A stretch of 64,000 bases of DNA from Gottfriedia acidiceleris. Lineage in GTDB: Bacteria > Bacillota > Bacilli > Bacillales > Bacillaceae_G. The translations under genes and the position numbers were made by a program. Shown here one piece after another: positions 1 through 64,000 of the stretch (position 1 is its first letter; each line of letters begins with the position of its first letter). The stretch spans positions 3,658,001-3,722,000 of the forward strand of contig NZ_CP096034.1 of assembly GCF_023115465.1 (NCBI RefSeq). Reading direction: 5' to 3'. The notes under the pieces were generated by a model, which saw nothing but the letters and a program-made list of their open reading frames with translations, searched no databases and was not told the DNA's origin.

Positions 1-62
1 TATTTTATAATTCTAATAATATTAAGTTAATTTATAATTTTCAATATTTTTAATCTGTTTTT

Positions 63-131
63 TTCCGAAATTTCGGAATTCCACTCCAATAAAATTCCGA
101 AAACCTGGAAATTCCAGAAATTCGGAATTTT
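63..131. repeat. Nested palindromes downstream of the epimerase gene
   Basis: A perfect 16-bp palindrome, TTCCGAAATTTCGGAA, lies at 63-78. A second structure has an 11-bp perfect stem, AAAATTCCGAA (91-101) with TTCGGAATTTT (121-131), enclosing an inner CTGGAA/TTCCAG hairpin. All share the core TTCCGAA. They lie within 100 bp after the stop of the minus-strand epimerase and may end its transcript, although the expected U-run is poor. A mobile repeat is an alternative. Confidence 0.5.
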
Positions 132-155
132 ATTTTTGAACATTTTATGAACTTT

Positions 156-1031
156 TTATAGTGAACAATAATGATGAATTAATTTTTCCATCCAATCATG
201 AACTTCTAAAAATTGAAACCCTGCTTTTTTAGCTTTCTCATTACTCAATGATTGATCGCTATAAGCATCAAATGGTGATTGATATTCGAATGTACCATGA
301 GACTTAATAATAGCCTTTTTTCCAGTTTCCTTTTCACAAAAGTTTATTATTTCTTTAAATGTTATTTCACCATTAGAACACGCATTAAAAGGACCACTTT
401 TTATCGATTCATTTTCACCTAACCAAAGTAAAAACTCAGCGGTTTCATCAGAATCGATAAAGGTCATCTCTTTGTTTAAATCAGATATAATGATTCCTTC
501 GTTTCTTGATACTTTATTAACATAGAAGAGTAATCTCTTCGTATAATCATCCGGTCCTAAAACGATTGGGAATCTAGCTGCAAACACTGGGAAATTTGCT
601 TCTTGATATAAAACAGCCTCACAAAGACGCTTCCCTTCCGCATATGAATATTCATTATCAATGTTATACTTAATAGCATAATTGTATGGAATGAAGTCAG
701 TTTCCACATGGTTTAATCCCGTATCATAAACCGCTAAAGATGAAGTGAAAATATATCTTCCAACATGATTAGCTAATAGTTTAATAATTTCCTTCGCTTC
801 ATTTGGAGTATAACAAATATTATCATAAACAAGGTCCCATTTATGAGTAGTTAAACTAGTTAATGTTTCAGGGTTTCGTCGGTCGATTATAAATCTACTA
901 ACTCGATCTCCAAACTCATCTCCTGTAAGCCCTCTTGTTGCGATTGAAACATCATAACCTTTTTCGATTAGTTTATGAACAAGTCGTTTTCCGAAAAACC
1001 TCGTACCACCTAATACTAAAACTTTTTTCAT
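156..1031 (-). CDS. NAD-dependent epimerase/dehydratase family protein (extended/atypical SDR)
   Basis: This 291-residue Rossmann-fold protein starts with the nucleotide-binding motif GGTRFFGK at about residues 8-15, as in atypical extended short-chain dehydrogenases. The segment near residues 96-103 (FTSSLAVY) resembles the strand leading to the catalytic tyrosine, and a YSYAEGK stretch at about 128-134 supplies the YxxxK pair. It probably binds NAD(P) and acts on a nucleotide sugar or related substrate; the sequence does not show which. The start is set by GGAGG seven bases upstream of ATG. A decayed piece of a second copy lies at 7452-7556, so this gene was once part of a duplicated unit with the neighbouring protease gene. 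Confidence 0.8.
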   Translation of the reverse strand: MKKVLVLGGTRFFGKRLVHKLIEKGYDVSIATRGLTGDEFGDRVSRFIIDRRNPETLTSLTTHKWDLVYDNICYTPNEAKEIIKLLANHVGRYIFTSSLAVYDTGLNHVETDFIPYNYAIKYNIDNEYSYAEGKRLCEAVLYQEANFPVFAARFPIVLGPDDYTKRLLFYVNKVSRNEGIIISDLNKEMTFIDSDETAEFLLWLGENESIKSGPFNACSNGEITFKEIINFCEKETGKKAIIKSHGTFEYQSPFDAYSDQSLSNEKAKKAGFQFLEVHDWMEKLIHHYCSL

Positions 1032-1189
1032 TTTCTAGCCTCCAAAGAAAAATACACGTATTAACTATTCGCCATAAAGCAACAAAATACCTTTTTATAA
1101 TAGGAAACAATATGATTAAAACTATTCTAATCAAAAAATAGAACATTAATAGCCAAGCACTCTCATCAATTCTATATAAGTTTATCATT

Positions 1190-1233
1190 AAAAAAGGGCG
1201 TCTCAAAAGCACTTTGACTTTTGAGACAACCCT
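1190..1233 (-). terminator. Terminator of protease gene 1
   Basis: A perfect 10-bp stem GTCTCAAAAG (1200-1209) pairs with CTTTTGAGAC (1218-1227), extended by AAGGG/CCCTT. It is followed on the minus strand by a T-run (A-run at 1190-1196). It lies about 120 bp after the protease stop codon and before the epimerase start, so the epimerase is probably transcribed separately. Confidence 0.8.
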
Positions 1234-1348
1234 TTATTGTCAGTTAGTAGATTTCAATCCCCTTCCAAACTAAGAAACTGTTCATTTCGAAAGCTATAAA
1301 TATACTAACAAATATTACTTAATTATAACTGTACGTTATAATTTAACT

Positions 1349-4300
1349 CTATTTAACATGGTTTAAAACTTGAATAGTAGAAGCTGAACTTTGGTTTCCT
1401 GCACTATCTGTTGAAGTAACTGAAATAATTATATCTTTCTTTTGTTTAGCAATAGTGATACTAAATTTCCCTGATGCATTAGCTGTCCCTTGTGCAACGA
1501 TTTTATCATTAATTTTCACAACAACTTTTGAATTTGCTTCTGTTAATCCTGAAATTATTGTATCATTTTGATCAATCGGATTAATGCTCGGTGCATTAGG
1601 CGCTGTACGATCTAATACTGTAATTGTTGCTGGTTCACTACGGTTACCAGCTGCATCAGTTGCACTCACTGTTAATACCGTTTCTGCTTTTTGTGTGCTT
1701 ATATCAATCGTATATTTTCCGTCTGCATTAGCTTTTCCTGTTGCAATCGTATCATTATTGTTTTTTACAATAATTGTTGCATTTGCTTCCGCAGTACCAG
1801 AAATTGTCGTATCATTGTCATCAATTGTATTGATTGTTGGTACATTTGGTGCTGTAATATCCACTACAGTAATAGTTGTTCCACTACTTACTTTACCATC
1901 ATCATTTGTTGCTGTAATCACTAAAACAGTACCTGCTTTTTGTTTTGCGATTGGAAGCGTAAAGTCACCTGCTTCATTTGCGTTTCCACTTGCTACAACA
2001 GTTTCGCCTGCTTTTACAGTAATCGTAACATTTGGGTCTGTTTTTCCAGAAATTGTTGTATCACTGTCACCTAAGCCTTTGACAACTGGTGCGTTTGGAA
2101 TTGGCACCACTTTTGTTGTTAAACTCACAGTGTTTGATACACCCGCGTTTAAGCCACCTGTAATCGATACTCTGAATTGATAATTCGTGTTTTCAGTTAA
2201 ACCAGTTACAGTTACTTTGCCATCAGTCACAGACAATGTGCCGTCTGTTGTTGCCGTTTGCCAGCTTGATCCATTATTTGAAGACTGCTGGATTTTGATC
2301 GCTGTTGCATCCACCGCTGGGTCCCAAGTGAATGTTGCTTTGTGTGCACTGCTATCAACGTTTTTGAATGTGTTTACGCTTGATGCGATGCCAAGCACAT
2401 TAAAGTAGTCAGTTGCGTATTTTCCATCTACCATCTCTTTTGGTGTGATTAAAGCATCAAAGTTTGATTTATACAAGTTACTTACTAAGAAATTCATATC
2501 TTTCTTATCTACAATCCCATCTTGGTTTAGATCTTCGATATTGAATTTTGTTGTATTTTGAACTCCAAACATTTTCGCAACTTGTTTCACGTCTAAGACG
2601 TCAATCACGCCGTCGCCGTTCACATCACCAGCTAGTCCATTCGGTTGTCTGGATGTAGCTCCAATATAGCCACTAAACGCACCGACATTGTCTCCCCATG
2701 GAGTCTGCGTATTCATTGTGATGGTCTGAACGCTCTTTAAGTGCCCTGGTGCTTCGATGATTACTTTGAATGGGTCTTTTGAAATCGGAATGTTTAAGAT
2801 ATTGACATACCCTTTCGCATCAATCGTTCCTGGGTACTTAGAACCATCCGAAAGTAGTGCATATGCTTTCGCATTTAGTTTTGTATAGTCCATCGTTACA
2901 TTGTTCGCAAACGCTTGAAGCCTAACAAAGGATTGAACTGAATTATGCGTCGGAAGAACTTGGAAGCTGTTGACACGACTTAACGCTGTAATGTTGGTCG
3001 GCTGCGTTTGACCATACTGCATCATGCTGAAGTTGGTCATTACATCATCCTCAACCATATTCCCATATAAAATATTAGCCGGCCCTTGTGGATCATCGTT
3101 CTTCACCTTTAGGGTTACGTTCAAAAATGGCATCTTATCGCCGCTGAATCCTATGAAGTCTTCTCCGCCGCTTAAATGAGCGCCAACATTGATCATGGTT
3201 TTAGCTGAATAAAGAGGGTCAGCCGTTGCAACAGGCGTATCTATATTTACCTTCACGCCATGATCATCTGCCCATTTTTGGAATTCAGGTGCAACCGTCA
3301 CCCCTTGCAAATCGTACACATCTTTCCAGTACGTTGCATTATATGTCCCTGACATCATTTGTTGAACATTGTGTAGGTTCAGTGTCATCGTGACTGTATC
3401 ATTCAGAGTCACTTTTTGTTTGTCATACGTCGGCACCATATACGACGTGCCTTTTTTAACAAATGCATATTGATGGAAATCATTGACTATTTCCGCGTTT
3501 CCTGCTACATCATTTGGGAAAAGTGTGACGACTGCTGGACCGTTTTCAATGTCCGATTTTTCAATCCCGAATTTCGTATCCCCATTTGGATCTGTCGGGA
3601 ATGCCCCATCCGGATCGTCAATGCGATTATAGTAATAGAACAACGTGTTATTTGATTGGGTGATGCCTAGAGGAGCCAACTGAGCGGTTCCTTCATCGTA
3701 TAAGTTGGCATGAACCCAAAACGCATGATAAGTATTACCATCTTGTTTTTCATCCGTAAAGTCTGAATCACTCAGCTCGTACACGCCTGGAGCATGATCT
3801 TTATAAGTCAATTTCGGCAATTGGTTGTCCACTATAAATGGCATCGACTTCTCATACGTTTTCGCATACATATTTGTCGTATCTGTTGCGCGTAATTTAA
3901 TCGTGTACTGACCTTCTGGCAAGGCTGCTTTTGTGAACTGGCTCGTCAATTCTTTCGACGGATCTCCGATAAATGGATAGTAATTAGCTGCATCAAAAGG
4001 AGGCATAACTAAGAACTGATCCGTTGGCGCTGTACTTGCACTAATTGGCGATGGGTATGTTGCTCCAAGTGCGTTGCCATTTTTGTCATAAATTACCGCC
4101 CACACATATTTCATCGGACTGTTTAATGTGAAGCCGATATTTCGTGCACTGCCAAGATTAAAAAATGAAGGGATGACCGCCTTTCTAGTAGTGGCCGCAT
4201 TGTCGTCCATCTGCAAGTTGCTGATTCCTTTTTCCACCGAACGAACAGCCAATGGCATGCGGTACGTTTCACTTGGATCATCATGATTTACAATGTTTAA

Positions 4301-6781
4301 ATATCCTTCGTATCGACCATAATCTGCACTACTTGGTACGTTCACGGTTGCTGTAAAGCTTGTTGTTTCACCTGCTTTTACTGTTAGTGATGGTGAACTT
4401 GTTGTCACTGTAATGCCGTTTTTAGTTGCATCACTTACCGCTGCATTTGGTTTTATGAAAGTTGCAGATATATCAAACGTTTTGTCAGAGTTTCCTCTAT
4501 TTTTTACTTTCACTGTACGATTACTTGTATTGACCGCACCGTCTTTTCTATACACTGCGCCAAACGTTAATGAACCTTTTTCGTAATTCATGTTCACAGT
4601 ATTACCACTACTATCAATGTTTGCAGTTGTATCTTGTGCTTTAAAGCTCACGTCACGTTTTACTGCTTTCACTACATTGACTAAACCAGCACCTTGTTCG
4701 TATACAGAGTAATCTCCGTCTAGATTTCCAGAAGTGTTCGACAACGCTGCTTTCACGTCAGCTGGTGTGTAGTCTGGATGTGCTTGTAAGATTAGCGCAG
4801 CAATTCCTGCGACATGTGGCGCAGCCATCGATGTACCTGATATACGAGCATACGCGTTACTATAGTCTACTTTATCTGGGCTATGAACGAAATATGGATA
4901 AGTTGAGTACACTGATACACCTGGTGCCACAACATCTGGTTTAATATCATATGTCGAAGTGACTGGTCCCCTAGAACTAAAGCTTGCTAAGTGGTTCCCT
5001 TCTGTATTCGTTGAACTTACATTCGTAAAAGTGATTGTATTTGTGCCTGTTACACTACGTAAACGTTCACCATCAGCTTTAGTCATACGGAATGTTGGTA
5101 TAAACCCATCGTCACTTGCTAAGTAACTATCAATGTCACCGTCAATATTGTTAGTCATAATCGCTGCAACCGCGCCTGCTTTCGCTGCGTTTGTTATTTT
5201 TTCAGCTAACGAGAATGTCCCACGTGTAATCAGTGCAACTTTTCCAGTTAAATCGATTGGATTACCGTTCGCATCTTTAAAATCAGCTGCTTGTGCTAAA
5301 CCAACATCAACGAATTGATAAGTTTTATTCTCAAGATCTGATAATTTATCGGTATAACCTTTTCCAAGCAACTTGAAGTTAGTAAATGTTTCATTCCCTA
5401 CTTTTGCTGATGCAGTCGGGATACTTACCGGGAAATCACTTGCACCAACCGTAATTGCAAGCGCTGATGCACCTGGCGTACCTAGTGAGCCTGCACCCGG
5501 ACCTGAGTTCCCTGCTGAAATTACACATGTTACACCTGCAAGAGTTGCGTTATTAATTGCCACAGCTTCTGCTGATAGAGGATCATTACTTGGTGCCCCA
5601 AGAGATAAGTTGATAACTTTCATACCATCTTGTAAAGCTTTGTCAATCCCACCAATAATCGCATCTTGAGCCCCTGTACCGTAAGGACCAAGTACACGAT
5701 AATTATACAAGTTTACACCTGGTGCAACACCTTGTGCTGGTAACTCTATATTATTTTTCGATTGAGCTGCAATCGTACCTGAAACATGTGTACCGTGGAA
5801 CGTATAATACGGTTCCCCACCATCACCTTCAGGTTTGCCAGCTTTTACCCAATCTTCAACTGTTGTTTCCATTGGATCAGCATCGTTGTCAACAAAATCC
5901 CATCCTTTAACTGTTGTTGGATCGATTTTGCTAGCATCTTCTCCACTTTTTGCACGGTAGCCTTTATATACGTCTGTTAAATCTGGGTGATTGTAGTCAA
6001 TCCCTGTATCAATAACCCCTACATTGATTCCTTTTCCAGTAGTACCTTCTTTATGCAAATCTTCAATACCTGGTAATGGAATGTAATTTTCTGGTAAATT
6101 ATTCTCACCTTGTTCACTTTCAGCAGAAGCTTTCATTTCTCTTGGGTCAAGCTTTACTATGTCATCGTTTAATACACGACTTACTACACCAGAATCAAAT
6201 AATTTCTCAACTAAATTACCTGGTAGTGTCATTGCCACCCCGTTTAATGCATGTGTGTATTCACGCGTAATTTGAACGGTAGCATCCCCAGCTGTGTCTG
6301 TTGTTTCATTAGATCCTTCATTTGGTGCGATACTTAATGCTGATACTGCATTTACTGAATTAGTTTTACTTGCACTATTATTTAACCCATTTACAAATGA
6401 CTTGAATGTAGAATGTGATGAATTAACTGCGCTATTTTCTGCGCTTAATGTCGTTTTTTCACCAGCCACTTCTTTTTGTAGGACACTTATTTTTGCTGGC
6501 TCTTGCGTAAATTCGACAATAACCTTGACCGGTTTTGAACTTTTCGTATCAATTTTTGGCGAAATCTTTACATCACTTTCTGTTGATATTTTCTTTAACG
6601 CATCGATTTGATCAGCTGTTAAGTCTGGTGTGCTTGTTTTTTGTGTATGTGAACCGACGACAGTATTTTCTGTGCTAACATTTGGTGTAGCTGCTAGTAC
6701 ATTAAATGGAATCATCGAGCCCACGACCAGAGCACTGATCGTTGTTTTAGCTAAACTCACTTTGAAGTTCCTTTTACTCAA
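1349..6781 (-). CDS. Secreted S8 subtilisin-like protease with PA, dockerin, Fn3 and three Ig-like domains (protease 1)
   Basis: An exported serine protease of about 1810 residues. Order: signal peptide (1 to about 31, ending VLAA), I9-type propeptide (about 85-210), S8 catalytic domain with Asp258 (GVIDTG), His329 (HGTHVSGT), oxyanion Asn near 425 and Ser651 (SGTSMAAPH). An inserted PA domain lies at about 500-590. A long beta-rich middle like that of C5a-peptidase-type subtilases follows. A type I dockerin (two DxNxDGxxD calcium loops) is at about 1380-1432, an Fn3 domain at about 1464-1555, then three Ig-like repeats each with a (D/G)xxDTTISG-like core. No LPXTG or S-layer anchor is seen. 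A longer frame opens upstream, but GGGGGAG six bases before a TTG codon fixes the start at 6781; the same ribosome site precedes the ATG of the paralogue at 12871. Secreted protein degradation is likely; substrate unknown. Confidence 0.92.
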   Translation of the reverse strand: MSKRNFKVSLAKTTISALVVGSMIPFNVLAATPNVSTENTVVGSHTQKTSTPDLTADQIDALKKISTESDVKISPKIDTKSSKPVKVIVEFTQEPAKISVLQKEVAGEKTTLSAENSAVNSSHSTFKSFVNGLNNSASKTNSVNAVSALSIAPNEGSNETTDTAGDATVQITREYTHALNGVAMTLPGNLVEKLFDSGVVSRVLNDDIVKLDPREMKASAESEQGENNLPENYIPLPGIEDLHKEGTTGKGINVGVIDTGIDYNHPDLTDVYKGYRAKSGEDASKIDPTTVKGWDFVDNDADPMETTVEDWVKAGKPEGDGGEPYYTFHGTHVSGTIAAQSKNNIELPAQGVAPGVNLYNYRVLGPYGTGAQDAIIGGIDKALQDGMKVINLSLGAPSNDPLSAEAVAINNATLAGVTCVISAGNSGPGAGSLGTPGASALAITVGASDFPVSIPTASAKVGNETFTNFKLLGKGYTDKLSDLENKTYQFVDVGLAQAADFKDANGNPIDLTGKVALITRGTFSLAEKITNAAKAGAVAAIMTNNIDGDIDSYLASDDGFIPTFRMTKADGERLRSVTGTNTITFTNVSSTNTEGNHLASFSSRGPVTSTYDIKPDVVAPGVSVYSTYPYFVHSPDKVDYSNAYARISGTSMAAPHVAGIAALILQAHPDYTPADVKAALSNTSGNLDGDYSVYEQGAGLVNVVKAVKRDVSFKAQDTTANIDSSGNTVNMNYEKGSLTFGAVYRKDGAVNTSNRTVKVKNRGNSDKTFDISATFIKPNAAVSDATKNGITVTTSSPSLTVKAGETTSFTATVNVPSSADYGRYEGYLNIVNHDDPSETYRMPLAVRSVEKGISNLQMDDNAATTRKAVIPSFFNLGSARNIGFTLNSPMKYVWAVIYDKNGNALGATYPSPISASTAPTDQFLVMPPFDAANYYPFIGDPSKELTSQFTKAALPEGQYTIKLRATDTTNMYAKTYEKSMPFIVDNQLPKLTYKDHAPGVYELSDSDFTDEKQDGNTYHAFWVHANLYDEGTAQLAPLGITQSNNTLFYYYNRIDDPDGAFPTDPNGDTKFGIEKSDIENGPAVVTLFPNDVAGNAEIVNDFHQYAFVKKGTSYMVPTYDKQKVTLNDTVTMTLNLHNVQQMMSGTYNATYWKDVYDLQGVTVAPEFQKWADDHGVKVNIDTPVATADPLYSAKTMINVGAHLSGGEDFIGFSGDKMPFLNVTLKVKNDDPQGPANILYGNMVEDDVMTNFSMMQYGQTQPTNITALSRVNSFQVLPTHNSVQSFVRLQAFANNVTMDYTKLNAKAYALLSDGSKYPGTIDAKGYVNILNIPISKDPFKVIIEAPGHLKSVQTITMNTQTPWGDNVGAFSGYIGATSRQPNGLAGDVNGDGVIDVLDVKQVAKMFGVQNTTKFNIEDLNQDGIVDKKDMNFLVSNLYKSNFDALITPKEMVDGKYATDYFNVLGIASSVNTFKNVDSSAHKATFTWDPAVDATAIKIQQSSNNGSSWQTATTDGTLSVTDGKVTVTGLTENTNYQFRVSITGGLNAGVSNTVSLTTKVVPIPNAPVVKGLGDSDTTISGKTDPNVTITVKAGETVVASGNANEAGDFTLPIAKQKAGTVLVITATNDDGKVSSGTTITVVDITAPNVPTINTIDDNDTTISGTAEANATIIVKNNNDTIATGKANADGKYTIDISTQKAETVLTVSATDAAGNRSEPATITVLDRTAPNAPSINPIDQNDTIISGLTEANSKVVVKINDKIVAQGTANASGKFSITIAKQKKDIIISVTSTDSAGNQSSASTIQVLNHVK

Positions 6782-7270
6782 ATTGTTCTCCCCCATTTTT
6801 AAAATTTTGACAATTTTCTTTCTTTTCATCATTTTATCGTCAGCAATTGACATTGTAAATTGGGGAATTTCACACAATAAAGTTTGAATTTCTTCAATAA
6901 TCGATCTATTTTATAGGTCTATTTACCCGAAAATATTTAAAATACTATATTTTCAGACATTTTAAACTTGGGTAATTTTGAATTTATTCCACATAAAATT
7001 TTTCCTTGATTTTCTTATTTAAAATCATTAACATTTTTTAATTAAAATTTTCGCATTGATCATCAATGAAAACATTTAAGAAACTATATCGATATAAAAA
7101 AAGTTATGTTTTCCGCTTAGATAGACAGTAAAAAAGAAAACATGCTATGGTGTTTTTAATTGTCTACTTGAGTAATGATTTTTTCTATGGAGAAAAAATG
7201 AAAGAATTTCTAAATTATTCTGTAGAAAAGTGAAGAGTTATAGTTTGAAAGTGGGATTTGAACGTACAGG
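6782..7270. promoter_or_regulatory. Upstream region of protease gene 1
   Basis: About 490 bp of very AT-rich DNA without a gene. Positions 6860-6870 read TTGGGGAATTT, a close relative of the 14-bp motif that occurs twice upstream of protease gene 2. An 8-bp inverted repeat (ATGTTTTC/GAAAACAT) lies near 7107-7145. No confident -35/-10 pair was found. Confidence 0.35.
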
Positions 7271-7271
7271 A

Positions 7272-7440
7272 TAAAAAGAATAAACAGACACACCAGGAGA
7301 TAATATATCAGGCTTAACATCATAGTCCGCTAGAACTGAAACTTGCAGGATGTGTGCCTTCAGTGTTTACTGTACCTAAACTTGTATACTTAATAGAAGA
7401 AGTTGCAACCGCAGCTTTTAATCGTTCTCCATCTGCTTTC
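7272..7440 (-). pseudogene. Remnant of a third subtilase gene
   Basis: Read on the minus strand, this stretch encodes fragments matching the PA/catalytic part of both neighbouring proteases: a KADGERL segment, then a TEGTHPASFSS segment, then KPDIISPGVSV. In the intact genes the corresponding part lies just before the catalytic serine. Frame breaks occur inside it (after ASFSS, where RGP is expected) and there are no flanking domains, so it is a dead fragment. It abuts a fragment of a second epimerase gene. Confidence 0.8.
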
Positions 7441-7451
7441 GGAAGACAACT

Positions 7452-7556
7452 TTATCTCGGAAACTATCTTCTGTTAGTCTCTTAGTCGCGATTGAAACCT
7501 CATAACCTTTATCTATTAATTTATGAATAAGTCGTTTTCCGAAAAAACTCTACCAA
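7452..7556 (-). pseudogene. Remnant of a second epimerase gene (5' end)
   Basis: The minus strand encodes EKRLIHKLIDKGYEVSIAT and following residues, nearly the same as residues 14-32 and beyond of the intact epimerase at 156-1031. The DNA similarity is obvious by eye over about 100 bp, against 895-1010. The nucleotide-binding glycine motif is damaged and the rest of the gene is absent. Its position just beyond the 3' end of protease gene 2 mirrors the intact epimerase beside protease gene 1. Confidence 0.82.
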
Positions 7557-7604
7557 GTTAGTTTTTCTAGATGGCTTTTTTTTACGATTTGGACAAAATC
7601 AATT

Positions 7605-7640
7605 AAAAAGAGAGCCCCATCTAAATGATTAGAGGCTCTC
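7605..7640 (-). terminator. Terminator of protease gene 2
   Basis: Stem GAGAGCC/GGCTCTC with a loop of about 16 nt, followed on the minus strand by TTTTT. It begins about 10 bp after the protease 2 stop codon. Confidence 0.85.
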
Positions 7641-7651
7641 CATTTTTATTA

Positions 7652-10600
7652 TTATTTGTTTAAAACGACTGTTTCAGTTGCAACACTCACATTCCCAGCT
7701 GCATCTTTTGCCGTTACAGAGATAACTAATCCAATGTAATCGCCATACGATTTATGTGGTATTTCTAAACTGAAGTTCCCATTTTGATCTGCTTTTACTT
7801 CTGTCACTACATTGTTGAATTTTATAGCAACCGTCGCATTTGCTTCGGTTCTACCTGTAATTTTTTGGTCTTTTTTCGTAACTGTATTAATGATTGGTGC
7901 ATCTGGTGCTGTACGATCTAATACAACAATCGATGCTGTTTCACTTTCGTTTCCAGTTGCATTATTTGCACTTACTGTTAATACACTGTCTGCTTTTTGT
8001 GGTTTAATTTGGATACTATAGTTTCCACTTGCATCCGTTTTTCCAGAACCTATTACAGTATTATTGTTTTTCACAACAATATTGACATTCGCATTTGCTT
8101 TACCAGTAATCGTTGTATCATTATCATCAATTACATCAATTGTTGGTGTTAAAAGTAATGTTGTCATCTGAATAACGTTTGATTTTCCACCGTTAAGTGT
8201 ACCATTCAAACCACCCATTACAACCAATCTAAAACGGTAGTAAGTACTATCACTTAATCCTGTCACTTTCGCACTAGTTGAGCTAACTGTAATCGGTGTT
8301 TCCAGTTTTGCATCTGTCCAAGTGAAGTCATCTGGCCACGTGATACCATCCTTACTTGATTGTTGCTGAATTTTCACTCCGCCCCATACACCAGCAGGAT
8401 CTACAGCTAACCAATTAAGTGTAGCTGAGTTAGCATTTTTCGTTGAAACTTTAAACGTGTTTACATTGCTGTATACTTTTGCTAAATTGAAGAAATCTGT
8501 TGCATACATATCCTTGCCATCAACTTTGATCACTTCTTTTGGTTTCGTCGTCACATCTGGATTTGATTTATAAATATTTGATGCAACTGACTGCATGTCT
8601 TTTTTATCAACAATTCCGTCTTTGTTAAAATCTTCAATTAAATAATTTACATTATCTTGTTGGCCCATTTTATCAAATACTTGCTTCGCATCTAACACAT
8701 CAATCATGCCATCGCCGTTTACATCTCCAGCTACAGCCGTAGGTTGAGTACCTGCAACGAATTTAAGCTCTCCAATATCTTCGCCCCAAGAAGTCTTTGT
8801 TCCTAACTGGACTTTTTGAATGCTCTTTAAATAGCCTGGAGCTTCAAAAACAATATCATATGGATCCTTTGAAAGTGGAATTCCATGAATATCGATAAAG
8901 TTATCATCTGCAACTGTTCCTGGGTATTTTTTCCCATCAGAGCCTTGTGCGTATGCACTTGTTACAAATTTCGAAATACCATTATCTGCAAATGGTGAGC
9001 CCACTCCTGGAAGACGTACGTATGATGTTACATACGAATGCTTAGGAATAATTTGATAACTGTTTATTTGATTAAAAGAAGGAATGATTGTTTCATTCGT
9101 TTCTCCTTGCTTTGTATAACTAAATGTCGTTGTATTTTTTTCACCATCCAATGTATCCCAAAGAATGTTGAATTCATCATTTACTACTTTGAACGTTACA
9201 TCAAGAAACGGAATATCTCCACTAAAACCTTCATTACCAGTAATGTGCGCACCTAATTTTACTATATTTTTAGAGTTCGTATAATCTGGATCTGGTTTAA
9301 TAACTGGATCGTCTACTGTGACTTTCAGACCATGAGTGTCTGCATAATCCTGGAACTTTTTATTAACCTTTACATCTACAAACTGAAGATAGTCTTTATA
9401 GTAATTAGCATTGTAAGTTCCTGACATTAGTTTCTCAACATTATTCAAATCTAATGTCATCGTCAATGTATCATTTAATGATACTCTCTTTTTATCGTAA
9501 GTTGGAACGACATATGGTGAACCTTCCTTAATAAACGCATAAGGATAAAATTCATTCAACAGATGAGCGTTACCCGCTTTATCCATTGGGAATAAGATCA
9601 TTGTTGCTGGACCTTTTTCAATATCTTGTTTTTCGATTCCAAATTTCGTATCTCCATTGTTATCAATAGGGAAATCTCCATCTGGGAAAAACTTTTGGTT
9701 AAAATAATACCAAAGAGTGTTAGATGATTGTGTTAAGCCAAGTGGTGCTAATTTACTTGTTCCTTCATCGTATAAATTTGCATGAATCCAAAATGCATTA
9801 AATGCATTCCCACCCATTGTCTCCGTTGTAAAATCTGAATCTTTTAACTCGTATACCTTACCTGGAGCATGATCTTTAATTGTCAGTTTTGGTAACGTGT
9901 TATCAATGACAAATAGTTGTAATGGTGAAAGGTATTTAGTTGTTCCGTCTAAATCAACCGCACGTATTTGTGCATAATATTGACCTTCTGTTAATTTACC
10001 GTGAGGCGTTGTACTAGGCAATGTAATCACATCATTCGGATTGCCCACATACTGATAATAGTCTCCCGTATCAAACCCTGCAAATATATCTCTATCAAGT
10101 AGTTTTGTTCCGGCGTTTGATACTTCTTCTCTTCGATCAGTCACTCCAAGCATTTTACCATCTTTGTCATAGATAAATATACGAACCGACTTCATTGGGC
10201 TATTTAATCTGTATTTCAAATAGGCTAAACCTGGTGTACCCTGAAACGGATTTGCAGGAATCCAACTCACTTGGCTAATCGCTTGAGTAGCCATTGTGCT
10301 ATTTCCAATACCTCGATCAACGACATGAACAGCGAATGGTAAACGATAAGTCTCGCTAGGATTATCATGGTTTACAATATTCACATACCCTTCATATCTG
10401 CCCGTTGTAGCAGTTGTTGGAATACGAATTGTTGCTGTCAAATCCGAAGATGCTCCACCAGCAACAGTTACTGATTGTAAAGATGTCTTGATCTCTACAT
10501 TATTGGATGCTGCATCAAGTACACCTGTTTTTGCTTTCGAGTATTCATAACTAATATCAAATGATTTCGATTCGGATCCTTTGTTCTTAATCGTAACCGT

Positions 10601-12871
10601 TTTAACGCCTTCATTTGTATCGCTTGTTTTTTTATAAATTGTCCCATAAGGTAGCGAGCCTGTTTTATCGTCAATCTGAATATTCTGCGCACTTCCTGGA
10701 TCATAATTTAGCGTTTGATTTTTCACTTCAATCGCTACATCTGAGTGAACAGCTTCTTTCACATCGACTAATCCAGCCCCTACTTCGTAGACAGAATAGT
10801 CATCTGATAATTTATCTGCTGTATTCTGTAACGCCTCTTTCACTTCAGCAGGTGTGTAGTTCGGGTGCGCTTGTAAAATAAGTGCTGCAATTCCAGCTAC
10901 ATGTGGTGATGCCATTGATGTACCAGAAATACGAGCGTATGCTGTTGAATAATCGATTCCAGGTTCTGGACTATGAATGTATTCTGGATAAGAAGAATAG
11001 ACAGATACACCAGGTGCTACAATATCAGGTTTAATATCATAGTTATCAGAAACAGGTCCTCTTGAGCTAAATCCTGCTAGATGATTTCCTTCTGTTAACA
11101 TCGAACCGAAGCTTGTAAACGTAATGGAAGCTGAACTTGCAGCAGTCTTTAAACGCTCTCCATCAGCTTTTGTCAGGCGGAATGACGGGATAAAATCTGT
11201 TTCTTGTGCTAAATATGAATCAATTTCCCCATCTATATTGTTATAAAGAAGGACAGCTACTGCGCCAGCATTTTTTGCATTTTTAACTTTATCCGCTAAT
11301 GCATATGTTCCACGCTGAATTAAAGCAACTTTTCCTGTCAAATTAATTGGCTGACCATTTGCATCTTTAAAATCATCGACCCCACCTAAACCAACATAGA
11401 CAACTGGGTATGATTTGTTTACTAGTGAGTTTAAATCATCATTGAAGCCTCTACCTAACAACTTCATATTGTTGAACTTTTCAGACCCAACAGTAGCTGA
11501 TGCTGTAGGGATATTCATTGGAAAGTCGCTCGCTCCTACTGTAATAGCTAATGCGGCTGTTCCTGGAGCACCAAGTGTTCCTTCGCCTGGCCCTGCGTTT
11601 CCTGCTGAAATGACACAAGTTACGCCAGCAATTGTCGCATTATTAATGGCGATCGATTCTGGTGCTAGTGGATCATTAATTGGCGCACCTAAAGATAAGT
11701 TGACAACGTTCATACCATCCGTTACAGACTTTTCAATTCCCGCAACTATCGCACTCTCAGATCCACTTCCGTATGGACCTAACACACGATAGGAATATAA
11801 TTCAACATTAGGAGCAACACCTTTAGCCGGAAAACGAACATTGTTTTTTCCTTGCCCTGCAATCGTTCCCGACACGTGTGTACCGTGATACGTCACATAT
11901 TCGTGACCATCCACAACTGGAGACCCAGCTTTTTTCCAATCGTCAGGAGTCGTCTCCATTGGATCCGCATCATTATCAACAAAGTCCCAACCTTTAACGG
12001 TTTTCGGATCAATACTCGCTGGATCGACATTATTTACTTTACGATATCCTTTATATGCATCCGTTAAATCTGGATGATTATAATCAATACCTGTATCAAT
12101 AACACCGACTTTAATGCCTTTTCCATTAATGCCTTCATTATGCAAATCTTCAATTCCTGGAAGAGGAATCGAGTTCTCTTCTATTGTGTCCGGGTAATTT
12201 TGTTGGTTCAGTGCACTTTGCTGTGTATCTTCTTGTCCGTTTTGGTCAACCTTTACCACTTCATCCTTATAGATTTGGTTGACTAATCCAGACTCTAATA
12301 ATTTCTCCACTAGCGTTCCAGGAAGTGTCATCGCTACACCGTTAAACACTCGTTTATATTCATTCGTAATCTGAACTCCAGATTGATTCGACGAATTAGA
12401 TGAAGCTTCAGTACTTGGCGTGTAACCAAATGTACTGATCGTATTTACGCTTGCTTTCTCTGGCAACATTTTTTCAACAAACTCTTTAAACAGTTTATGG
12501 CTATCATTAACATCTTGTTTCGCTTCTTTTAATGAAATATCATTTCCTGCCACTTTTTCTTGAAGTACAGCGATCTCTGCCGGAGCTTGTTTAAATTCGA
12601 CAATCACACGAACCGGTGCAGAGTTGTTCACAGCAATATTTGGATCAATTTTGGTTTCACTACTTGTACTAAAATGGTTAAGAGCTGTTGCCTGCTCTGG
12701 TGTTAAATGATTTGCATTTGATAAACTACTTGTACTTGTACTTGTAGCCGTTCCTTGAATTGTGTTTTGGATATTGTTTGCCGCCAAAACATTATAAGGA
12801 ACAATTGTAGAAAGTAAGACACCACCGATTGTTGCACTTGCAAGTACTTTTCTAATTTTGTACTTTCCCAT
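7652..12871 (-). CDS. Secreted S8 subtilisin-like protease with PA, dockerin, Fn3 and two Ig-like domains (protease 2)
   Basis: A 1739-residue paralogue of the protease at 1349-6781 with the same architecture: signal peptide ending VLAA at about 31, I9-type propeptide, S8 domain with Asp259 (GVIDTG), His329 (HGTHVSGT) and Ser near 652 (SGTSMASPH), PA insert, C5a-peptidase-like middle, dockerin at about 1377-1425 (GDVNGDGMIDVLD and DFNKDGIVDKKD), Fn3 at about 1465-1575, and two C-terminal Ig-like repeats instead of three. The start ATG is preceded by GGGGGAGAACAA, identical to the ribosome site of the paralogue. No wall anchor is visible. The dockerin could tether it to a cohesin-bearing scaffold or act only as a calcium-stabilised module; no cohesin is encoded in the window. 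Confidence 0.93.
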   Translation of the reverse strand: MGKYKIRKVLASATIGGVLLSTIVPYNVLAANNIQNTIQGTATSTSTSSLSNANHLTPEQATALNHFSTSSETKIDPNIAVNNSAPVRVIVEFKQAPAEIAVLQEKVAGNDISLKEAKQDVNDSHKLFKEFVEKMLPEKASVNTISTFGYTPSTEASSNSSNQSGVQITNEYKRVFNGVAMTLPGTLVEKLLESGLVNQIYKDEVVKVDQNGQEDTQQSALNQQNYPDTIEENSIPLPGIEDLHNEGINGKGIKVGVIDTGIDYNHPDLTDAYKGYRKVNNVDPASIDPKTVKGWDFVDNDADPMETTPDDWKKAGSPVVDGHEYVTYHGTHVSGTIAGQGKNNVRFPAKGVAPNVELYSYRVLGPYGSGSESAIVAGIEKSVTDGMNVVNLSLGAPINDPLAPESIAINNATIAGVTCVISAGNAGPGEGTLGAPGTAALAITVGASDFPMNIPTASATVGSEKFNNMKLLGRGFNDDLNSLVNKSYPVVYVGLGGVDDFKDANGQPINLTGKVALIQRGTYALADKVKNAKNAGAVAVLLYNNIDGEIDSYLAQETDFIPSFRLTKADGERLKTAASSASITFTSFGSMLTEGNHLAGFSSRGPVSDNYDIKPDIVAPGVSVYSSYPEYIHSPEPGIDYSTAYARISGTSMASPHVAGIAALILQAHPNYTPAEVKEALQNTADKLSDDYSVYEVGAGLVDVKEAVHSDVAIEVKNQTLNYDPGSAQNIQIDDKTGSLPYGTIYKKTSDTNEGVKTVTIKNKGSESKSFDISYEYSKAKTGVLDAASNNVEIKTSLQSVTVAGGASSDLTATIRIPTTATTGRYEGYVNIVNHDNPSETYRLPFAVHVVDRGIGNSTMATQAISQVSWIPANPFQGTPGLAYLKYRLNSPMKSVRIFIYDKDGKMLGVTDRREEVSNAGTKLLDRDIFAGFDTGDYYQYVGNPNDVITLPSTTPHGKLTEGQYYAQIRAVDLDGTTKYLSPLQLFVIDNTLPKLTIKDHAPGKVYELKDSDFTTETMGGNAFNAFWIHANLYDEGTSKLAPLGLTQSSNTLWYYFNQKFFPDGDFPIDNNGDTKFGIEKQDIEKGPATMILFPMDKAGNAHLLNEFYPYAFIKEGSPYVVPTYDKKRVSLNDTLTMTLDLNNVEKLMSGTYNANYYKDYLQFVDVKVNKKFQDYADTHGLKVTVDDPVIKPDPDYTNSKNIVKLGAHITGNEGFSGDIPFLDVTFKVVNDEFNILWDTLDGEKNTTTFSYTKQGETNETIIPSFNQINSYQIIPKHSYVTSYVRLPGVGSPFADNGISKFVTSAYAQGSDGKKYPGTVADDNFIDIHGIPLSKDPYDIVFEAPGYLKSIQKVQLGTKTSWGEDIGELKFVAGTQPTAVAGDVNGDGMIDVLDAKQVFDKMGQQDNVNYLIEDFNKDGIVDKKDMQSVASNIYKSNPDVTTKPKEVIKVDGKDMYATDFFNLAKVYSNVNTFKVSTKNANSATLNWLAVDPAGVWGGVKIQQQSSKDGITWPDDFTWTDAKLETPITVSSTSAKVTGLSDSTYYRFRLVVMGGLNGTLNGGKSNVIQMTTLLLTPTIDVIDDNDTTITGKANANVNIVVKNNNTVIGSGKTDASGNYSIQIKPQKADSVLTVSANNATGNESETASIVVLDRTAPDAPIINTVTKKDQKITGRTEANATVAIKFNNVVTEVKADQNGNFSLEIPHKSYGDYIGLVISVTAKDAAGNVSVATETVVLNK

Positions 12872-12969
12872 TTGTTCTCCCCCTTTAATTGTCAGTTGAA
12901 AAGCTTGTTCCTCTCTAAATACTTGAATCTTATAAATATTCTAAAAATAAATACTAAAATTATTTTACT

Positions 12970-13147
12970 AAAGTCGACAAAACTCTTGTATTGGGGGAAT
13001 TTGGTACTTTCGCTGTCGACTTTAATGATTTTAAACTCTGAAACTATTAATTTTTGAGAGGTATATCCATTGATAAAATGAAATAGCATAGAAGAATACT
13101 CTCATAACTGAGAACAAGGTCACTTGCTGAAACTTGGGGGAATTTGG
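12970..13147. promoter_or_regulatory. Repeated TTGGGGGAATTTGG motif and inverted repeat upstream of protease gene 2
   Basis: TTGGGGGAATTTGG occurs exactly at 12991-13004 and again at 13134-13147. The first copy sits inside a perfect 10-bp inverted repeat, AAAGTCGACA (12970-12979) and TGTCGACTTT (13014-13023). A related TTGGGGAATTT lies upstream of protease gene 1. These are candidate regulator sites shared by the two protease genes; the regulator is unknown. Confidence 0.45.
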
Positions 13148-13349
13148 CAAATTATTATTATTTTTTTTAACGTTTTTTTGTTATTCCAAATATTTACATC
13201 ATTTTTAATCTTAATTTAATAATCTATGAATAAAGAACTGTCGAAAATTAAGTACAAATTATTTGAAGTTAAGATTTAAGTGGTTAGAAAGAATGAGGAA
13301 TACTATCCTTCTGTGTAACAGGGATTACTAATTACTTATCAAAATAAAA

Positions 13350-13377
13350 AACATGAAATACGTTAGTATCTCATGTT
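13350..13377 (-). terminator. Terminator of the metallophosphoesterase gene
   Basis: AACATGAAATAC pairs with GTATCTCATGTT (one mismatch/wobble), followed on the minus strand by TTTTTTATTTT. It lies just downstream of the stop codon at 13391. Confidence 0.8.
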
Positions 13378-13390
13378 CTAGCAAATGTCC

Positions 13391-14149
13391 TTATCTATTT
13401 TTAATAACAATATAATGAGTTTCAGGTCTCGCATTTAATCTAAGTGGTATTGTCGTAGTACCATATCCATTACTTATTAGTTGAGTTATCCCCTCATACA
13501 CATGAGTTTTACCTTTTTCATAAGGACCATATCCGAAAATCCTTATTTGGCCTCCATGAGTATGACCACTTAAAACAAGTGATACTCCATGTTCCATCTC
13601 TAGTAACTTCAAAATTCTTGGATTATGACTAACTAAAAGCTTAAATGTATTTGGTTTAACATCTTGAAAGGCAAGTTCAAGATCAACCTCTCCTGTTTTC
13701 AAATCATCTACCCCAATTAATGTCCATTCTCTTTGCAAATGATTTATCGTAACTGAAGAATTTTTCAAAACAGTTACATTCCACCTATTAAAAATAGTCA
13801 GTAAATCCTTCTTTTCAATTTCGATATCATTATTTCCCCAAACAAAGTAGACTTTTCCAAGACTACATAGTTTTTGAATATTTTGCTCGACCCTTTTAAG
13901 AGGCACGCCTTTTTCTAGTAAATCCCCGCCAATTATGACAAGATCAACTTGATTAGACATCCTATTTATAATAGAAGAATTTATTTTTCGTCTATGAATA
14001 TCTGAAATAAACATTATTCTAATTGGCTTTTCAAGAGGAGCATTTGAAAAAGAAAATTCATGTTTTCTTACTATATTTAAATGAGCCTCTATAAACATAT
14101 AAACTAACAACAGAAAACCTAGTAATATAAAAATGAAAAAATAAATCAT
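13391..14149 (-). CDS. Membrane-anchored metallophosphoesterase (YaeI-like)
   Basis: A 252-residue protein with one N-terminal membrane segment (about 1-22) and a calcineurin-like phosphoesterase domain. The five metal-binding blocks are present: SDIH near 46, GGDLLEKG near 72, GNND near 104, SHNP near 170 and GHTHGGQ near 195. The family hydrolyses phosphoesters with two metal ions; members of this branch act on lipid-linked or nucleotide substrates, and none can be assigned here. The start at 14149 is chosen because GGAGGG lies five bases upstream; earlier ATGs in frame at 14161 and 14170 lack such a site. It is monocistronic with its own terminator. Confidence 0.85.
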   Translation of the reverse strand: MIYFFIFILLGFLLLVYMFIEAHLNIVRKHEFSFSNAPLEKPIRIMFISDIHRRKINSSIINRMSNQVDLVIIGGDLLEKGVPLKRVEQNIQKLCSLGKVYFVWGNNDIEIEKKDLLTIFNRWNVTVLKNSSVTINHLQREWTLIGVDDLKTGEVDLELAFQDVKPNTFKLLVSHNPRILKLLEMEHGVSLVLSGHTHGGQIRIFGYGPYEKGKTHVYEGITQLISNGYGTTTIPLRLNARPETHYIVIKNR

Positions 14150-14372
14150 ATAGCCCTCCATTTCCAACATTAAAAGAAATACCTACTCGCCTATCTTTTC
14201 TAAAAAGGAGTTTTGCTTCTATTATTTAATGTCCTTGATAATTCTCGCTGGACTACCTCGCTCACATTAGCCGCCTTTAAAATCGTTTTCCACCTATCTT
14301 TTCCGGCTTTTCTTCTCTATTTCATGTTAAAGTATTATAAAAATAAACCAAAAATTGATAGGAGGTATTTCA

Positions 14373-14996
14373 TTGGATTCAACGATTTACTTGTCGTTTA
14401 TTGGTGTGTCCTTATTATTAATAATTGCACCTGGGCCTGATAATATTTTTGTTATGGCACAAAGCATTTCATTTGGTAAAAAAGAAGGAATTGCAACCGC
14501 ATGTGGCCTTTGTTCAGGCGTTACAATCTATACACTTGCTGCTTCAATTGGACTATCCGCCATCTTGTATAAATCAGATGTTGCTTTTTCCATTTTAAAA
14601 TACTTAGGTGCTTTTTATTTACTGTACTTAGCGTATCAAGCCTTTCGTTCAAGCAATGAAGTAGGCTCATTCACGAAACCAAAAAAACAAACTTTACCAA
14701 ATTTATATCGTCGCGGATTTTTAATGAATGTACTAAATCCAAAAGTTTCTTTATTCTTCCTAGCGTTTTTGCCTCAATTTATAGACAAAAGCGGTATGGC
14801 AGTTCCTCTACAGATGATTGTTTTAGGTTTAACTTTTATGGTATTAACTCTCATTGTATTTTCAATTATAGCTTTTTTTGCAGGTAGCTTAGGTGAAAAA
14901 TTGTTACAAAATGAGAAATCATCTAAAATTATCAATCTAGCACAAGGCATTATTTTTACAGGAATTGGATTAAAACTATTCTTTATGGATCGATAA
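14373..14996 (+). CDS. LysE/RhtB-family amino-acid exporter
   Basis: A 207-residue membrane protein with about six hydrophobic segments. The family signature APGPDN occurs near residue 17, with the G-x-x-x-G-rich first helices typical of LysE/RhtB exporters that remove excess amino acids or homoserine lactones. The start is TTG at 14373: AGGAGG ends seven bases before it, and the only upstream in-frame start candidate lacks a ribosome site. It is followed by a strong terminator, so it is probably monocistronic. The substrate cannot be told from sequence. Confidence 0.85.
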   Translation: MDSTIYLSFIGVSLLLIIAPGPDNIFVMAQSISFGKKEGIATACGLCSGVTIYTLAASIGLSAILYKSDVAFSILKYLGAFYLLYLAYQAFRSSNEVGSFTKPKKQTLPNLYRRGFLMNVLNPKVSLFFLAFLPQFIDKSGMAVPLQMIVLGLTFMVLTLIVFSIIAFFAGSLGEKLLQNEKSSKIINLAQGIIFTGIGLKLFFMDR

Positions 14997-15027
14997 AATT
15001 ATGATTATATAAGTAGTCGTGAACAGA

Positions 15028-15064
15028 AAAATGAGTACTGTGAGTAGTACTCATTTTCTTTTTT
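15028..15064 (+). terminator. Terminator of the LysE-type gene
   Basis: A perfect 12-bp stem AAAATGAGTACT (15028-15039) with AGTACTCATTTT (15046-15057), followed by CTTTTTT. Confidence 0.88.
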
Positions 15065-15178
15065 GGGGAAGTAAATTTTGGATTTCGTTATTTTTTAATT
15101 GTATCACTATCTATTGTATCGTTATCTTTTGAATTTAGTAGGTTTCACCCTATTTATACAAGTTAAGTAAACCATTTT

Positions 15179-15300
15179 TTGCAGTTTTGGATTTTTTAAT
15201 TAGATTTAGCTATTAGCTATTTTAATTGCACCTTGGCTGATTTATTTGCACTTTGTTAAATTTAATTGCAGATTTCGGATTTTTATTTGCACCTCATCAA
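15179..15300. repeat. Degenerate tandem repeat with TTGCA every 20-21 bp
   Basis: TTGCA occurs at 15226, 15246, 15266 and 15287, spacings of 20, 20 and 21 bp, with an outlying copy at 15179. Each unit reads roughly (A/T)ATTTGCA(C/G) followed by a T-rich tail. The array fills the gap between convergent genes and contains no open frame. Function unknown. Confidence 0.6.
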
Positions 15301-15326
15301 ACTCGTGTTTCTTCAGCTCTATCTTT

Positions 15327-16334
15327 TTATAATATTTTCAATTCACCAGCTTTAATTATACCCGCTTGTTTTAAGAATATGTAGACGATATACGAAACGA
15401 TCCCTGGTACTAATACGTATGTAACAATCATTGGTATAATAACTGCACTTCCATAAGTAGCTAATAAATTCATTGGGGCAACTAATGCGCATAACCCTAA
15501 ACCTGCGATTTCTTTTGGTGCTTCAATATGAAATAAGAATGCTGATATCGGTCCTGCCACTGCACTTGCAACTATGGTCGGTATAAGTATTTTAATATTC
15601 CTAGTTACATTTGGTAGCTGTAATTTTGGCGTGATGATTAATAATCCAAGAATACTACCCGGATCATTCTCTCGTGCAGAGATCACAGCTAAACCTACAA
15701 ATTGTGCTGCACATCCCGCTAATGCAGCTCCTCCGGCTATTCCATCTAAATTCAAAGCAATTGCTAATGCAGCAGAGGAAGCAGGCGAAACAATTAAAAT
15801 CCCCCAAACGACTGCTAATACAATTGAAGCTATAATTGGAGAACCTTCTGTTGAACCTTTAATAAAATTCCCAACCGCTATTAAGATTGGAGAAATCCAT
15901 TTTGATAAATATAATCCAACTAAACCTGAAATTAAGATGGCAAATAAAGGCACAACCATTAAATCTAGTTTCGTTTTACCTTGAACTGCTTTTCCAATCA
16001 GAATTGCAACTAAAGCTGATAATAACGCTCCTACTGGTTCCCCCATTTTAATGGTCATTGCCGTATCTACCATTAATAATGCCCCGGAACCGATTATTGC
16101 AGCGGCCATTGCTGAAAAAATGATTAACGTACTTGAACCTAATAAAACAGCTATACCTGCACCAATAGCTGGTGCCATTAATAACTTAGTTGATAATCCA
16201 ATCGTCATTAAAGATTCGAAATGAAAAATTTTCCCTATACTTTCAAGTAAAGACCCGATACCAATCATGACAAAAACAGCATGTGCTATACCTTCTGATG
16301 CTCTAAATACCCTACTTTTTTCTTGCGTACTCAT
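15327..16334 (-). CDS. PTS EIIC-like polytopic membrane protein
   Basis: A 335-residue protein composed almost wholly of hydrophobic segments (about 9-10), rich in Gly and Ala, with conserved loops such as SPASSAALAIALNLDG and ARENDPGS near 200-225. These features match the EIIC-like family often annotated as PTS transporter subunit IIC. No EIIA, EIIB or sugar-metabolism gene lies beside it, so real phosphotransferase coupling is doubtful and the substrate is unknown. A site GGTAGGTATGAT precedes the ATG. The gene stands alone between the TTGCA repeat array and the arg operon. Confidence 0.7.
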   Translation of the reverse strand: MSTQEKSRVFRASEGIAHAVFVMIGIGSLLESIGKIFHFESLMTIGLSTKLLMAPAIGAGIAVLLGSSTLIIFSAMAAAIIGSGALLMVDTAMTIKMGEPVGALLSALVAILIGKAVQGKTKLDLMVVPLFAILISGLVGLYLSKWISPILIAVGNFIKGSTEGSPIIASIVLAVVWGILIVSPASSAALAIALNLDGIAGGAALAGCAAQFVGLAVISARENDPGSILGLLIITPKLQLPNVTRNIKILIPTIVASAVAGPISAFLFHIEAPKEIAGLGLCALVAPMNLLATYGSAVIIPMIVTYVLVPGIVSYIVYIFLKQAGIIKAGELKIL

Positions 16335-16410
16335 ATCATACCTACCTTTTTTTAGTAACTACTTCTATTATTTGCATAATGAATAGAAAATTATTAATAA
16401 ATAGAAGCAC

Positions 16411-16440
16411 AAAAAAGCGTCCAAAGAAATTGGACGCTTT
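16411..16440 (-). terminator. Terminator of the argFGH operon
   Basis: AAAGCGTCCAA (16414-16424) pairs perfectly with TTGGACGCTTT (16430-16440); on the minus strand it ends in TTTTTTG. It sits about 10 bp after the argH stop. Confidence 0.9.
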
Positions 16441-16451
16441 CAATAGGGAAA

Positions 16452-17843
16452 TTATACTATATTAGTTGTAATGCTTAAACACTCTTCCGCTTTCATTAGT
16501 TGTTTCCAAACTTCATTTGTAGAAGTTCCACCTTCACTAATTCTTGCTTCCATAACCGTTTTTGGATTTAATGTATGATAAATATCTTCTTCAAACACTT
16601 CATTAATCAACTTAAATTCCTCAAGACTTAATTCCCCAAGAAACTTATGATTCTCTATTGCATATAGAACCGTTTTTCCAACGATTTCATGAGCTTGGCG
16701 GAATGGGATATTTTTTCGAACTAAGTAATCTGCAAGGTCAGTAGCGTTTGAATAATCATTTTTAACAGCTTCATACATACGATTTTCGTTTACTTTCATT
16801 GTATCGATAATCCCCGAAAGTAATTGAAGTGCTCCCACTACAGTATAAACAGTATCGAACATACCTTCTTTATCTTCTTGCATGTCTTTGTTATATGCTA
16901 AAGGTAGTCCTTTTAAAACAGTTAATAACCCGATTAAACTGCCATAAACTCTCCCTGTTTTACCTCGAAGTAATTCTGGAACATCTGGATTTTTTTTCTG
17001 CGGCATAATACTAGAGCCGGTACAAAAAGCATCGTCTAATTCGATAAACTGAAATTCTTGGCTAGACCAAATGACAAATTCCTCTGATAGTCTAGATATA
17101 TGTGTCATAAGTAATGACGAATCAGAAAGGAACTCTACGATGAAATCACGATCGCTTACTGCATCTAAACTATTATGATAAATGTCACTAAAACCAAGTA
17201 ATTCAGCAGTTCGATGACGGTTAATTGGAAATGTAGTTCCAGCTAATGCACCTGCACCTAATGGTGAAATATCTACTCGTTTTATACTATCTTTGAAACG
17301 GCTCTTGTCACGCTCAAGCATCCAAAAATACGCAAGTAAATGATGTGCAAATGAAACAGGCTGTGCTCTTTGTAAGTGCGTATACCCAGGCATAATTGTA
17401 TTTACATGCTTTTTTGCTTGCATAACGATTTTATTTTGAACTTCTTCAATTAAATCAATAATGGAGGACGTATTATTTTTTAAAAAAAGGTGCATATCCG
17501 TTGCTACTTGATCATTTCGACTACGACCTGTATGTAGTTTTCCTCCTACAGGACCAATTTCTTCAATTAACAGGCTTTCGATATTCATATGAATATCTTC
17601 ATTTTCAATACTAAATTGAACCTCATTTTTCTCAACTTTTTTTAATATATTATTTAAACCTTCTATTATTAGTTCAGCTTCATTGATTTCAATTATGCCA
17701 CATTCTCCAAGCATGGTTGCATGCGCGATACTACCAGCTATATCTTCTTTAGCCATTATTTGATCAAATTCAATTGATGCCGTAAATTCTTCTACTAATT
17801 GGTTAGTCTCCTTCGTAAAACGTCCGCCCCAAAGTTTTGACAT
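16452..17843 (-). CDS. argH: Argininosuccinate lyase
   Basis: Cleaves argininosuccinate to arginine and fumarate, the last step of arginine synthesis, in the cytoplasm. The 463-residue product begins SKLWGGRF, and carries the fumarase/aspartase-superfamily signature [12 protein letters not shown] near residues 278-290, with the TGRSRNDQ substrate loop near 108. Length fits the family. GGAGG lies five bases before the ATG at 17843; a longer frame from 17858 has no better site. It is the last gene of the argF-argG-argH operon, 28 bp after argG. Confidence 0.97.
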
Positions 17844-17871
17844 AACTGCCTCCTTCATCCAACCCTATATT

Positions 17872-19086
17872 TTATTTAGTTAAAACTGTATTTTTCTGTG
17901 TAACTTCGCTATATACCTTTGTTGGTAATCCCCATAGTTTAATAAAGCCTACCGCTGCATTATGATCAAATAAATCACCCTTTGAATAGGTTGCAAGCTC
18001 TTCATTATATAGACTAGTTTCCGATTTTCTACCTACTACTGTATGAGTGCCTTTAAATAATTTCACACGAACAATACCACTTACTGTTTCTTGTGTTGTA
18101 TTGACAAAAGCATCTAAAGCACCCATTAAAGGTGAATACCACAATCCATCGTAAAGCATTTTAGAAAATTGTTGTTCAATACTTACTTTAAAATTTGTCA
18201 CCTCACGAGGCAATGTAAGGAACTCTAATTCTTTATGAGCATTGATTAAGATTAGCGCTGCTGGATTTTCATATACTTCACGTGATTTTATGCCTACTAA
18301 TCTATTTTCAATATGGTCTATTCTTCCAACACCATGTTTTCCACCAATACCATTTAATTGTTCAATTAGTTGAACTAAGTCAATAGGCTGACCGTTCAGG
18401 CTAACAGGTACACCTTTTGAAAATTCAATTTCAATATACTCAGGAAGATCTGGAGTATTTTCAATTGCATTCGTCCAATCAAAAGCTTCCTCTGGTGCTT
18501 CATTCCATGGATTCTCTAATACACCTGCTTCACAAGCTCTTCCCCATATATTTGCATCAATTGAAAATGGATTATCTAGATCGACCGGAATTGGAACACC
18601 GTTTTCATGTGCGTACTGTATTTCCTCATCACGAGTCATGCCCCATTCACGAACAGGCGCCACTACTTTTAGATTCGGATTCAAGGCCATTACTGAAACT
18701 TCGAAACGAACTTGATCATTTCCTTTTCCTGTACAACCATGTGCTACTGCAACTGCACCTTCTTGCTTTGCTACATCTACTAATAGTTTTGCGATTAAAG
18801 GTCTTGATAGAGCAGATGATAGTGGATACTTACCTTCATATAATGCATTTGCTTTTAGAGCGGGGACAATATATTCATTTGCAAATAAGTCCTTTACATT
18901 GATCATATATGACTTAATTGCTCCTAAATTTAACGCCTTTTGACGAACAGCTTCAACATCTTTTCCTTCACCTAGATCAAGACAAAGTGCAATCACATCG
19001 TAGTTATATTTCTCTTGTAACCATTTAATACAAACTGATGTATCTAAGCCACCTGAATATGCTAAAACAATTTTTTCATTTCCCAT
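17872..19086 (-). CDS. argG: Argininosuccinate synthase
   Basis: Joins citrulline and aspartate with ATP to give argininosuccinate. The 404-residue product has the N-type ATP pyrophosphatase P-loop AYSGGLDTS at 9-17 and the conserved [16 protein letters not shown] segment near 113-128. GGGGGTAATAAC precedes the ATG. It lies 41 bp after argF and 28 bp before argH, on the same strand with no terminator between, so the three are read as one operon. Confidence 0.97.
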
Positions 19087-19127
19087 GTTATTACCCCCGA
19101 TTAGATTTTTAGAATAAATTTTTAGAA

Positions 19128-20165
19128 TTATAAATTTCCCATTAATGCAACTAAGATCGCTTTTTGAGCGTGAAGTCGATTTTCGGCTTCATCAAATACT
19201 ACCGAATGCTTACCATCAATTACGGAAGCTGTTACTTCTTCCCCTCTATGTGCAGGTAAGCAGTGCATGAATAAATAATCATCTTTTGCGTTTTCTAATA
19301 AGTGATCATTTACTTGATACGGGCTAAAATCTCTTAAGCGAGTTTCAGCCTCTTCCTCTTGCCCCATACTGGTCCAAACATCCGTAATCACAACATCAGC
19401 TCTACTTACACCATCTACAGGATTATTAACTACTTCAATAACACTTCCTGTTGTTTTTGCTACATGCTTCATTGATTGAAGTACAACTTTATTCGGTTCA
19501 TACCCAACGGGACATGCAATTGTTAAATAAACACCAAGCTTAGCTGCACCTTCTATTAGAGAATGACAGATGTTATTATTTCCATCTCCTACATAAGCAA
19601 TCTTCAAACCTTTTAATCTACCTTTATGCTCAAGAATTGTTAAGAAATCAGCCATGATTTGAGCAGGATGGTGCAGATTTGTTAATCCATTAATAACTGG
19701 AATTGACGAGTGTTCAGCAAACTCAGTCAACATCTCATGAGTATTTGCTCGAATCATGACCCCATCTACATAACGAGAAAATACTTTCGATGTATCATGA
19801 ACAGTTTCGCCTCTACCAAGCTGTAAATCTTTACTACTCATAAAGATTGCATGACCACCTAATTGCATCATGGCAATTTCAAATGAAAGTCTCGTTCTAG
19901 TAGAATTCTTTTCAAATATCATCCCTAATACTTTGTTTTTTAAATAAGGATGTGCCTCTCCCGCTTTTTGCATATTTTTCATCTCTAATGATTTTTCAAG
20001 TAAGAATAATAATTCACTTGATGAAAACTCACTTATAGAAAGAAAATTTTTCCCTTTAAAATCCGACCATTTTACAGAGCTAAAATTTCCTTTTGTAACA
20101 TTCCCTTTTGTCTTTTGAATATAACCATTTTTCTTTACATGATTTTCTTTCAATACTTTGCTCAT
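19128..20165 (-). CDS. argF: Ornithine carbamoyltransferase with an N-terminal extension
   Basis: Makes citrulline from ornithine and carbamoyl phosphate. Visible motifs are the carbamoyl-phosphate loop STRTR near 87, HHPAQ near 164 and the ornithine loop [10 protein letters not shown] near 299. At 345 residues it is about 30 longer than usual: the family core begins near residue 38 (KNFLSISEF), preceded by a Lys/Asn-rich extension of unknown role. The start is supported by GGGGATGG seven bases upstream; no good internal ATG with a ribosome site was seen near residue 37. First gene of the argFGH operon, controlled from the promoter/operator at 20207-20241. Confidence 0.95.
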
Positions 20166-20206
20166 AAATCCATCCCCTTTTTTTAGAAGCTCAGATTCTT
20201 ATATAA

Positions 20207-20241
20207 TGAATGATTATACACAAATATAAATAATTATACAA
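20207..20241 (-). promoter_or_regulatory. Promoter of argFGH with two ARG-box-like operators
   Basis: On the minus strand TTGTAT (20236-20241) and TATAAT (20213-20218) are separated by 17 bp. Over this promoter lie two sites resembling the ArgR/AhrC box (consensus TGAATWWWWATTCA): TGAATGATTATACA at 20207-20220 and TAAATAATTATACA at 20227-20240, exactly 20 bp apart. This arrangement fits repression by arginine-bound AhrC/ArgR. Confidence 0.65.
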
Positions 20242-20360
20242 TTGGTTTTTTAGTTTTTTTTGGTAATTTTTTATGAAAAATTTTAATGCATCACTAAACC
20301 CCTTAGAAACACACGTTTTATACTAATAAACAAGATAAAAAAAACGGTTAAAATAAAAAA

Positions 20361-20402
20361 AGATGAACTAACCAATCATATATAATGATAGGTTAATCCA
20401 CC
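20361..20402 (-). terminator. Terminator of dps
   Basis: A hairpin pairing AACC..ATCAT with ATGAT..GGTT and ending in a T-run on the minus strand, just downstream of the dps stop at 20418. Confidence 0.65.
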
Positions 20403-20417
20403 TTTTTTAATATTTAT

Positions 20418-20861
20418 TCATTTACCAAGAAATGACTTTAACATCCATAGCATCTTTTCAATTTCAGCAATCTTACCAAGGAATAAATCAGCTGTTTCTT
20501 GATCATCACTTTCTTCTGCAATTGAGATTAGATCACGCGATTCTTGTACAATTTTTTCATAGTCTTTAATCAAATCAGACACCATTTCTTCTGCAGAAAA
20601 CGTATGATTACCTTCTTTAATCGTAGCCGTTTCTAAGTATTCACGAAGTGTCGCAATTGGTTTTGCCCCAATTGTTAAAATACGTTCTCCTAAATCGTCT
20701 ACCATTACTTTTGCATCGTCATAATACAATTCAAATTTTTCATGTAGAGTAAAAAAATTCGGTCCTTTTACATACCAATGATAGTTATGTAATTTTACAT
20801 ATAACACATTCCAATTTGCCAGTTGTTGATTTAATAGACTTTCTAAATTTGCCAACTTCAT
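20418..20861 (-). CDS. dps: Dps-family ferritin-like DNA-protection protein
   Basis: A 147-residue four-helix ferritin-like protein. The Dps ferroxidase signature is seen near the N terminus (HNYHWYVKGPNF, then LHEKFELYYDD at about 39-49). Dps forms 12-mers that oxidise and store iron and protect DNA against peroxide. GGAGTG precedes the ATG. A 10-bp hairpin (20871-20898) lies between the upstream gene and this ribosome site. Only 57 bp separate it from the nucleotidyltransferase gene, so the two may be cotranscribed. No PerR box was recognised. Confidence 0.92.
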   Translation of the reverse strand: MKLANLESLLNQQLANWNVLYVKLHNYHWYVKGPNFFTLHEKFELYYDDAKVMVDDLGERILTIGAKPIATLREYLETATIKEGNHTFSAEEMVSDLIKDYEKIVQESRDLISIAEESDDQETADLFLGKIAEIEKMLWMLKSFLGK

Positions 20862-20870
20862 TCACACTCC

Positions 20871-20898
20871 AATTTCTTTGTTAACATACAAAGAAATT
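20871..20898 (-). promoter_or_regulatory. Hairpin in the dps leader
   Basis: AATTTCTTTG (20871-20880) pairs perfectly with CAAAGAAATT (20889-20898) around an 8-nt loop. It lies directly before the dps ribosome site and lacks a T-run on the minus strand, so it looks like an RNA leader structure (stability or processing signal) rather than a terminator. Confidence 0.5.
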
Positions 20899-20918
20899 TT
20901 TCCCAAAAAGTGTGTAGT

Positions 20919-21698
20919 CTATTCTATTTTTCCCCATGAATGTTCAATTGTTGTTCGAAATAGTTCGTTTAAGTTCTCTATATTCACCTTGTTTGATTCA
21001 GTTATCCCCTTCACATATTCTTCAAAAAACTGAATTTTATGTTCAATAAAATCATTTAATACTTTTTTTCTAGGCTCTCGATCTAATTCTTCACCTTGTT
21101 TTTTTCGGATTAATAACTTCTCTACTTCTTCTAAAAAATCCTGTTCTAACCCCTTCATCTCTAAAAGATCATCAAACAAAATTGGAGGAATTTCGTTGTG
21201 TTTTTGAATCCATATACAAGCTAAAATTGGTCTTAATACATAAAAATACTTTTTAATCTTAACTTCTTCACCTTGCAAATAATCACGGTAATTCCCTTTG
21301 GCCATATGGAGATAATGGTAAATACACGCCTTTTTAGAAAGAATTTCATTACCGATTTTTCTTAATTCTTCTGAAATCGTTAAATCATCATGATAAACAA
21401 TTGGAGACCGTAACCATTCTAATAAGGCTGGGTTTGACTTTGCGAAAAGATTAAGTGCCTTTTTTAAGTCCCACCCACTAAAGTCGAGTAAATCATTGAT
21501 TGGATATTCAATTACATCCCGTTTTTGGTTAATGCTTAAATACCAATCTTTGCGGTGAACATAGACAAAACGTACATCATAATCGCTGTCTTTAGAAGGA
21601 AAACCCCACGCTCTACTGCCGGATTCAACTGCAAATAGTATTTTTACGTCATGTTCGACTTCTATTTGTTTTAGTTTTTCTGATATTATTTCCTTCAT
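20919..21698 (-). CDS. Nucleotidyltransferase of the PF10127 (RlaP-like) family
   Basis: A 259-residue protein with the polymerase-beta nucleotidyltransferase motif GSRAWG...DSDYDVRFVYV at about 26-46, where the two aspartates bind metal. The RlaP family is linked to RNA repair pathways, but the reaction of solitary members is not established. The start at 21698 is chosen because GGGGAGGGG lies six bases upstream; the frame continues 28 codons further without a ribosome site. It is followed after 57 bp by dps. The RNA ligase rtcB is present elsewhere in the window but not adjacent. Confidence 0.8.
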   Translation of the reverse strand: MKEIISEKLKQIEVEHDVKILFAVESGSRAWGFPSKDSDYDVRFVYVHRKDWYLSINQKRDVIEYPINDLLDFSGWDLKKALNLFAKSNPALLEWLRSPIVYHDDLTISEELRKIGNEILSKKACIYHYLHMAKGNYRDYLQGEEVKIKKYFYVLRPILACIWIQKHNEIPPILFDDLLEMKGLEQDFLEEVEKLLIRKKQGEELDREPRKKVLNDFIEHKIQFFEEYVKGITESNKVNIENLNELFRTTIEHSWGKIE

Positions 21699-22079
21699 AT
21701 TTATCCCCTCCCCCGTCATTAAATGCTTTAGTATAAATAGTTTTATAAATATTAGGGAATATAGATGGAACTTTACTTTCAACTTTTATTATAGAATAAA
21801 AATAACTCCTAGATATGTGTTCTTCCTTATATATCTAATATATTGCTCGACTTTTGATTTCTTGGTGATTATGACTATTATCTAAAATTAACAATTTACA
21901 AAATAAAACTTTGACTTCAACGAATAGCATTTCCAAGTTTTCACTATGTTCTGAGTTTTGGTTATTGTATAAGCGCTTATTTTATTTTCCATGGAAAGTA
22001 CCGCCGAAGTTTATTTAATTTTTAACTTGCGATTTCCTTACATCACATGAACGTAAATGGAAATCGAGGATTGAAAAAG
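21699..22079. other. Intergenic region, no gene recognised
   Basis: About 380 bp of AT-rich DNA. The only clear element is a perfect 12-bp palindrome ATAAGCGCTTAT at 21969-21980, which resembles a catabolite (cre-like) core only weakly. No open frame with homologue-like sequence was seen. Confidence 0.4.
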
Positions 22080-22106
22080 GAAAAAGACAGTCGTTTAATG
22101 ACTGCC
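22080..22106 (-). terminator. Terminator overlapping the stop codon of the 103-residue gene
   Basis: GACAGTC (22086-22092) pairs with GACTGCC (22100-22106; one G.T), followed on the minus strand by TTTTTCC. The hairpin contains the last codons and the TAA of the gene. Confidence 0.8.
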
Positions 22107-22406
22107 CTTTAAAAACTCTCTTAGCCTATCTGATAACTCATCCATATTTTGAATTCCTTCTTTAACTGTTTGAACGGCCATTTCAAAATTTGGTTCTTTC
22201 ATTTGCAATTCTTCATATAACCAATCATATAGATTTCCAGCGTCGGAACATAATTGATTTAAGCATTCCTTTTTGTTGGAAGGAAAAACTAAATCTTCTA
22301 ACGATAGTTCTCTATTTTCATTAGCTAGTTCATTTCCTATTATCTGACTTCTTTTCAAATTTTCTTTACCTAATTCTTCTACTTTATCCCACAATTCTTC
22401 ACTCAT
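22095..22406 (-). CDS. Hypothetical acidic helical protein
   Basis: A 103-residue acidic, probably all-helical cytoplasmic protein with no signal peptide or membrane segment. I do not recognise a family. AGGTGATCGA before the ATG and a terminator overlapping the stop codon make it a genuine gene. Upstream, on the same strand, lies a short coding-like remnant (22427-22520) that ends in TGA just before this gene. Confidence 0.65.
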   Translation of the reverse strand: MSEELWDKVEELGKENLKRSQIIGNELANENRELSLEDLVFPSNKKECLNQLCSDAGNLYDWLYEELQMKEPNFEMAVQTVKEGIQNMDELSDRLREFLKGSH

Positions 22407-22870
22407 TCGATCACCTACAAATTCTCACTTTAAAGGAGTTTCCATTTCTTTAGTAATTGTGTTTACTCCTAGATACTTTCCTTTTCTCACCTCAAGCATA
22501 GTATCTCCAAATACATAAAAAAATGACTGAACTCTTCTAGCTAAGATTTAGTGCTGTCACTATCTTTTAATCAATATCATTTCTCCTACTTCAAGGTGAT
22601 TCAATAAGTTGGCAAATAGTTCAATCAAATTCTACAAACTAGTCTTCTTATTAATGTAGAACTGCATGTACACTTGCTGGGACTTTCTTTTTACCTTTTT
22701 TTGTTTTTTTATATGTCACTACTTTATCATATAAATACTACTGCTCTTGATCGTCGAAGATAAATTACTCCATATGGCATTTGCCCATTTAAGTCCTTGC
22801 ATATATTATGAGAGAAAATACAGAGAATTAATCTAGATTCCATCATAATATTAACTAGTATAATTGATAG
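22407..22870 (-). other. Gene-poor region with possible decayed coding remnant
   Basis: No intact gene. On the minus strand about 22430-22520 reads GDTMLEVRKGKYLGVNTITK and ends in TGA, and about 22565-22625 reads LLANLLNHLEVGEMILIK; both look protein-like but are separated by stops. They may be the tail of a decayed gene of unknown family. Confidence 0.3.
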
Positions 22871-22882
22871 GATGTGGCCTAA

Positions 22883-23167
22883 GTGGAAAACTTTATTTAT
22901 GTCTTAAAACCAGTTCGATCAACTTTTTTAAATGACTCAACGGAAGAAGAACAAACTATTGTATCAGAGCATTTTCATTATCTACAGAATTTAAATAAAG
23001 AAAAGACAGTCTCTTTAGCAGGAAGAACCGAACAAGCTGAATTTGGTATTGTCATCTTAAAAACAGAAAACTTACAGCATGCAGAAGAAATCATGCAAAA
23101 TGATCCAGCTGTTAAAAAGAATGTTATGACTGCTGAATTATATCCATTTTTAATTGCTTTAAATTAA
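22883..23167 (+). CDS. YCII-domain protein
   Basis: A 94-residue protein of the YciI type, a ferredoxin-like fold related to muconolactone isomerase. Visible features are the VSEHFHYLQNL stretch near 28-38 and a C-terminal MTAELYPFLIAL. Function of the family is mostly unknown. The start is GTG at 22883 preceded by AGGATGTGG. A weak hairpin (GTGCA/TGCA with a T-run) follows at about 23176-23222. Confidence 0.8.
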   Translation: MENFIYVLKPVRSTFLNDSTEEEQTIVSEHFHYLQNLNKEKTVSLAGRTEQAEFGIVILKTENLQHAEEIMQNDPAVKKNVMTAELYPFLIALN

Positions 23168-23230
23168 ATATAAAAAGTGCAACGAAATTGACTAATTCAG
23201 GCCATTCCCGATGCATTTTTTTACTTTTAA

Positions 23231-24178
23231 TTACTTTAAATTAAAAAATATATTTTCTAATTCTTTTAACGTAGTAGCGTTCTTAGCTACTTGAGATTTT
23301 TCTTGATAGAAACTAATATTACTAAAACGATGTAATAATAAATAGGTCATTAATTCTTTTTGTAATCCCTCGTTTAATTCATTATTCATATAGCCATAAC
23401 TCTCTAGAAAAATCTTATTTAGTCCTTCAACAGGATAAAACATAAACGCTATTGGCCCAAGTAAATCATATTTTGAGTTTCCTACAAAGCAATCAGCAAA
23501 ATCAATTAAACCAGTAATTCTCCACATGTCATCAACTTTATTCATGATTAAATTAAATGGAGTGTATTCTCCGGTTAATAACACGATTTGTTCTTTTCCT
23601 TGCAATGTTTTATCTTCTACATAGCTTGTTAATTGGGTAAATAATTCATCATTCAGTCCGTTATTCTTATGATGGTTTTCAACTTGCTCTATTTGATTTG
23701 TCAAAAATTGTTTCCAATAATCATAATCATCTTGTTTTGTTGTGATTGTTGCTTCATGGATTTCTTTTATTATTTTTCCTAAATCAAACGCAATTTGCTT
23801 TTTCTCCTCAAAAGTCAGGTCATCAAAGACATCAATTAAAAGAGTCCCTTTCAGTTCACTCATTACTAAATAGCTCCAGCCTTCAAATTGACCAGTTGAT
23901 ATTAATTTAGGAACATCTACAGATAGAGTTCGGTTGTTTAAAAACTCAAGAACCTGCTTCTCTTTTATGAACTCGTCATTCACATAAGAAGGATATAATT
24001 TAATTACAATTTCACCATTTATACTAAAAACTATATTTCCACCGTACGAAAATCGAGTAAGCTTCTCATAATCGATCTTTTCTAACTCACAAATTTTACG
24101 GATTTTACCTTCCCAAAAACAATTTTTCTCTCGCATTATTCTATATTTTTCTTTTGTTATTTTATAAAGATAGGTCAT
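23231..24178 (-). CDS. Aminoglycoside-phosphotransferase-fold kinase with altered catalytic loop
   Basis: A 315-residue APH-fold protein. The N lobe has VIKLYP near 55, the likely ATP lysine. The catalytic loop reads TGEYTPFNLIM near 200-210 where most members read HGDxxxxN, so the usual Asp is Glu and the His is Thr. The metal-binding motif IDFAD follows near 222. It may phosphorylate a small molecule such as an aminoglycoside or amino sugar, but the changed loop leaves activity uncertain. GAGG lies upstream of the ATG. It stands 46 bp downstream of the MFS gene on the same strand. Confidence 0.75.
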   Translation of the reverse strand: MTYLYKITKEKYRIMREKNCFWEGKIRKICELEKIDYEKLTRFSYGGNIVFSINGEIVIKLYPSYVNDEFIKEKQVLEFLNNRTLSVDVPKLISTGQFEGWSYLVMSELKGTLLIDVFDDLTFEEKKQIAFDLGKIIKEIHEATITTKQDDYDYWKQFLTNQIEQVENHHKNNGLNDELFTQLTSYVEDKTLQGKEQIVLLTGEYTPFNLIMNKVDDMWRITGLIDFADCFVGNSKYDLLGPIAFMFYPVEGLNKIFLESYGYMNNELNEGLQKELMTYLLLHRFSNISFYQEKSQVAKNATTLKELENIFFNLK

Positions 24179-24224
24179 CCATTCTACCTCAATTATTGAA
24201 TTATTTTTTTTATTAATTTTCCTT

Positions 24225-25487
24225 CTACGCAGAAAGATTTTGATTTAGTACTGCTCTTTTTTTAATATTAAGTACAAATAAAGTCGCGACTAAACAAAAG
24301 ATACCTGCTGCAATAAAGATTGATTGGTAGGCATTTAACCAAGAATAAACTAAACCTCCACCATATGCCGCAGCTCCAGCACCTAATTGATGGGCAGTAT
24401 AAATCCATCCATAGATTACCCCTACCTTTTCTTTACCAAAATGATCCGTCGCTAGTTTAATAGTTGGTGGAACTGTAGCAATCCAATCCATCCCATAGAA
24501 AATGGCAAAAACACTTAAATAAATGATTGAATTAGTAGATAAAGCAAAAGGTAGAATAAGTAGTGATAATCCTCTTAAACCATAATACCAAAATAACAAC
24601 CAACGATTATCAAAGCGATCAGAAATATATCCAGATAATGTCGTTCCAATAATATTAAATATTCCCATGAATGCTAAAATACTAGCAGCCGTCACTTCTT
24701 TATATCCATAATCGATACAAAGTGAGATGAAATGAGTACCAATTAAACCACTAGTTGAAAAGCCACAAACGAAGAAACTTCCCGCTAATAACCAAAAAAC
24801 TTTCGATTTAGCACCTAATTTTAACCCATCAAAAGCTGCCTTGACTGGATTAACATTGCTCGCTTGCTTCTTATTGCTTTTTTCAGCCCCTAAAGGCAAC
24901 ACCCCAACATCTGATGGGTCATTCTTCATAAAAATCCAAAGTAATACATAAATGAAAACCCCAAAAGAAAAAATGGTTAAAACGGCATTTCTCCAAGAAT
25001 AATTTTCAACGATATATGCCATAAGCGGCAAGAAAACAAGTTGACCAGCTGCTGAACTAGAGGTCAAAAAACCTAACGCTAAACCACGCTTTTTTTCAAA
25101 CCAAGTAGTTGCAACATACGCATTTAAAACCGTCAAAAATGTCCCCGCACTTAATCCAATCATAATTCCCCAAATAATAAATAAATGCCAAATTTGCGTC
25201 ATAATGGTTGTTAGTAAAATAGCAACTAATAATGCTCCCATGCCTACTAACAATACACTTCTTACACTAAACTTTTGATATAAGCCAGCAATAAATGGAC
25301 CAGAAAATCCAACAAGAGTTATACAAATCGCAAACGCACCAGAAATTGATGCTCTATTCCAACCAAATTCCTTTTCAAAAGGAATCATCATCACTCCCGA
25401 CATCGTATTTGTTACTGCAGCAATAATGACGGATAAGAAAGTAACAATTAAAATAATCCAAGCATAATGTATTTTTCCGCTCTTCAA
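24225..25487 (-). CDS. Major facilitator superfamily transporter
   Basis: A 420-residue, 12-helix transporter of the oxalate/formate-antiporter or monocarboxylate-like branch, starting HYAWIILIVTFLS and containing the paired PF motifs of that group. Substrate unknown. The start is TTG at 25487 with AGGAGG seven bases upstream. It follows the HAD-phosphatase gene after 19 bp and precedes the kinase gene after 46 bp, so these genes probably form one transcript. Confidence 0.85.
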   Translation of the reverse strand: MKSGKIHYAWIILIVTFLSVIIAAVTNTMSGVMMIPFEKEFGWNRASISGAFAICITLVGFSGPFIAGLYQKFSVRSVLLVGMGALLVAILLTTIMTQIWHLFIIWGIMIGLSAGTFLTVLNAYVATTWFEKKRGLALGFLTSSSAAGQLVFLPLMAYIVENYSWRNAVLTIFSFGVFIYVLLWIFMKNDPSDVGVLPLGAEKSNKKQASNVNPVKAAFDGLKLGAKSKVFWLLAGSFFVCGFSTSGLIGTHFISLCIDYGYKEVTAASILAFMGIFNIIGTTLSGYISDRFDNRWLLFWYYGLRGLSLLILPFALSTNSIIYLSVFAIFYGMDWIATVPPTIKLATDHFGKEKVGVIYGWIYTAHQLGAGAAAYGGGLVYSWLNAYQSIFIAAGIFCLVATLFVLNIKKRAVLNQNLSA

Positions 25488-25506
25488 TCAAACTCCTCCT
25501 TCAATG

Positions 25507-26175
25507 TTAGACCATGATCTTTCTCTCATTTAATAACATTTTTTTAAGTTGATCTACACTATTAACAATTGCATTAGCTCCTGCATCTGTTAATTCTAAT
25601 TCACTTCCATATCCGTAAGTTACTCCAATCGAGTCAATTTTAGCGTTTTTCGCACCAATTATATCGTGAAATCGATCCCCAATCATTACCGAATCTTCCT
25701 TAAAAAGATCATTATTTTTTTCAAAAATATACTCAATTATCTCGCTTTTATTAATTCTTGTGCCGTCTAGTTCACTTCCAACAATTTGAATAAAGAACTC
25801 ATCAAGTTGGAAATGGCTTACTATTTCCCTTGCGAAAATAGTAGGTTTTGAAGTTGCTACATACAATCTTTTTTTCTCTTTTTGCAAATCGCTTAGAAGT
25901 TCACGTATCCCATCATATACTTTATTTTCAATCTTACCACTCTGCGAAAAGTATTCGCGATAAAAACAAACTGCATTTAATAATTCTTTATCATTAAGTT
26001 GACAAATTTCAAAAAATGATTGCTGAATCGGAGGTCCAATAAATTTTAATAGCTCTGATTCTAATGGAATAGCTTTTTTCATTTTCTGTAATGCATACTT
26101 TACCGAGTTCAAAATCCCTACCTTTGGATCTGTCAGTGTACCATCTAAATCAAACAAGATTGTATTATATGTCAT
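25507..26175 (-). CDS. HAD-family phosphatase (phosphoglycolate phosphatase-like)
   Basis: A 222-residue HAD hydrolase. Motif I is FDLDGTLTD near 9-17, motif II lies in YVATSKP near 105, and motif III/IV is MIGDRFHDIIGAKNA near 165-179. Such enzymes dephosphorylate phosphoglycolate, pyrophosphate or similar metabolites. GGAGG precedes two adjacent start candidates (GTG 26178 and ATG 26175); the ATG is preferred. Likely first gene of a HAD-MFS-kinase transcript. Confidence 0.85.
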   Translation of the reverse strand: MTYNTILFDLDGTLTDPKVGILNSVKYALQKMKKAIPLESELLKFIGPPIQQSFFEICQLNDKELLNAVCFYREYFSQSGKIENKVYDGIRELLSDLQKEKKRLYVATSKPTIFAREIVSHFQLDEFFIQIVGSELDGTRINKSEIIEYIFEKNNDLFKEDSVMIGDRFHDIIGAKNAKIDSIGVTYGYGSELELTDAGANAIVNSVDQLKKMLLNERKIMV

Positions 26176-26207
26176 CACTTTCTTCCTCCATCATTATTTC
26201 TCCACAA

Positions 26208-26234
26208 AAAAGCGTTAGCATTTTTAGCTAACGC
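26208..26234 (-). terminator. Terminator of the RimL-type acetyltransferase gene
   Basis: GCGTTAGC (26212-26219) and GCTAACGC (26227-26234) form a perfect 8-bp stem followed on the minus strand by TTTTTTG. Confidence 0.85.
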
Positions 26235-26246
26235 AAATTGATTCAT

Positions 26247-26792
26247 TTAAATTTTCCATTCTTTTTTCAACATACTATAAACAGCTATATCATAATACTT
26301 TTCTCTAATTTGCTGTGCTTCTCTTTGGATACCTTCTTGTTTAAAATTTAATCGTTCAGGAATTGCCCTACTCTTCCCATTTTCAACAGCTGCTCTAATC
26401 ACAACCCGATTAAGATTCAGTTCATCATAACAATATGAAACTAAACCTTCTACAGCACGAGTCATTATTCCTTTCCCTTGTACATGTTCACTTAACCAAT
26501 AGCCGATCTCAGTTGTTTGATTCGACCAGTCTATATAATGTAATCCTAACATACCTACTAGTTCATTTTTATAAAAAATCCCCGCTTCAAAACCATTATT
26601 ATCTGCAAATTTTTGTAACCACATAGGTATTATCGATTTTTGATAATCCTCGATCAATGGAATATTTTCAGCCCAAATCAACCATTCTTTTAAGGAGTTT
26701 TGATTTTCCTTCAGTACCTCAACTAATGTTGCTGCATATTTCGGTGTTAATAAATTGATTGATAAATCCTCACTTATATGAACCTTAAACAT
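26247..26792 (-). CDS. RimJ/RimL-type GNAT N-acetyltransferase
   Basis: A 181-residue acetyltransferase. The acetyl-CoA motif A reads EIGYWLSEHVQGKGIMTRAV at about 95-115, and the downstream LNLNRVVIRAAVENGKSRAI is typical of RimJ/RimL (YdaF-like) enzymes that acetylate protein N-termini or small amines. The start at 26792 is chosen because AAGGAGG lies six bases upstream; the ATG two codons earlier touches that site. Monocistronic with its own terminator. Confidence 0.85.
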   Translation of the reverse strand: MFKVHISEDLSINLLTPKYAATLVEVLKENQNSLKEWLIWAENIPLIEDYQKSIIPMWLQKFADNNGFEAGIFYKNELVGMLGLHYIDWSNQTTEIGYWLSEHVQGKGIMTRAVEGLVSYCYDELNLNRVVIRAAVENGKSRAIPERLNFKQEGIQREAQQIREKYYDIAVYSMLKKEWKI

Positions 26793-26798
26793 GTCCAT

Positions 26799-27141
26799 CC
26801 TCCTTTTTTTACTAAAACATTATTCCTAATTAGGTAATTACATTTCTTTAGATTTAGGAGAATTATTTTAACCAAATCTAATTTCTGCTTTTATATTAAT
26901 CTACTTTAATTCTCTATTAACTGCTCTAAATCCTCTCACTTTCAAAAAAATTCACACCTACAATGTAAATCCATTGCTGACCGACATAAAATCTACATTT
27001 TACGTGGTTTTTTAATCTATTTTTGGAACAAGTTTCACAATCACTTGCCTAATCACTAGTTACATAGTATATTTTTTCACAAGGAATATTAAAAACTTCT
27101 AATTATTCCTTAAAAATAAATATCAAACTTGAGGTAATTTC
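26799..27141. other. Intergenic region between divergent genes
   Basis: About 340 bp of AT-rich DNA between the acetyltransferase (minus) and DedA (plus) genes. It must hold both promoters, but I could not single out a convincing -35/-10 pair or any repeat. Confidence 0.4.
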
Positions 27142-27753
27142 ATGCAAAACTGGATTATTGAAACAATGGATACATTTGGCTATTTAGGTATCTTTTTATT
27201 AATTGCATTAGAAAACATATTTCCTCCGATTCCTTCCGAAGTAATTTTAACGTTTGGCGGGTTCATGACTACAGAATCTTCACTATCTAAAATAGGTGTT
27301 ATTTTCTTTTCAACTTTAGGATCAGTAATTGGAGCAATTATACTTTTTTGGATTGGTACATTACTAGATATAAAAACGTTAGAAAAAATCGTAGACCGTT
27401 GGGGGCATTTTTTACGTTTAACTAAAAAGGATGTTCATAAAGCAGACGAATGGTTTTCAAAATACGGTGTTTGGACAGTCTTTTTTTGTAGACTAATTCC
27501 ATTAATACGTAGTTTAATTTCGATACCAGCTGGAATGGCTCGAATGAATTTTTGGATCTTTTTGTTATTTACAACTTTAGGCTCATTAATATGGAATACA
27601 ATTTTAGTTTTAGTTGGTGCATCAGTCGGTGCTTCCTGGGAAAAAATCGTCGAGTATATGGATGTGTATTCAAGTATTATTTATGGAACATTAGCGATTG
27701 GATTGGTCGTTATGATCTTCCTTATTATCAAAAAAAGAAAACACTCTGCTTAA
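27142..27753 (+). CDS. DedA-family (SNARE-associated/VTT) membrane protein
   Basis: A 203-residue membrane protein with the DedA signature: ENIFPPIPSEVILTFGGF near 25-42 and FFCRLIPLIRSLISIPAGMARM near 115-136. DedA proteins flip or carry phospholipids or undecaprenyl phosphate across the inner membrane and support envelope homeostasis. GAGGT lies before the ATG. The gene converges with cadA; a repeat element and two hairpins separate them. Confidence 0.88.
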   Translation: MQNWIIETMDTFGYLGIFLLIALENIFPPIPSEVILTFGGFMTTESSLSKIGVIFFSTLGSVIGAIILFWIGTLLDIKTLEKIVDRWGHFLRLTKKDVHKADEWFSKYGVWTVFFCRLIPLIRSLISIPAGMARMNFWIFLLFTTLGSLIWNTILVLVGASVGASWEKIVEYMDVYSSIIYGTLAIGLVVMIFLIIKKRKHSA

Positions 27754-27766
27754 ATAAGAAGAAAAA

Positions 27767-27792
27767 ACTCAGACTAATTTGTTTAGTCTGAG
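27767..27792. terminator. Hairpin terminator of the dedA-type gene
   Basis: ACTCAGACTAA pairs with TTTAGTCTGAGT just after the DedA stop codon. It lacks a long T-run on the plus strand and shares its CTCAGAC/GTCTGAG sequence with the hairpin at 27954-27982, so it may instead be one edge of the repeat element. Confidence 0.5.
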
Positions 27793-27982
27793 TAAGTGTG
27801 TAGACAAATTTCTAAAAACCTGATTATCAGACTGATTGCAAGCGCTTGTCTTTCGAGGCGCGAAGCCTGATGAGGAGCGGAGTTACCTTTGACGGTAATG
27901 AGCACCGCAGGCAGGCGAAGCAACGAAGAAAGCGAGCGTTTGTCAACAGTCTGACTCAGACAAATTTCGTTTAGTCTGAGTT
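27767..27982. repeat. GC-rich structured repeat element flanked by matching hairpins
   Basis: A segment of about 215 bp, clearly more GC-rich than its surroundings. Its core (about 27826-27957) has imperfect terminal inverted repeats: TCAGACTGATTGCAAGCGCT at the left, and on the other strand at the right TCAGACTGTTGACAAACGCT. Internal pairings include GTTACC with GGTAAT and GCCTG with CAGGC. The element is bounded by two related hairpins built on CTCAGAC/GTCTGAG. No open frame. A partial second copy lies at 51166-51235. It resembles a REP/MITE-like dispersed repeat or a structured RNA. Confidence 0.65.
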
Positions 27983-27985
27983 TTT
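27954..27985. terminator. Hairpin downstream of cadA
   Basis: CTCAGACAAA and GTTTAGTCTGAG pair around 27955-27982 and are followed on the plus strand by TTTTTT. It could end plus-strand transcripts reading through the repeat. For cadA on the minus strand the T-run is absent. Confidence 0.5.
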
Positions 27986-27990
27986 TAGCT

Positions 27991-30117
27991 TTATTTATGT
28001 CTTAGTACTCTCATCGAATTCAGTACTGCTAATACAGTAACACCAACATCTGAAATGACTGCTTCCCACATTGTAGCTATTCCGATCACACCTAGTAATA
28101 AGAAAAATCCTTTCACTGCTAAAGCAAAAAAGATATTTTGCCATACAATTTGTCTTGTACGTTTAGCGATTTTAATTGCATCTACAATTTTTGAAGGTTC
28201 ATCCGACATTAATACAACATCTGCAGCTTCGATCGCTGCATCGGAACCAATGCCACCCATTGCAATACCTATATCTGCTCGAGCTAAAACTGGTGCATCA
28301 TTAATACCGTCCCCAACAAATGCAATCTTTTCTTTCGATGATTTTATCTTTTCAATCAATTCAAGCTTTTCTACTTTCTGATGTGGAAGAAGCTCTGAAT
28401 AAATATCATCTATTGATAATTCCTTACCAATACTTTTCGCAACCGAGGTGGCATCACCGGTTACCATGACCGTCTTTTTAATTCCAACTTTTTTAAGCTC
28501 AAGTATCGCTTTTTTCGCATCATCTTTTAGTTGATCTGCAATGATAATTGACCCTATAAAATGCTTATTTTTTGCTAAGTAAACTGTTGTGCCGACTTCT
28601 CTTGTTGGTTCATATAAAATTGAATGACTTTCCATTAGTTTTGAATTTCCTACTAATAGTGCGTCTCCATTAATCGTAACGCTAATTCCATGTCCGGCAA
28701 TTTCAGTATAGTTAGATAGCTTTTCTTCAACAATATCTTTACCATACTTTTGACGAATTGATAATGCGATAGGGTGAGTAGAATAAAACTCTCCATAAGC
28801 AGCTAATTCCAATAACTCCTCTTTCGAATGACCACGAGTAGGGATAATCGAGCTTACTTGGAATTGTCCTTTCGTCAACGTTCCAGTTTTATCAAACACA
28901 ATATATTTCAAATCATTTAATGCTTCTAAATAATTACTTCCCTTTACTAATACTCCCGATTTTGAAGCTGCTCCGATTCCACCAAAAAATCCTAAAGGTA
29001 TTGAAACGACTAAAGCACAAGGACATGAAATAACTAGGAAAATTAATGCTCGATATACCCAATCATATAATGTTTCACCTGGAATAATAATTGGAGGGAT
29101 GACTGCAATAATAGCTGCTGTAATAACAACGATCGGTGTATAAATCTTTGCAAATTTAGTGATAAAATTTTCAGTAGGTGCCTTTTTATTTGTTGCATTT
29201 TGTACAAGTTCTAATATTTTTGATACTGTCGATTCATTAAATTCCTTCGTCACTTCAATTTCGAGTAAACCTTGAACATTTATAAATCCACTTAATACTT
29301 CATCACCTTCAAATATTTCTCTTGGTAATGACTCACCTGTTAATGCAGAAGTATCAACACTTGAAAATCCACTTTTTACAATTCCATCTAACGGAACCCT
29401 TTCCCCAGGCTTAACGATGATCAGATCACCAATTTGAATCTTTTCAGGAGATACTTGTTCAGTTTTTTCACCATTTTTTAAATTAGCATAATCAGGACGT
29501 ATATCCATTAATTTTGAAATCGAATTCCGTGATCGATTTACTGCAATACTCTGGAACAATTCACCGAGCTGATAAAATAGCATTACCGCAACAGCTTCGG
29601 GGTACTCTCCAATAATAAATGCACCAATTGTAGCTACTCCCATTAAAAAATTTTCATCAAATACTTGCCCTCTAAAAATATTCCGAATAGCTTTTAAAAC
29701 AACGTCAGCACCGGCTATTAAATAGGCAGCTATAAAAAAGATCAATTGATAGAGCATTGGTACATTAAGTAATTGAGCTAAAATTAATAAAGCAGTACCG
29801 CTCCCTAATTTAACAATCAGTTTTTTTGTTTCAGCATTCATTCCCTGTTGCTTCTCTTGCCCTAGTTTTGAATCCATTTTTGAAACAGGATTAATATGCG
29901 GTTCTAATACACGAATCTTATCTTTAGCGCTCTCGATAACTGATTCTTTTTGTTCCTCACTCGTCGTAATTGTCATCGTTAATGTTGCAAAATTTACTGC
30001 ACATGCATCAACGCCATCAAGAGTGGAAACTCCTTTTTCAATCTTCATTGCACAATTAGCACAATCAAGACCTTCTAACTTTAATTCACTATTTACTTGC
30101 CTTTGCCCCCTACTCAC
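27991..30117 (-). CDS. cadA: Heavy-metal translocating P1B-type ATPase (CadA-like)
   Basis: An ATP-driven exporter of Cd, Zn or Pb in the cell membrane, about 708 residues. One N-terminal heavy-metal-associated domain carries GLDCANC near 18-24. Eight membrane segments are expected; the sixth has the metal-selecting SCPCALV motif, followed by the phosphorylation motif DKTGTLT, a TGES actuator loop and the GDGINDAP hinge. CPC together with the family pattern points to Zn/Cd/Pb. No clear ATG exists; GAGGAG precedes candidate TTG (30120) and GTG (30117) starts, so the N terminus is uncertain by a few residues. It lies 33 bp after cadC and is surely controlled with it. Confidence 0.92.
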   Translation of the reverse strand: MSRGQRQVNSELKLEGLDCANCAMKIEKGVSTLDGVDACAVNFATLTMTITTSEEQKESVIESAKDKIRVLEPHINPVSKMDSKLGQEKQQGMNAETKKLIVKLGSGTALLILAQLLNVPMLYQLIFFIAAYLIAGADVVLKAIRNIFRGQVFDENFLMGVATIGAFIIGEYPEAVAVMLFYQLGELFQSIAVNRSRNSISKLMDIRPDYANLKNGEKTEQVSPEKIQIGDLIIVKPGERVPLDGIVKSGFSSVDTSALTGESLPREIFEGDEVLSGFINVQGLLEIEVTKEFNESTVSKILELVQNATNKKAPTENFITKFAKIYTPIVVITAAIIAVIPPIIIPGETLYDWVYRALIFLVISCPCALVVSIPLGFFGGIGAASKSGVLVKGSNYLEALNDLKYIVFDKTGTLTKGQFQVSSIIPTRGHSKEELLELAAYGEFYSTHPIALSIRQKYGKDIVEEKLSNYTEIAGHGISVTINGDALLVGNSKLMESHSILYEPTREVGTTVYLAKNKHFIGSIIIADQLKDDAKKAILELKKVGIKKTVMVTGDATSVAKSIGKELSIDDIYSELLPHQKVEKLELIEKIKSSKEKIAFVGDGINDAPVLARADIGIAMGGIGSDAAIEAADVVLMSDEPSKIVDAIKIAKRTRQIVWQNIFFALAVKGFFLLLGVIGIATMWEAVISDVGVTVLAVLNSMRVLRHK

Positions 30118-30150
30118 CAAACTCAACTCCTCTCTCAAGAAACACCTTTA

Positions 30151-30534
30151 TTAATCCTCTAAAATATGTTCGAGTGCTTGATTGAAAATTTGCGTAACAT
30201 GATCATCTGCTAACGAATAGTAAACTACTTTACCTTCTTTACGATTTTTTACTAAATGCGCCTGTTTTAATACACGTAACTGATGTGATATAGATGATTG
30301 AGTCATTTCTAATAAGTAAGCTAAGTCACATACACACATCTCAGATTGACTAAGTGCATGTAATATTCTCGTTCTCGTCTTATCTCCAAGAACTTTAAAA
30401 AGTTCTGCTACTCCTGTTAGTGTTTCTATCTTTAACATGCTTTCTTTTACTGAAAGAATTATATCCTCATGCATAACGGTTTGTTGACAAGCTTCTTCAC
30501 AAACTTCGTCAACTTTCTTCTTTTCTTCAATCAT
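30151..30534 (-). CDS. cadC: ArsR/SmtB-family metal-sensing repressor CadC
   Basis: A 127-residue winged-helix repressor. The alpha-3N metal site reads EMCVCD near 71-76, as in CadC, with extra N-terminal cysteines (VCEEACQQ near 11-18) that complete the Cd/Pb/Zn site. The recognition helix region reads TQSSISHQLRVLKQAHLV. It releases DNA when metal binds, turning on efflux. AGGAGG seven bases before the ATG at 30534 decides the start over the longer frame from 30567. First gene of the cadC-cadA operon; its operators are at 30554-30573 and 30591-30610. Confidence 0.93.
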   Translation of the reverse strand: MIEEKKKVDEVCEEACQQTVMHEDIILSVKESMLKIETLTGVAELFKVLGDKTRTRILHALSQSEMCVCDLAYLLEMTQSSISHQLRVLKQAHLVKNRKEGKVVYYSLADDHVTQIFNQALEHILED

Positions 30535-30553
30535 AAACTGTCCTCCTATGAAT

Positions 30554-30617
30554 ATATGAACAATCATTCATATGATATCTATACTATATTATATGAGTGA
30601 TTGTTCATATGTGTCAA
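30554..30617 (-). promoter_or_regulatory. cadC promoter with two operator copies
   Basis: On the minus strand, TTGACA (30612-30617) and TATAAT (30588-30593) are 18 bp apart. Operator 1, ATATGAGTGATTGTTCATAT (30591-30610), fills the spacer. Operator 2, ATATGAACAATCATTCATAT (30554-30573), lies in the leader and is the reverse complement of operator 1 with one mismatch. Both match the imperfect ATATGAA...TTCATAT palindromes bound by SmtB/ArsR repressors. Confidence 0.85.
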
Positions 30618-30696
30618 AATATTATTTGTAAAATTTAAAGGAATATTTCATATGATAAAGAAATGATTAGTAATGCATATAAAAGGAGAAAATTTA

Positions 30697-30858
30697 ATGA
30701 CTCTAATAGGATATCTTTTTTGGGGAATTTGCTTAGTAGCCGTAATATTTACCTTTTTAATCGAAAAAAAATTAGGAACAACTCCTCCTTATAAAACAGA
30801 GCATCAAATATTATTTGAAGAAATTACGAAGATTGATCGAGCTTTAGTGCATGAATAA
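30697..30858 (+). CDS. Small single-pass membrane protein, divergent from cadC
   Basis: A 53-residue protein with one strong membrane helix (about 3-24) and a charged cytoplasmic tail (EEITKIDRALVHE). AAGGAG eight bases before the ATG at 30697 supports the start; the longer frame from 30673 has no site. I do not recognise a family. It is divergent from cadC with the cad operators between them, so it could be metal-responsive too, which is inference. Confidence 0.6.
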   Translation: MTLIGYLFWGICLVAVIFTFLIEKKLGTTPPYKTEHQILFEEITKIDRALVHE

Positions 30859-30863
30859 ATATT

Positions 30864-30916
30864 AAAAAAAGTCAGACAGTTACCGTAATTACTCAGTAAC
30901 TATCTGACTTTTGATT
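30864..30916. terminator. Bidirectional terminator
   Basis: AAAAGTCAGACAGTTAC (30867-30883) pairs with GTAACTATCTGACTTTT (30896-30912; one mismatch), with A-runs on the left and T-rich DNA on the right. It serves the small membrane gene (plus) and the PCYCGC lipoprotein gene (minus). Confidence 0.85.
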
Positions 30917-30929
30917 TTGTCCTATATCC

Positions 30930-31445
30930 TTAACCCTGTTCTTTTTGCATAGGGGTATTTGTCGGCTTAGCATATCCTTCTTTGTATTTATTATCAATGA
31001 CTTTTCGAATTTCTAACGGCGTTTTTCCTTCTTGCTGTAATTTCGCTGATTCAACTGCAATTTCCATACAGTTGACACATGAAGTTGCATGGCTATCCCA
31101 CACGATTGAACCATCTTCTTTTACTTCATGAATAAAGCAATCTAAATTACTTTTATGACCTACACTCTCACCGCAACCACAATAACACGGAATATTTTTA
31201 AGTAAATCAACATGTTGTGATGCAACCATATAAATTTGTTGAATCTGTTGTTCTTGAGCGCTTAAAAACTTCGGTAAAGTTTCTTTATTGATTGTTTGTT
31301 CTCTAATATCACTTGTTTGAATATGCTCTGCATGATTTTCGTGGTTCTTCGTATTATTCGTTTCAGCTTGTTTGTTACTGCATCCTGTTAACAAAATGGA
31401 AACCGTTATAGCTGAAAGTACATTATGAACTGTTTTTCGTTTCAT
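30930..31445 (-). CDS. PCYCGC-motif lipoprotein
   Basis: A 171-residue secreted lipoprotein. The signal peptide ends in the lipobox LLTGC near 17-21. The mature part has the family-defining IPCYCGCGE motif near 90-98 and further cysteines in LDCFIHE and SCVNCMEIA. The cysteine cluster suggests metal or redox chemistry at the outer face of the membrane; the family has no proven function. GGAGG lies six bases before the ATG at 31445. It sits beside the cad operon, which may hint at metal handling. Confidence 0.88.
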   Translation of the reverse strand: MKRKTVHNVLSAITVSILLTGCSNKQAETNNTKNHENHAEHIQTSDIREQTINKETLPKFLSAQEQQIQQIYMVASQHVDLLKNIPCYCGCGESVGHKSNLDCFIHEVKEDGSIVWDSHATSCVNCMEIAVESAKLQQEGKTPLEIRKVIDNKYKEGYAKPTNTPMQKEQG

Positions 31446-31515
31446 CCTTTTCCTCCAATAAATGCACGTTAATCTTATTTTAATAATTATTGGAGTGGAA
31501 AACAAATTCTTTTAA

Positions 31516-31896
31516 CTATGAATAAATTACTGAATCGATCACCATTTGCAATAAACTTGTGAATAAAAAGAAAAACCTAATCAAAAAACCAGCCCATGCA
31601 AAACGTCTATATTTTTCCCATCGTTCCTGATGATCATTACGTTTACAGATCCACATTAATAGCCAAAATCCAAGTGGTAAAATTGGTATTTCAATACGAT
31701 ATTGATTAAAATTCAAATTAATACTAAAGACAAATAAACCGATAAGTATTGCAATAATAGCCTTCCATATTTCTGGCTTCAAATCATTTGTTCTATAGAT
31801 CCAAATAAATAAAATTCCAAGAGTTATATAATTTACTAGCGTAATAATGATGGTAGAAATAAAGTGAAATTCATCAAAATGGATATTAAATTCCAT
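31516..31896 (-). CDS. Small polytopic membrane protein, unknown
   Basis: A 126-residue protein with about four hydrophobic segments (roughly 12-35, 44-60, 70-85, 103-122) and a basic loop KRNDHQERWEKYRR. I do not recognise a family. AAGGAGAAATCTA precedes the ATG. It lies between an acetyltransferase gene (32 bp away) and the PCYCGC lipoprotein gene on the same strand and could be cotranscribed with either. Confidence 0.65.
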   Translation of the reverse strand: MEFNIHFDEFHFISTIIITLVNYITLGILFIWIYRTNDLKPEIWKAIIAILIGLFVFSINLNFNQYRIEIPILPLGFWLLMWICKRNDHQERWEKYRRFAWAGFLIRFFFLFTSLLQMVIDSVIYS

Positions 31897-31928
31897 TAGA
31901 TTTCTCCTTTTAGTTAATTGGATTATTT

Positions 31929-32441
31929 CTAATAATTATGACGATCTTTACGATAATATTTAGTTAATTCCTCATTTTCATCATCAATTGCTTCTAAAAT
32001 TAAATTAAATCCTTTTTTCTCAAGGATTTTTACTGAATAGATGTTTTTTGCTTCAACGGTAGCTACAATAAAATTTAACTTTCTGATTTCAAAACAATAA
32101 TCTTCTATTAAACTAGCAATTTCAGAGCCGTAACCATTTCCCCATTCTTCTTCAGCTAATCGATAGCCTATTTCAAACTCATCTGAATCATTTTTTATGA
32201 CTGCACATGTTCCAATCAATTGAATAGTCCCACTTTTACTAACTGCCATTACTTCAAAATCAGCATTTTTCTCCTCATACAATTGAAGAATCTTATTTAA
32301 TTCAATTTCAGTTTCTTCTAATGTTTTGGGACGATTTGTTATGTATCTCATTACATTCACATTAGATTGAAGTTTGTGTAAATAATCTAAGTCGTCCATT
32401 TTAAGCTTTCTTAAATATAGTCGATTTGATTTTATAATCAT
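31929..32441 (-). CDS. GNAT N-acetyltransferase
   Basis: A 170-residue RimJ/RimL-like acetyltransferase: LYLRKLKMDDLDYLHKL at the N terminus, acetyl-CoA loop EIGYRLAEEEWGNGYGSEI near 88-106, and VEAKNIYSVKILEKKGF near 128-144. Substrate unknown. CAGGAG precedes the ATG. Same strand as the DNA-alkylation-repair gene, but a terminator lies between them. Confidence 0.82.
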   Translation of the reverse strand: MIIKSNRLYLRKLKMDDLDYLHKLQSNVNVMRYITNRPKTLEETEIELNKILQLYEEKNADFEVMAVSKSGTIQLIGTCAVIKNDSDEFEIGYRLAEEEWGNGYGSEIASLIEDYCFEIRKLNFIVATVEAKNIYSVKILEKKGFNLILEAIDDENEELTKYYRKDRHNY

Positions 32442-32465
32442 GTTTATCTCCTGTTTCTTTCTAAT

Positions 32466-32492
32466 AAAAAGTCACCATATTAATAGGTGACT
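32466..32492 (-). terminator. Terminator of the DNA alkylation repair gene
   Basis: AGTCACC (32470-32476) pairs with GGTGACT (32486-32492), followed on the minus strand by TTTTTATT. Confidence 0.8.
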
Positions 32493-32499
32493 AATCAAA

Positions 32500-33207
32500 T
32501 TAACAAATACATGTTTTTTTCTTTACTCCGAGCTTTCCCCTCGCCTCGACCTTTTCAATATAATCAGTTGCTAGAGGTACCTTACAAGCCGTATCTCCTA
32601 CGTTCACGTGGACTTTTCCAATCTTTTGACCAACCATCATTGCTTCAACTGTAAGACTTGGTACATAACTTCCTACTGCAATTACAAACCCATTCATCGT
32701 ATAACGAACTCTATTTTTTGAAGTATGTATATTACTTTCAATATAATTAAGTAATTTACGAACTTCTTCCTTATCAATCTCTTCATCTGGTGCAATTGAT
32801 AAATAATGACTATAAGTACTCCATCCACAATTTTCAATCAATTCTTCATCTGACTTCAACCATTCTCTAGCTAATTCAATTGCATACTGGCTTTCTGCGG
32901 CAACAGCACCTACAATACTTTCAGAAATCATATACCAGTGAGCTTCTTTCGCCCAATTTTGAAGCTGTTCCTTTGTCATTAACTTTGGATTAATTGATAA
33001 ACCTGCCAAATACATTGCATCTGAATTTCCTGTATGAAAAAGTGATAATGCTAATTCTTGATCCTTTTTAACAGATTTAACAAGCTTTTTCAGATCACCA
33101 ATTTTAACGCCAAAGAATGGTTCCTTGGCACCATGTCGCAAAAATGTTTTTTTCGTTTGCTCAGTGCCCATTTCCTCTAAAGATTTCATAATTTCTTCTA
33201 ATGTCAT
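32500..33207 (-). CDS. DNA alkylation repair protein (AlkD-like, HEAT-repeat)
   Basis: A 235-residue all-helical protein of the DNA_alkylation family. The KEPFFGVKIGDLKKLVK segment near 24-40 and CGWSTYSHYL near 133 are typical. AlkD-type glycosylases remove positively charged alkylated bases such as 3-methyl- or 7-methylguanine without base flipping; this branch is more distant and its activity is not certain. GGGGGAG precedes adjacent ATGs at 33210 and 33207; the second has better spacing. The last residues (KKKTCIC) are unusual. Confidence 0.78.
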   Translation of the reverse strand: MTLEEIMKSLEEMGTEQTKKTFLRHGAKEPFFGVKIGDLKKLVKSVKKDQELALSLFHTGNSDAMYLAGLSINPKLMTKEQLQNWAKEAHWYMISESIVGAVAAESQYAIELAREWLKSDEELIENCGWSTYSHYLSIAPDEEIDKEEVRKLLNYIESNIHTSKNRVRYTMNGFVIAVGSYVPSLTVEAMMVGQKIGKVHVNVGDTACKVPLATDYIEKVEARGKLGVKKKTCIC

Positions 33208-33387
33208 CATCTTCTCCCCCTTAATAAAGGTTTGTTCCGTAACATCGTTGTCTAAAATGTATCCTATCATACATATCCAGGAAGGCATGATGCAATAAAT
33301 TTAAATTTATAAACTTTTTAAAATCTGTCACATATTATTTTAATAACAAATCACCTATCATTATTTAATTAAGATGAGGTGATTAAC

Positions 33388-33663
33388 TTGATAATATATT
33401 CAATAGGTATATTTGCCCGGAATATAAGAAGAACTGAACAAACTCTTAGAAATTGGGATAATTCCACAAATTTAAACCGTTTCATGTTTCTGTTAGTGTA
33501 CACGTTATTTTTCGTAAGAACAACTGAATCATTTCTTAAACTTCTTTTATCTAATGTTATAAATATGGAAAATTTAATTCCAATTATTACTGTATTTAGT
33601 TGTAGACTTCAATACAAACGAGAAAATAAAGTTAAGAAAATGATTAAGGAGTTCTTAAGATGA
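33388..33663 (+). CDS. Short ORF translationally coupled to tnpB, unknown
   Basis: About 91 residues from a TTG start with GAGG eight bases upstream, ending in TGA that overlaps the ATG of tnpB (ATGA). The product is basic with a hydrophobic middle. I do not recognise it. It could be a real gene whose ribosomes feed into tnpB, a remnant of the gene that the element interrupted, or a chance frame in the left part of the transposon. Confidence 0.4.
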   Translation: MIIYSIGIFARNIRRTEQTLRNWDNSTNLNRFMFLLVYTLFFVRTTESFLKLLLSNVINMENLIPIITVFSCRLQYKRENKVKKMIKEFLR

Positions 33664-34774
33664 TACATGGGAAGAAAGTGAGATTAAAACCAACTAAAGA
33701 ACAAGAAATTCAATTATGGAAATCAGTAGGTACGGCTCGATGGGCATATAATTGGGCATTAGGTAAGCAAGAAGAGAATTATAAAAAAGATAAGAAAGTC
33801 CTTTCTGATAATTTGTTGAGAAAAGAACTAACTGTATTAAAACAAACAAATGAATATTCCTGGCTGTATGATGTATCAAACAATATTACCAAACAAGCGA
33901 TTAAGGATCTTTGTGAAGCCTATAAGAAATTTTTTAATGGATTAACAGAAAGGCCTCGATTTAAGAGTAAAAGAAAGTCAAAACCTTCTTTTTACAATGA
34001 TAATGTCAAACTAAAAGTTAAAGGGTTTAAAGTATTAGTTGAAAAAGTTGGTTGGATCACAGTCTCTGAAAAGGTTCCAAACGCAAAATACTTCAATCCT
34101 AGAAACAGTTATGACAATAAATATTGGTATTTATCTTTTGTAATGGAAATATCAAAACCAAAGCTTGAATTGACAGATGTCTCATTAGGAATTGACGTAG
34201 GAATAAAAATTTAGCTGTCTGTTCAGATGGTAAGAAAACGAGAAATATTAATAAAACAATTGTGATGAAAAAAGCTGAGAAACACCTACGTAGGTTGCAG
34301 CGTCAAGTTTCTCGAAAATATGAAATGAATAAGGAGGGAAATCGTTTTGTCAAAACAAGCAACATTATAAAAATCGAAAAAAAGATACGACACCTACATA
34401 GACGTTTATCAAATATCAGAAAGAATCATATTCATCAAACAACATGTGATATCGTGAAAACCAAGCCATATCAAGTTGTAATGGAAACATTGAACATTAG
34501 AGGGATGATGAAGAATAAGCATCTCTCTATAGCCATTGCTAAGCAATGTTTGCACGAATTTAAGAGACAAATTAAATACAAATGTGAACAATATGGAATC
34601 GAATTTATTGAAGCTGATAAATGGTACCCATCTTCAAAAATGTGCTCATGTTGTGGACGGATCAAAAAAGACCTAAGACTTTCTGAACGAGTATATAAAT
34701 GTACTTGTGGCCATGAAATGGATAGAGATTTGAATGCTTCTATTAATTTAGCGCGATATCAATTAGCAAATTAA
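33660..34774 (+). pseudogene. tnpB: TnpB-family RNA-guided nuclease/transposon protein with one frameshift
   Basis: The first frame (33660-34214) encodes the N-terminal domain (HGKKVRLKPTKEQE, then WAYNWAL) and ends GIDVGIKI-stop. Inserting one base near 34207-34212 would restore GIDVGIKNLAV and run into the second frame, which carries the second RuvC acid (VMETLNIRGM), a zinc finger (CSCCG...CTCG) and the third acid in MDRDLNAS, up to 34774. All catalytic parts are present, so the lesion is a single-base loss in an A-run, or a sequencing error. AAGGAG eight bases before the ATG supports translation. No tnpA is nearby, so this is an IS1341-like solo tnpB element. Confidence 0.88.
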
Positions 34775-34910
34775 CACTTTAATGTTAATACTAATGTGTA
34801 GGATTCGTTGTATCCGAATTTACGCCCTCGGAGTGTCATATCAAACGAAAGTAGCTTGTAGTTTAGCCAAATCGGACACTTAGAACAGGGAAATAAACAA
34901 AATTTTGATT
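34775..34910 (+). ncRNA. Candidate omega RNA/right end of the tnpB element
   Basis: The 135 bp after tnpB hold a GGATTCG/CGAAT(C)C-type hairpin near 34801-34825, then CAAACGAAAGTAGCTTG and TTTAGCC...TTAGAACAGGG, a pattern like the conserved right ends of IS1341-type elements. In characterised TnpB systems the guide-bearing omega RNA comes from this place. The exact end of the element was not determined. Confidence 0.4.
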
Positions 34911-34942
34911 TTTATAAATTTTTTGGCAACGGAAAGTATATA

Positions 34943-35728
34943 ATGAACTATTTTTTTCTATTCATCATACTATTCTGTCTTACATTCTCAGCCTGTTCAA
35001 ATAATCAGATTGTGCATGAGGTTCATCTAAATAAATCAACAGTTTCAGCTGCAAGAAATGAAGACTGGTCTTACACAGGAAAAACTGGACCTAATTTTTG
35101 GAGTTCAATCAATAAAAAATATGCACTATGTTCAAATGGAAAACAGCAATCTCCAGTTAATATTAATCAAGCTATAAAAAAATCACTACCTTTAGGTATA
35201 AACTATCATAATGATCTTTTTAAAATAGAAAGGTCACAGTACACGGTAAAATTCATTCCGGTTAATCACTCCAACTCAATTAATTTAAATGGAACAGCCT
35301 ATACATTACTACAATTTCATTTCCATACCCCAAGCGAGCATACAATAAATGGGAAACATAGTGATTTAGAAATACATTTTATAAATGAAAATAAAAATAA
35401 ATCTATTATTACAATCGGAGTACTTGTAGATAGAGGGAGATTAAATAAAGAATTCCAAAAAATCTTAAATGCAAATCCTATGGATGAAGATCTTGGTGGA
35501 AAAGTTGTAAAACTAAATTTGCAGCCCTTCATTCCCTATACTAGTAAAAAATTTTCATACACCGGCTCATTTACAACTCCTCCATGTACTGAAGGGATTA
35601 AATGGATCGTCTTTAACAAACCAATACAATTTTCCGAAGAACAAGTCCAGTCTTATCAAAACTATTTCAAACCAAATAGCCGTCCCGTTCAGCCATTAAA
35701 TGGTAGAGATTTATTTGAATCTTGGTAA
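34943..35728 (+). CDS. Alpha-class carbonic anhydrase, lipoprotein
   Basis: A 261-residue extracytoplasmic enzyme that interconverts CO2 and bicarbonate. The signal peptide ends in the lipobox TFSAC near 14-18. Two zinc histidines lie in QFHFHTPSEH near 127-136 and the third in LEIHFI near 146. The substrate pocket segment FTTPPCTEGI and the QQSPVNI start are typical of the alpha class. GGAAAG precedes the ATG. It starts only about 30 bp beyond the presumed right end of the tnpB element, so its native promoter may have been displaced. Confidence 0.93.
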   Translation: MNYFFLFIILFCLTFSACSNNQIVHEVHLNKSTVSAARNEDWSYTGKTGPNFWSSINKKYALCSNGKQQSPVNINQAIKKSLPLGINYHNDLFKIERSQYTVKFIPVNHSNSINLNGTAYTLLQFHFHTPSEHTINGKHSDLEIHFINENKNKSIITIGVLVDRGRLNKEFQKILNANPMDEDLGGKVVKLNLQPFIPYTSKKFSYTGSFTTPPCTEGIKWIVFNKPIQFSEEQVQSYQNYFKPNSRPVQPLNGRDLFESW

Positions 35729-35729
35729 A

Positions 35730-35840
35730 CATAACAGGTTCATGAGTCACTATAAATGCTCGAATTTGAAATTTACTTACTCATAACAGGTTCATCAGTC
35801 ACTATTATTGCAGGATACTGTAAACAACTTACTCATAACA
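35730..35840. repeat. 52-bp-spaced direct repeat between the carbonic anhydrase genes
   Basis: A 24-bp unit, CATAACAGGTTCAT(G/C)AGTCACTAT, occurs at 35730-35753 and 35782-35805 with one difference, and a partial copy ACTCATAACA is at 35831-35840. The first copy contains a CAT...ATG inverted repeat. A related sequence occurs at 52436-52460. Confidence 0.7.
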
Positions 35841-35921
35841 TCCTGTAGTGGAAATCAACCACACCCGACTCCTTTTACGAATATTTGATAATTAATTGAT
35901 AAGATTGTTTTTCAACAACAC

Positions 35922-35957
35922 AAAAAAAGTTATCCTACCTAAAGGATAACTTTTTTT
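35922..35957. terminator. Bidirectional terminator between the carbonic anhydrase genes
   Basis: AAAAAAAGTTATCC (35922-35935) pairs perfectly with GGATAACTTTTTTT (35944-35957) and can stop transcripts from either side. Confidence 0.9.
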
Positions 35958-35967
35958 GATTAAATCA

Positions 35968-36531
35968 TTATTCAGCAGTTTTTTCATCACGATGAACTAC
36001 TTCTAATTTTCCTGTATGAGGGTCAATTACTAAACCATGAATTTCAACCTCTTTTGGAACAAGTGGGTGGTTTTTAATAATTGAAACACTGTGGTTAACA
36101 CTATCGTATACATTTGTAAAGCCAGTTAACCATTTATCTAAATCTAGACCTGAAAAACCTAAAATTTCTAGGTTTTCTTCTTTAATTCCTCGTTCAATCA
36201 TTTTTTCTTTCATACGTGTAGGATTTGTATTACCCATTCCACACTCATGGTGCCCGATTACTAAAACTTCTTTAGCTCCTAGTTCATAGATTGAAACTAG
36301 AATACTTCTCATAACTGAACCAAACGGATGGGCAATAACTGCTCCAGCTGTTTTAATCATTTTCACGTCACCGTTTCTAATATCAAGAGCCTTTGGTAAA
36401 AGCTCAACTAGACGTGTATCCATACAAGTAACAACTACAACCTCTTTATTCGGAAACTTTGAAGCTATGTATTGCTCATATTCCTTATTCTCAACAAACT
36501 TCTTATTAAAATCTAAAATTTGATCTAACAT
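35968..36531 (-). CDS. Beta-class carbonic anhydrase
   Basis: A 187-residue cytoplasmic zinc enzyme of the beta class (YtiB-like). Zinc/catalytic residues are in VTCMDTRL near 34-41 (Cys, Asp, Arg) and GHHECGMG near 92-99 (His, Cys). GGAGGGGAATTT before the ATG at 36531 sets the start; the frame continues six codons further. It faces the alpha-class enzyme across a shared terminator, so the cell has one enzyme outside and one inside. Confidence 0.92.
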   Translation of the reverse strand: MLDQILDFNKKFVENKEYEQYIASKFPNKEVVVVTCMDTRLVELLPKALDIRNGDVKMIKTAGAVIAHPFGSVMRSILVSIYELGAKEVLVIGHHECGMGNTNPTRMKEKMIERGIKEENLEILGFSGLDLDKWLTGFTNVYDSVNHSVSIIKNHPLVPKEVEIHGLVIDPHTGKLEVVHRDEKTAE

Positions 36532-36812
36532 AAATTCCCCTCCAAACAAAAATAAAGAGCATTTTTCCTATACCTATATTGAAGGAAAAGCTCAAAATAT
36601 ACAACTATTTTGCACACATTTATAGTATTATTCTAAAATTATGTTTTCATTTATACCATTTTATTTTTTGTTTTTTGTATGATAAAAATACCGTTAGGCA
36701 ATTATTCAATCGATATGCTTTTTTTTAATTTCCATTAATTTGTATCAAATTTTTTTATTTTTAAAGTTTATATTGTACACTAGACTTAGTCTTTAATAAG
36801 GAGGGAATTAAA
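36532..36812. other. Divergent intergenic region
   Basis: About 280 bp between the beta-carbonic anhydrase (minus) and the aldo/keto reductase (plus), holding both promoters. It is very AT-rich; no repeat or riboswitch-like structure was seen. Confidence 0.4.
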
Positions 36813-37637
36813 ATGAAGTTTGAACATTCTATTGCATTACATAATGGAGTTAAAATGCCTCAATTAGGTTTAGGTGTGTGGCGTGTGTCACAAGAAGATG
36901 GTGTAGATGCAGTCCGAACAGCTATCGAAGTAGGTTATCGTCATATTGATACTGCAGCTGTCTATCAAAACGAGGAGCAAGTAGGTGAAGCAATTCGCCA
37001 ATCTGGTGTTTCCCGTGATGAACTTTTTATTACAACAAAAGTTTGGAATGCTGATCAAGGATACGATACAACTTTAAAAGCTCATGAAGAAAGTCTTAAA
37101 AAATTAGGCTTGGACTATGTTGATCTTTATTTAATTCACTGGCCAGTAAAAGAAAAATATTTAGATACATATAAAGCATTAGAAAGACTTTACGATGAAA
37201 AGCTTGTACCAGCAATTGGTGTTTCAAATTTTCATGTCCATCACTTAGAAGATATTGCAGCTCATCGCAATATTAAACCAATGGTCGATCAAGTCGAATT
37301 GCACCCAATGTTTCAACAAAACGAATTACATGAATATTGTCATAAAAACGGCATTGCATTAGAAGCATGGAGTCCATTAATGCAAGGTGGCGAAGCTTTA
37401 ACAAATCCTGTTATAAAAGAAATTGCGGATCAATATGGTAAATCAACTGCCCAAGTCATCATCCGTTGGCACTTACAACGCAATGTTATCGTTATTCCTA
37501 AATCAATCACACCTTCACGAATTCAAGAAAACTTTGAAGTATTTAACTTCGAGCTTTCATCAAATGATATGCAACAAATCGCTACACTTGATGCAAATAA
37601 ACGTGTAGGTCCAGATCCTGATAATTTTGATTTCTAA
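36813..37637 (+). CDS. Aldo/keto reductase (glyoxal reductase-like)
   Basis: A 274-residue TIM-barrel NADPH-dependent reductase of the AKR5 type. The catalytic set Asp, Tyr, Lys, His is seen in YRHIDTAAVYQNE near 44-56, TTKVWN near 74 and DLYLIHWPV near 103; the NADPH-binding IPKSITPSRIQEN lies near 227-240. It probably reduces aldehydes such as methylglyoxal, like YvgN. GGAGGGAATTAAA precedes the ATG. Monocistronic. Confidence 0.93.
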   Translation: MKFEHSIALHNGVKMPQLGLGVWRVSQEDGVDAVRTAIEVGYRHIDTAAVYQNEEQVGEAIRQSGVSRDELFITTKVWNADQGYDTTLKAHEESLKKLGLDYVDLYLIHWPVKEKYLDTYKALERLYDEKLVPAIGVSNFHVHHLEDIAAHRNIKPMVDQVELHPMFQQNELHEYCHKNGIALEAWSPLMQGGEALTNPVIKEIADQYGKSTAQVIIRWHLQRNVIVIPKSITPSRIQENFEVFNFELSSNDMQQIATLDANKRVGPDPDNFDF

Positions 37638-37680
37638 GAGGCAGGTTTGGGTATAGAGGAAATTTATAATAAAGAATTAG

Positions 37681-37719
37681 AAATGGCTACCAGTCTTTTA
37701 AAAGGTAGCCATTTTTTCT
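37681..37719 (+). terminator. Terminator of the aldo/keto reductase gene
   Basis: AAATGGCTACC (37681-37691) pairs with GGTAGCCATTT (37704-37714), followed by TTTCTT. Confidence 0.88.
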
Positions 37720-37774
37720 TATCCCTGAGATTCTTATGGCACGAACTTAAAATTCATTTAATAAATTTATATAA

Positions 37775-38416
37775 TCAAATTAAATAAATTTCGATTCGTT
37801 CTTTCCCTCCCCCTATATTGTTTCGCTTTAACTTTATTCCCTTAATTTCTCCAGTTCGCTTAATATGTGTTCCACCGCACGAAACTTTACCAAAGCCTTT
37901 GATTTTCCAAAATCTTCTTTGATTTTCTAGGTCATCAAACTCACTATTAATTTCCAAATCTGCATCAATCAACTCCTTTGCTTTTGTCTCTAAAAGTGGG
38001 AATGTCTCAGAGATTTTTCCATCCCAATAGAAATCAATTCTTGCTTTATCACTAGTAATATTTGCACCAATTTTTTCAGGATTATGATAGTTCTGATACA
38101 TTAGCTCCAAGATGATTTCTGCAGCAAAATGTAGCTTCATAATTCGATATCGTTTCTCCCAATCGATTTCAATCACTACTTCTTGCCCTTTTTGAAGGTC
38201 ATGATTTTCTGGTAAAGTGTAGATAATATCTAATCCGTCCTTCTTCGCTTCAATCACCTCATAATTACCAATTCGCCCAGAATCTGATTGTTGCCCACCC
38301 GAAAAAGCATAAATAATGGTTTCATTTAAAGTCACATTCCTGCCATCTACTTCCGTAACAATTGCAGTGGCCTTTGTACGATAAGGATCTTCCCAAAATA
38401 GCTTTTTTACCCCCAT
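37775..38416 (-). CDS. AlaX-type alanyl-tRNA editing protein with an altered zinc site
   Basis: A 213-residue stand-alone editing-domain protein that in its family hydrolyses mischarged Ser- or Gly-tRNA(Ala). The C-terminal motif SCGGTH near 178-183 is intact. The usual first zinc motif HxxxH appears as HFAAE near 97-101, so one histidine is replaced by glutamate, as in some AlaX subgroups or in an impaired enzyme. GAGGAG seven bases before the ATG at 38416 decides the start. It is 16 bp after the next upstream gene and probably cotranscribed. Confidence 0.85.
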   Translation of the reverse strand: MGVKKLFWEDPYRTKATAIVTEVDGRNVTLNETIIYAFSGGQQSDSGRIGNYEVIEAKKDGLDIIYTLPENHDLQKGQEVVIEIDWEKRYRIMKLHFAAEIILELMYQNYHNPEKIGANITSDKARIDFYWDGKISETFPLLETKAKELIDADLEINSEFDDLENQRRFWKIKGFGKVSCGGTHIKRTGEIKGIKLKRNNIGGGKERIEIYLI

Positions 38417-38432
38417 TAATTCACTCCTCAAC

Positions 38433-38894
38433 TTACTTTGTTACAACTTCACTACTTTTTACTAATTCAATACGTACTTTTTTCAGCCCATCTTTTTCAT
38501 CAACATATGTACTTAAATTCCAATTTGCTGCAAGAGTATGTTTAATTAGATTGATTGCTTCTTCAGATAAATAAATTCCTTGAATTGCAGTTCCCATATC
38601 TTCATAATCTTTTTCAACTTCAATGCCAAATTTATATCTTAATAAAGTCATTAATGAGCCTTTTGTTAAAAATTTGATTTGATAGCCTTCATTAATAATT
38701 TTATTAAAATTCTCTACATTGTTTTTGTACAGGTTTATTAGTGTTTCCCAGTCAGGAAAACCATTACCATATTGATTTAAAAACTCGAAATTCTCTTCTT
38801 TCACAGCGTTTATTAACTGAATGTTTTCTACACCGGCACTACGTAGACTTTCAATCATAATTGCATTATTTATAGCAATACTAACAAAGCTCAT
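38433..38894 (-). CDS. Hypothetical protein upstream of alaX
   Basis: A 153-residue soluble protein with no signal peptide or membrane segment. I do not recognise a family. It contains an aromatic-rich central part (NGFPDWETLINLYKNN near 44-59). GGGAGAACAAAG precedes the ATG. It heads a two-gene transcript with the alanyl-tRNA editing protein, so a link with translation quality control is possible but unproven. Confidence 0.65.
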   Translation of the reverse strand: MSFVSIAINNAIMIESLRSAGVENIQLINAVKEENFEFLNQYGNGFPDWETLINLYKNNVENFNKIINEGYQIKFLTKGSLMTLLRYKFGIEVEKDYEDMGTAIQGIYLSEEAINLIKHTLAANWNLSTYVDEKDGLKKVRIELVKSSEVVTK

Positions 38895-39090
38895 CTTTGT
38901 TCTCCCTTCGAATTAAAAGAATATTCTTTTTATTAAACTTTATCATAATATGCGGCACTAAACTATTAATTTGATGAGATTTACACAAAGATGATGTGGA
39001 TAGGGAAATCTTTGAAACTTTACGTATGTTTACTAAAAAAGGACAATATTATTGATGAATAAATAGCTTGAAATTATTACTAAATACGTA

Positions 39091-39103
39091 AAAACCACAA
39101 GAT
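39091..39103 (-). terminator. Distal arm of the terminator split by the IS3 element
   Basis: AAAACCACAAGAT here is the exact reverse complement of ATCTTGTGGTTTT at 40556-40568 on the other side of the insertion sequence. Without the element they form a 13-bp hairpin with an 11-nt loop, followed on the minus strand by TTTTTAC: the terminator of the histidine kinase operon. Confidence 0.82.
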
Positions 39104-39152
39104 TCCTGTTACATATCTGAACTGGACCCAAAAAGTTAGACACATATTTTAA

Positions 39153-40055
39153 TTATGCTACTAGTGAGGATTGGACCCTGTATTGTACAGGGCTCAATCC
39201 TTTTAATTTTGTCTTAATTCGTTTGTGATTGTAGTAGTAGATATAATTTTCTAATTCTAAAATGAAATCTTCGATACTCTTAAATTCCTGAAGATAAAAT
39301 AATTCAGACTTTAATAAACCAAAGAAGTTTTCCATAACTGCATTATCTAAACAGTTACCTTTTCGGGACATACTTTGGATAATTTTGTTTTCTTTGAGTA
39401 GATGCTGATATTTTTTCATTTGGTAATGCCATCCTTGATCTGAATGTAGGATAGGGGAGTCACCATCATTAAGGCGTTTAAAAGCTTTATCTAACATTTT
39501 TGTTACTAATGGAAATACAGGACGTTTTTCAAAATTATAAGCCACGATCTCACCGTTATATAGGTCGAGGATAGGCGAAAAGTATATCTTCTCACCAAAT
39601 AAATGAAATTCCGTTACATCAGTAGCCCACTTTTCATTAGGCTTTGATGCGTTAAACTCACGATTAAGTAGATTTGGAGCTATTCTACCAACGTTTCCAC
39701 GATAAGAACGGTACTTTTTAACTCTTACAAGGCTCTTTAATCTTAATTCAAGCATTAATCGACGAACTGTCTTATGGTTAATTAAAAGACCTTGATTACG
39801 CAATTCTAAAGTAATTCGACGGTACCCATATCTCCCAAGATGTTCATGGAAAATTTGTTTGATAGATTCCTTTACTTCAACATACTTATCAGGAGTTTTA
39901 ATTTTATTTACCCAGTAATAATAGGTACTACGTGGAATCTCAGCTATTTTTACTAAATCAATTACCTTGTATTCGTGCCTTAATTCATAGATTACTTTCG
40001 CTTTTTGTCGTTCTGTAATTTTCTCTCCTCTTGAACTAAGGCATTCAACTTTTTT
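39153..40055 (-). CDS. IS3-family transposase OrfB (DDE integrase domain), frameshift product
   Basis: The frame encodes an HTH_21-type segment (about 39790-39990) and the rve integrase core: ATDVTEF for the first Asp, HSDQGWHYQ for the second, and NCLDNAVMENFFGLLKSE for the Glu. It has no good start of its own; it opens at the A6G site (minus strand, 40055-40049), where a -1 slip from orfA would give OrfAB of about 450 residues, the active transposase. A TTG in frame at 39803 would give a truncated product without the N-terminal part. Confidence 0.9.
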   Translation of the reverse strand, partial: KKVECLSSRGEKITERQKAKVIYELRHEYKVIDLVKIAEIPRSTYYYWVNKIKTPDKYVEVKESIKQIFHEHLGRYGYRRITLELRNQGLLINHKTVRRLMLELRLKSLVRVKKYRSYRGNVGRIAPNLLNREFNASKPNEKWATDVTEFHLFGEKIYFSPILDLYNGEIVAYNFEKRPVFPLVTKMLDKAFKRLNDGDSPILHSDQGWHYQMKKYQHLLKENKIIQSMSRKGNCLDNAVMENFFGLLKSELFYLQEFKSIEDFILELENYIYYYNHKRIKTKLKGLSPVQYRVQSSLVA

Positions 40056-40501
40056 AAATATGCATTTTCCATTTTCAATCGTTCAATTTCAGCTAATAAT
40101 GCCTCTTGTGATCCTTCTACAACTTGTTTTTTCTTAGTTTCTCTTTTCATAATTGGACGCCCCCGTTTTTTTGAATAAAGGGCGTCCACACCTTTCTCCT
40201 CTAAAATGGATTGCCATTTAAAGATGGTTGATGGTGCTGGGATATTAAAAGCAGCAGCTGTTTCTAAGACTGACGACCCTGTTTCGTTCATATACGTTAA
40301 TACGTTCATTTTAAACTCGCCAGAGTAGTTTGTATATCTAGAATTTAATCCCTCCAATCCATGCGTATTAAAGAGAGCTACCCATTTTTGAATATGCTTA
40401 TGGTAAATACTATATTTTTTTCCAATACTTCTTAGTGATCCTTTACCTTCTAAGTACTCGTTAACAACAGTTATCTTTTGATCTAATGTAAATTTAGCCA
40501 T
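39992..40501 (-). CDS. IS3-family OrfA (helix-turn-helix DNA-binding protein)
   Basis: A 169-residue protein with two helix-turn-helix segments (SLRSIGKKYSIYHKHIQKWV near 22-41; SVLETAAAFNIPAPSTIFKW near 79-98) and a C-terminal leucine-rich coiled coil (LLAEIERLKMENAYLKKLNAL). It binds the IS ends and pairs with OrfB. GGAGGTG precedes the ATG at 40501. The slippery heptamer A-AAA-AAG lies at codons for LKK near its end. Confidence 0.9.
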   Translation of the reverse strand: MAKFTLDQKITVVNEYLEGKGSLRSIGKKYSIYHKHIQKWVALFNTHGLEGLNSRYTNYSGEFKMNVLTYMNETGSSVLETAAAFNIPAPSTIFKWQSILEEKGVDALYSKKRGRPIMKRETKKKQVVEGSQEALLAEIERLKMENAYLKKLNALVQEERKLQNDKKRK

Positions 40502-40555
40502 AAAAAAACTACACCTCCGATTGTTAGCCGTGTCTAACAATCGGGGTCCAGTTCA

Positions 40556-40568
40556 ATCTTGTGGTTTT
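40556..40568 (-). terminator. Proximal arm of the terminator split by the IS3 element
   Basis: ATCTTGTGGTTTT, the partner of 39091-39103. It lies about 30 bp after the histidine kinase stop; the insertion sequence has separated it from its other arm. Confidence 0.82.
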
Positions 40569-40598
40569 ACTTTGTGTTTGGAGATTAATCCAGCTTAT

Positions 40599-41999
40599 CT
40601 AAATTGTGTTTAAAGTGATGAAGGCAGTTGTTCCAACACCATTTTCACTTGTAATTTGTAGATTGCCACCATAGTTTTCAATTAGGTCTTTTGCTATTGA
40701 TAAGCCTAAACCATTACCGCCGTTAGCTCGACTTCTCGCTTTATCAGCTCGATAAAATCGGTCAAATATATGATTGATATCTTCTTCTTTAATACCGATT
40801 CCGTTGTCTTTCACTTTGATTTCGATCTTGTTTGCAACTTGAGCAGTAGTTATATCGATAATGGTGTGTTCTTTACTGTATTTAACTGCATTATCAAACA
40901 AAATAATTAATATTTGCATTAAATGTTCTCTTGCAATATTTGCTTTATCGTCTATTTGATTAGGAGTATGGAAGTGAATTTCCAAATCTTCATGTAACAG
41001 CTGATAATTGTTTATGATTTCATTTAATACTTCATTAATATTTGTTGGAGCGTATTGTTCAATCTTTTCGCTATTTTTCTCTAGCTTTGTTAACTGTAGA
41101 AGCTCATTCGTTAAAATAATCATTCTGTTTGTTTCATTAATACATGTATTTAATGAGTTTTCTAAAACAGTTTCGTCTTTTTTCCCCCAGCGATTAACTA
41201 GTGATAAGTGACCATGAATGATTGCTAAAGGTGTTCTTAATTCATGAGAAGCATCTTCAACAAATCGCTTTTGTCTTGTAATTGAAGCCTCTAACTCATC
41301 CATCATTTTGTTAAAGAGTAGACCGAGTTCAGATAGCTCATCTTTTGTTTCTCCTACAAAAACTCGCTCTTTTAATTGATTATTTTTTATTTTAATCATT
41401 GTTTGATTTAAATTCTTAATAGGATTTAATATTTTTTTTGATAAGAAATAACCACTTAAAATACTTAAAATTAACGATATGGTTGTTCCTAGAATGAGAA
41501 TCATGAAAGATTCTTTAATTAATTTCGAAAAGATTTCTACATTCATTGCAACTTCTAATACGCCATCAAAATTCTTATAATGTAATGACTTACTCTTAAT
41601 TATAATTTCTTGATTGTGTAATCTATATTTTTGAATTTCCCCGAAGGCATTTTTATTAATATGAATTTTAGGCATTTTTCTAGAAACTGTAAAAATAACT
41701 TTACCATCTTTATCTAATAATCGAATCATTTCATTATTTTGTATTATTTTCTCAAAATACACTTTGTTTTCCACTAAAGAGCTAGCACTTGGTTTCTTCG
41801 TTTTATATTCTTCATCTAAATAAGCTGACGTTTCATTTAATCTTTTTTCAATTCGATGTTGCTGCTGATTCATGACTGACATTTGAATCAAAGCAGATTG
41901 TATAAGATTACATAATGTAAATATGAAAAACATAAGCACAGCTATTGTAATTGTTATTTTCCATCTAATCGAAAGCTTATTTAACAAGGTAAGATTCAC
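40599..41999 (-). CDS. Sensor histidine kinase (ArlS/YkoH-like)
   Basis: A 466-residue membrane sensor. Two membrane segments (about 13-37 and 160-186) bracket an extracytoplasmic sensor domain; a HAMP linker follows, then the phosphoacceptor box DASHELRTPLAIIHGHLS near 248-265, the N box LFDNAVKYSKEH near 370, and ATP-lid glycine boxes DNGIGIKEED and GGNGLGLSIAKD. It phosphorylates the response regulator encoded immediately before it. The start is GTG, two bases after the regulator's stop codon, with GAGG eight bases upstream. The signal sensed is unknown. An insertion sequence has disrupted the operon's terminator. Confidence 0.93.
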   Translation of the reverse strand: MNLTLLNKLSIRWKITITIAVLMFFIFTLCNLIQSALIQMSVMNQQQHRIEKRLNETSAYLDEEYKTKKPSASSLVENKVYFEKIIQNNEMIRLLDKDGKVIFTVSRKMPKIHINKNAFGEIQKYRLHNQEIIIKSKSLHYKNFDGVLEVAMNVEIFSKLIKESFMILILGTTISLILSILSGYFLSKKILNPIKNLNQTMIKIKNNQLKERVFVGETKDELSELGLLFNKMMDELEASITRQKRFVEDASHELRTPLAIIHGHLSLVNRWGKKDETVLENSLNTCINETNRMIILTNELLQLTKLEKNSEKIEQYAPTNINEVLNEIINNYQLLHEDLEIHFHTPNQIDDKANIAREHLMQILIILFDNAVKYSKEHTIIDITTAQVANKIEIKVKDNGIGIKEEDINHIFDRFYRADKARSRANGGNGLGLSIAKDLIENYGGNLQITSENGVGTTAFITLNTI

Positions 42000-42001
42000 C
42001 T

Positions 42002-42670
42002 CTACATCCTCATTACATACCCAGTACCCCTTACAGTATGAATATAGGTATTATTTTTATCATCTAGTTTTGTTCTTAGGTAGCTAATATAAACATCTAC
42101 TACGTTAGTTTCAATTGTAGAGCCATAGCCCCATACAGTTTCTAATAAAATTTCTCTAGTTAATACACGATTTACATTGCTCATTAATAAATACAATAAA
42201 TCGAATTCTTTTTTAGTTAAATCTATGATCGCTTCATCCTTTTTAACAACTCGAGCTGCAGAATCTAATGACAAATCTTTAAACTTTAAGCAGTGTAAAT
42301 TTGTTGAACGGTCGATACGTCTAAAGATTGCTCGCATATGAGCTAAAAGTTCTTCAATAACAAATGGCTTTGAAATATAGTCATCTGCACCACTATCCAA
42401 TCCTGAAATTCGATCAAAAACACTATCTCGTGCTGTTATCATAATAATTGGTGTGTCTTTATGCGCTCTAATTCGTCTACAAACTTCAATACCACTTAAA
42501 TTAGGAAGCATTAAATCAAGCAAGATTAAGTCAAACTCTTGGTCGATGGCTTGGTTTAAACCGTCTCTACCATCATTTGAAATATGAACTTCATTTCCTT
42601 CATACTCTAATTCTAATCGTATAAAATTTGCTAATTCTTTCTCATCTTCTATAATTAATATTTTTTTCAT
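42002..42670 (-). CDS. OmpR-family response regulator (ArlR/YkoG-like)
   Basis: A 222-residue regulator: receiver domain with acidic pair IEDE near 7-10, phosphoacceptor Asp in LILLDLMLP near 53, Thr/Ser near 81 (MITARD) and Lys in YISKPF near 103; then a winged-helix output domain (DLTKKEFDLLYLLM ... VWGYGSTIETNVVDVYISYLR). By eye it resembles ArlR. It heads the two-gene operon with the histidine kinase. Targets cannot be predicted. Confidence 0.93.
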   Translation of the reverse strand: MKKILIIEDEKELANFIRLELEYEGNEVHISNDGRDGLNQAIDQEFDLILLDLMLPNLSGIEVCRRIRAHKDTPIIMITARDSVFDRISGLDSGADDYISKPFVIEELLAHMRAIFRRIDRSTNLHCLKFKDLSLDSAARVVKKDEAIIDLTKKEFDLLYLLMSNVNRVLTREILLETVWGYGSTIETNVVDVYISYLRTKLDDKNNTYIHTVRGTGYVMRM

Positions 42671-42980
42671 ATATTTTATCCCTCATTTTTTTATAATTAC
42701 ATCTATAAAATTATTATTTGTATTGTATAAGGATATCTGTTTAAGATGAAAATGGCTTTACGAATATTTTAAAATTAAATTAGAGTTTTATTAGAAATTT
42801 TTAATTTTTGCACTTAATAACTTTGATATTACTACCTATTGTGTACATTTTCTAATAATTCAACTTAAAAACGATTAAAATTTATTTAAGAATAAATTTA
42901 ATGCTTTCAAAAAAGATAAGGTAAAAGCTTCTTACTTTCGTTTAATTTATCTAATTTTTAAAGATAATTTCTTAAGATTT
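42671..42980. other. Upstream region of the two-component operon
   Basis: About 310 bp, extremely AT-rich. It should contain the operon promoter, but I could not choose one with confidence. No repeats were recognised. Confidence 0.4.
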
Positions 42981-43011
42981 CAAAAAAAAAAGGCTTTAGC
43001 ATTTGCTAAAG
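42981..43011 (-). terminator. Terminator of the Gmad2 lipoprotein gene
   Basis: CTTTAGC (42994-43000) pairs with GCTAAAG (43005-43011) around ATTT, followed on the minus strand by a run of ten T. Confidence 0.82.
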
Positions 43012-43104
43012 TCATTTTCATACTAAAAATATTTTTTTATCAATTAAGTAAGTCGAATCAAGTTGATTCCCACTATAAAAATCAATTTTCCTAATCTTCT
43101 TGAC

Positions 43105-43668
43105 TTATTTATAATTAGGAAACTGAATCGGAATATTTAGTATATGTTCTGGTTGGCCGTCTTTTGCACTTGCTACATATAATGTAAGTACCCCATTTAG
43201 ACTAGTTGGCTGATTATATTTAATTACTAATTTAAAGTTCCCCCATTCTGGTGCACCTATATCAGCCATTGTGTGACCTTCTGCTAATACATTATGACCA
43301 TCTTCTATTCGATAAAGAAATGTTGCTTCAAAAACACTAGCTTTCCCTTCAACAATTAACACATTTTTACCCGTTGAGTCATTTACGACTGAAGTGACTT
43401 TAAATGCATCGTTTTCAACTGGTGTAAATACTTTAACTGGTGGCTTAGTTTCATCCTTTTTTGGCGGATTATTAGTTCCTTTATCTGGTGTATTGCCCTT
43501 ATCAGTACTTTTGTCGGTATCTTTTGTATTACCCTTATCAGTTGTTTTTCCCTTATCAACTTGTGATGACTGATTATCTTTTTTGCCATTACCGTAGTCA
43601 CTTGATTGACAGCTTATTAAACAGAATATGCTTAAAATTATAAGTCCAATAAATAAAAGTCTTTTCAT
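43105..43668 (-). CDS. Gmad2-domain lipoprotein
   Basis: A 187-residue lipoprotein. The signal peptide ends in the lipobox CLISC near 17-20. A low-complexity linker with repeated DKG(N/T) units follows (about 35-75), then a Gmad2 immunoglobulin-like domain (from about 80; FLYRIEDGHNVLAEGHTMAD is characteristic). This domain occurs in spore-germination proteins (GerM-associated) and other exported bacillar proteins. The start at 43668 has AGGGGTG nine bases upstream; the GTG four codons earlier is too close. Monocistronic. Confidence 0.85.
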   Translation of the reverse strand: MKRLLFIGLIILSIFCLISCQSSDYGNGKKDNQSSQVDKGKTTDKGNTKDTDKSTDKGNTPDKGTNNPPKKDETKPPVKVFTPVENDAFKVTSVVNDSTGKNVLIVEGKASVFEATFLYRIEDGHNVLAEGHTMADIGAPEWGNFKLVIKYNQPTSLNGVLTLYVASAKDGQPEHILNIPIQFPNYK

Positions 43669-43806
43669 TCGTATATTCACCCCTAAATTTAATTTATAGC
43701 TGAAAATTAAATATTGTTCTGAATTAAACTATATATTTTTATCAAAAGATGAATTGCATTTTTATCGAGGAGGACTTCTAAGAATAAGAATGAATTTTTA
43801 AACAAA

Positions 43807-44718
43807 TTAAAAGAACGTACTAGCAAGTTGTATTACAATCGGTAATGTTAGACTACTTAATATAGTTGATGTAATTACAGTTTGTGCTGCAAAACTTGCA
43901 TGCGGACCTTTGAATGATAGTAATGCACTATTTCTTGAACTTGGGAAGGCACTACCTATAAAAAGGGCTTTTGCAACCACACCTTCAAAACCGAAAATTT
44001 TTATAAGTGCAAATGCAATGATCGGACCACCAATCAATCTTAAGAAGTTACTAATCGCTAAATTGTTCCAGCTAATTTCTTTCCCCGATTCAGCTAATTG
44101 AGCTCCAAGTGTAATTAACGCAAATGGGGCGAATGATTCAGTAATAGGATTTAAAATGGTAACCAATTCATGATTTAATTTCACATGAGCTATTTGAAGA
44201 ATAAAGCCAAGTACCACACTATATATGATTGGTAGCTTTAGCATTTTCATAATGGCTTCTTTCATTTGAACTGAAGCCTCTGCATTATATACTCCAACAG
44301 TAAATGTCATTATATTTTGAAACAAAACAATTAAAACTCCAATACTCAATGCAAAAGGATCATTTTTAAAAACTAACGCATTTACTGGCAACCCAAGATT
44401 TCCGGAGTTATTTAATGCAATGCTATTAGCAAATGTACCTTGCATAGATTTTTCAATTCCTCTCCATCTACATATCAATGTTGAAATTAGAGACATGGCG
44501 ACAAATTGAATAACCAAGTAAAATAAAACACCACCTGCAACTTTACCAGATAACGGACTATCATATATTTTCATAAATACTGCTACTGGAAGAAATAAAT
44601 AAACTAAGAGGGTTGTTAAAGTACGTAAGTGAAGTTTAAAAAGACGATTAATCAAATAGCCTAATATAACATAAAAAAATAGAGGTAGCATAACTTCTAT
44701 TAGTAATTTTATGACCAT
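43807..44718 (-). CDS. AEC-family (auxin efflux carrier-like) transporter
   Basis: A 303-residue membrane protein with about ten hydrophobic segments and the Mem_trans/AEC pattern: LGYLINR near 19, NSGNLGLPVNALVF near 108-121 and GSAFPSSRNSALLSF near 255-269. Family members carry malate, malonate or similar organic anions; the substrate here is unknown. AAGGAAAAGG precedes the ATG. It follows the SHOCT-domain gene after 39 bp. Confidence 0.85.
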   Translation of the reverse strand: MVIKLLIEVMLPLFFYVILGYLINRLFKLHLRTLTTLLVYLFLPVAVFMKIYDSPLSGKVAGGVLFYLVIQFVAMSLISTLICRWRGIEKSMQGTFANSIALNNSGNLGLPVNALVFKNDPFALSIGVLIVLFQNIMTFTVGVYNAEASVQMKEAIMKMLKLPIIYSVVLGFILQIAHVKLNHELVTILNPITESFAPFALITLGAQLAESGKEISWNNLAISNFLRLIGGPIIAFALIKIFGFEGVVAKALFIGSAFPSSRNSALLSFKGPHASFAAQTVITSTILSSLTLPIVIQLASTFF

Positions 44719-44757
44719 TCCTTTTCCTTCTTTCAGATAATCAACCGCTTTTTTTAT

Positions 44758-45102
44758 CTACATTTCTCGGTTAAAAATTTTTTCTTTTTCTTTTTGAAAT
44801 TCACTATTTGTGATCACCCCGTCATTTTTTAATTTATTTAATTTACGAAGTTTCACTTCAAAGTCCTCTTTCTCTCTAGTAATATACTTTTCAACAGTAA
44901 CATCATAATTGGATATACCACGATCACTAAAAACGTTGTATCCATTAATTATGGTAATCATTATCGCAATTCCGGTCCATAACAATCCGAACAGCCCAAC
45001 TTGTGGTATTACAATTGTAAAACCAAGGACAATAAAAATAATGCCAATCAATAAACCTAAAAATGACTGCCCTTTACTTGGTTTAACTCGAATCTTTCTC
45101 AA
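44758..45102 (-). CDS. SHOCT-domain membrane protein
   Basis: About 114 residues: two membrane helices (about 15-35 and 40-58), a coiled linker, and a C-terminal SHOCT motif (LRKLNKLKNDGVITNSEFQK near 85-104). SHOCT segments are short oligomerisation motifs; the role is unknown. The start is probably TTG at 45102 with GAGGTG six bases upstream; GTG at 45111 touches that site. Confidence 0.75.
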   Translation of the reverse strand: MRKIRVKPSKGQSFLGLLIGIIFIVLGFTIVIPQVGLFGLLWTGIAIMITIINGYNVFSDRGISNYDVTVEKYITREKEDFEVKLRKLNKLKNDGVITNSEFQKEKEKIFNREM

Positions 45103-45292
45103 ATTCTCCACCTCTTTTCATTTTAAAATTAATTTCTGAATGAAATAGAAGCTTTGACGGTTAAATTTGATAAAATATTATTTTGCTTTCGAAATACTAT
45201 ATTCGACAAATTATGTTTAAATACCTATTGCAAAAATAAAAAACCACCAAATTAAGTGATTTATTAATTTTTTATATTAACTTATAAAAGAG

Positions 45293-45520
45293 TTATTTTG
45301 AATATTTTTCTTTCCATTCACTTAAATAGAAAACTTCATTTGTTTTTATAGATTCTCCATCAAGTAGCGCTATAAATTCTAAACTATTTCCATCAGGATC
45401 TCGGAAATAAACACTTGCTGCTGGCATCCAAGTATTTACTACTGGTTCAATTGGATTTAATCCAAAAAAGTTTTCAGTTGGTAACTCATCGTGAATATCT
45501 TCAAGATGATCTGATTTAAT
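45293..45520 (-). pseudogene. Truncated VOC (glyoxalase/bleomycin-resistance fold) gene
   Basis: The minus strand encodes a C-terminal piece of a vicinal-oxygen-chelate protein: DHLEDIHDELPTENFFGLNP, then the family core YFRDPDGNSLEFIALL, ending in TAA at 45293-45295. The 5' half, including a start codon and the first metal ligand, is missing; the fragment is cut off just upstream of the plus-strand acetyltransferase gene. Confidence 0.8.
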
Positions 45521-45553
45521 TAACTTTAATTACAAATTTAAGGAGGTTAGTAG

Positions 45554-46087
45554 GTGATTTTCAAAACAAATAAGCTTACTATTCGTAAATTAAAAGAAAA
45601 TGATGCTCCCCTTCTAGCAAAATGGCTTTCAAACCCTAAAGTCCTTCAATATTATGAAGGTCGAGATAATCCGTTCAACTCTGAAAAGGTTAAAAATATT
45701 TTTTTTACTAAAGGTCCTTCTATTCATATGTGTATTGTAGTTTATGAAAACATTGAGATAGGCTATATACAATTTTATAAATTAGACGATGAATCAAAAT
45801 TTGAATATGGATATGAAAATACAAGTGAAATTATTTACGGGATGGATCAATTTATAGGTGAAATTGATTTTTGGAATCGTGGGATTGGAAGTTTACTTGT
45901 CTCATCAATGGTGAATTACTTAGTTAATAATCAAAACGCAAAAAAAGTAGTAGTAGATCCACAAACATGGAATGTACGCGCGATTAAATGCTATGAAAAA
46001 TGTGGATTTAAAAAAATTCGATTACTTCCGAAACATGAGTTACATGAAGGTGAATATAGAGATTGCTATGTAATGGAATATCGTTAA
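45554..46087 (+). CDS. GNAT acetyltransferase of the AAC(6')-like type
   Basis: A 177-residue acetyltransferase similar in layout to aminoglycoside 6'-N-acetyltransferases: LTIRKLKENDAPLLAKWLSNP at the start, YGMDQFIGEIDFWNRGIGSLL (acetyl-CoA loop) near 98-118, and VVDPQTWNVRAIKCYEKCGF near 136-155. It might modify an aminoglycoside or a siderophore-like amine; resistance is not shown by sequence alone. The start is GTG at 45554 with AGGAGG seven bases upstream. It lies next to a VOC fragment whose truncation may mark a rearrangement. Confidence 0.85.
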   Translation: MIFKTNKLTIRKLKENDAPLLAKWLSNPKVLQYYEGRDNPFNSEKVKNIFFTKGPSIHMCIVVYENIEIGYIQFYKLDDESKFEYGYENTSEIIYGMDQFIGEIDFWNRGIGSLLVSSMVNYLVNNQNAKKVVVDPQTWNVRAIKCYEKCGFKKIRLLPKHELHEGEYRDCYVMEYR

Positions 46088-46155
46088 GACTTGAAAGAAA
46101 ATAAGTCCTTGAAAAAAGTCAGATATCATTTTTTAAAACTTTGTCTACTAATTAA

Positions 46156-46182
46156 GGGATCTCTCAAATTTCGAGAAATCCC
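46156..46182. terminator. Hairpin between convergent genes
   Basis: GGGATcTCTC...GAGAaATCCC forms a stem with mismatches; the T-run is weak on both sides. Likely terminator for the AAC(6')-like gene. Confidence 0.45.
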
Positions 46183-46206
46183 TCATGATTTTATATAAAT
46201 TTCTAG

Positions 46207-47745
46207 TTATTGTACAAAAATTTGTTTTAAAGGTTGTTCGGCTGGCCCTTCTAATACGTCACCATAAATTGAAAATCTTGAGCCATGGCAAGGGCAATCC
46301 CATGATTTTTCACCGTTATTCCACTCGACTTCACAACCTAAATGAGTACAAGTTGTGTCTACACAATGAACTTTACCATTTACATCTTTATAAGCTCCAA
46401 CTCTTTTCCCATCTAGTGCTACAACTGAGCCTTCATCATTGTATAACTCTTCTATTTTTCTAGAAACAGGTTCTAATTTTCCTTCAATTAAATGTTTAGC
46501 AACATCTAGGTTTTGCATTAAAAAATGCTTGATACTAGGGTCTGCTTGGAATCTCGAAGGAGTGAACACATCAGCATCAACAGCTTCTTTTTCTAAAATT
46601 AAATTACTTATTAACTGGGCAGAGACCGTTCCACTTGTCATACCCCATTTACGGAAACCAGTGGCTACGTAAATGTTTTGATGTTTTGATGATAGTTTAC
46701 CAATATATGGCATTTTATCTAAAGTGATTAAATCCTGGGTAGACCATCTGAATAATACATCTTCAATTCCAAAGGTCTCTTCACCAAAAAGTTTTAAATT
46801 TTCATAAAAACTCATTGTACGAGTTTCTACACCAGTTTTATGACTTTCTCCACCAATTAATACTAGTTCTTCATTATTATATTTAAATGATCTTAGAGAC
46901 CTTTTCGGATTTTCCGCATTAATGTACATGCCTCCTGGATATGCTGTTTTTACTTTTGCAGCTAAGGCATATGAACGATCAGCATGTAATTTCGTAAAAA
47001 ACAATTGATTTCCATCATAAAAAGGAAAATGGGATGCACTAACAACATGCTTACATTTAATTTTTCTTCCACTTTGAGTGACAACGACTGGACTGTTACC
47101 TGTTTCAACGTCAATGACTACAGTTTCTTCATAGACCTTTAATCCGTTTTCGATTGAAGCTTTTAATAAATGAATCAAGTATTTTAGTGGGTGAAACTGA
47201 GCTTGATCCCTCATTGTTATAGAATATTTTGTATCAAAAGGTAATAATGTTTTAACTGCTCCAAATGAGTCGATTCCTAATTTTTCATAGGCTTTCAATT
47301 CATTTTCTAGATTTCTTACATAATCATCTGAAGTCGTATAAATGGTTGCATCTTGGGTCTCATAATTACATTCTATTTGGTTATCATTCGTATATTTTTT
47401 AATAAAGTCCATTGCATTTTTAGTAGAATGATAAAAGATTTTTGTTTTTTCTAATCCAAAATGTTGAATTAGCTCATCATAAATTAAATCATGCTGTGCT
47501 GTTACTTTGGCAGTCGTGTGGCCAGTTGTCCCATTAATTATTTTATTCGCTTCAATTAAAGCCACCTTCATACCAGCTTGCGTTAAAAAATATGCGGTTG
47601 AAATTCCCGTAATTCCAGCACCAACGATTACAGCATCAAACTCTCCGTCATCGTTAAACGGTTCAAAAGTAGGAATATTTAGTCCACTTCTCCATATTGG
47701 CTTTGAATGCTTCGGCAAGCCATTATAATCAATCTTTTCAATCAT
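46207..47745 (-). CDS. yhfW: FAD-dependent oxidoreductase with C-terminal Rieske [2Fe-2S] domain (YhfW-like)
   Basis: A 512-residue two-domain enzyme. The N-terminal DAO-type FAD domain has VIVGAGITGISTAYFL near 40-55 and the TGHTTAKVTAQH motif near 73-84. The C-terminal Rieske domain (from about 430) has both cluster motifs, CTHLGC and CPCHGSRF. The pairing suggests electron transfer from an amine or amino-acid-like substrate to a [2Fe-2S] centre; the true substrate of YhfW-type proteins is unknown. GGAGG lies nine bases before the ATG. Confidence 0.92.
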   Translation of the reverse strand: MIEKIDYNGLPKHSKPIWRSGLNIPTFEPFNDDGEFDAVIVGAGITGISTAYFLTQAGMKVALIEANKIINGTTGHTTAKVTAQHDLIYDELIQHFGLEKTKIFYHSTKNAMDFIKKYTNDNQIECNYETQDATIYTTSDDYVRNLENELKAYEKLGIDSFGAVKTLLPFDTKYSITMRDQAQFHPLKYLIHLLKASIENGLKVYEETVVIDVETGNSPVVVTQSGRKIKCKHVVSASHFPFYDGNQLFFTKLHADRSYALAAKVKTAYPGGMYINAENPKRSLRSFKYNNEELVLIGGESHKTGVETRTMSFYENLKLFGEETFGIEDVLFRWSTQDLITLDKMPYIGKLSSKHQNIYVATGFRKWGMTSGTVSAQLISNLILEKEAVDADVFTPSRFQADPSIKHFLMQNLDVAKHLIEGKLEPVSRKIEELYNDEGSVVALDGKRVGAYKDVNGKVHCVDTTCTHLGCEVEWNNGEKSWDCPCHGSRFSIYGDVLEGPAEQPLKQIFVQ

Positions 47746-47918
47746 CTTTGAATACCTCCATTTATGTTATGTGGTTATTATTACCAAATTGATGGATGTT
47801 CATTAAACTAACTTTTCAATACTACTAATTAGTAAATATTGTTAAAATGGAGATAATGATGAAATGCTCATCTAAATAGTAAAAAATTAGTTAATAAATA
47901 GTAAAGAGGGTAATTTAC

Positions 47919-48446
47919 ATGGCTTATAGAATTAAAGACACTTTAATTTCTGAAAATGATTTAAAAAATAGAGTAAAAGTACTTGCTGAGCAAATTGAAC
48001 ATGACTTTAATAACGAACCACTAATCCTTGTAGTTGTTTTAAAAGGATCATTTGTATTTGCAGCTGATCTAGTTCGTGAAATGAAAAGTAATATTAATGT
48101 AGACTTTATTTCTGTTTCAAGCTATAGTAATCAAACTGAATCAACTGGAAAAGTAAGACTGTTAAAAGATTTAGATGAGAATATCACAGATAAAAACGTG
48201 GTAATAATTGAAGATATCATTGATAGTGGTCTAACATTGCATTTTTTACGTGACCACCTTCAAATGCATAAGCCAAAATCGATTAAGATTTGTACTTTAT
48301 TAGATAAACCTGAAAGAAGAAAAATCGATCTACCAGTTGATTATGTAGGTTTTGTCATTCCAGATGAGTTTATCGTTGGCTATGGAATTGATTACGCACA
48401 GCAATATCGAAATCTACCGTATATCGCAAATGTAGAAGAATATTAA
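47919..48446 (+). CDS. hpt: Hypoxanthine phosphoribosyltransferase
   Basis: A 175-residue purine-salvage enzyme that makes IMP (and GMP) from hypoxanthine (and guanine) with PRPP. The PRPP loop reads VVIIEDIIDSGLTL near 96-109, the catalytic flexible loop SSYSNQTESTGKV near 69-81, and the base pocket DYVGFVIPDEFIVGYG near 141-156. Length is usual. Bacilli also carry an essential hpt beside tilS/ftsH, so this is probably a second copy. AGAGGGTAA precedes the ATG. Confidence 0.92.
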   Translation: MAYRIKDTLISENDLKNRVKVLAEQIEHDFNNEPLILVVVLKGSFVFAADLVREMKSNINVDFISVSSYSNQTESTGKVRLLKDLDENITDKNVVIIEDIIDSGLTLHFLRDHLQMHKPKSIKICTLLDKPERRKIDLPVDYVGFVIPDEFIVGYGIDYAQQYRNLPYIANVEEY

Positions 48447-48462
48447 TTTTATAAAAAAACAT

Positions 48463-48495
48463 GCCGTTTGATTTTTTATCAAACGGCTCTTTTTA
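48463..48495. terminator. Terminator of hpt, between convergent genes
   Basis: GCCGTTTGAT (48463-48472) pairs perfectly with ATCAAACGGC (48478-48487), followed on the plus strand by TCTTTTTATT. Confidence 0.88.
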
Positions 48496-48909
48496 TTACT
48501 TGTTAACTTTTTTATTAATTAGGTCAATTAATAAATTTCGATCCTCAGGAAAACTAAGCTCTAATTCAAGAATTTCATCTGCTGATTTCCAAGCAATTTC
48601 ATATATTAATTGATCAGGGTCTTGAATTTTTGCATTACCACCAATAATTCTAATTTCAAAATAATGTACTTCTACTTGAAAACCATACGAGATACCTTCT
48701 TTAATAAACAATTGCTTAATTATTTCAACTTCATATCCTGTTTCTTCTAGTACTTCTCTTATACAGCACTCTGCAATCGATTCATTTTGTTCTAACCCAC
48801 CTGATGGAGTAGCCCAAAGCTTCTGTTCATTAGGCTTGCCTTGAAGTACCATTAAAACCTGCCCTTTACGATTGATACAAATACCAGTTGCCCCAATCCA
48901 TTTCTGCAT
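48496..48909 (-). CDS. Nudix hydrolase
   Basis: A 137-residue Nudix enzyme with a perfect box, GGLEQNESIAECC followed by IREVLEETGYEV, at about 37-61 (GX5EX7REUXEEXGU). It splits a nucleoside-diphosphate-linked compound; which one is unknown. GAGGTGG precedes the ATG. Monocistronic, convergent with hpt. Confidence 0.9.
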   Translation of the reverse strand: MQKWIGATGICINRKGQVLMVLQGKPNEQKLWATPSGGLEQNESIAECCIREVLEETGYEVEIIKQLFIKEGISYGFQVEVHYFEIRIIGGNAKIQDPDQLIYEIAWKSADEILELELSFPEDRNLLIDLINKKVNK

Positions 48910-49048
48910 GATAAGCCACCTCTTTTAGTTACTTTATATAATCTAGCTATTCGATCATTTAATGTTTTATCCTGTTGAAAATGGTCCTTTTGATATTTAT
49001 ATAATTTCTTGGGAAAAATAACTTAAAATTAGTAAACGGGGTGAATTT

Positions 49049-50308
49049 ATGAATCGCAAATTACTATTCATTTTCTTGGGCGTTATTTGTTTAATTTTTC
49101 CGAACTTAACTTACGCCGAAACTACTGTTAACCCATTAAAAATTGCGTTTGTTCGCGATGGATTCGTTTGGATAAAAATAAATAATAAAGAGGAAAAAAT
49201 AACAAAAGCAAAAGGGGTTTATTCGAATCAGCCTGAGTGGTCTTTTGATGGGAACTATTTAATGTATCAAAAAGAAATACCCACTGGTCCTACAGCATCA
49301 TATCCAACTCGCTCAGAAATATGGATTTATAATATGAAAACAAAAAAAGAACAAAGAATTATTTCTGATGGCGAGAATCCTAAATGGTCCCCTACTAAAA
49401 ATATTTTTGCATTTCTTGATAGTGGTGTATTGAATGTTTCTGATTTTAATAATTTTTACAATATTGCACTTGGTGTGGATGATTATAATTGGTTTCCAGA
49501 CGGTAAAGGCTTTATAGCTTCATCAGCCGCAGTACTAAATCCGGACGGTTGGACAAATCCAATTTTATATAAAATCACCTTACCAAAGGATTTAAAAAAC
49601 ATTACTAGCGCAACAAACACTGTAAAACAATTTTTTGTTGTTCCGAAAACATTAACAAAAGGCAATACTTCGATTCCTTCCATAAATGCGTCAACATTTC
49701 AATTTTCGCCTGATCAAAAATGGATTTCTTTTATAGTTAGCCCAACAGCTTCTTGGTCTATGGATAGCGACATGCTTTGTATCATTTCTTCAGATGGAAA
49801 GGTTTTTGAAGTTCAAGATGAGATTATTTTACATTTAGATAATCCAAAATGGGCTCAAACTAAAAATATATTAGGATATATTGCAGGTGGAGGTCGATTA
49901 GTTTTTGGATACAAAAATAAAAAGATGAATATTACTGAAATGCCAGCATTTACATCTACAAATTTAACACCACCTCATTATGCTGAATTAGGATTTACAT
50001 GGTGTGACGACACATCGATTATTGTTTCAAGAGTAAAAGAAAGTGAGTGGTCAAATGATGAAAAGAAACGACCAAAACCATCATTAAACGTGATTAATCT
50101 TTCTACTCATAAACAATTTAAAATAACGAATCCACCAACTGGAAAAGGAGATTATAACCCAGTCTACTCTAAGTCTACCAACAAAATAACGTGGACCAGA
50201 AAAGGCGAATTAGATGTTCTTGGTAATGTATGGATCGCCAATTTGGATGGTAGTAAACCTAAAATTTTATTAAAAAATGTTAGTTCATATTCTATATTTG
50301 AGCGGTAA
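49049..50308 (+). CDS. Secreted TolB-like beta-propeller protein
   Basis: A 419-residue exported protein with a cleavable signal peptide (about 1-24, ending TYA). The mature part has repeated PD40/WD40-like blades: QPEWSFDGNYLMYQ, NPKWSPTKNIFAF, NWFPDGKGFIASS, FSPDQKWISFI, NPVYSKSTNKITWTRKG. Such proteins usually serve as binding platforms; no catalytic site is visible. GGGGTG precedes the ATG. Confidence 0.8.
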   Translation: MNRKLLFIFLGVICLIFPNLTYAETTVNPLKIAFVRDGFVWIKINNKEEKITKAKGVYSNQPEWSFDGNYLMYQKEIPTGPTASYPTRSEIWIYNMKTKKEQRIISDGENPKWSPTKNIFAFLDSGVLNVSDFNNFYNIALGVDDYNWFPDGKGFIASSAAVLNPDGWTNPILYKITLPKDLKNITSATNTVKQFFVVPKTLTKGNTSIPSINASTFQFSPDQKWISFIVSPTASWSMDSDMLCIISSDGKVFEVQDEIILHLDNPKWAQTKNILGYIAGGGRLVFGYKNKKMNITEMPAFTSTNLTPPHYAELGFTWCDDTSIIVSRVKESEWSNDEKKRPKPSLNVINLSTHKQFKITNPPTGKGDYNPVYSKSTNKITWTRKGELDVLGNVWIANLDGSKPKILLKNVSSYSIFER

Positions 50309-50340
50309 AAAGGATGAGGATGAATTTTTTCATCCTTTTT
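50307..50340. terminator. Bidirectional terminator overlapping the phosphatase stop region
   Basis: AAAAAGGATGA (50307-50317) pairs perfectly with TCATCCTTTTT (50330-50340). It serves the beta-propeller gene on the plus strand and contains the last codons of the minus-strand phosphosulfolactate phosphatase gene. Confidence 0.85.
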
Positions 50341-51094
50341 CCATTTCAAGACCATTAACGAAAAAATCATTTCGTAATACTGGTACTACTTTAAATTGGT
50401 TTAATTGGCTACAATGGGTTACATCATCTGCAAAGCCCTTCATCCTTAGCTCTCTTCCACTTCCACATTCCCAAATCAATTCTTTAATTTTATGTTTCGT
50501 GTGAAGAAACGCACCAATACAAACTTCCGCTTCTGGTGATTTTGTTCCTACTAACTCTGCTAAAATTGCTCCTGCTCCTAAATAATCTTCAATAGAAGGT
50601 CGCAGTGCATCCTCATTTTCATGTAAATCATTCCAAACCTCACCACACGGAATAACTGTTATATTAACATTTTTTTCGTTTTTAAGGCGATTAGCCAAAC
50701 TTGCAACCGAAGACGCATTAAGTAAAGTACCAATCAATAACGCGGGCACCTTTGAAGCGATCCATGAACAAAACGCCCCATTTAGAGAACATAAAACAAA
50801 TTTCTTATCGGCATGACGTTCATTAAATGAAACCGGCGAAAGTGTTGCCTTCCCTAAAACTGCCGCTTCATTTCTTCCTAAAATATACTCCGCTCCAATC
50901 TTTTTAGCATAAGCTTTCCCATCTAAATTTGGTGGATATGGATAAACAATTGCGTTTTGAAATACTGCTGTGACAACGGTCGATGAAAAACTAAGAACAT
51001 CAACAATAATCGTAATATCCCCGCGTTCCGCTGCTTCCCTAGCTCCCCTTTTTCCCCACTCTACTCGGCATTCATAATTAGATTGATCGAACAT
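50330..51094 (-). CDS. comB: 2-phosphosulfolactate phosphatase (ComB family)
   Basis: A 254-residue protein of the ComB family that removes phosphate from 2-phosphosulfolactate. Conserved parts are IIVDVLSFSSTVVTAVFQNA near 29-48, CSLNGAFCSWIA near 105-116 and PCGEVW near 149. In Bacillus, sulfolactate is a spore component and the enzyme is encoded by yitC next to yitD; no partner genes lie here, so this is a solitary copy whose role is uncertain. Its last codons overlap the terminator of the convergent gene. Confidence 0.88.
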   Translation of the reverse strand: MFDQSNYECRVEWGKRGAREAAERGDITIIVDVLSFSSTVVTAVFQNAIVYPYPPNLDGKAYAKKIGAEYILGRNEAAVLGKATLSPVSFNERHADKKFVLCSLNGAFCSWIASKVPALLIGTLLNASSVASLANRLKNEKNVNITVIPCGEVWNDLHENEDALRPSIEDYLGAGAILAELVGTKSPEAEVCIGAFLHTKHKIKELIWECGSGRELRMKGFADDVTHCSQLNQFKVVPVLRNDFFVNGLEMEKG

Positions 51095-51136
51095 GTTCTC
51101 ATCCCTTTATTAATCTTTTAAAATCGTCAAACATAG

Positions 51137-51164
51137 AAAAAGCAATACTCTTTAAAAGTATTGC
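51137..51164 (-). terminator. Terminator of the 173-residue gene
   Basis: GCAATACT (51142-51149) pairs with AGTATTGC (51157-51164), followed on the minus strand by TTTTTC. The repeat copy at 51166-51235 lies between it and the gene. Confidence 0.8.
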
Positions 51165-51165
51165 A

Positions 51166-51235
51166 TCAGTGTGTAGACAAAGTATAAGATTTTCAGACTA
51201 CTTGCAAATGTTTATCGAGCAGTCGAAAACTGTTA
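51166..51235. repeat. Partial copy of the 27.8-kb repeat element
   Basis: AGTGTGTAGACAAA followed by GATTTTCAGACTACTTGCAA and TCGAGC matches the left part of the element at 27792-27850 (AGTGTGTAGACAAA, GATTATCAGACTGATTGCAA, TCGAGG) in the same order with small gaps. The GC-rich core is missing. Confidence 0.6.
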
Positions 51236-51754
51236 ACGATATGTAACTTCTGTATACCCTAAACTATTTTTAGTTGTCTTCATCGGCTTCTTAGGATAAT
51301 AGAACACTAAATTTTTATAATTCATCTTATATTTACTTGTTTTAAAGTACTTGTTCAGATACACCGTTCTCATTTTTTCACCATTTACATAGATTGCTTT
51401 TCCTTTAGGGCGATCCTTATCAAATCCATAAATTAGTTGATCGTTAAAAAAATGCATTCCCTTTCCATCTCCGGCATACAAATGCTCTGCACCTGAAATT
51501 GAAGCAAAATTCATATATAAAAACGATGATGTTTTAAATACATATATACTATGCGGTATATCAGTCATACAAAGAATGTATGGACTATTCGGAATCTTAA
51601 CCAATTTGTAGTCCGCTTTTTTTAATTCTGGTAAATCCTTATGAATAGCGAAACTAACTGCTTTTTCCTTTGAATTAAAATTTATTGATATATAAGTAGA
51701 TATGCTCACTAATGCTACAAAAATTAGCACATATGTAATAACCTTTTTACTCAT
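51233..51754 (-). CDS. Hypothetical membrane-anchored protein
   Basis: A 173-residue protein with one N-terminal hydrophobic segment (about 5-25), either an uncleaved signal or an anchor, and a soluble extracytoplasmic domain rich in Tyr and Lys. I do not recognise a family. AAGGAAG precedes the ATG. It is read with or after the VOC gene (29 bp apart) and ends at the hairpin at 51137. Confidence 0.6.
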   Translation of the reverse strand: MSKKVITYVLIFVALVSISTYISINFNSKEKAVSFAIHKDLPELKKADYKLVKIPNSPYILCMTDIPHSIYVFKTSSFLYMNFASISGAEHLYAGDGKGMHFFNDQLIYGFDKDRPKGKAIYVNGEKMRTVYLNKYFKTSKYKMNYKNLVFYYPKKPMKTTKNSLGYTEVTYR

Positions 51755-51782
51755 GATATAACTTCCTTATTAGACATTTATT

Positions 51783-52145
51783 TTATTCAGGAAAAGAGCA
51801 TACACCTAAACGATTTCCTTCTAAGTCTTTAAATTCAAACCATTTAAACGTTCCATCTTCATTCAATTGCTCTAATTCTACATCATGTTCTTTTAAGTGA
51901 TTATAAGCTTGTTCGATATTTGGAGTATAAAAATTAAAACTCATATGCATATTTGGATTTTCTACTTGATTTGTTTTTCTCACTAACGTTAATGGTGTTT
52001 CCCCAATATTTAATGCCGCATATCCATTTATCTGATCGTTCCATCTAACCGTAAAACCCAACACCGAGCAATACCAATCTACTGCTTTCTCAAAATCAGT
52101 AACTTGCAGAAAAACTGTATCAATTCTTTTAAAATGCTCTGACAT
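51783..52145 (-). CDS. VOC-family (glyoxalase-fold) protein
   Basis: A 120-residue protein of the vicinal-oxygen-chelate fold: two beta-alpha-beta3 units, with FLQVTDFEKAVDWYCSVLGF near 12-31 and the C-terminal WFEFKDLEGNRLGVCSF near 102-118. Members include glyoxalases and drug-binding proteins; this one has no assignable substrate. GGAGG lies before the ATG. Only 29 bp separate it from the 173-residue gene. Confidence 0.85.
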   Translation of the reverse strand: MSEHFKRIDTVFLQVTDFEKAVDWYCSVLGFTVRWNDQINGYAALNIGETPLTLVRKTNQVENPNMHMSFNFYTPNIEQAYNHLKEHDVELEQLNEDGTFKWFEFKDLEGNRLGVCSFPE

Positions 52146-52290
52146 AGCTAAGTCCTCCTTTTTTACTACTTACTATTTATTCAACACTTGTAAACTATTT
52201 CCTTTTATATTTCATGTTAAAAATAAAGGGATTTCACTATAATTAGTCAATTATTTTTAAAGATTCAAACTAAACTATGGAGGGGAAATA

Positions 52291-52442
52291 TTTGATAAAG
52301 ATTGTGAAAGTAAAAAAAGAGAGGAATCAAAAAATTACACAATTTAATGCAATTTTATATTTATGAAATCGGTGAAAACGGTTCTTATCACAAATTTAAT
52401 TTGGAAAAATGCTGGCAGGATCTAGAATATACTTGCTCATAA
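52291..52442 (+). pseudogene. Short frameshifted ORF, unknown
   Basis: A TTG codon at 52291 with GGAGGGG six bases upstream opens a frame (IKIVKVKKERNQKITQFNAI) that stops at a TGA near 52365; a one-base change of frame continues as FYIYEIGENGSYHKFNLEKC and ends in TAA at 52440-52442. The second part could also be a free 31-residue ORF from ATG at 52347. It looks like the broken start of a gene, family unknown. Confidence 0.35.
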
Positions 52443-52487
52443 ATAGTTCATGAGTTACTAAATAAGCTAAAGTTAGTAAGCAGTCTG

Positions 52488-52517
52488 AAAGCCACCATTT
52501 ATAGGTGGCTTTGTTTT
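52488..52517. terminator. Hairpin downstream of rtcB
   Basis: AAAGCCACC (52488-52496) pairs perfectly with GGTGGCTTT (52504-52512), followed on the plus strand by GTTTTGT. On the minus strand (rtcB) the stem is followed by TTTCAG, a weak tail. Confidence 0.65.
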
Positions 52518-52528
52518 GTATCATAGAT

Positions 52529-53506
52529 TTAATTTGCTTTGAAATTATAAAGTGGTTTAATGACTTTAATAACTTCGATTGCATCCTTAGTATTTTCAAT
52601 GATTTCTTTCATTTCCTTATAAGCCATTGGACTTTCGTCAAGTGTGCTCTCTAATACTGATGTACTCCAAACATCCTTCATTGTTTCCTTAAATTCATCA
52701 AGTGAAAGAGTTGCTTTTGCTTTTGAACGACTGAGAATTCGACCTGCACCATGAGGGGCCGAATAATTCCAATCCGGGTTACCTTTTCCGATTGCAATCA
52801 AACTACCATCTCGCATGTTGATCGGAATTAATACTTTCTCACCTTTTTGAGCAGAAATTGCACCTTTACGAAGAATCATATTTTCGATATCAATATAATT
52901 ATGAACAGTTGTAAATTGTTCAACAACTGTTAAATCCATATTTTTTACGATTTCATCAATCATTGCCTTCCGGTTCCATAAAGCATATTCTTGGGCAATT
53001 GCCATATCATGCATATATCGATCAAACCAAACTCCTTCTAAATAAGCTAAATCCTTTGGAATATATTGCGATGGAAGGCTTTTTAGGGCAGCCTCAATTT
53101 CTTTTTCGCGGCCTTCATCCCTTAATTGTTGTATGACTTTGGAACGATTTTCTGACTGGCTCTTTAACAATTCATACGCCTTTTTCTGATAAAATTCCGC
53201 TACAACTTTTCCTAAATTTCGGCTTCCAGAGTGAATGACAAAATAAATATTCCCTTCTTCGTCAGCATTACATTCTATGAAATGATTTCCACCACCAAGT
53301 GAACCTAAGCTAAGTTTTGTTCTTATTTCATTTAATTCTTTAAAGCAGTACAGCTTTGAAAAATCAATTTTCTTCACAAATTCATGCTTATTATTTCGAA
53401 TTGAAAACCCTGATGGAACATGTTTACGAATAACAGCATCTAGTTTTTGAAAATCGATTTTTTTTTTTGAAACTCTTATTGTTTCCATTCCGCAACCTAT
53501 ATCGTA
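52529..53506 (-). CDS. rtcB: RNA-splicing ligase RtcB, exon 2
   Basis: RtcB joins RNA 2',3'-cyclic phosphate or 3'-phosphate ends to 5'-OH ends using GTP and Mn2+. This exon begins at or just after the active-site motif DIGCGMETIRV (Asp and Cys bind metal), then carries LGGGNHFIE, IHSGSRNLGK, HNYIDIEN, RKGAISA and the guanylylated-histidine motif SAPHGAGRILSRSKAK. The frame has no start of its own; the first Met (53488) is inside the conserved motif. Together with exon 1 it gives about 395 residues, a normal RtcB length. The 5' boundary may be 53503 (giving GVDIGCGM) or 53506 (giving GVYDIGCGM). Confidence 0.9.
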   Translation of the reverse strand, partial: YDIGCGMETIRVSKKKIDFQKLDAVIRKHVPSGFSIRNNKHEFVKKIDFSKLYCFKELNEIRTKLSLGSLGGGNHFIECNADEEGNIYFVIHSGSRNLGKVVAEFYQKKAYELLKSQSENRSKVIQQLRDEGREKEIEAALKSLPSQYIPKDLAYLEGVWFDRYMHDMAIAQEYALWNRKAMIDEIVKNMDLTVVEQFTTVHNYIDIENMILRKGAISAQKGEKVLIPINMRDGSLIAIGKGNPDWNYSAPHGAGRILSRSKAKATLSLDEFKETMKDVWSTSVLESTLDESPMAYKEMKEIIENTKDAIEVIKVIKPLYNFKAN

Positions 53507-53775
53507 CTTTAAGCTCTAATTTCTTAGAGAGTGGACTATACCTTCTCTACAATCATCGGAGTATGCAGCTCCTTATGTAGGCTCACCGTGTTAATTATTC
53601 CATCCGACATTAGGAAGCAGAATAATTCTGCACAATCGTCTGCTAACAACGTGCAAGTCTCTGAACCATTTGACTATGTCACCATAGCCTCTGGCTGCTG
53701 ATTGCCCTCGACTATAATTTACGTTAGGGTTTCCAGCAATTGAGCGAGTTTTTTAACGTTGGAGCCGTTTTAGTT
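53507..53775 (-). ncRNA. Group I intron (self-splicing) interrupting rtcB
   Basis: Reading the minus strand, the four conserved core elements occur in order: P = AATTGCTGGAAACCC (53741-53727), Q = AATCAGCAGCCAG (53703-53691), R = GTTCAGAGACT (53666-53656), S = AAGGTATAGTCC (53544-53533). P and Q pair as P4 (TGCTG/CAGCA), and GACT of R with AGTC of S as P7. The 5' exon end GTTGGGGTT (53784-53776) pairs over nine bases with the internal guide GGCTCCAAC (53766-53758), with U.G at the splice site (P1). CAACGT and ACGTTG can form P3; GCAGAA/TTCTGC a hairpin in the P8 region; CTCTAA-GAAA-TTAGAG a GNRA-capped P9 (53529-53514). No ORF inside. The intron's last base is G if it ends at 53507; the end is uncertain by three bases. 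Confidence 0.93.
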
Positions 53776-53988
53776 AACCCCAACAAGATTTGGAACGATT
53801 TTATCTTGAATCGTCATTGTCGTTCCAATTGTACATCCCTTACCTGCATGAGTATCAGGCATAATTCTAATTTTAGAACTTTTCACGAACTCTTGATTAC
53901 ATAGTTCAATAATTTGTCCAATTGCTCCTTGTTCCACATTATCTGTAAATATTTTAGCTTCATTAAATGAGCCTTTAACTGTAAGCAT
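53776..53988 (-). CDS. rtcB: RNA-splicing ligase RtcB, exon 1
   Basis: Encodes the first 71 residues of RtcB: from LTVKGSFNEAKIFTDN to the conserved RIMPDTHAGKGCTIGTTMT motif (the His-containing MPDxHxG block) and ends VPNLVGV. The next codons in unspliced RNA are AAC TAA, so translation would stop at once inside the intron. AAGGAG precedes ATGs at 53991 and 53988; the second has better spacing. It joins in frame to exon 2 when the intron is removed. Confidence 0.9.
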
Positions 53989-54106
53989 CATGTTCTCCTT
54001 CAATTAGTTTTTTTTAAGGTCTAACTTTATAAAACTATTTCAAAGCATTTGATAATAGTTCTAGATTTTCATTAATTTTATTAGCTACAATTATTTGTAG
54101 ATCACT

Positions 54107-54559
54107 TTAGATTTTTTCTAAATTTAATGAATACGAAAGAAATTCTTCTTTTTCAACTTTATAGCCATTTTTTTCATACAAAGCTTGTGCCGATTTATTA
54201 TCAATAGCTGTTTGTAAATCTAATGCTTTTGCTTTCGATTCAATTGCAAACTTCTTTGCTGCATTTAACAACAATTGAGCTACTCCTTTTTGCCTTGCCG
54301 TTTCAGTTACATATAAGTCATTTAAAATCCATAACTTTTTCATGGATACTGAAGAAAATGAAGGATATAACTGAGTAAATCCCATATATTGATCTTCTGC
54401 TTTCACAAGAAAAATAACAGAATCTTTGTTATTGATTCGTTCCGTTATAAAATCAATCGCTCCGTTTAAATTGCTTTCTTGTTTATAAAACATTCTGTAC
54501 TGATCAAATAAATTTGCTACTTCTCTAATATGCTCTGATTTTGCACGAACGACTTCCAT
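54107..54559 (-). CDS. GNAT N-acetyltransferase
   Basis: A 150-residue acetyltransferase with the motif-A region LWILNDLYVTETARQKGVAQ near 77-96 and LDLQTAIDNKSAQALYEKNGY near 114-134. Substrate unknown. GAGGTGAC precedes adjacent ATGs at 54562 and 54559. It lies about 100 bp upstream of rtcB on the same strand and may share its transcript. Confidence 0.85.
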   Translation of the reverse strand: MEVVRAKSEHIREVANLFDQYRMFYKQESNLNGAIDFITERINNKDSVIFLVKAEDQYMGFTQLYPSFSSVSMKKLWILNDLYVTETARQKGVAQLLLNAAKKFAIESKAKALDLQTAIDNKSAQALYEKNGYKVEKEEFLSYSLNLEKI

Positions 54560-54822
54560 CATGTCACCTCTTCTAACTATTAATTAATCTATTAGTTAGT
54601 TCGGTACATTTCATTGATTTCCTCTAATCGCTACAAAGAATACAAAACCTATGAAAAATAGTAATTTTTAATGGTAAAGTTAATAATATAAAAATGATCT
54701 ATCAAATTTCCAAAATTTAGGTTTTCATATGAATTAACTTATAATAAGATTGAAGATGAAAAACTAATTTCATTTTTTATATTATGTGAAAAAATTAACA
54801 TTCTTACTTGGGGTGATTAATA

Positions 54823-55374
54823 ATGAATCAAAAAGCGCTCATTATTATTGATTATACGAATGACTTTGCAGCAGATGCTGGTTCATTAACTTGTGGCAAA
54901 CCTGCACAAGTTATTGAGCAAAGTATTCTTCAACTAACTAAAAGTTTCATTGAAAATCAAGAATATGTTGTTTTTGCAGTAGATGTCCATGATGAGCATG
55001 ATCCGTTTCATCCTGAAACAAAATTATTTCCACCTCATAATATTAGACATACAAAAGGTAGAGATTTATATGGTGGATTAATGGATTTATACAATTCAAC
55101 AAAAGGCAATTCAACTATTCAATGGCTCGATAAAACTCGTTACTCCGCTTTTGCAGGAACAGACCTTGAAATAAAACTAAATGAAAGAGACATTAACGAA
55201 CTTCATTTAATAGGAGTTTGCACAGATATTTGTGTATTACATACCGCGGTCGATGCTTATAATAAGGGTTATAAAATAGTCGTTCACGAGCAAGCTGTTG
55301 CAAGCTTTAATGCAGCTGGGCATGAATGGGCATTAAGTCATTTCAAAAATACTTTAGGGGCGGAAATAAGATGA
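54823..55374 (+). CDS. pncA: Nicotinamidase/isochorismatase-family hydrolase
   Basis: Deaminates nicotinamide to nicotinate, the entry step of this NAD salvage operon. The 183-residue protein has the catalytic Asp in IIDYTNDF near 8-15, a metal-binding D-H-D-H stretch (VDVHDEHDPFHPE near 53-65), and the nucleophile Cys in LIGVCTDICVLHTAVDAYN near 130-148. GGGGTG precedes the ATG. Its stop overlaps the pncB start (ATGA). Assignment as nicotinamidase rests on the family and on the three NAD genes that follow. Confidence 0.9.
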   Translation: MNQKALIIIDYTNDFAADAGSLTCGKPAQVIEQSILQLTKSFIENQEYVVFAVDVHDEHDPFHPETKLFPPHNIRHTKGRDLYGGLMDLYNSTKGNSTIQWLDKTRYSAFAGTDLEIKLNERDINELHLIGVCTDICVLHTAVDAYNKGYKIVVHEQAVASFNAAGHEWALSHFKNTLGAEIR

Positions 55375-56840
55375 ATTACAACTTTCAAGATGATAGCCTT
55401 GCACTTCATACAGACCTTTATCAAATTAATATGGCGGAAACTTATTGGGGAGACGATATTCACAATAAAAACGCTATTTTTGAACTTTATTTTCGTAAAC
55501 TCCCATTTGGAAATGGATATGCAATCTTTGCGGGTTTAGAAAAAATAATCAGTTATCTACAGAACTTTAAATTTAGTAGTTCAGATCTTGACTATTTAAA
55601 AGAAGAACTCGGTTATAAAGATGAATTCATTCAATTTCTGTCTAATGTAAAATTCACAGGTTCAGTTAGAGCAATTCAAGAAGGTGAATTAGTATTTGGC
55701 AATGAGCCAATCATAAGAATTGAGGCACCACTACTAGAGGCACAATTAATTGAAACTGCCTTATTAAACATTGTCAATTATCAAACATTAATTGCTACGA
55801 AAGCATCAAGAATAAAACATATCGTTGGTAAAGATACATTAATGGAATTTGGAACAAGACGAGCTCAAGAATTTGATGCTGCTATCTGGGGAGCAAGAGC
55901 CGCTTTTATTGGTGGATTCCATGCGACTAGTAATGTTCGTGCAGGTAAATTATTTAATATTCCTGTTTCAGGTACACATGCTCATGCGCTCGTGCAAGCA
56001 TATCGAGATGAATACATAGCTTTCAAAAAATATGCAGATCGTCATTACAATTGTACATTCCTAGTTGATACATACGATACACTAAAAAGTGGTGTGCCTA
56101 ATGCGATTAAAGTCGCAAAAGAACTAGGTGACAAAATTAACTTTGCAGCTATCCGACTAGATAGTGGTGACTTAGCCTATTTATCGAAAGAAGCTAGAAA
56201 AATGCTCGATGAAGCAGGTTTCGTAAATACAAAAATTGTTGCTTCGAATGATTTAGATGAATATACAATTTTAAATTTAAAATCGCAAGGAGCTAAAATT
56301 GATTCTTGGGGAATCGGAACAAAGCTTATTACAGCATATGATCAACCGGCTCTTGGAGCTGTTTATAAATTAGTCAGTATTGAAGATGAAGATGGGAAAA
56401 TGATTGATACAATAAAAATTTCTCAAAACCCTGAAAAAGTAACAACTCCTGGACTTAAGAAATTGTATCGAATTATTAATACAATTAACCATCACGCTGA
56501 GGCTGATTATATTGCCCTTGAAGATGAAAATCCAGGGTCTGAGGAAAAAATAAAGTTATTCCATCCGGTCCATCCATATATCAGTAAGTTTGTAACTAAT
56601 TTTGAAGCTAGAGAACTTCATCACCAAATCTTTACTAAAGGTGAATTAGTCTACAAAGTGCCTACAATTAAAGACATTCAAGATTTTGCTGAAAACAACT
56701 TAAGTTTACTTTGGGAAGAATACAAGCGTGCATTAAACCCTGAAGAATATCCTGTAGACTTAAGTCAAAAATGTTGGGATAACAAAATGGAAAAAATAGC
56801 AGAAGCTAGAAAGAAAACAGAGGAAATGAAAAATGGCTAA
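55371..56840 (+). CDS. pncB: Nicotinate phosphoribosyltransferase
   Basis: Converts nicotinate and PRPP to nicotinate mononucleotide. The 489-residue protein starts LALHTDLYQINMAETYW and contains EFGTRRAQEFDAAIWGARAA near 160-179 and the phosphate loop region DSGDLAYLSKEAR near 263-275. The start at 55371 overlaps the pncA stop by ATGA, with GGGGCGG upstream; the frame continues 15 codons further without reason. It overlaps nadD by 8 bp. Confidence 0.93.
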   Translation: MNYNFQDDSLALHTDLYQINMAETYWGDDIHNKNAIFELYFRKLPFGNGYAIFAGLEKIISYLQNFKFSSSDLDYLKEELGYKDEFIQFLSNVKFTGSVRAIQEGELVFGNEPIIRIEAPLLEAQLIETALLNIVNYQTLIATKASRIKHIVGKDTLMEFGTRRAQEFDAAIWGARAAFIGGFHATSNVRAGKLFNIPVSGTHAHALVQAYRDEYIAFKKYADRHYNCTFLVDTYDTLKSGVPNAIKVAKELGDKINFAAIRLDSGDLAYLSKEARKMLDEAGFVNTKIVASNDLDEYTILNLKSQGAKIDSWGIGTKLITAYDQPALGAVYKLVSIEDEDGKMIDTIKISQNPEKVTTPGLKKLYRIINTINHHAEADYIALEDENPGSEEKIKLFHPVHPYISKFVTNFEARELHHQIFTKGELVYKVPTIKDIQDFAENNLSLLWEEYKRALNPEEYPVDLSQKCWDNKMEKIAEARKKTEEMKNG

Positions 56841-57462
56841 AATTGGGATTTATGGCAGTTCGTTTGATCCGATTACAAACGTTCATTTATGGACTGCAAG
56901 TACGATTGCTCATCGTTGTCAATTAGACAAAGTTATCTTTTTACCATGCTCTTCAAAAAGAAGAGATAAACAATTACATAATACTGATGAACATCGTTGG
57001 AATATGTTAAAATTGGCTATTCAAAACAATTCAAAGTTTATTGCAGACGATTATGAAATGAGCAAAGAGGCATGGGAAGTATTCACTTACTATACAATGA
57101 ACCATTTTAAAGCGAAATATAGTGAAGATGAAGTTTATTTCATAATGGGAGCTGATCTCCTAGAAGATATTGCAGAAGGAAAATGGAAATACGGGGATCA
57201 ATTAGTTTCCGAAAATAAATTCATTGTCATGGCCCGTGATGGAATTGATATGCTAAAGACCATCTCTCGTTCTCCTTTATTAAGAAATAATGATAATGGT
57301 TCAAGATTTCATCTAATTGATAAAGGACTAGCGATGGAAATTAGTTCAACATATATCCGTGAAGAGTTTGCTAAAGGCGGCGAACCAAGATATTTATTAC
57401 CTGAGGATTGCTACGCTTATATTAAAAAATACAATCTGTATCAAAAGGAGAATGAAGATTGA
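56833..57462 (+). CDS. nadD: Nicotinate-nucleotide adenylyltransferase
   Basis: Adenylates nicotinate mononucleotide to deamido-NAD. The 209-residue protein carries the nucleotidyltransferase motifs [12 protein letters not shown] near 8-19 and [10 protein letters not shown] near 171-180. It is somewhat different from the usual short YqeJ-type NadD (MGADLLEDI in place of the common GxDxxxxL stretch), so it is probably a second, operon-borne enzyme. It overlaps pncB by 8 bp and nadE by 4 bp. Confidence 0.9.
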
Positions 57463-58280
57463 ACAGTTTACAAAAAGAAATCGTCGAAGAAATGAAAGTA
57501 AAGCCAGTTATCGATCCTAAAGAGGAAGTAAGAATAAGTGTTGACTTCCTAAAAAGCTATCTTAAAAAACATCCATTTTTAAATGGTTTTGTATTAGGTA
57601 TTTCAGGTGGTCAAGATTCAACTTTAACTGGTAAACTTGCACAAATGGCAATAGATGAATTAAATAGTGAGCAATCAGAAAAAAGTTATCTGTTTATCGC
57701 CATTCGATTACCATATGGCGTACAAATGGACGAAGAGGATTGCCAGGAAGCGTTAAAGTTTATCCAACCGTCTAAGACTTACACAGTGAATATTAAAGCT
57801 GCTGTAGATGCTAGTGTTAATACATTAAAAGATATTGGCATTGACCTTACTGATTTTGCAAAAGGAAATGAAAAAGCACGTGAAAGAATGAAAGCTCAAT
57901 ATAGCATTGCTGCTATGAATGGGTGTGTTGTCTTAGGCACTGACCATTCCGCTGAGGCTGTTACTGGCTTTTACACTAAATATGGCGATGGTGGATCAGA
58001 CCTTTGTCCGATTTTCCGTCTAAATAAGCGTCAAGGAAAGATGCTACTAAAAGAATTAAATTGCCCACCTAAGCTTTATGAAAAAGTTCCGACAGCTGAC
58101 CTTGAAGAAGATCGCCCACAATTAGCTGATGAAGTCGCTCTTGGAGTTACATATGATGACATCGATGATTATTTAGAAGGTAAAGAAATTAATAGTGAAT
58201 CTCAAGCAAAAATCGAATCATGGTTTAATAAATCTAGACATAAGCGACAAATGCCTTACACTGTTTTTGATAAATTTTAA
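57459..58280 (+). CDS. nadE: Ammonia-dependent NAD synthetase
   Basis: Amidates deamido-NAD to NAD with ATP and ammonia. The 273-residue protein has the PP-loop [14 protein letters not shown] near 47-60 and the downstream [19 protein letters not shown] near 164-182. There is no glutaminase domain, so it uses free ammonia. The start is TTG at 57459, overlapping the nadD stop (TTGA), with AAGGAG eight bases upstream. Last gene of pncA-pncB-nadD-nadE; a terminator follows. Confidence 0.95.
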
Positions 58281-58286
58281 TTCATG

Positions 58287-58313
58287 AAAGCTACCTATTT
58301 TGGTAGCTTTTTC
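58287..58313 (+). terminator. Terminator of the NAD operon
   Basis: AAAGCTACC (58287-58295) pairs perfectly with GGTAGCTTT (58302-58310), followed by TTC. Confidence 0.82.
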
Positions 58314-58395
58314 ACTTTTGTGCTCAATTAGTGGATATGAAAGTTAAAATTGGACAACGTAATAATACAGTCATTAAGAAAGGAATGTTCATATT

Positions 58396-58536
58396 ATGTG
58401 GATTTTATTTTTTATTCTTTTAATCTTATGGGTATTAGGTTATTTTACTTTCCATATCGCAGGCGGACTAATTCATATTCTATTAATTATCGCAATTATT
58501 GTATTTATCGTTAATCTATTTAAACGTAAAAAGTAG
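58396..58536 (+). CDS. Small lmo0937-family membrane protein
   Basis: A 46-residue hydrophobic protein with two membrane segments around a conserved GG-LIHILL centre, ending in KRKK, the pattern of the lmo0937/DUF5670 family often seen in stress regulons of Firmicutes. Function unknown. AAAGGA lies about 12 bases before the ATG. Confidence 0.82.
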   Translation: MWILFFILLILWVLGYFTFHIAGGLIHILLIIAIIVFIVNLFKRKK

Positions 58537-58566
58537 CAAACTTTTAGAGACTTTTTCTAGAAACTG

Positions 58567-58595
58567 AGAGCTTGATTTTTCAAGCTCTTTTTTCT
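58567..58595 (+). terminator. Terminator of the small membrane gene
   Basis: AGAGCTTGA (58567-58575) pairs perfectly with TCAAGCTCT (58580-58588), followed by TTTTTC. Confidence 0.85.
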
Positions 58596-58694
58596 TATGC
58601 ATTTCTATTCCTAATCCTGCAATTAAACTCTTCTATATTCCTCTATTTTTGAATAAACTTCTATGAATGTCATAAATAAAAGAGGAGCGAAATT

Positions 58695-60203
58695 ATGCCA
58701 GTTAGTATGGAGCCTCCTATATCTGTGGAACAAATGCTTCAAACAATTCGTACAGGACTTCCAAAAACACTTGAACCTAAAAAGATAATAATTGTTGGTG
58801 CTGGGATATCAGGTTTAGTAGCTGCTTCACTTTTAAAAGGAGCAGGACATGAAGTGACAATTCTAGAAGGAAATAATCGAATTGGTGGGCGTATTTTTAC
58901 GAATCGTAATTTTTATGCAGGACAGTATATGGAAAATGGTGCTATGAGAATACCATCTATTCACTTGCTTGTATTAGAATATATTAAAAAATTTAACCTT
59001 CCTTTAGAAGAATTCATTAATAGCACCCCAAACGATATAATATTCGTAAACAATGTAAGAACCATTCAAAAGCTTTATGAAAAAAATCCAGACATTCTTA
59101 ACTTCCCTACTTCACCAACTGAAAAAGGCAAAACAGCTGAATATTTGGCCCAATACGCCATGCAACCTGTAACTGACTTCATTAAAATGAATCCAAAAAA
59201 GAATTGGGAAATCGTTATTAAATTACTTGATCGTTATTCGATGGAATATTATTTGAAATATAATCCTTATGGCAGAACATTATCAGTTGGAGCCATTGAT
59301 ATGATTAAGGTTATGCTTGGGATGGAAGGCTTTCCTGAGCTTTCATTTACTGCCTTACTTCGAGAAGTAATGATTCTATTTACTCCTGGACTAAAGTTTT
59401 ATGAAATAAAAGGTGGAAATGATCACTTACCATATTCATTCTTACCTGAATTACAAGAAAATATTATTTACCATCAAAAAATGAAAAAAATTGAACAACA
59501 TGACTCTTCTGTAACAATTCATACTGAGGATACACAAACCTCGCAGCCATATACAATAAGTGGAGATTTAGCCATTATTACCATACCTTTTTCACTACTA
59601 AACTTCGTTGAAATCATTCCACGTGATTTATTTTCTTATAACAAATATAAAGCAATTCGACAATTACATTATGTTCCTTCGACTAAAATTGGTTTACAAT
59701 TTAAAACTAGATTTTGGGAGAAAGCGGGTTTTATTGGAGGAAAAATGATTTCTGATCTACCTGTTCGTTATTCCTATTTCCCAAGCCAATCCGTTGGTTC
59801 AGAAGGCCCAGGTGTCATATTAGCAAGCTATACATGGGAAGATAACGCATCAATTTGGGATAGCTTAACTGAAAAAGAACAAATCGAGAATGCGCTAGAA
59901 GATTTATCAAAAATTTACGGTAAAGAAATATATAATGAGTTTATAACTGGTAATACATTTAGTTGGTCAGAAAATCCTTTTTCTGGTGGAGCTTTTGCTA
60001 TTTTCAAACCTGACCAGCAAACAGAGATTTCCCCATATATTTCAACTCCAGAAGGCTTGATTCATTTTGCTGGTGATCACACCTCTACAGCCCCAGGTTG
60101 GATTCAAGGTGCAATCGAATCTGGAATAAGAGTAGCTTATGAGATTAATGATTTACCTAAATCAACAGCAAATGAGAATTTTGAAACACATAATCAAGGT
60201 TAA
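58695..60203 (+). CDS. Flavin monoamine/L-amino-acid oxidase family protein
   Basis: A 502-residue FAD enzyme. The dinucleotide-binding motif IIIVGAGISGLVAASLL lies near 31-47, followed by the GRI motif (RIGGRIFT) near 63-70. The C-terminal FAD motif IHFAGDHTSTAPGWIQGAIESG near 455-476 is typical of amine and L-amino-acid oxidases, which release ammonia and hydrogen peroxide. No signal peptide is seen. GAGGAGCG precedes the ATG. Monocistronic. Confidence 0.9.
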   Translation: MPVSMEPPISVEQMLQTIRTGLPKTLEPKKIIIVGAGISGLVAASLLKGAGHEVTILEGNNRIGGRIFTNRNFYAGQYMENGAMRIPSIHLLVLEYIKKFNLPLEEFINSTPNDIIFVNNVRTIQKLYEKNPDILNFPTSPTEKGKTAEYLAQYAMQPVTDFIKMNPKKNWEIVIKLLDRYSMEYYLKYNPYGRTLSVGAIDMIKVMLGMEGFPELSFTALLREVMILFTPGLKFYEIKGGNDHLPYSFLPELQENIIYHQKMKKIEQHDSSVTIHTEDTQTSQPYTISGDLAIITIPFSLLNFVEIIPRDLFSYNKYKAIRQLHYVPSTKIGLQFKTRFWEKAGFIGGKMISDLPVRYSYFPSQSVGSEGPGVILASYTWEDNASIWDSLTEKEQIENALEDLSKIYGKEIYNEFITGNTFSWSENPFSGGAFAIFKPDQQTEISPYISTPEGLIHFAGDHTSTAPGWIQGAIESGIRVAYEINDLPKSTANENFETHNQG

Positions 60204-60259
60204 GAAATAGAGTTTTGGATTTCGAACCCTAGATATGCCACGAAATTCAAGAAAAACAT

Positions 60260-60292
60260 TAAACCCACAAGAAAGAACTTGTGGGTTTTCAT
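60260..60292. terminator. Bidirectional terminator
   Basis: AAACCCACAAG and CTTGTGGGTTT form a perfect stem around AAAGAA, with A-rich DNA to the left and TTTC to the right. It serves the amine oxidase gene and the convergent hypothetical gene. Confidence 0.85.
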
Positions 60293-60299
60293 TTTGATT

Positions 60300-60713
60300 T
60301 TATCCAATTTTTAAATAACCTACTGAAGGAACAAAAGAGTATCCTTGATTAATAACCATATCTGTAATTTCTGTCGTTTCAGTATCTCTGACTTGATGAA
60401 ATAATTTATATTTTATTGATTTTACTTTCTTTCCTCTTAATACATTATTTAAATAAATTAACTCAATTTCTAAAAAAGGTATCCTGTACTTTAAATTATT
60501 CGTGATTCTATTTGTGATTAGTTCATTAAACTCAATATCGGCATTATTAACTGAATTTTTTTTCATATCATCTACCAATTTAGTCTGTTTATCAGTAAAT
60601 TCACTAATAATATATTCGATTTCCACTTTTGAAAGGGAACGAGTTTCTTTTAATGGCAATGTAACTTGATTTGTTTTTTCTTTACTAAATAGTCGTTTAA
60701 AAAATTTAATCAT
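60300..60713 (-). CDS. Hypothetical basic protein
   Basis: A 137-residue soluble protein with a very basic N terminus (KFFKRLFSKEK) that could touch the membrane surface, a Lys/Glu-rich helical middle and a C-terminal beta-like part. I do not recognise a family. Position, a following terminator and coding-like codon use support a real gene. Confidence 0.55.
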   Translation of the reverse strand: MIKFFKRLFSKEKTNQVTLPLKETRSLSKVEIEYIISEFTDKQTKLVDDMKKNSVNNADIEFNELITNRITNNLKYRIPFLEIELIYLNNVLRGKKVKSIKYKLFHQVRDTETTEITDMVINQGYSFVPSVGYLKIG

Positions 60714-60918
60714 AGTCCCGTCCTCTTCAATTTTTCTTATTTATATTTTGTCATGATTAAACAATATTGTAAAATTAATTTTTTAGGCACTAATACTATT
60801 CTATTATTAAACCGAAATTCCTTTGTAGAACTGCCTCTCTTTTTAATTTTTTAATACAAAATTTAATAATTCCAAGAGTCAGTGATTGAATTCGAAAATA
60901 AAAAACTTAATCAGATAA

Positions 60919-60943
60919 AAAACACCTAGAAATAGGTGTTTTT
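60919..60943 (-). terminator. Hairpin after the excalibur remnant
   Basis: AAAACACCTA (60919-60928) pairs with TAGGTGTTTT (60933-60942) around GAAA. On the minus strand the tail is TTTTTTATC. It overlaps the stop codon of the excalibur fragment. Confidence 0.75.
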
Positions 60944-61100
60944 ACTCCGTTTCACATGCATAATTATCATGATCACGATCCATTTGCGATTGGTAGGCTT
61001 TATTCCCTTTTGGTACTCCATTTGGATAGGCTTTTCTTAAGTCTGGGCAGTTTTTAAACTACTGTTTATTATTATCGACTTTGCTTTGTATTACATATTT
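60942..61100 (-). pseudogene. Excalibur calcium-binding domain remnant
   Basis: The minus strand reads VDNNKQ-stop-FKNCPDLRKAYPNGVPKG and then MDRDHDNYACETE before TAA, an excalibur domain (DxDxDGxxCE-type loop, here DRDHDNYAC). An in-frame TAG at 61059-61061 replaces the expected tyrosine of the QYFKNC core, and no start codon lies downstream. The coding trace runs back to the end of the neighbouring glycosylase gene. Confidence 0.8.
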
Positions 61101-62031
61101 AGGAATATAATGATCTCCATAAATAAAACGTTACGTAAGCTTCCCAGCCCTTCCATTTTGTAGCCATTTTTTTAATTTCTTCAATTGAAGGTTTTTTCTC
61201 TAATAATAGTTGATTTTTTAATGCATTATGTATTCCTACATCGGCAATTGGAAACGCGGATTTCTCTTGTAAACATTTCATCAAAACGTAATCAGCCGTC
61301 CAGTTCCCAACTCCTCGAATTTCTAATAGCTTATTTAACTTTTTCTCGTATGAATCTAAACGATTTAGAGATTCTTTTGAAATAAGTCCATCTGTCATTA
61401 ATTTTGCGATTCCAATTACGTATTCAGCTTTTCGTTTAGTAAATTTCAAACTAGTTAATTCGGAAACTTCGAGTTTTGATATTACATCTGGAGTTGGAAA
61501 TAGCCAAAATATTTCATCCTTCCACCTAAAGCTTTCCCCATATTTTTCAACAAAGCTTCTTTTTAAAGAAAACGCAAAAGTAAGATTGATTTGTTGACCC
61601 ATAATTGCCCATGTAAATGCTTCAAATAAATCAGGTATTCCAATTACGCGAAGTCCAAAATGCTGCTCAATTAGCAATTGTAGCATTTGATTATCTTTAC
61701 CTAATTGATAGAACTCGGTTAGGTTTCTGCCTAAATCAAATAAATTCCATATAAATGCTGCTGCAGCTATTTTTATTTCTTCACTTGGATTTTGGTCTGG
61801 AAAATCAATTAATAATTCGTTAGGATCCCTGCTTACTTTTAGTAAAATTAATCTATTTTCTATTTTAATAAGTTTTAAAAAATATTCCTCTTTAACTTGA
61901 TGAAGTACCTCATTTTTAGATCGTGCTAGAAATACTAAGCATTCATTAAAACTAAAATCTTTTGGTGTTAAGATGGATACCGAATTCTTATTTTTATCTA
62001 ATACAAGTGATGCATTGAATTCTTTATACAT
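61099..62031 (-). CDS. DNA-3-methyladenine glycosylase II (AlkA/YfjP-like)
   Basis: A 310-residue helix-hairpin-helix glycosylase. The HhH-GPD signature is clear: LLEIRGVGNWTADYVLMKCL near 235-254 followed by the catalytic Asp in PIADVGIH near 262-269. It removes 3-methyladenine and related alkylated bases from DNA. The start at 62031 has GAGGTGATTAAT upstream; the frame extends seven codons further. It is 22 bp after the DMT exporter gene on the same strand. Confidence 0.9.
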   Translation of the reverse strand: MYKEFNASLVLDKNKNSVSILTPKDFSFNECLVFLARSKNEVLHQVKEEYFLKLIKIENRLILLKVSRDPNELLIDFPDQNPSEEIKIAAAAFIWNLFDLGRNLTEFYQLGKDNQMLQLLIEQHFGLRVIGIPDLFEAFTWAIMGQQINLTFAFSLKRSFVEKYGESFRWKDEIFWLFPTPDVISKLEVSELTSLKFTKRKAEYVIGIAKLMTDGLISKESLNRLDSYEKKLNKLLEIRGVGNWTADYVLMKCLQEKSAFPIADVGIHNALKNQLLLEKKPSIEEIKKMATKWKGWEAYVTFYLWRSLYS

Positions 62032-62053
62032 ATTAATCACCTCTTTCCTCAAT

Positions 62054-63022
62054 TCATAAATTAACAGTTTCCTTATCTTGCTGTACGAACTTTCCCCGCT
62101 GTGATAGATAGCTATGTAAGATCATACCGATCATGATAATAATCATGCCAATCCAAGAGATAATTGATGGAGATGCCGATGATAAGAAAATCATTTCACC
62201 AATTACTGTGAATAATACTTCCATGGATTGGGTTGCTTCTACTGCTCCTAATTTTTGCATATTTCCCCTTACTAAATCAGTAGCTTGAAAAAATAATACA
62301 GTAGCAATTACACCCGATGAGATCGCTACAATTAATGATTGTGATACTTGGTTTTGACTTGGTAGTCCTTCAGTATATAAACCATAGATTGATAGAATAA
62401 ACCAAAACGGTAAACTGGCTAAGGTCATTCCTAAAACGCGTTGATATACATCCAGCTTTCCATCACATAACTCCATCATTTTTCGATTGCCAAGTGGGTA
62501 TGCAAAGGAGGCAATAATAACTGGTAAAATACCTGTTAAAACTGTTGAAATAGCAATTTTTGTAGCTAACTCAATCTGCATTAATAAAATACCAAATATA
62601 ATTAATAAAGACATGCCTAATCCTTTAAAAGGAATTTTCCCACGAACCTTTTGGATTGATGTTTGAATTGAAATGAAGAAAAATGGTGCTAAAAGTGACC
62701 CAGATATAATTGTTATCTGCCATGAACTTGCTATTAGCCATCCTGGAGAATAAACTGCTGCTAGGCAAATTGGTGCATAAAATAAACCGAATCCAATTGT
62801 TGACCAGATAATCCAACTTTTTAATTTGCCTTTCATTTCTTTCAATAGATTATACAAATTTCTTCTAGAGATTACGATGATCAGTAAAAAAGGTACCATA
62901 AAAAAGTATCTTAACGATGCGCTCCAAATCCAACTTCCACCAGATAATTCCATCGAGCGATTTAAAATAAATGTGATGGAAAAGAAAAATGCCGCTAATA
63001 TTCCTAATAATATCGGGCGCAT
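62054..63022 (-). CDS. DMT-superfamily transporter (EamA/EmrE-like, 10 helices)
   Basis: A 322-residue membrane protein with about ten hydrophobic segments in two EamA-like repeats: FFFSITFILNRSMELSGGSW near 12-31 in the first and GAVEATQSMEVLFTVIGEM near 259-277 in the second. It probably exports a metabolite or drug; substrate unknown. GAGGTGGTATT precedes the ATG. It is followed after 22 bp by the AlkA-type glycosylase gene and likely shares its transcript. Confidence 0.85.
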   Translation of the reverse strand: MRPILLGILAAFFFSITFILNRSMELSGGSWIWSASLRYFFMVPFLLIIVISRRNLYNLLKEMKGKLKSWIIWSTIGFGLFYAPICLAAVYSPGWLIASSWQITIISGSLLAPFFFISIQTSIQKVRGKIPFKGLGMSLLIIFGILLMQIELATKIAISTVLTGILPVIIASFAYPLGNRKMMELCDGKLDVYQRVLGMTLASLPFWFILSIYGLYTEGLPSQNQVSQSLIVAISSGVIATVLFFQATDLVRGNMQKLGAVEATQSMEVLFTVIGEMIFLSSASPSIISWIGMIIIMIGMILHSYLSQRGKFVQQDKETVNL

Positions 63023-63043
63023 AATACCACCTCTATAACAATT

Positions 63044-63497
63044 TCAATTATCTTTTACGATAAAATGATTTTCGGTTGAAACTTCCTTTAATTTTTTCCG
63101 CAAAAATTCAGGGTATAATTCAATTTCTTCAAGATTATCTATACTCACCCATTTAATAATTAATCGATTACCCTCCTTACCTTAAAATGATTCATTCATT
63201 GAATTCTCTGCCTTTATTTTAAAGTAAAAACCAACTTCGTGAATATCATTTCCTTTATAAGAAAAGAAATTTTCTACCGTCCACATCATTTGATCAATTT
63301 CAATTTCTTTTCCTAATTCTTCATTGAACTCCCTTTTTAAACTAAATGTGACTCTTCATTTAATGTTATTCTATCACCCGGTAAGGACCAAATTGTATCA
63401 CTTGCTAGTCTATGAATTAAGACATGCCATTTTAAATCTAAATACCTGCTACCCTTATATTAAATACTTTGTTCTCTGACTTTAATACAACATCCAT
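63044..63497 (-). pseudogene. Decayed Nudix hydrolase gene
   Basis: From an ATG at 63497 the minus strand reads KVFNIRVAGI, then meets stops (TAG and TAA) where a frame change would continue the protein. Next come WHVLIHRLASDTIWSLPGDR and ITLNEESH, a frameshift, then LKREFNEELGKEIEID (the Nudix REFxEELG core) and a premature TAA near 63181 before the C terminus, ending TGA at 63044. At least three lesions, so it is dead. Confidence 0.85.
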
Positions 63498-63519
63498 TAT
63501 TAAGACCTGACCTTCCATG

Positions 63520-64000
63520 TTATTTTGCGGCTTTTTCAACTAAATGAACCCCTCCAACCCACCAGTCTATTCCATTTAAATTCATTCGATTTGCTTTTAC
63601 CGTTAGTACGTCTAATCCCCATTTAGTTAATGCAATTTTTGCTTTTGGGTTATGTTGCTTATAACTTGGTAATTCACTGTCACTACTTATTAAAGGGTAA
63701 TCACCTTTCATTAATTCATTTAAAATTGCTGCGAAATATAAATCGCTTAATCCATCATTAGTTCTTTGTCTAACAAGTTTATTAAATAGTTCTGCAAAGG
63801 AGTTAATACCTTCATTGATCATTGATAATGCTAAAAATTCAACTTCATTTAACCCATTCTGCTGAGAAGGAAAATATGTCATATGACTTAATAAAGCCTG
63901 TTTTAGAAACGGAAGCGCATGACATTTTTGAATAAAATCTTCAAGTTCATCTAGATTATTTGAACAATAAGCTTTCCATCCAGCACATGCTTCTTCTATT
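63520..64000 (-). CDS. DUF1835/DUF3658-like protein, C-terminal part (runs off the window)
   Basis: The frame is open from the stop at 63520 to the window edge, so at least 160 residues and no start is visible; the ATG at 63882 is internal. It contains LPFLKQALLSHMTYFPSQQN, then NEVEFLALSMINEG and the C-terminal NLNGIDWWVGGVHL, which recall the C-terminal part of Bacillus DUF1835/DUF3658 proteins. That match is from memory and moderate. Function unknown. Confidence 0.6.
   Translation of the reverse strand, partial: IEEACAGWKAYCSNNLDELEDFIQKCHALPFLKQALLSHMTYFPSQQNGLNEVEFLALSMINEGINSFAELFNKLVRQRTNDGLSDLYFAAILNELMKGDYPLISSDSELPSYKQHNPKAKIALTKWGLDVLTVKANRMNLNGIDWWVGGVHLVEKAAK

Follow-up and report, generated by a model that had tools for sequence, protein, structure and literature searches.

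A likely self-splicing group I intron with an apparent terminal adenosine in the RNA ligase gene rtcB of Gottfriedia acidiceleris

Group I introns end almost universally in a guanosine (omega-G), which is characteristic of them, although not strictly required. An adenosine at this position is rare, and to our knowledge the sole precedent is in the 23S rRNA of Coxiella, where the intron lacking omega-G is reportedly Cbu.L1917, with A as its last nucleotide. At the 5' end and in the core, the intron described here can be compared to the T4 td intron, which starts UAAY after a U. The 23S rRNA intron of Coxiella burnetii is given as self-splicing and lacking the canonical omega-G (Raghavan 2007); the present intron likewise appears to lack omega-G, but its host is a protein gene rather than an rRNA gene. 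Group I introns are described in the recA, nrdE and flagellin genes of Bacillus, and in-frame stops in many group I introns (PMC3984707); these are chromosomal protein genes like the one studied here, but different hosts. A survey of the phage subfamily Bastillevirinae reports introns in DNA polymerase, terminase, thymidylate synthase and ribonucleotide reductase (RNR) genes; their cores are mostly IA-like, their loops hold HNH or LAGLIDADG reading frames, and splicing of some has been seen in vivo or in vitro (Weglewska 2025, PMC11878797). Goe20 and Goe27, two phages with introns in rtcB, belong to this subfamily, but the main text of the survey contains neither 'RtcB' nor 'ligase', and their genus, Grisebachstrassevirus, is absent from its table of invaded genera (PMC11878797). 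A full-text literature search, with most subscription papers outside its scope, returned no report of a group I intron in rtcB or a tRNA-splicing ligase gene; a search on omega-A wording also found nothing, a weak negative as wording varies and coverage is partial. We class rtcB as a new host gene for a group I intron, one whose last nucleotide appears to be non-canonical.

The window, the whole 64,000-nucleotide stretch of DNA analyzed from the soil bacterium Gottfriedia acidiceleris, carries on its minus strand an rtcB gene which, as judged from its open reading frames, is interrupted by a short insert. Exon 1 (53777..53988; minus strand, as are all intron and exon features below) comprises 70 codons and the GT of a valine codon, with the start codon picked by conservation among Gottfriedia. 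Exon 2 (52529..53504) supplies the C of that codon, then GAT and the DIGCGMET segment through to the stop, and the Pfam family PF01139 matches both halves (1e-50 and 9e-7). Without splicing, translation ends after GGG GTT AAC TAA. The insert (53505..53776, 272 nucleotides) starts UAAC and ends GUA, its ends being placed from the reading frame, P9.0, P10 and sister introns, and the evidence supports its being a group I intron without homing endonuclease, likely self-splicing.

A permissive search of positions 53400-53900 (501 bases) with the Rfam group I intron model RF00028 gave a match at 53801-53513 spanning the whole model (1-253 of 253; 45.9 bits, E=1.4e-10). Together with covariation and the absence of an ORF, this bears out the proposal of the initial annotation that rtcB holds a group I intron without a homing endonuclease. 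The match is below the gathering score of 50 bits, which is a cut-off and not a structural feature; the whole Rfam library, run by cmscan at gathering thresholds over the window, did not list the rtcB intron. Copies of the intron in Bacillus changyiensis and Bacillus sp. WMMC1349 scored 50.2 and 45.4 bits. RF00028 is filter-sensitive, because on 3.3-kb loci it listed neither the G010 copy nor an intron in thyA that reaches 67.6 bits in a whole-genome search; that search found two places in the G. acidiceleris genome, rtcB and the stronger thyA.

The thyA intron (G000:C1:1979774-1980108; L001 1511-1845) is about 335 nucleotides long, has no ORF, and lies between CGT (Arg) and TCA GCT GAC, with omega-G (ends set by eye). 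It shares the core and the UAAY start after U with the rtcB intron, but differs in its omega-G and its thyA host.

A hand-drawn structure of 68 pairs, including the P3/P7 pseudoknot, was counted on an alignment of 11 sequences. Overall, 98.3% of cells pair (87.9-100% by helix), and two-sided changes occur in 8 of the 13 helices. These changes affect 10 pairs and 21 cells, as against shuffle means of 4.1 and 5.2 with none of 500 shuffles as high, and at most 2 pairs and 3 cells when the structure is slid along the alignment. Four of the five covariation measures exceed the shuffles, the exception being 'further pair types' (25 versus 23.1, 83 of 500 shuffles as high). P4, P6, P7 and P9.0 are invariant in the 11 sequences, so no covariation support for them comes from this set, and the lowest pairing (87.9%) is that of P9, by eye due to a shifted register in the viral copies L231 and L232. 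The full-model match and the covariation thus describe the conserved P3-P9 core, with its P3/P7 pseudoknot, of a group I intron.

Within this core, P3 joins CUCGCU (53743..53748) to GGUGAG (53582..53587), strands placed by alignment and showing a two-sided change in relatives; the P3 initially proposed (CAACGT/ACGTTG) has to be abandoned, as its 3' half falls in P7.1. The P4-P5 domain (53696..53738) and the 5' strand of P7, the guanosine-binding site (53656..53661), follow RF00028 and the covariation count, and the P6/P6a hairpin GGCUAUG...CAUAGUC (53666..53694) has a two-sided change in P6a. The 3' strand of P7, AGUCC (53533..53537), was set by RF00028 and pair counting, its outermost C pair by eye. 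P8/P8a (53547..53580) and the P9 hairpin CUCUAA-GAAA-UUAGAG (53514..53529) rest on pair counts, and the P7.1/P7.2 extension (53593..53655) on alignments, which together with the phage ORFs also show that the P7.2 arms enclose a hypervariable loop (53601-53619), the site of an HNH reading frame in phage copies.

P1 pairs the strand GUUGGGGU followed by U (53776..53784, of which 53784-53777 are exonic and 53776 would be the first intron base) with the internal guide sequence GGCUCCAAC (53758..53766), as placed by pair counting and by reading the splice choices. The nine base pairs first reported hold, but the U.G pair at the 5' splice site proves ambiguous by one position, since the last two pairs are both U.G, unchanged in 11 of 11 sequences. 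In L231 and L232, P1 has a U-A to C-G change and also one mismatch.

Seven splice choices were translated, of which only two rebuild VGVDIGCG: cleavage after U8 (53777) with A53505 last before CGAU, and cleavage after U9 (53776) with C last before GAU. The in-frame choices that end on a canonical G yield either an extra tyrosine or a tyrosine replacing valine. The boundaries initially given, 53775 and 53507 (cleavage after U9, with G53507 as omega), are of the first kind and leave an extra Tyr codon (VGVYDIGCG); cleavage after G6 with the same G yields VGYDIGCG, and after U8 a frameshift and then a stop. Comparison of the copies moves the 3' site two nucleotides further on, and the intron most likely runs from 53776 to 53505, with A in place of the near-universal terminal G.

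Two tertiary pairings carry this placement. P9.0 joins AC (53531..53532), directly 3' of P7, to GU (53506..53507), a strand placed by comparison with sister introns and whose G is the omega-G of the initial annotation. In 13 of 15 copies this pairing is present and is followed by A, at 53505..53505 in the window. The inferred last base is thus A in 13 of the 15 copies and G in two, as read from a DNA comparison of copies that, being homologous, amount to few independent observations. The two with omega-G are those of Goe20 and Goe27, which have no P9.0 pair, so the P9.0 rule is not absolute. P10 would be formed by the guide strand at 53766..53769 (AACG here, AUCG or GUCG in others) and exon CGAU at 53504-53501 (CGAC in CM1). 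Two to four consecutive pairs are present in all 15 copies (four in seven, three in one and two in seven), with only two in the window copy and in 7 of the 8 Gottfriedia copies; the alternative register makes no pairs in any of the 15.

Five control introns make both P9.0 pairs just before omega, which in each is G: the polymerase introns of Grass, SIOphi, L296 and PM135, and the second rtcB intron of Goe20. Control boundaries were placed by hand in this count. Grass and SIOphi were bounded against the intronless SBSphiJ2 and BSP15, the L296 ends follow from Grass, and those of PM135 and of Goe20 intron 2 were set by eye, from the polymerase motif and against Goe3 respectively. The thyA control fell outside the pattern used for the count and by eye makes one of two P9.0 pairs. 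Set side by side, the Grass end UAAAGU-G/CAG and the Gottfriedia end UUAAAGU-A/CGAU indicate that the omega-G first proposed has its Grass counterpart at a position other than omega; the equivalent position in the Grass and SIOphi polymerase introns reads GU-G/CA, where omega is the final G and not the one two bases before it. At the 5' end, rtcB copies have UAAC after U8, in 15 of 15 as a consequence of the search pattern used in the count, and the Grass and SIOphi polymerase introns and the thyA intron start UAAY, as does that of T4 td. Goe20 intron 2 starts AAAA, so this rule is not general.

The polymerase introns of Grass, SIOphi and a viral contig (L297, L299 and L296) also end in a motif (GU-G) like that of the rtcB intron, and such resemblances suggest one intron family in several host genes.

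These comparisons bear on two readings that keep a canonical terminal G. Cleavage after U9 with G53507 as omega combines the canonical U.G pair and terminal G in frame, and the TAC it would retain is conserved in 13 of 15 copies. Against it, G53507 makes no P9.0 pair in those 13 copies and no P10 pair, the intron would start AACU where Grass, SIOphi and thyA have UAAY (Goe20 intron 2 differs), and the same G is not omega in the Grass polymerase intron. It would moreover insert a residue (VGV-Y-DIGCG) beside a metal-binding aspartate, and its frame excludes Goe20; we regard it as unlikely. Cleavage after G6 with the same G is far less likely still: the product VG-Y-DIGCG has the length seen in relatives, and tyrosine before the aspartate is natural in archaeal RtcB (IGYDINCG in Pyrococcus horikoshii), but it requires G.U instead of U.G at the cleavage site, lacks a P9.0 pair, is ruled out for Goe20 by frame, and replaces a valine found in all nine intronless relatives whose motif was read.

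With the ends at 53776 and 53505, P1 would present U8 in a U.G pair, and an exogenous guanosine would attack there and free the 5' exon. The last intron nucleotide, placed by P9.0, would then enter the guanosine site in P7, and the 3'-OH of the 5' exon would attack after it, with P10 aligning the 3' exon. The spliced product would read ...PNLVG(GT^C)V-DIGCG, of the same length there as intronless RtcB. By count on an alignment, the intron lies one nucleotide ahead of the codon aligned with D95 of P. horikoshii RtcB, which we take to have a role in metal binding.

Strong purifying selection acts on both exons, with dN/dS of 0.041 in the first and 0.046 in the second (28 pairs from 8 species, a set that omits the pair WMMC1349 and B. 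changyiensis, misaligned by an indel), which argues that the rtcB mRNA is very probably spliced. The second ORF of the unspliced gene, exon 2 from its own ATG, lacks both an Asp and a Cys that are metal ligands, and this too makes splicing very likely. A gene that is dead or split, its insert unspliced and its halves pseudogenes or separate proteins, would fit the second ATG that opens exon 2 and the further exon 2 break in the viral copy L231, but is very hard to reconcile with a dN/dS of about 0.04 on both exons in eight species, with the missing Asp and Cys, and with a ribozyme core conserved through compensating changes.

Both the same intron and intron-free alleles occur in relatives, where the initial annotation had proposed to look for them: 8 Gottfriedia and 2 Bacillus genomes carry it, and intronless relatives are present. 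A DNA search found the insert in 8 of 60 genomes (G. acidiceleris included), all in its genus, of which two genomes bear the name Gottfriedia. By protein search, rtcB is 92-100% identical in 8 of 13 genus genomes, and the same eight carry the intron (8 of 8); of the other five, one has a 52% identical relative without intron (NLVGVDVGCG), three have only a distant paralogue and one has none. A scan of named genomes (19 loci) found the insert at the same rtcB site in Bacillus sp. WMMC1349 and B. changyiensis, and 11 other bacterial relatives read uninterrupted there. The covariance model R1, run with strict filters on 398 class and 398 phylum genomes at E<=1e-12, found G. acidiceleris only. Among 397 genomes of the order, 33 match at E<=0.001; 8 matches are strong, all in the genus, and 25 are weak (E 3.6e-10 or worse) and probably other group I introns. 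Among the Gottfriedia copies, distances in the intron rise with those in the exons (Pearson 0.77 over 28 non-independent pairs).

Outside bacteria, the insert matches 81 of 50,697 phage records by blastn at E<=1, mostly over a short core only. Three Bacillus phages (CM1, Goe20 and Goe27) cover at least 80% of the insert, all in rtcB at the same site. Their introns are 825-841 nucleotides long and hold an HNH ORF, absent from the window copy, in the loop that is hypervariable in bacterial copies. PHROG HNH matches reached 1.9e-22 for CM1, 8.7e-21 for Goe20 and 2.5e-22 for Goe27, and Pfam assigned the intron ORFs of CM1 and Goe20 to no family. RF00028 run on whole phage loci did not list these first introns (none for CM1 at E<=0.001) and sees the CM1 intron only as two weak pieces of 26.7 and 20.9 bits; R1 scores the first introns at 154-162 bits in the 5' part and 50-77 bits in the 3' part. 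The viral contigs L231 and L232 have an ORF-less copy at the same site, that of L231 being 90.7% identical to the CM1 copy, and the L231 rtcB has a further break in exon 2. Goe3, BM15 (L195), L197 and L201 are intronless there.

A viral scan with a gapped P1 pattern found no rtcB exon before the match in the 120 stretches examined, among the matches listed. An S-element pattern gave eight loci, of which L193 and L194 are the L231 and L232 contigs and L295 and L296 became controls; L292 reads as an RNR exon with a chance S-element match.

The rtcB of Goe20 also has a second group I intron (L059 3563-4685; 72.2 bits with RF00028) that holds a LAGLIDADG ORF and lies at the site GGAGGT^AATCAC (ends by eye against Goe3). 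Goe27 has the same two-intron layout and a similar ORF.

On an RtcB tree of 39 rows, the distribution of the intron takes at least five gains or losses to explain. The Gottfriedia sequences, eight in all, make up a single clade, and the rtcB genes of the two Bacillus cluster with those of phages (87/85 support). Ten rows were left out before the count as truncated, intein-bearing, atypical or duplicate (L231, L218, L219, L225, Goe27, L206, L198, L213, L214 and L224). The tree also leaves out viral loci L233-L260 and any locus whose ORF did not contain the search motif, and Goe20 entered by the part after its second intron only. One site appears to have been invaded repeatedly, with intronless sisters, as is expected of a mobile intron, and the count of gains or losses points to a homing intron of some age whose endonuclease has been lost. 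We infer repeated homing via phages, followed by endonuclease loss and vertical inheritance in Gottfriedia.

The initial annotation had further suggested that RtcB activity and the intron ends influence one another, or that splicing controls the supply of RtcB. The host gene does encode an RNA ligase, and an omega-A might conceivably slow the second step. Group I splicing, however, leaves a 3'-OH and a 5'-phosphate or 5'-G, whereas RtcB joins 2',3'-cyclic-phosphate and 5'-OH ends, so group I ends are not RtcB substrates; mutual influence is chemically unlikely, and no observation speaks for it. Control of supply finds no support either: related intron cores occur in DNA polymerase genes, an uninterrupted RtcB paralogue of 372 amino acids is present in the genome (G000:C1:2231317-2232168), and homing explains the distribution and placement of the intron. 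We give a regulatory role of either kind very little credence.

Two other features of the window may be recorded. Beside rtcB, a cluster for NAD salvage (54823-58280) has nicotinamidase, nicotinate phosphoribosyltransferase, nadD-like and nadE-like genes in a row, named from reading the ORFs. A RAGATH-18 RNA (34825-34892, plus strand, 68.6 bits) lies directly 3' of a pair of tnpB-like ORFs (33660-34214 and 34262-34774; PF12323 and PF07282), which look like one gene in two pieces, the RNA lying where a TnpB guide RNA is expected.

Some viral RtcB sequences (L218 and L219, by motif also L251, L254 and L258) carry a putative intein starting at the active-site cysteine (DIG^C), which on reading the sequence begins 10 nucleotides downstream of the intron site. 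A Pfam search of L218 found RtcB only and no intein domain; the first 75 residues of L218 match CM1 RtcB at 97% identity.

Taken as a whole, it is highly likely that the rtcB insert is an omega-A group I intron, descended from a homing intron that lost its endonuclease and inherited vertically in Gottfriedia. The five intron-bearing lineages on the RtcB tree read omega as A in four and G in one, at the same site. From these sequences, a group I lineage in a protein-coding gene appears likely to have swapped omega-G for A and kept the A while homing through phages and bacteria, so that omega-A would be a working, inherited 3' end in a canonical guanosine site, perhaps aided by a fully Watson-Crick P9.0.

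With this intron, rtcB would be added to the few bacterial protein genes known to carry group I introns. The RtcB active-site motif may be a homing hotspot, as in some viral RtcBs a putative intein lies 10 nucleotides downstream of the intron site. A single site at which apparent omega-A introns (in bacteria, CM1 and two viral contigs), an omega-G intron (in Goe20 and Goe27) and intronless alleles are all found would allow natural, matched comparisons of whether the second splicing step really requires omega-G and of how splice sites are chosen.
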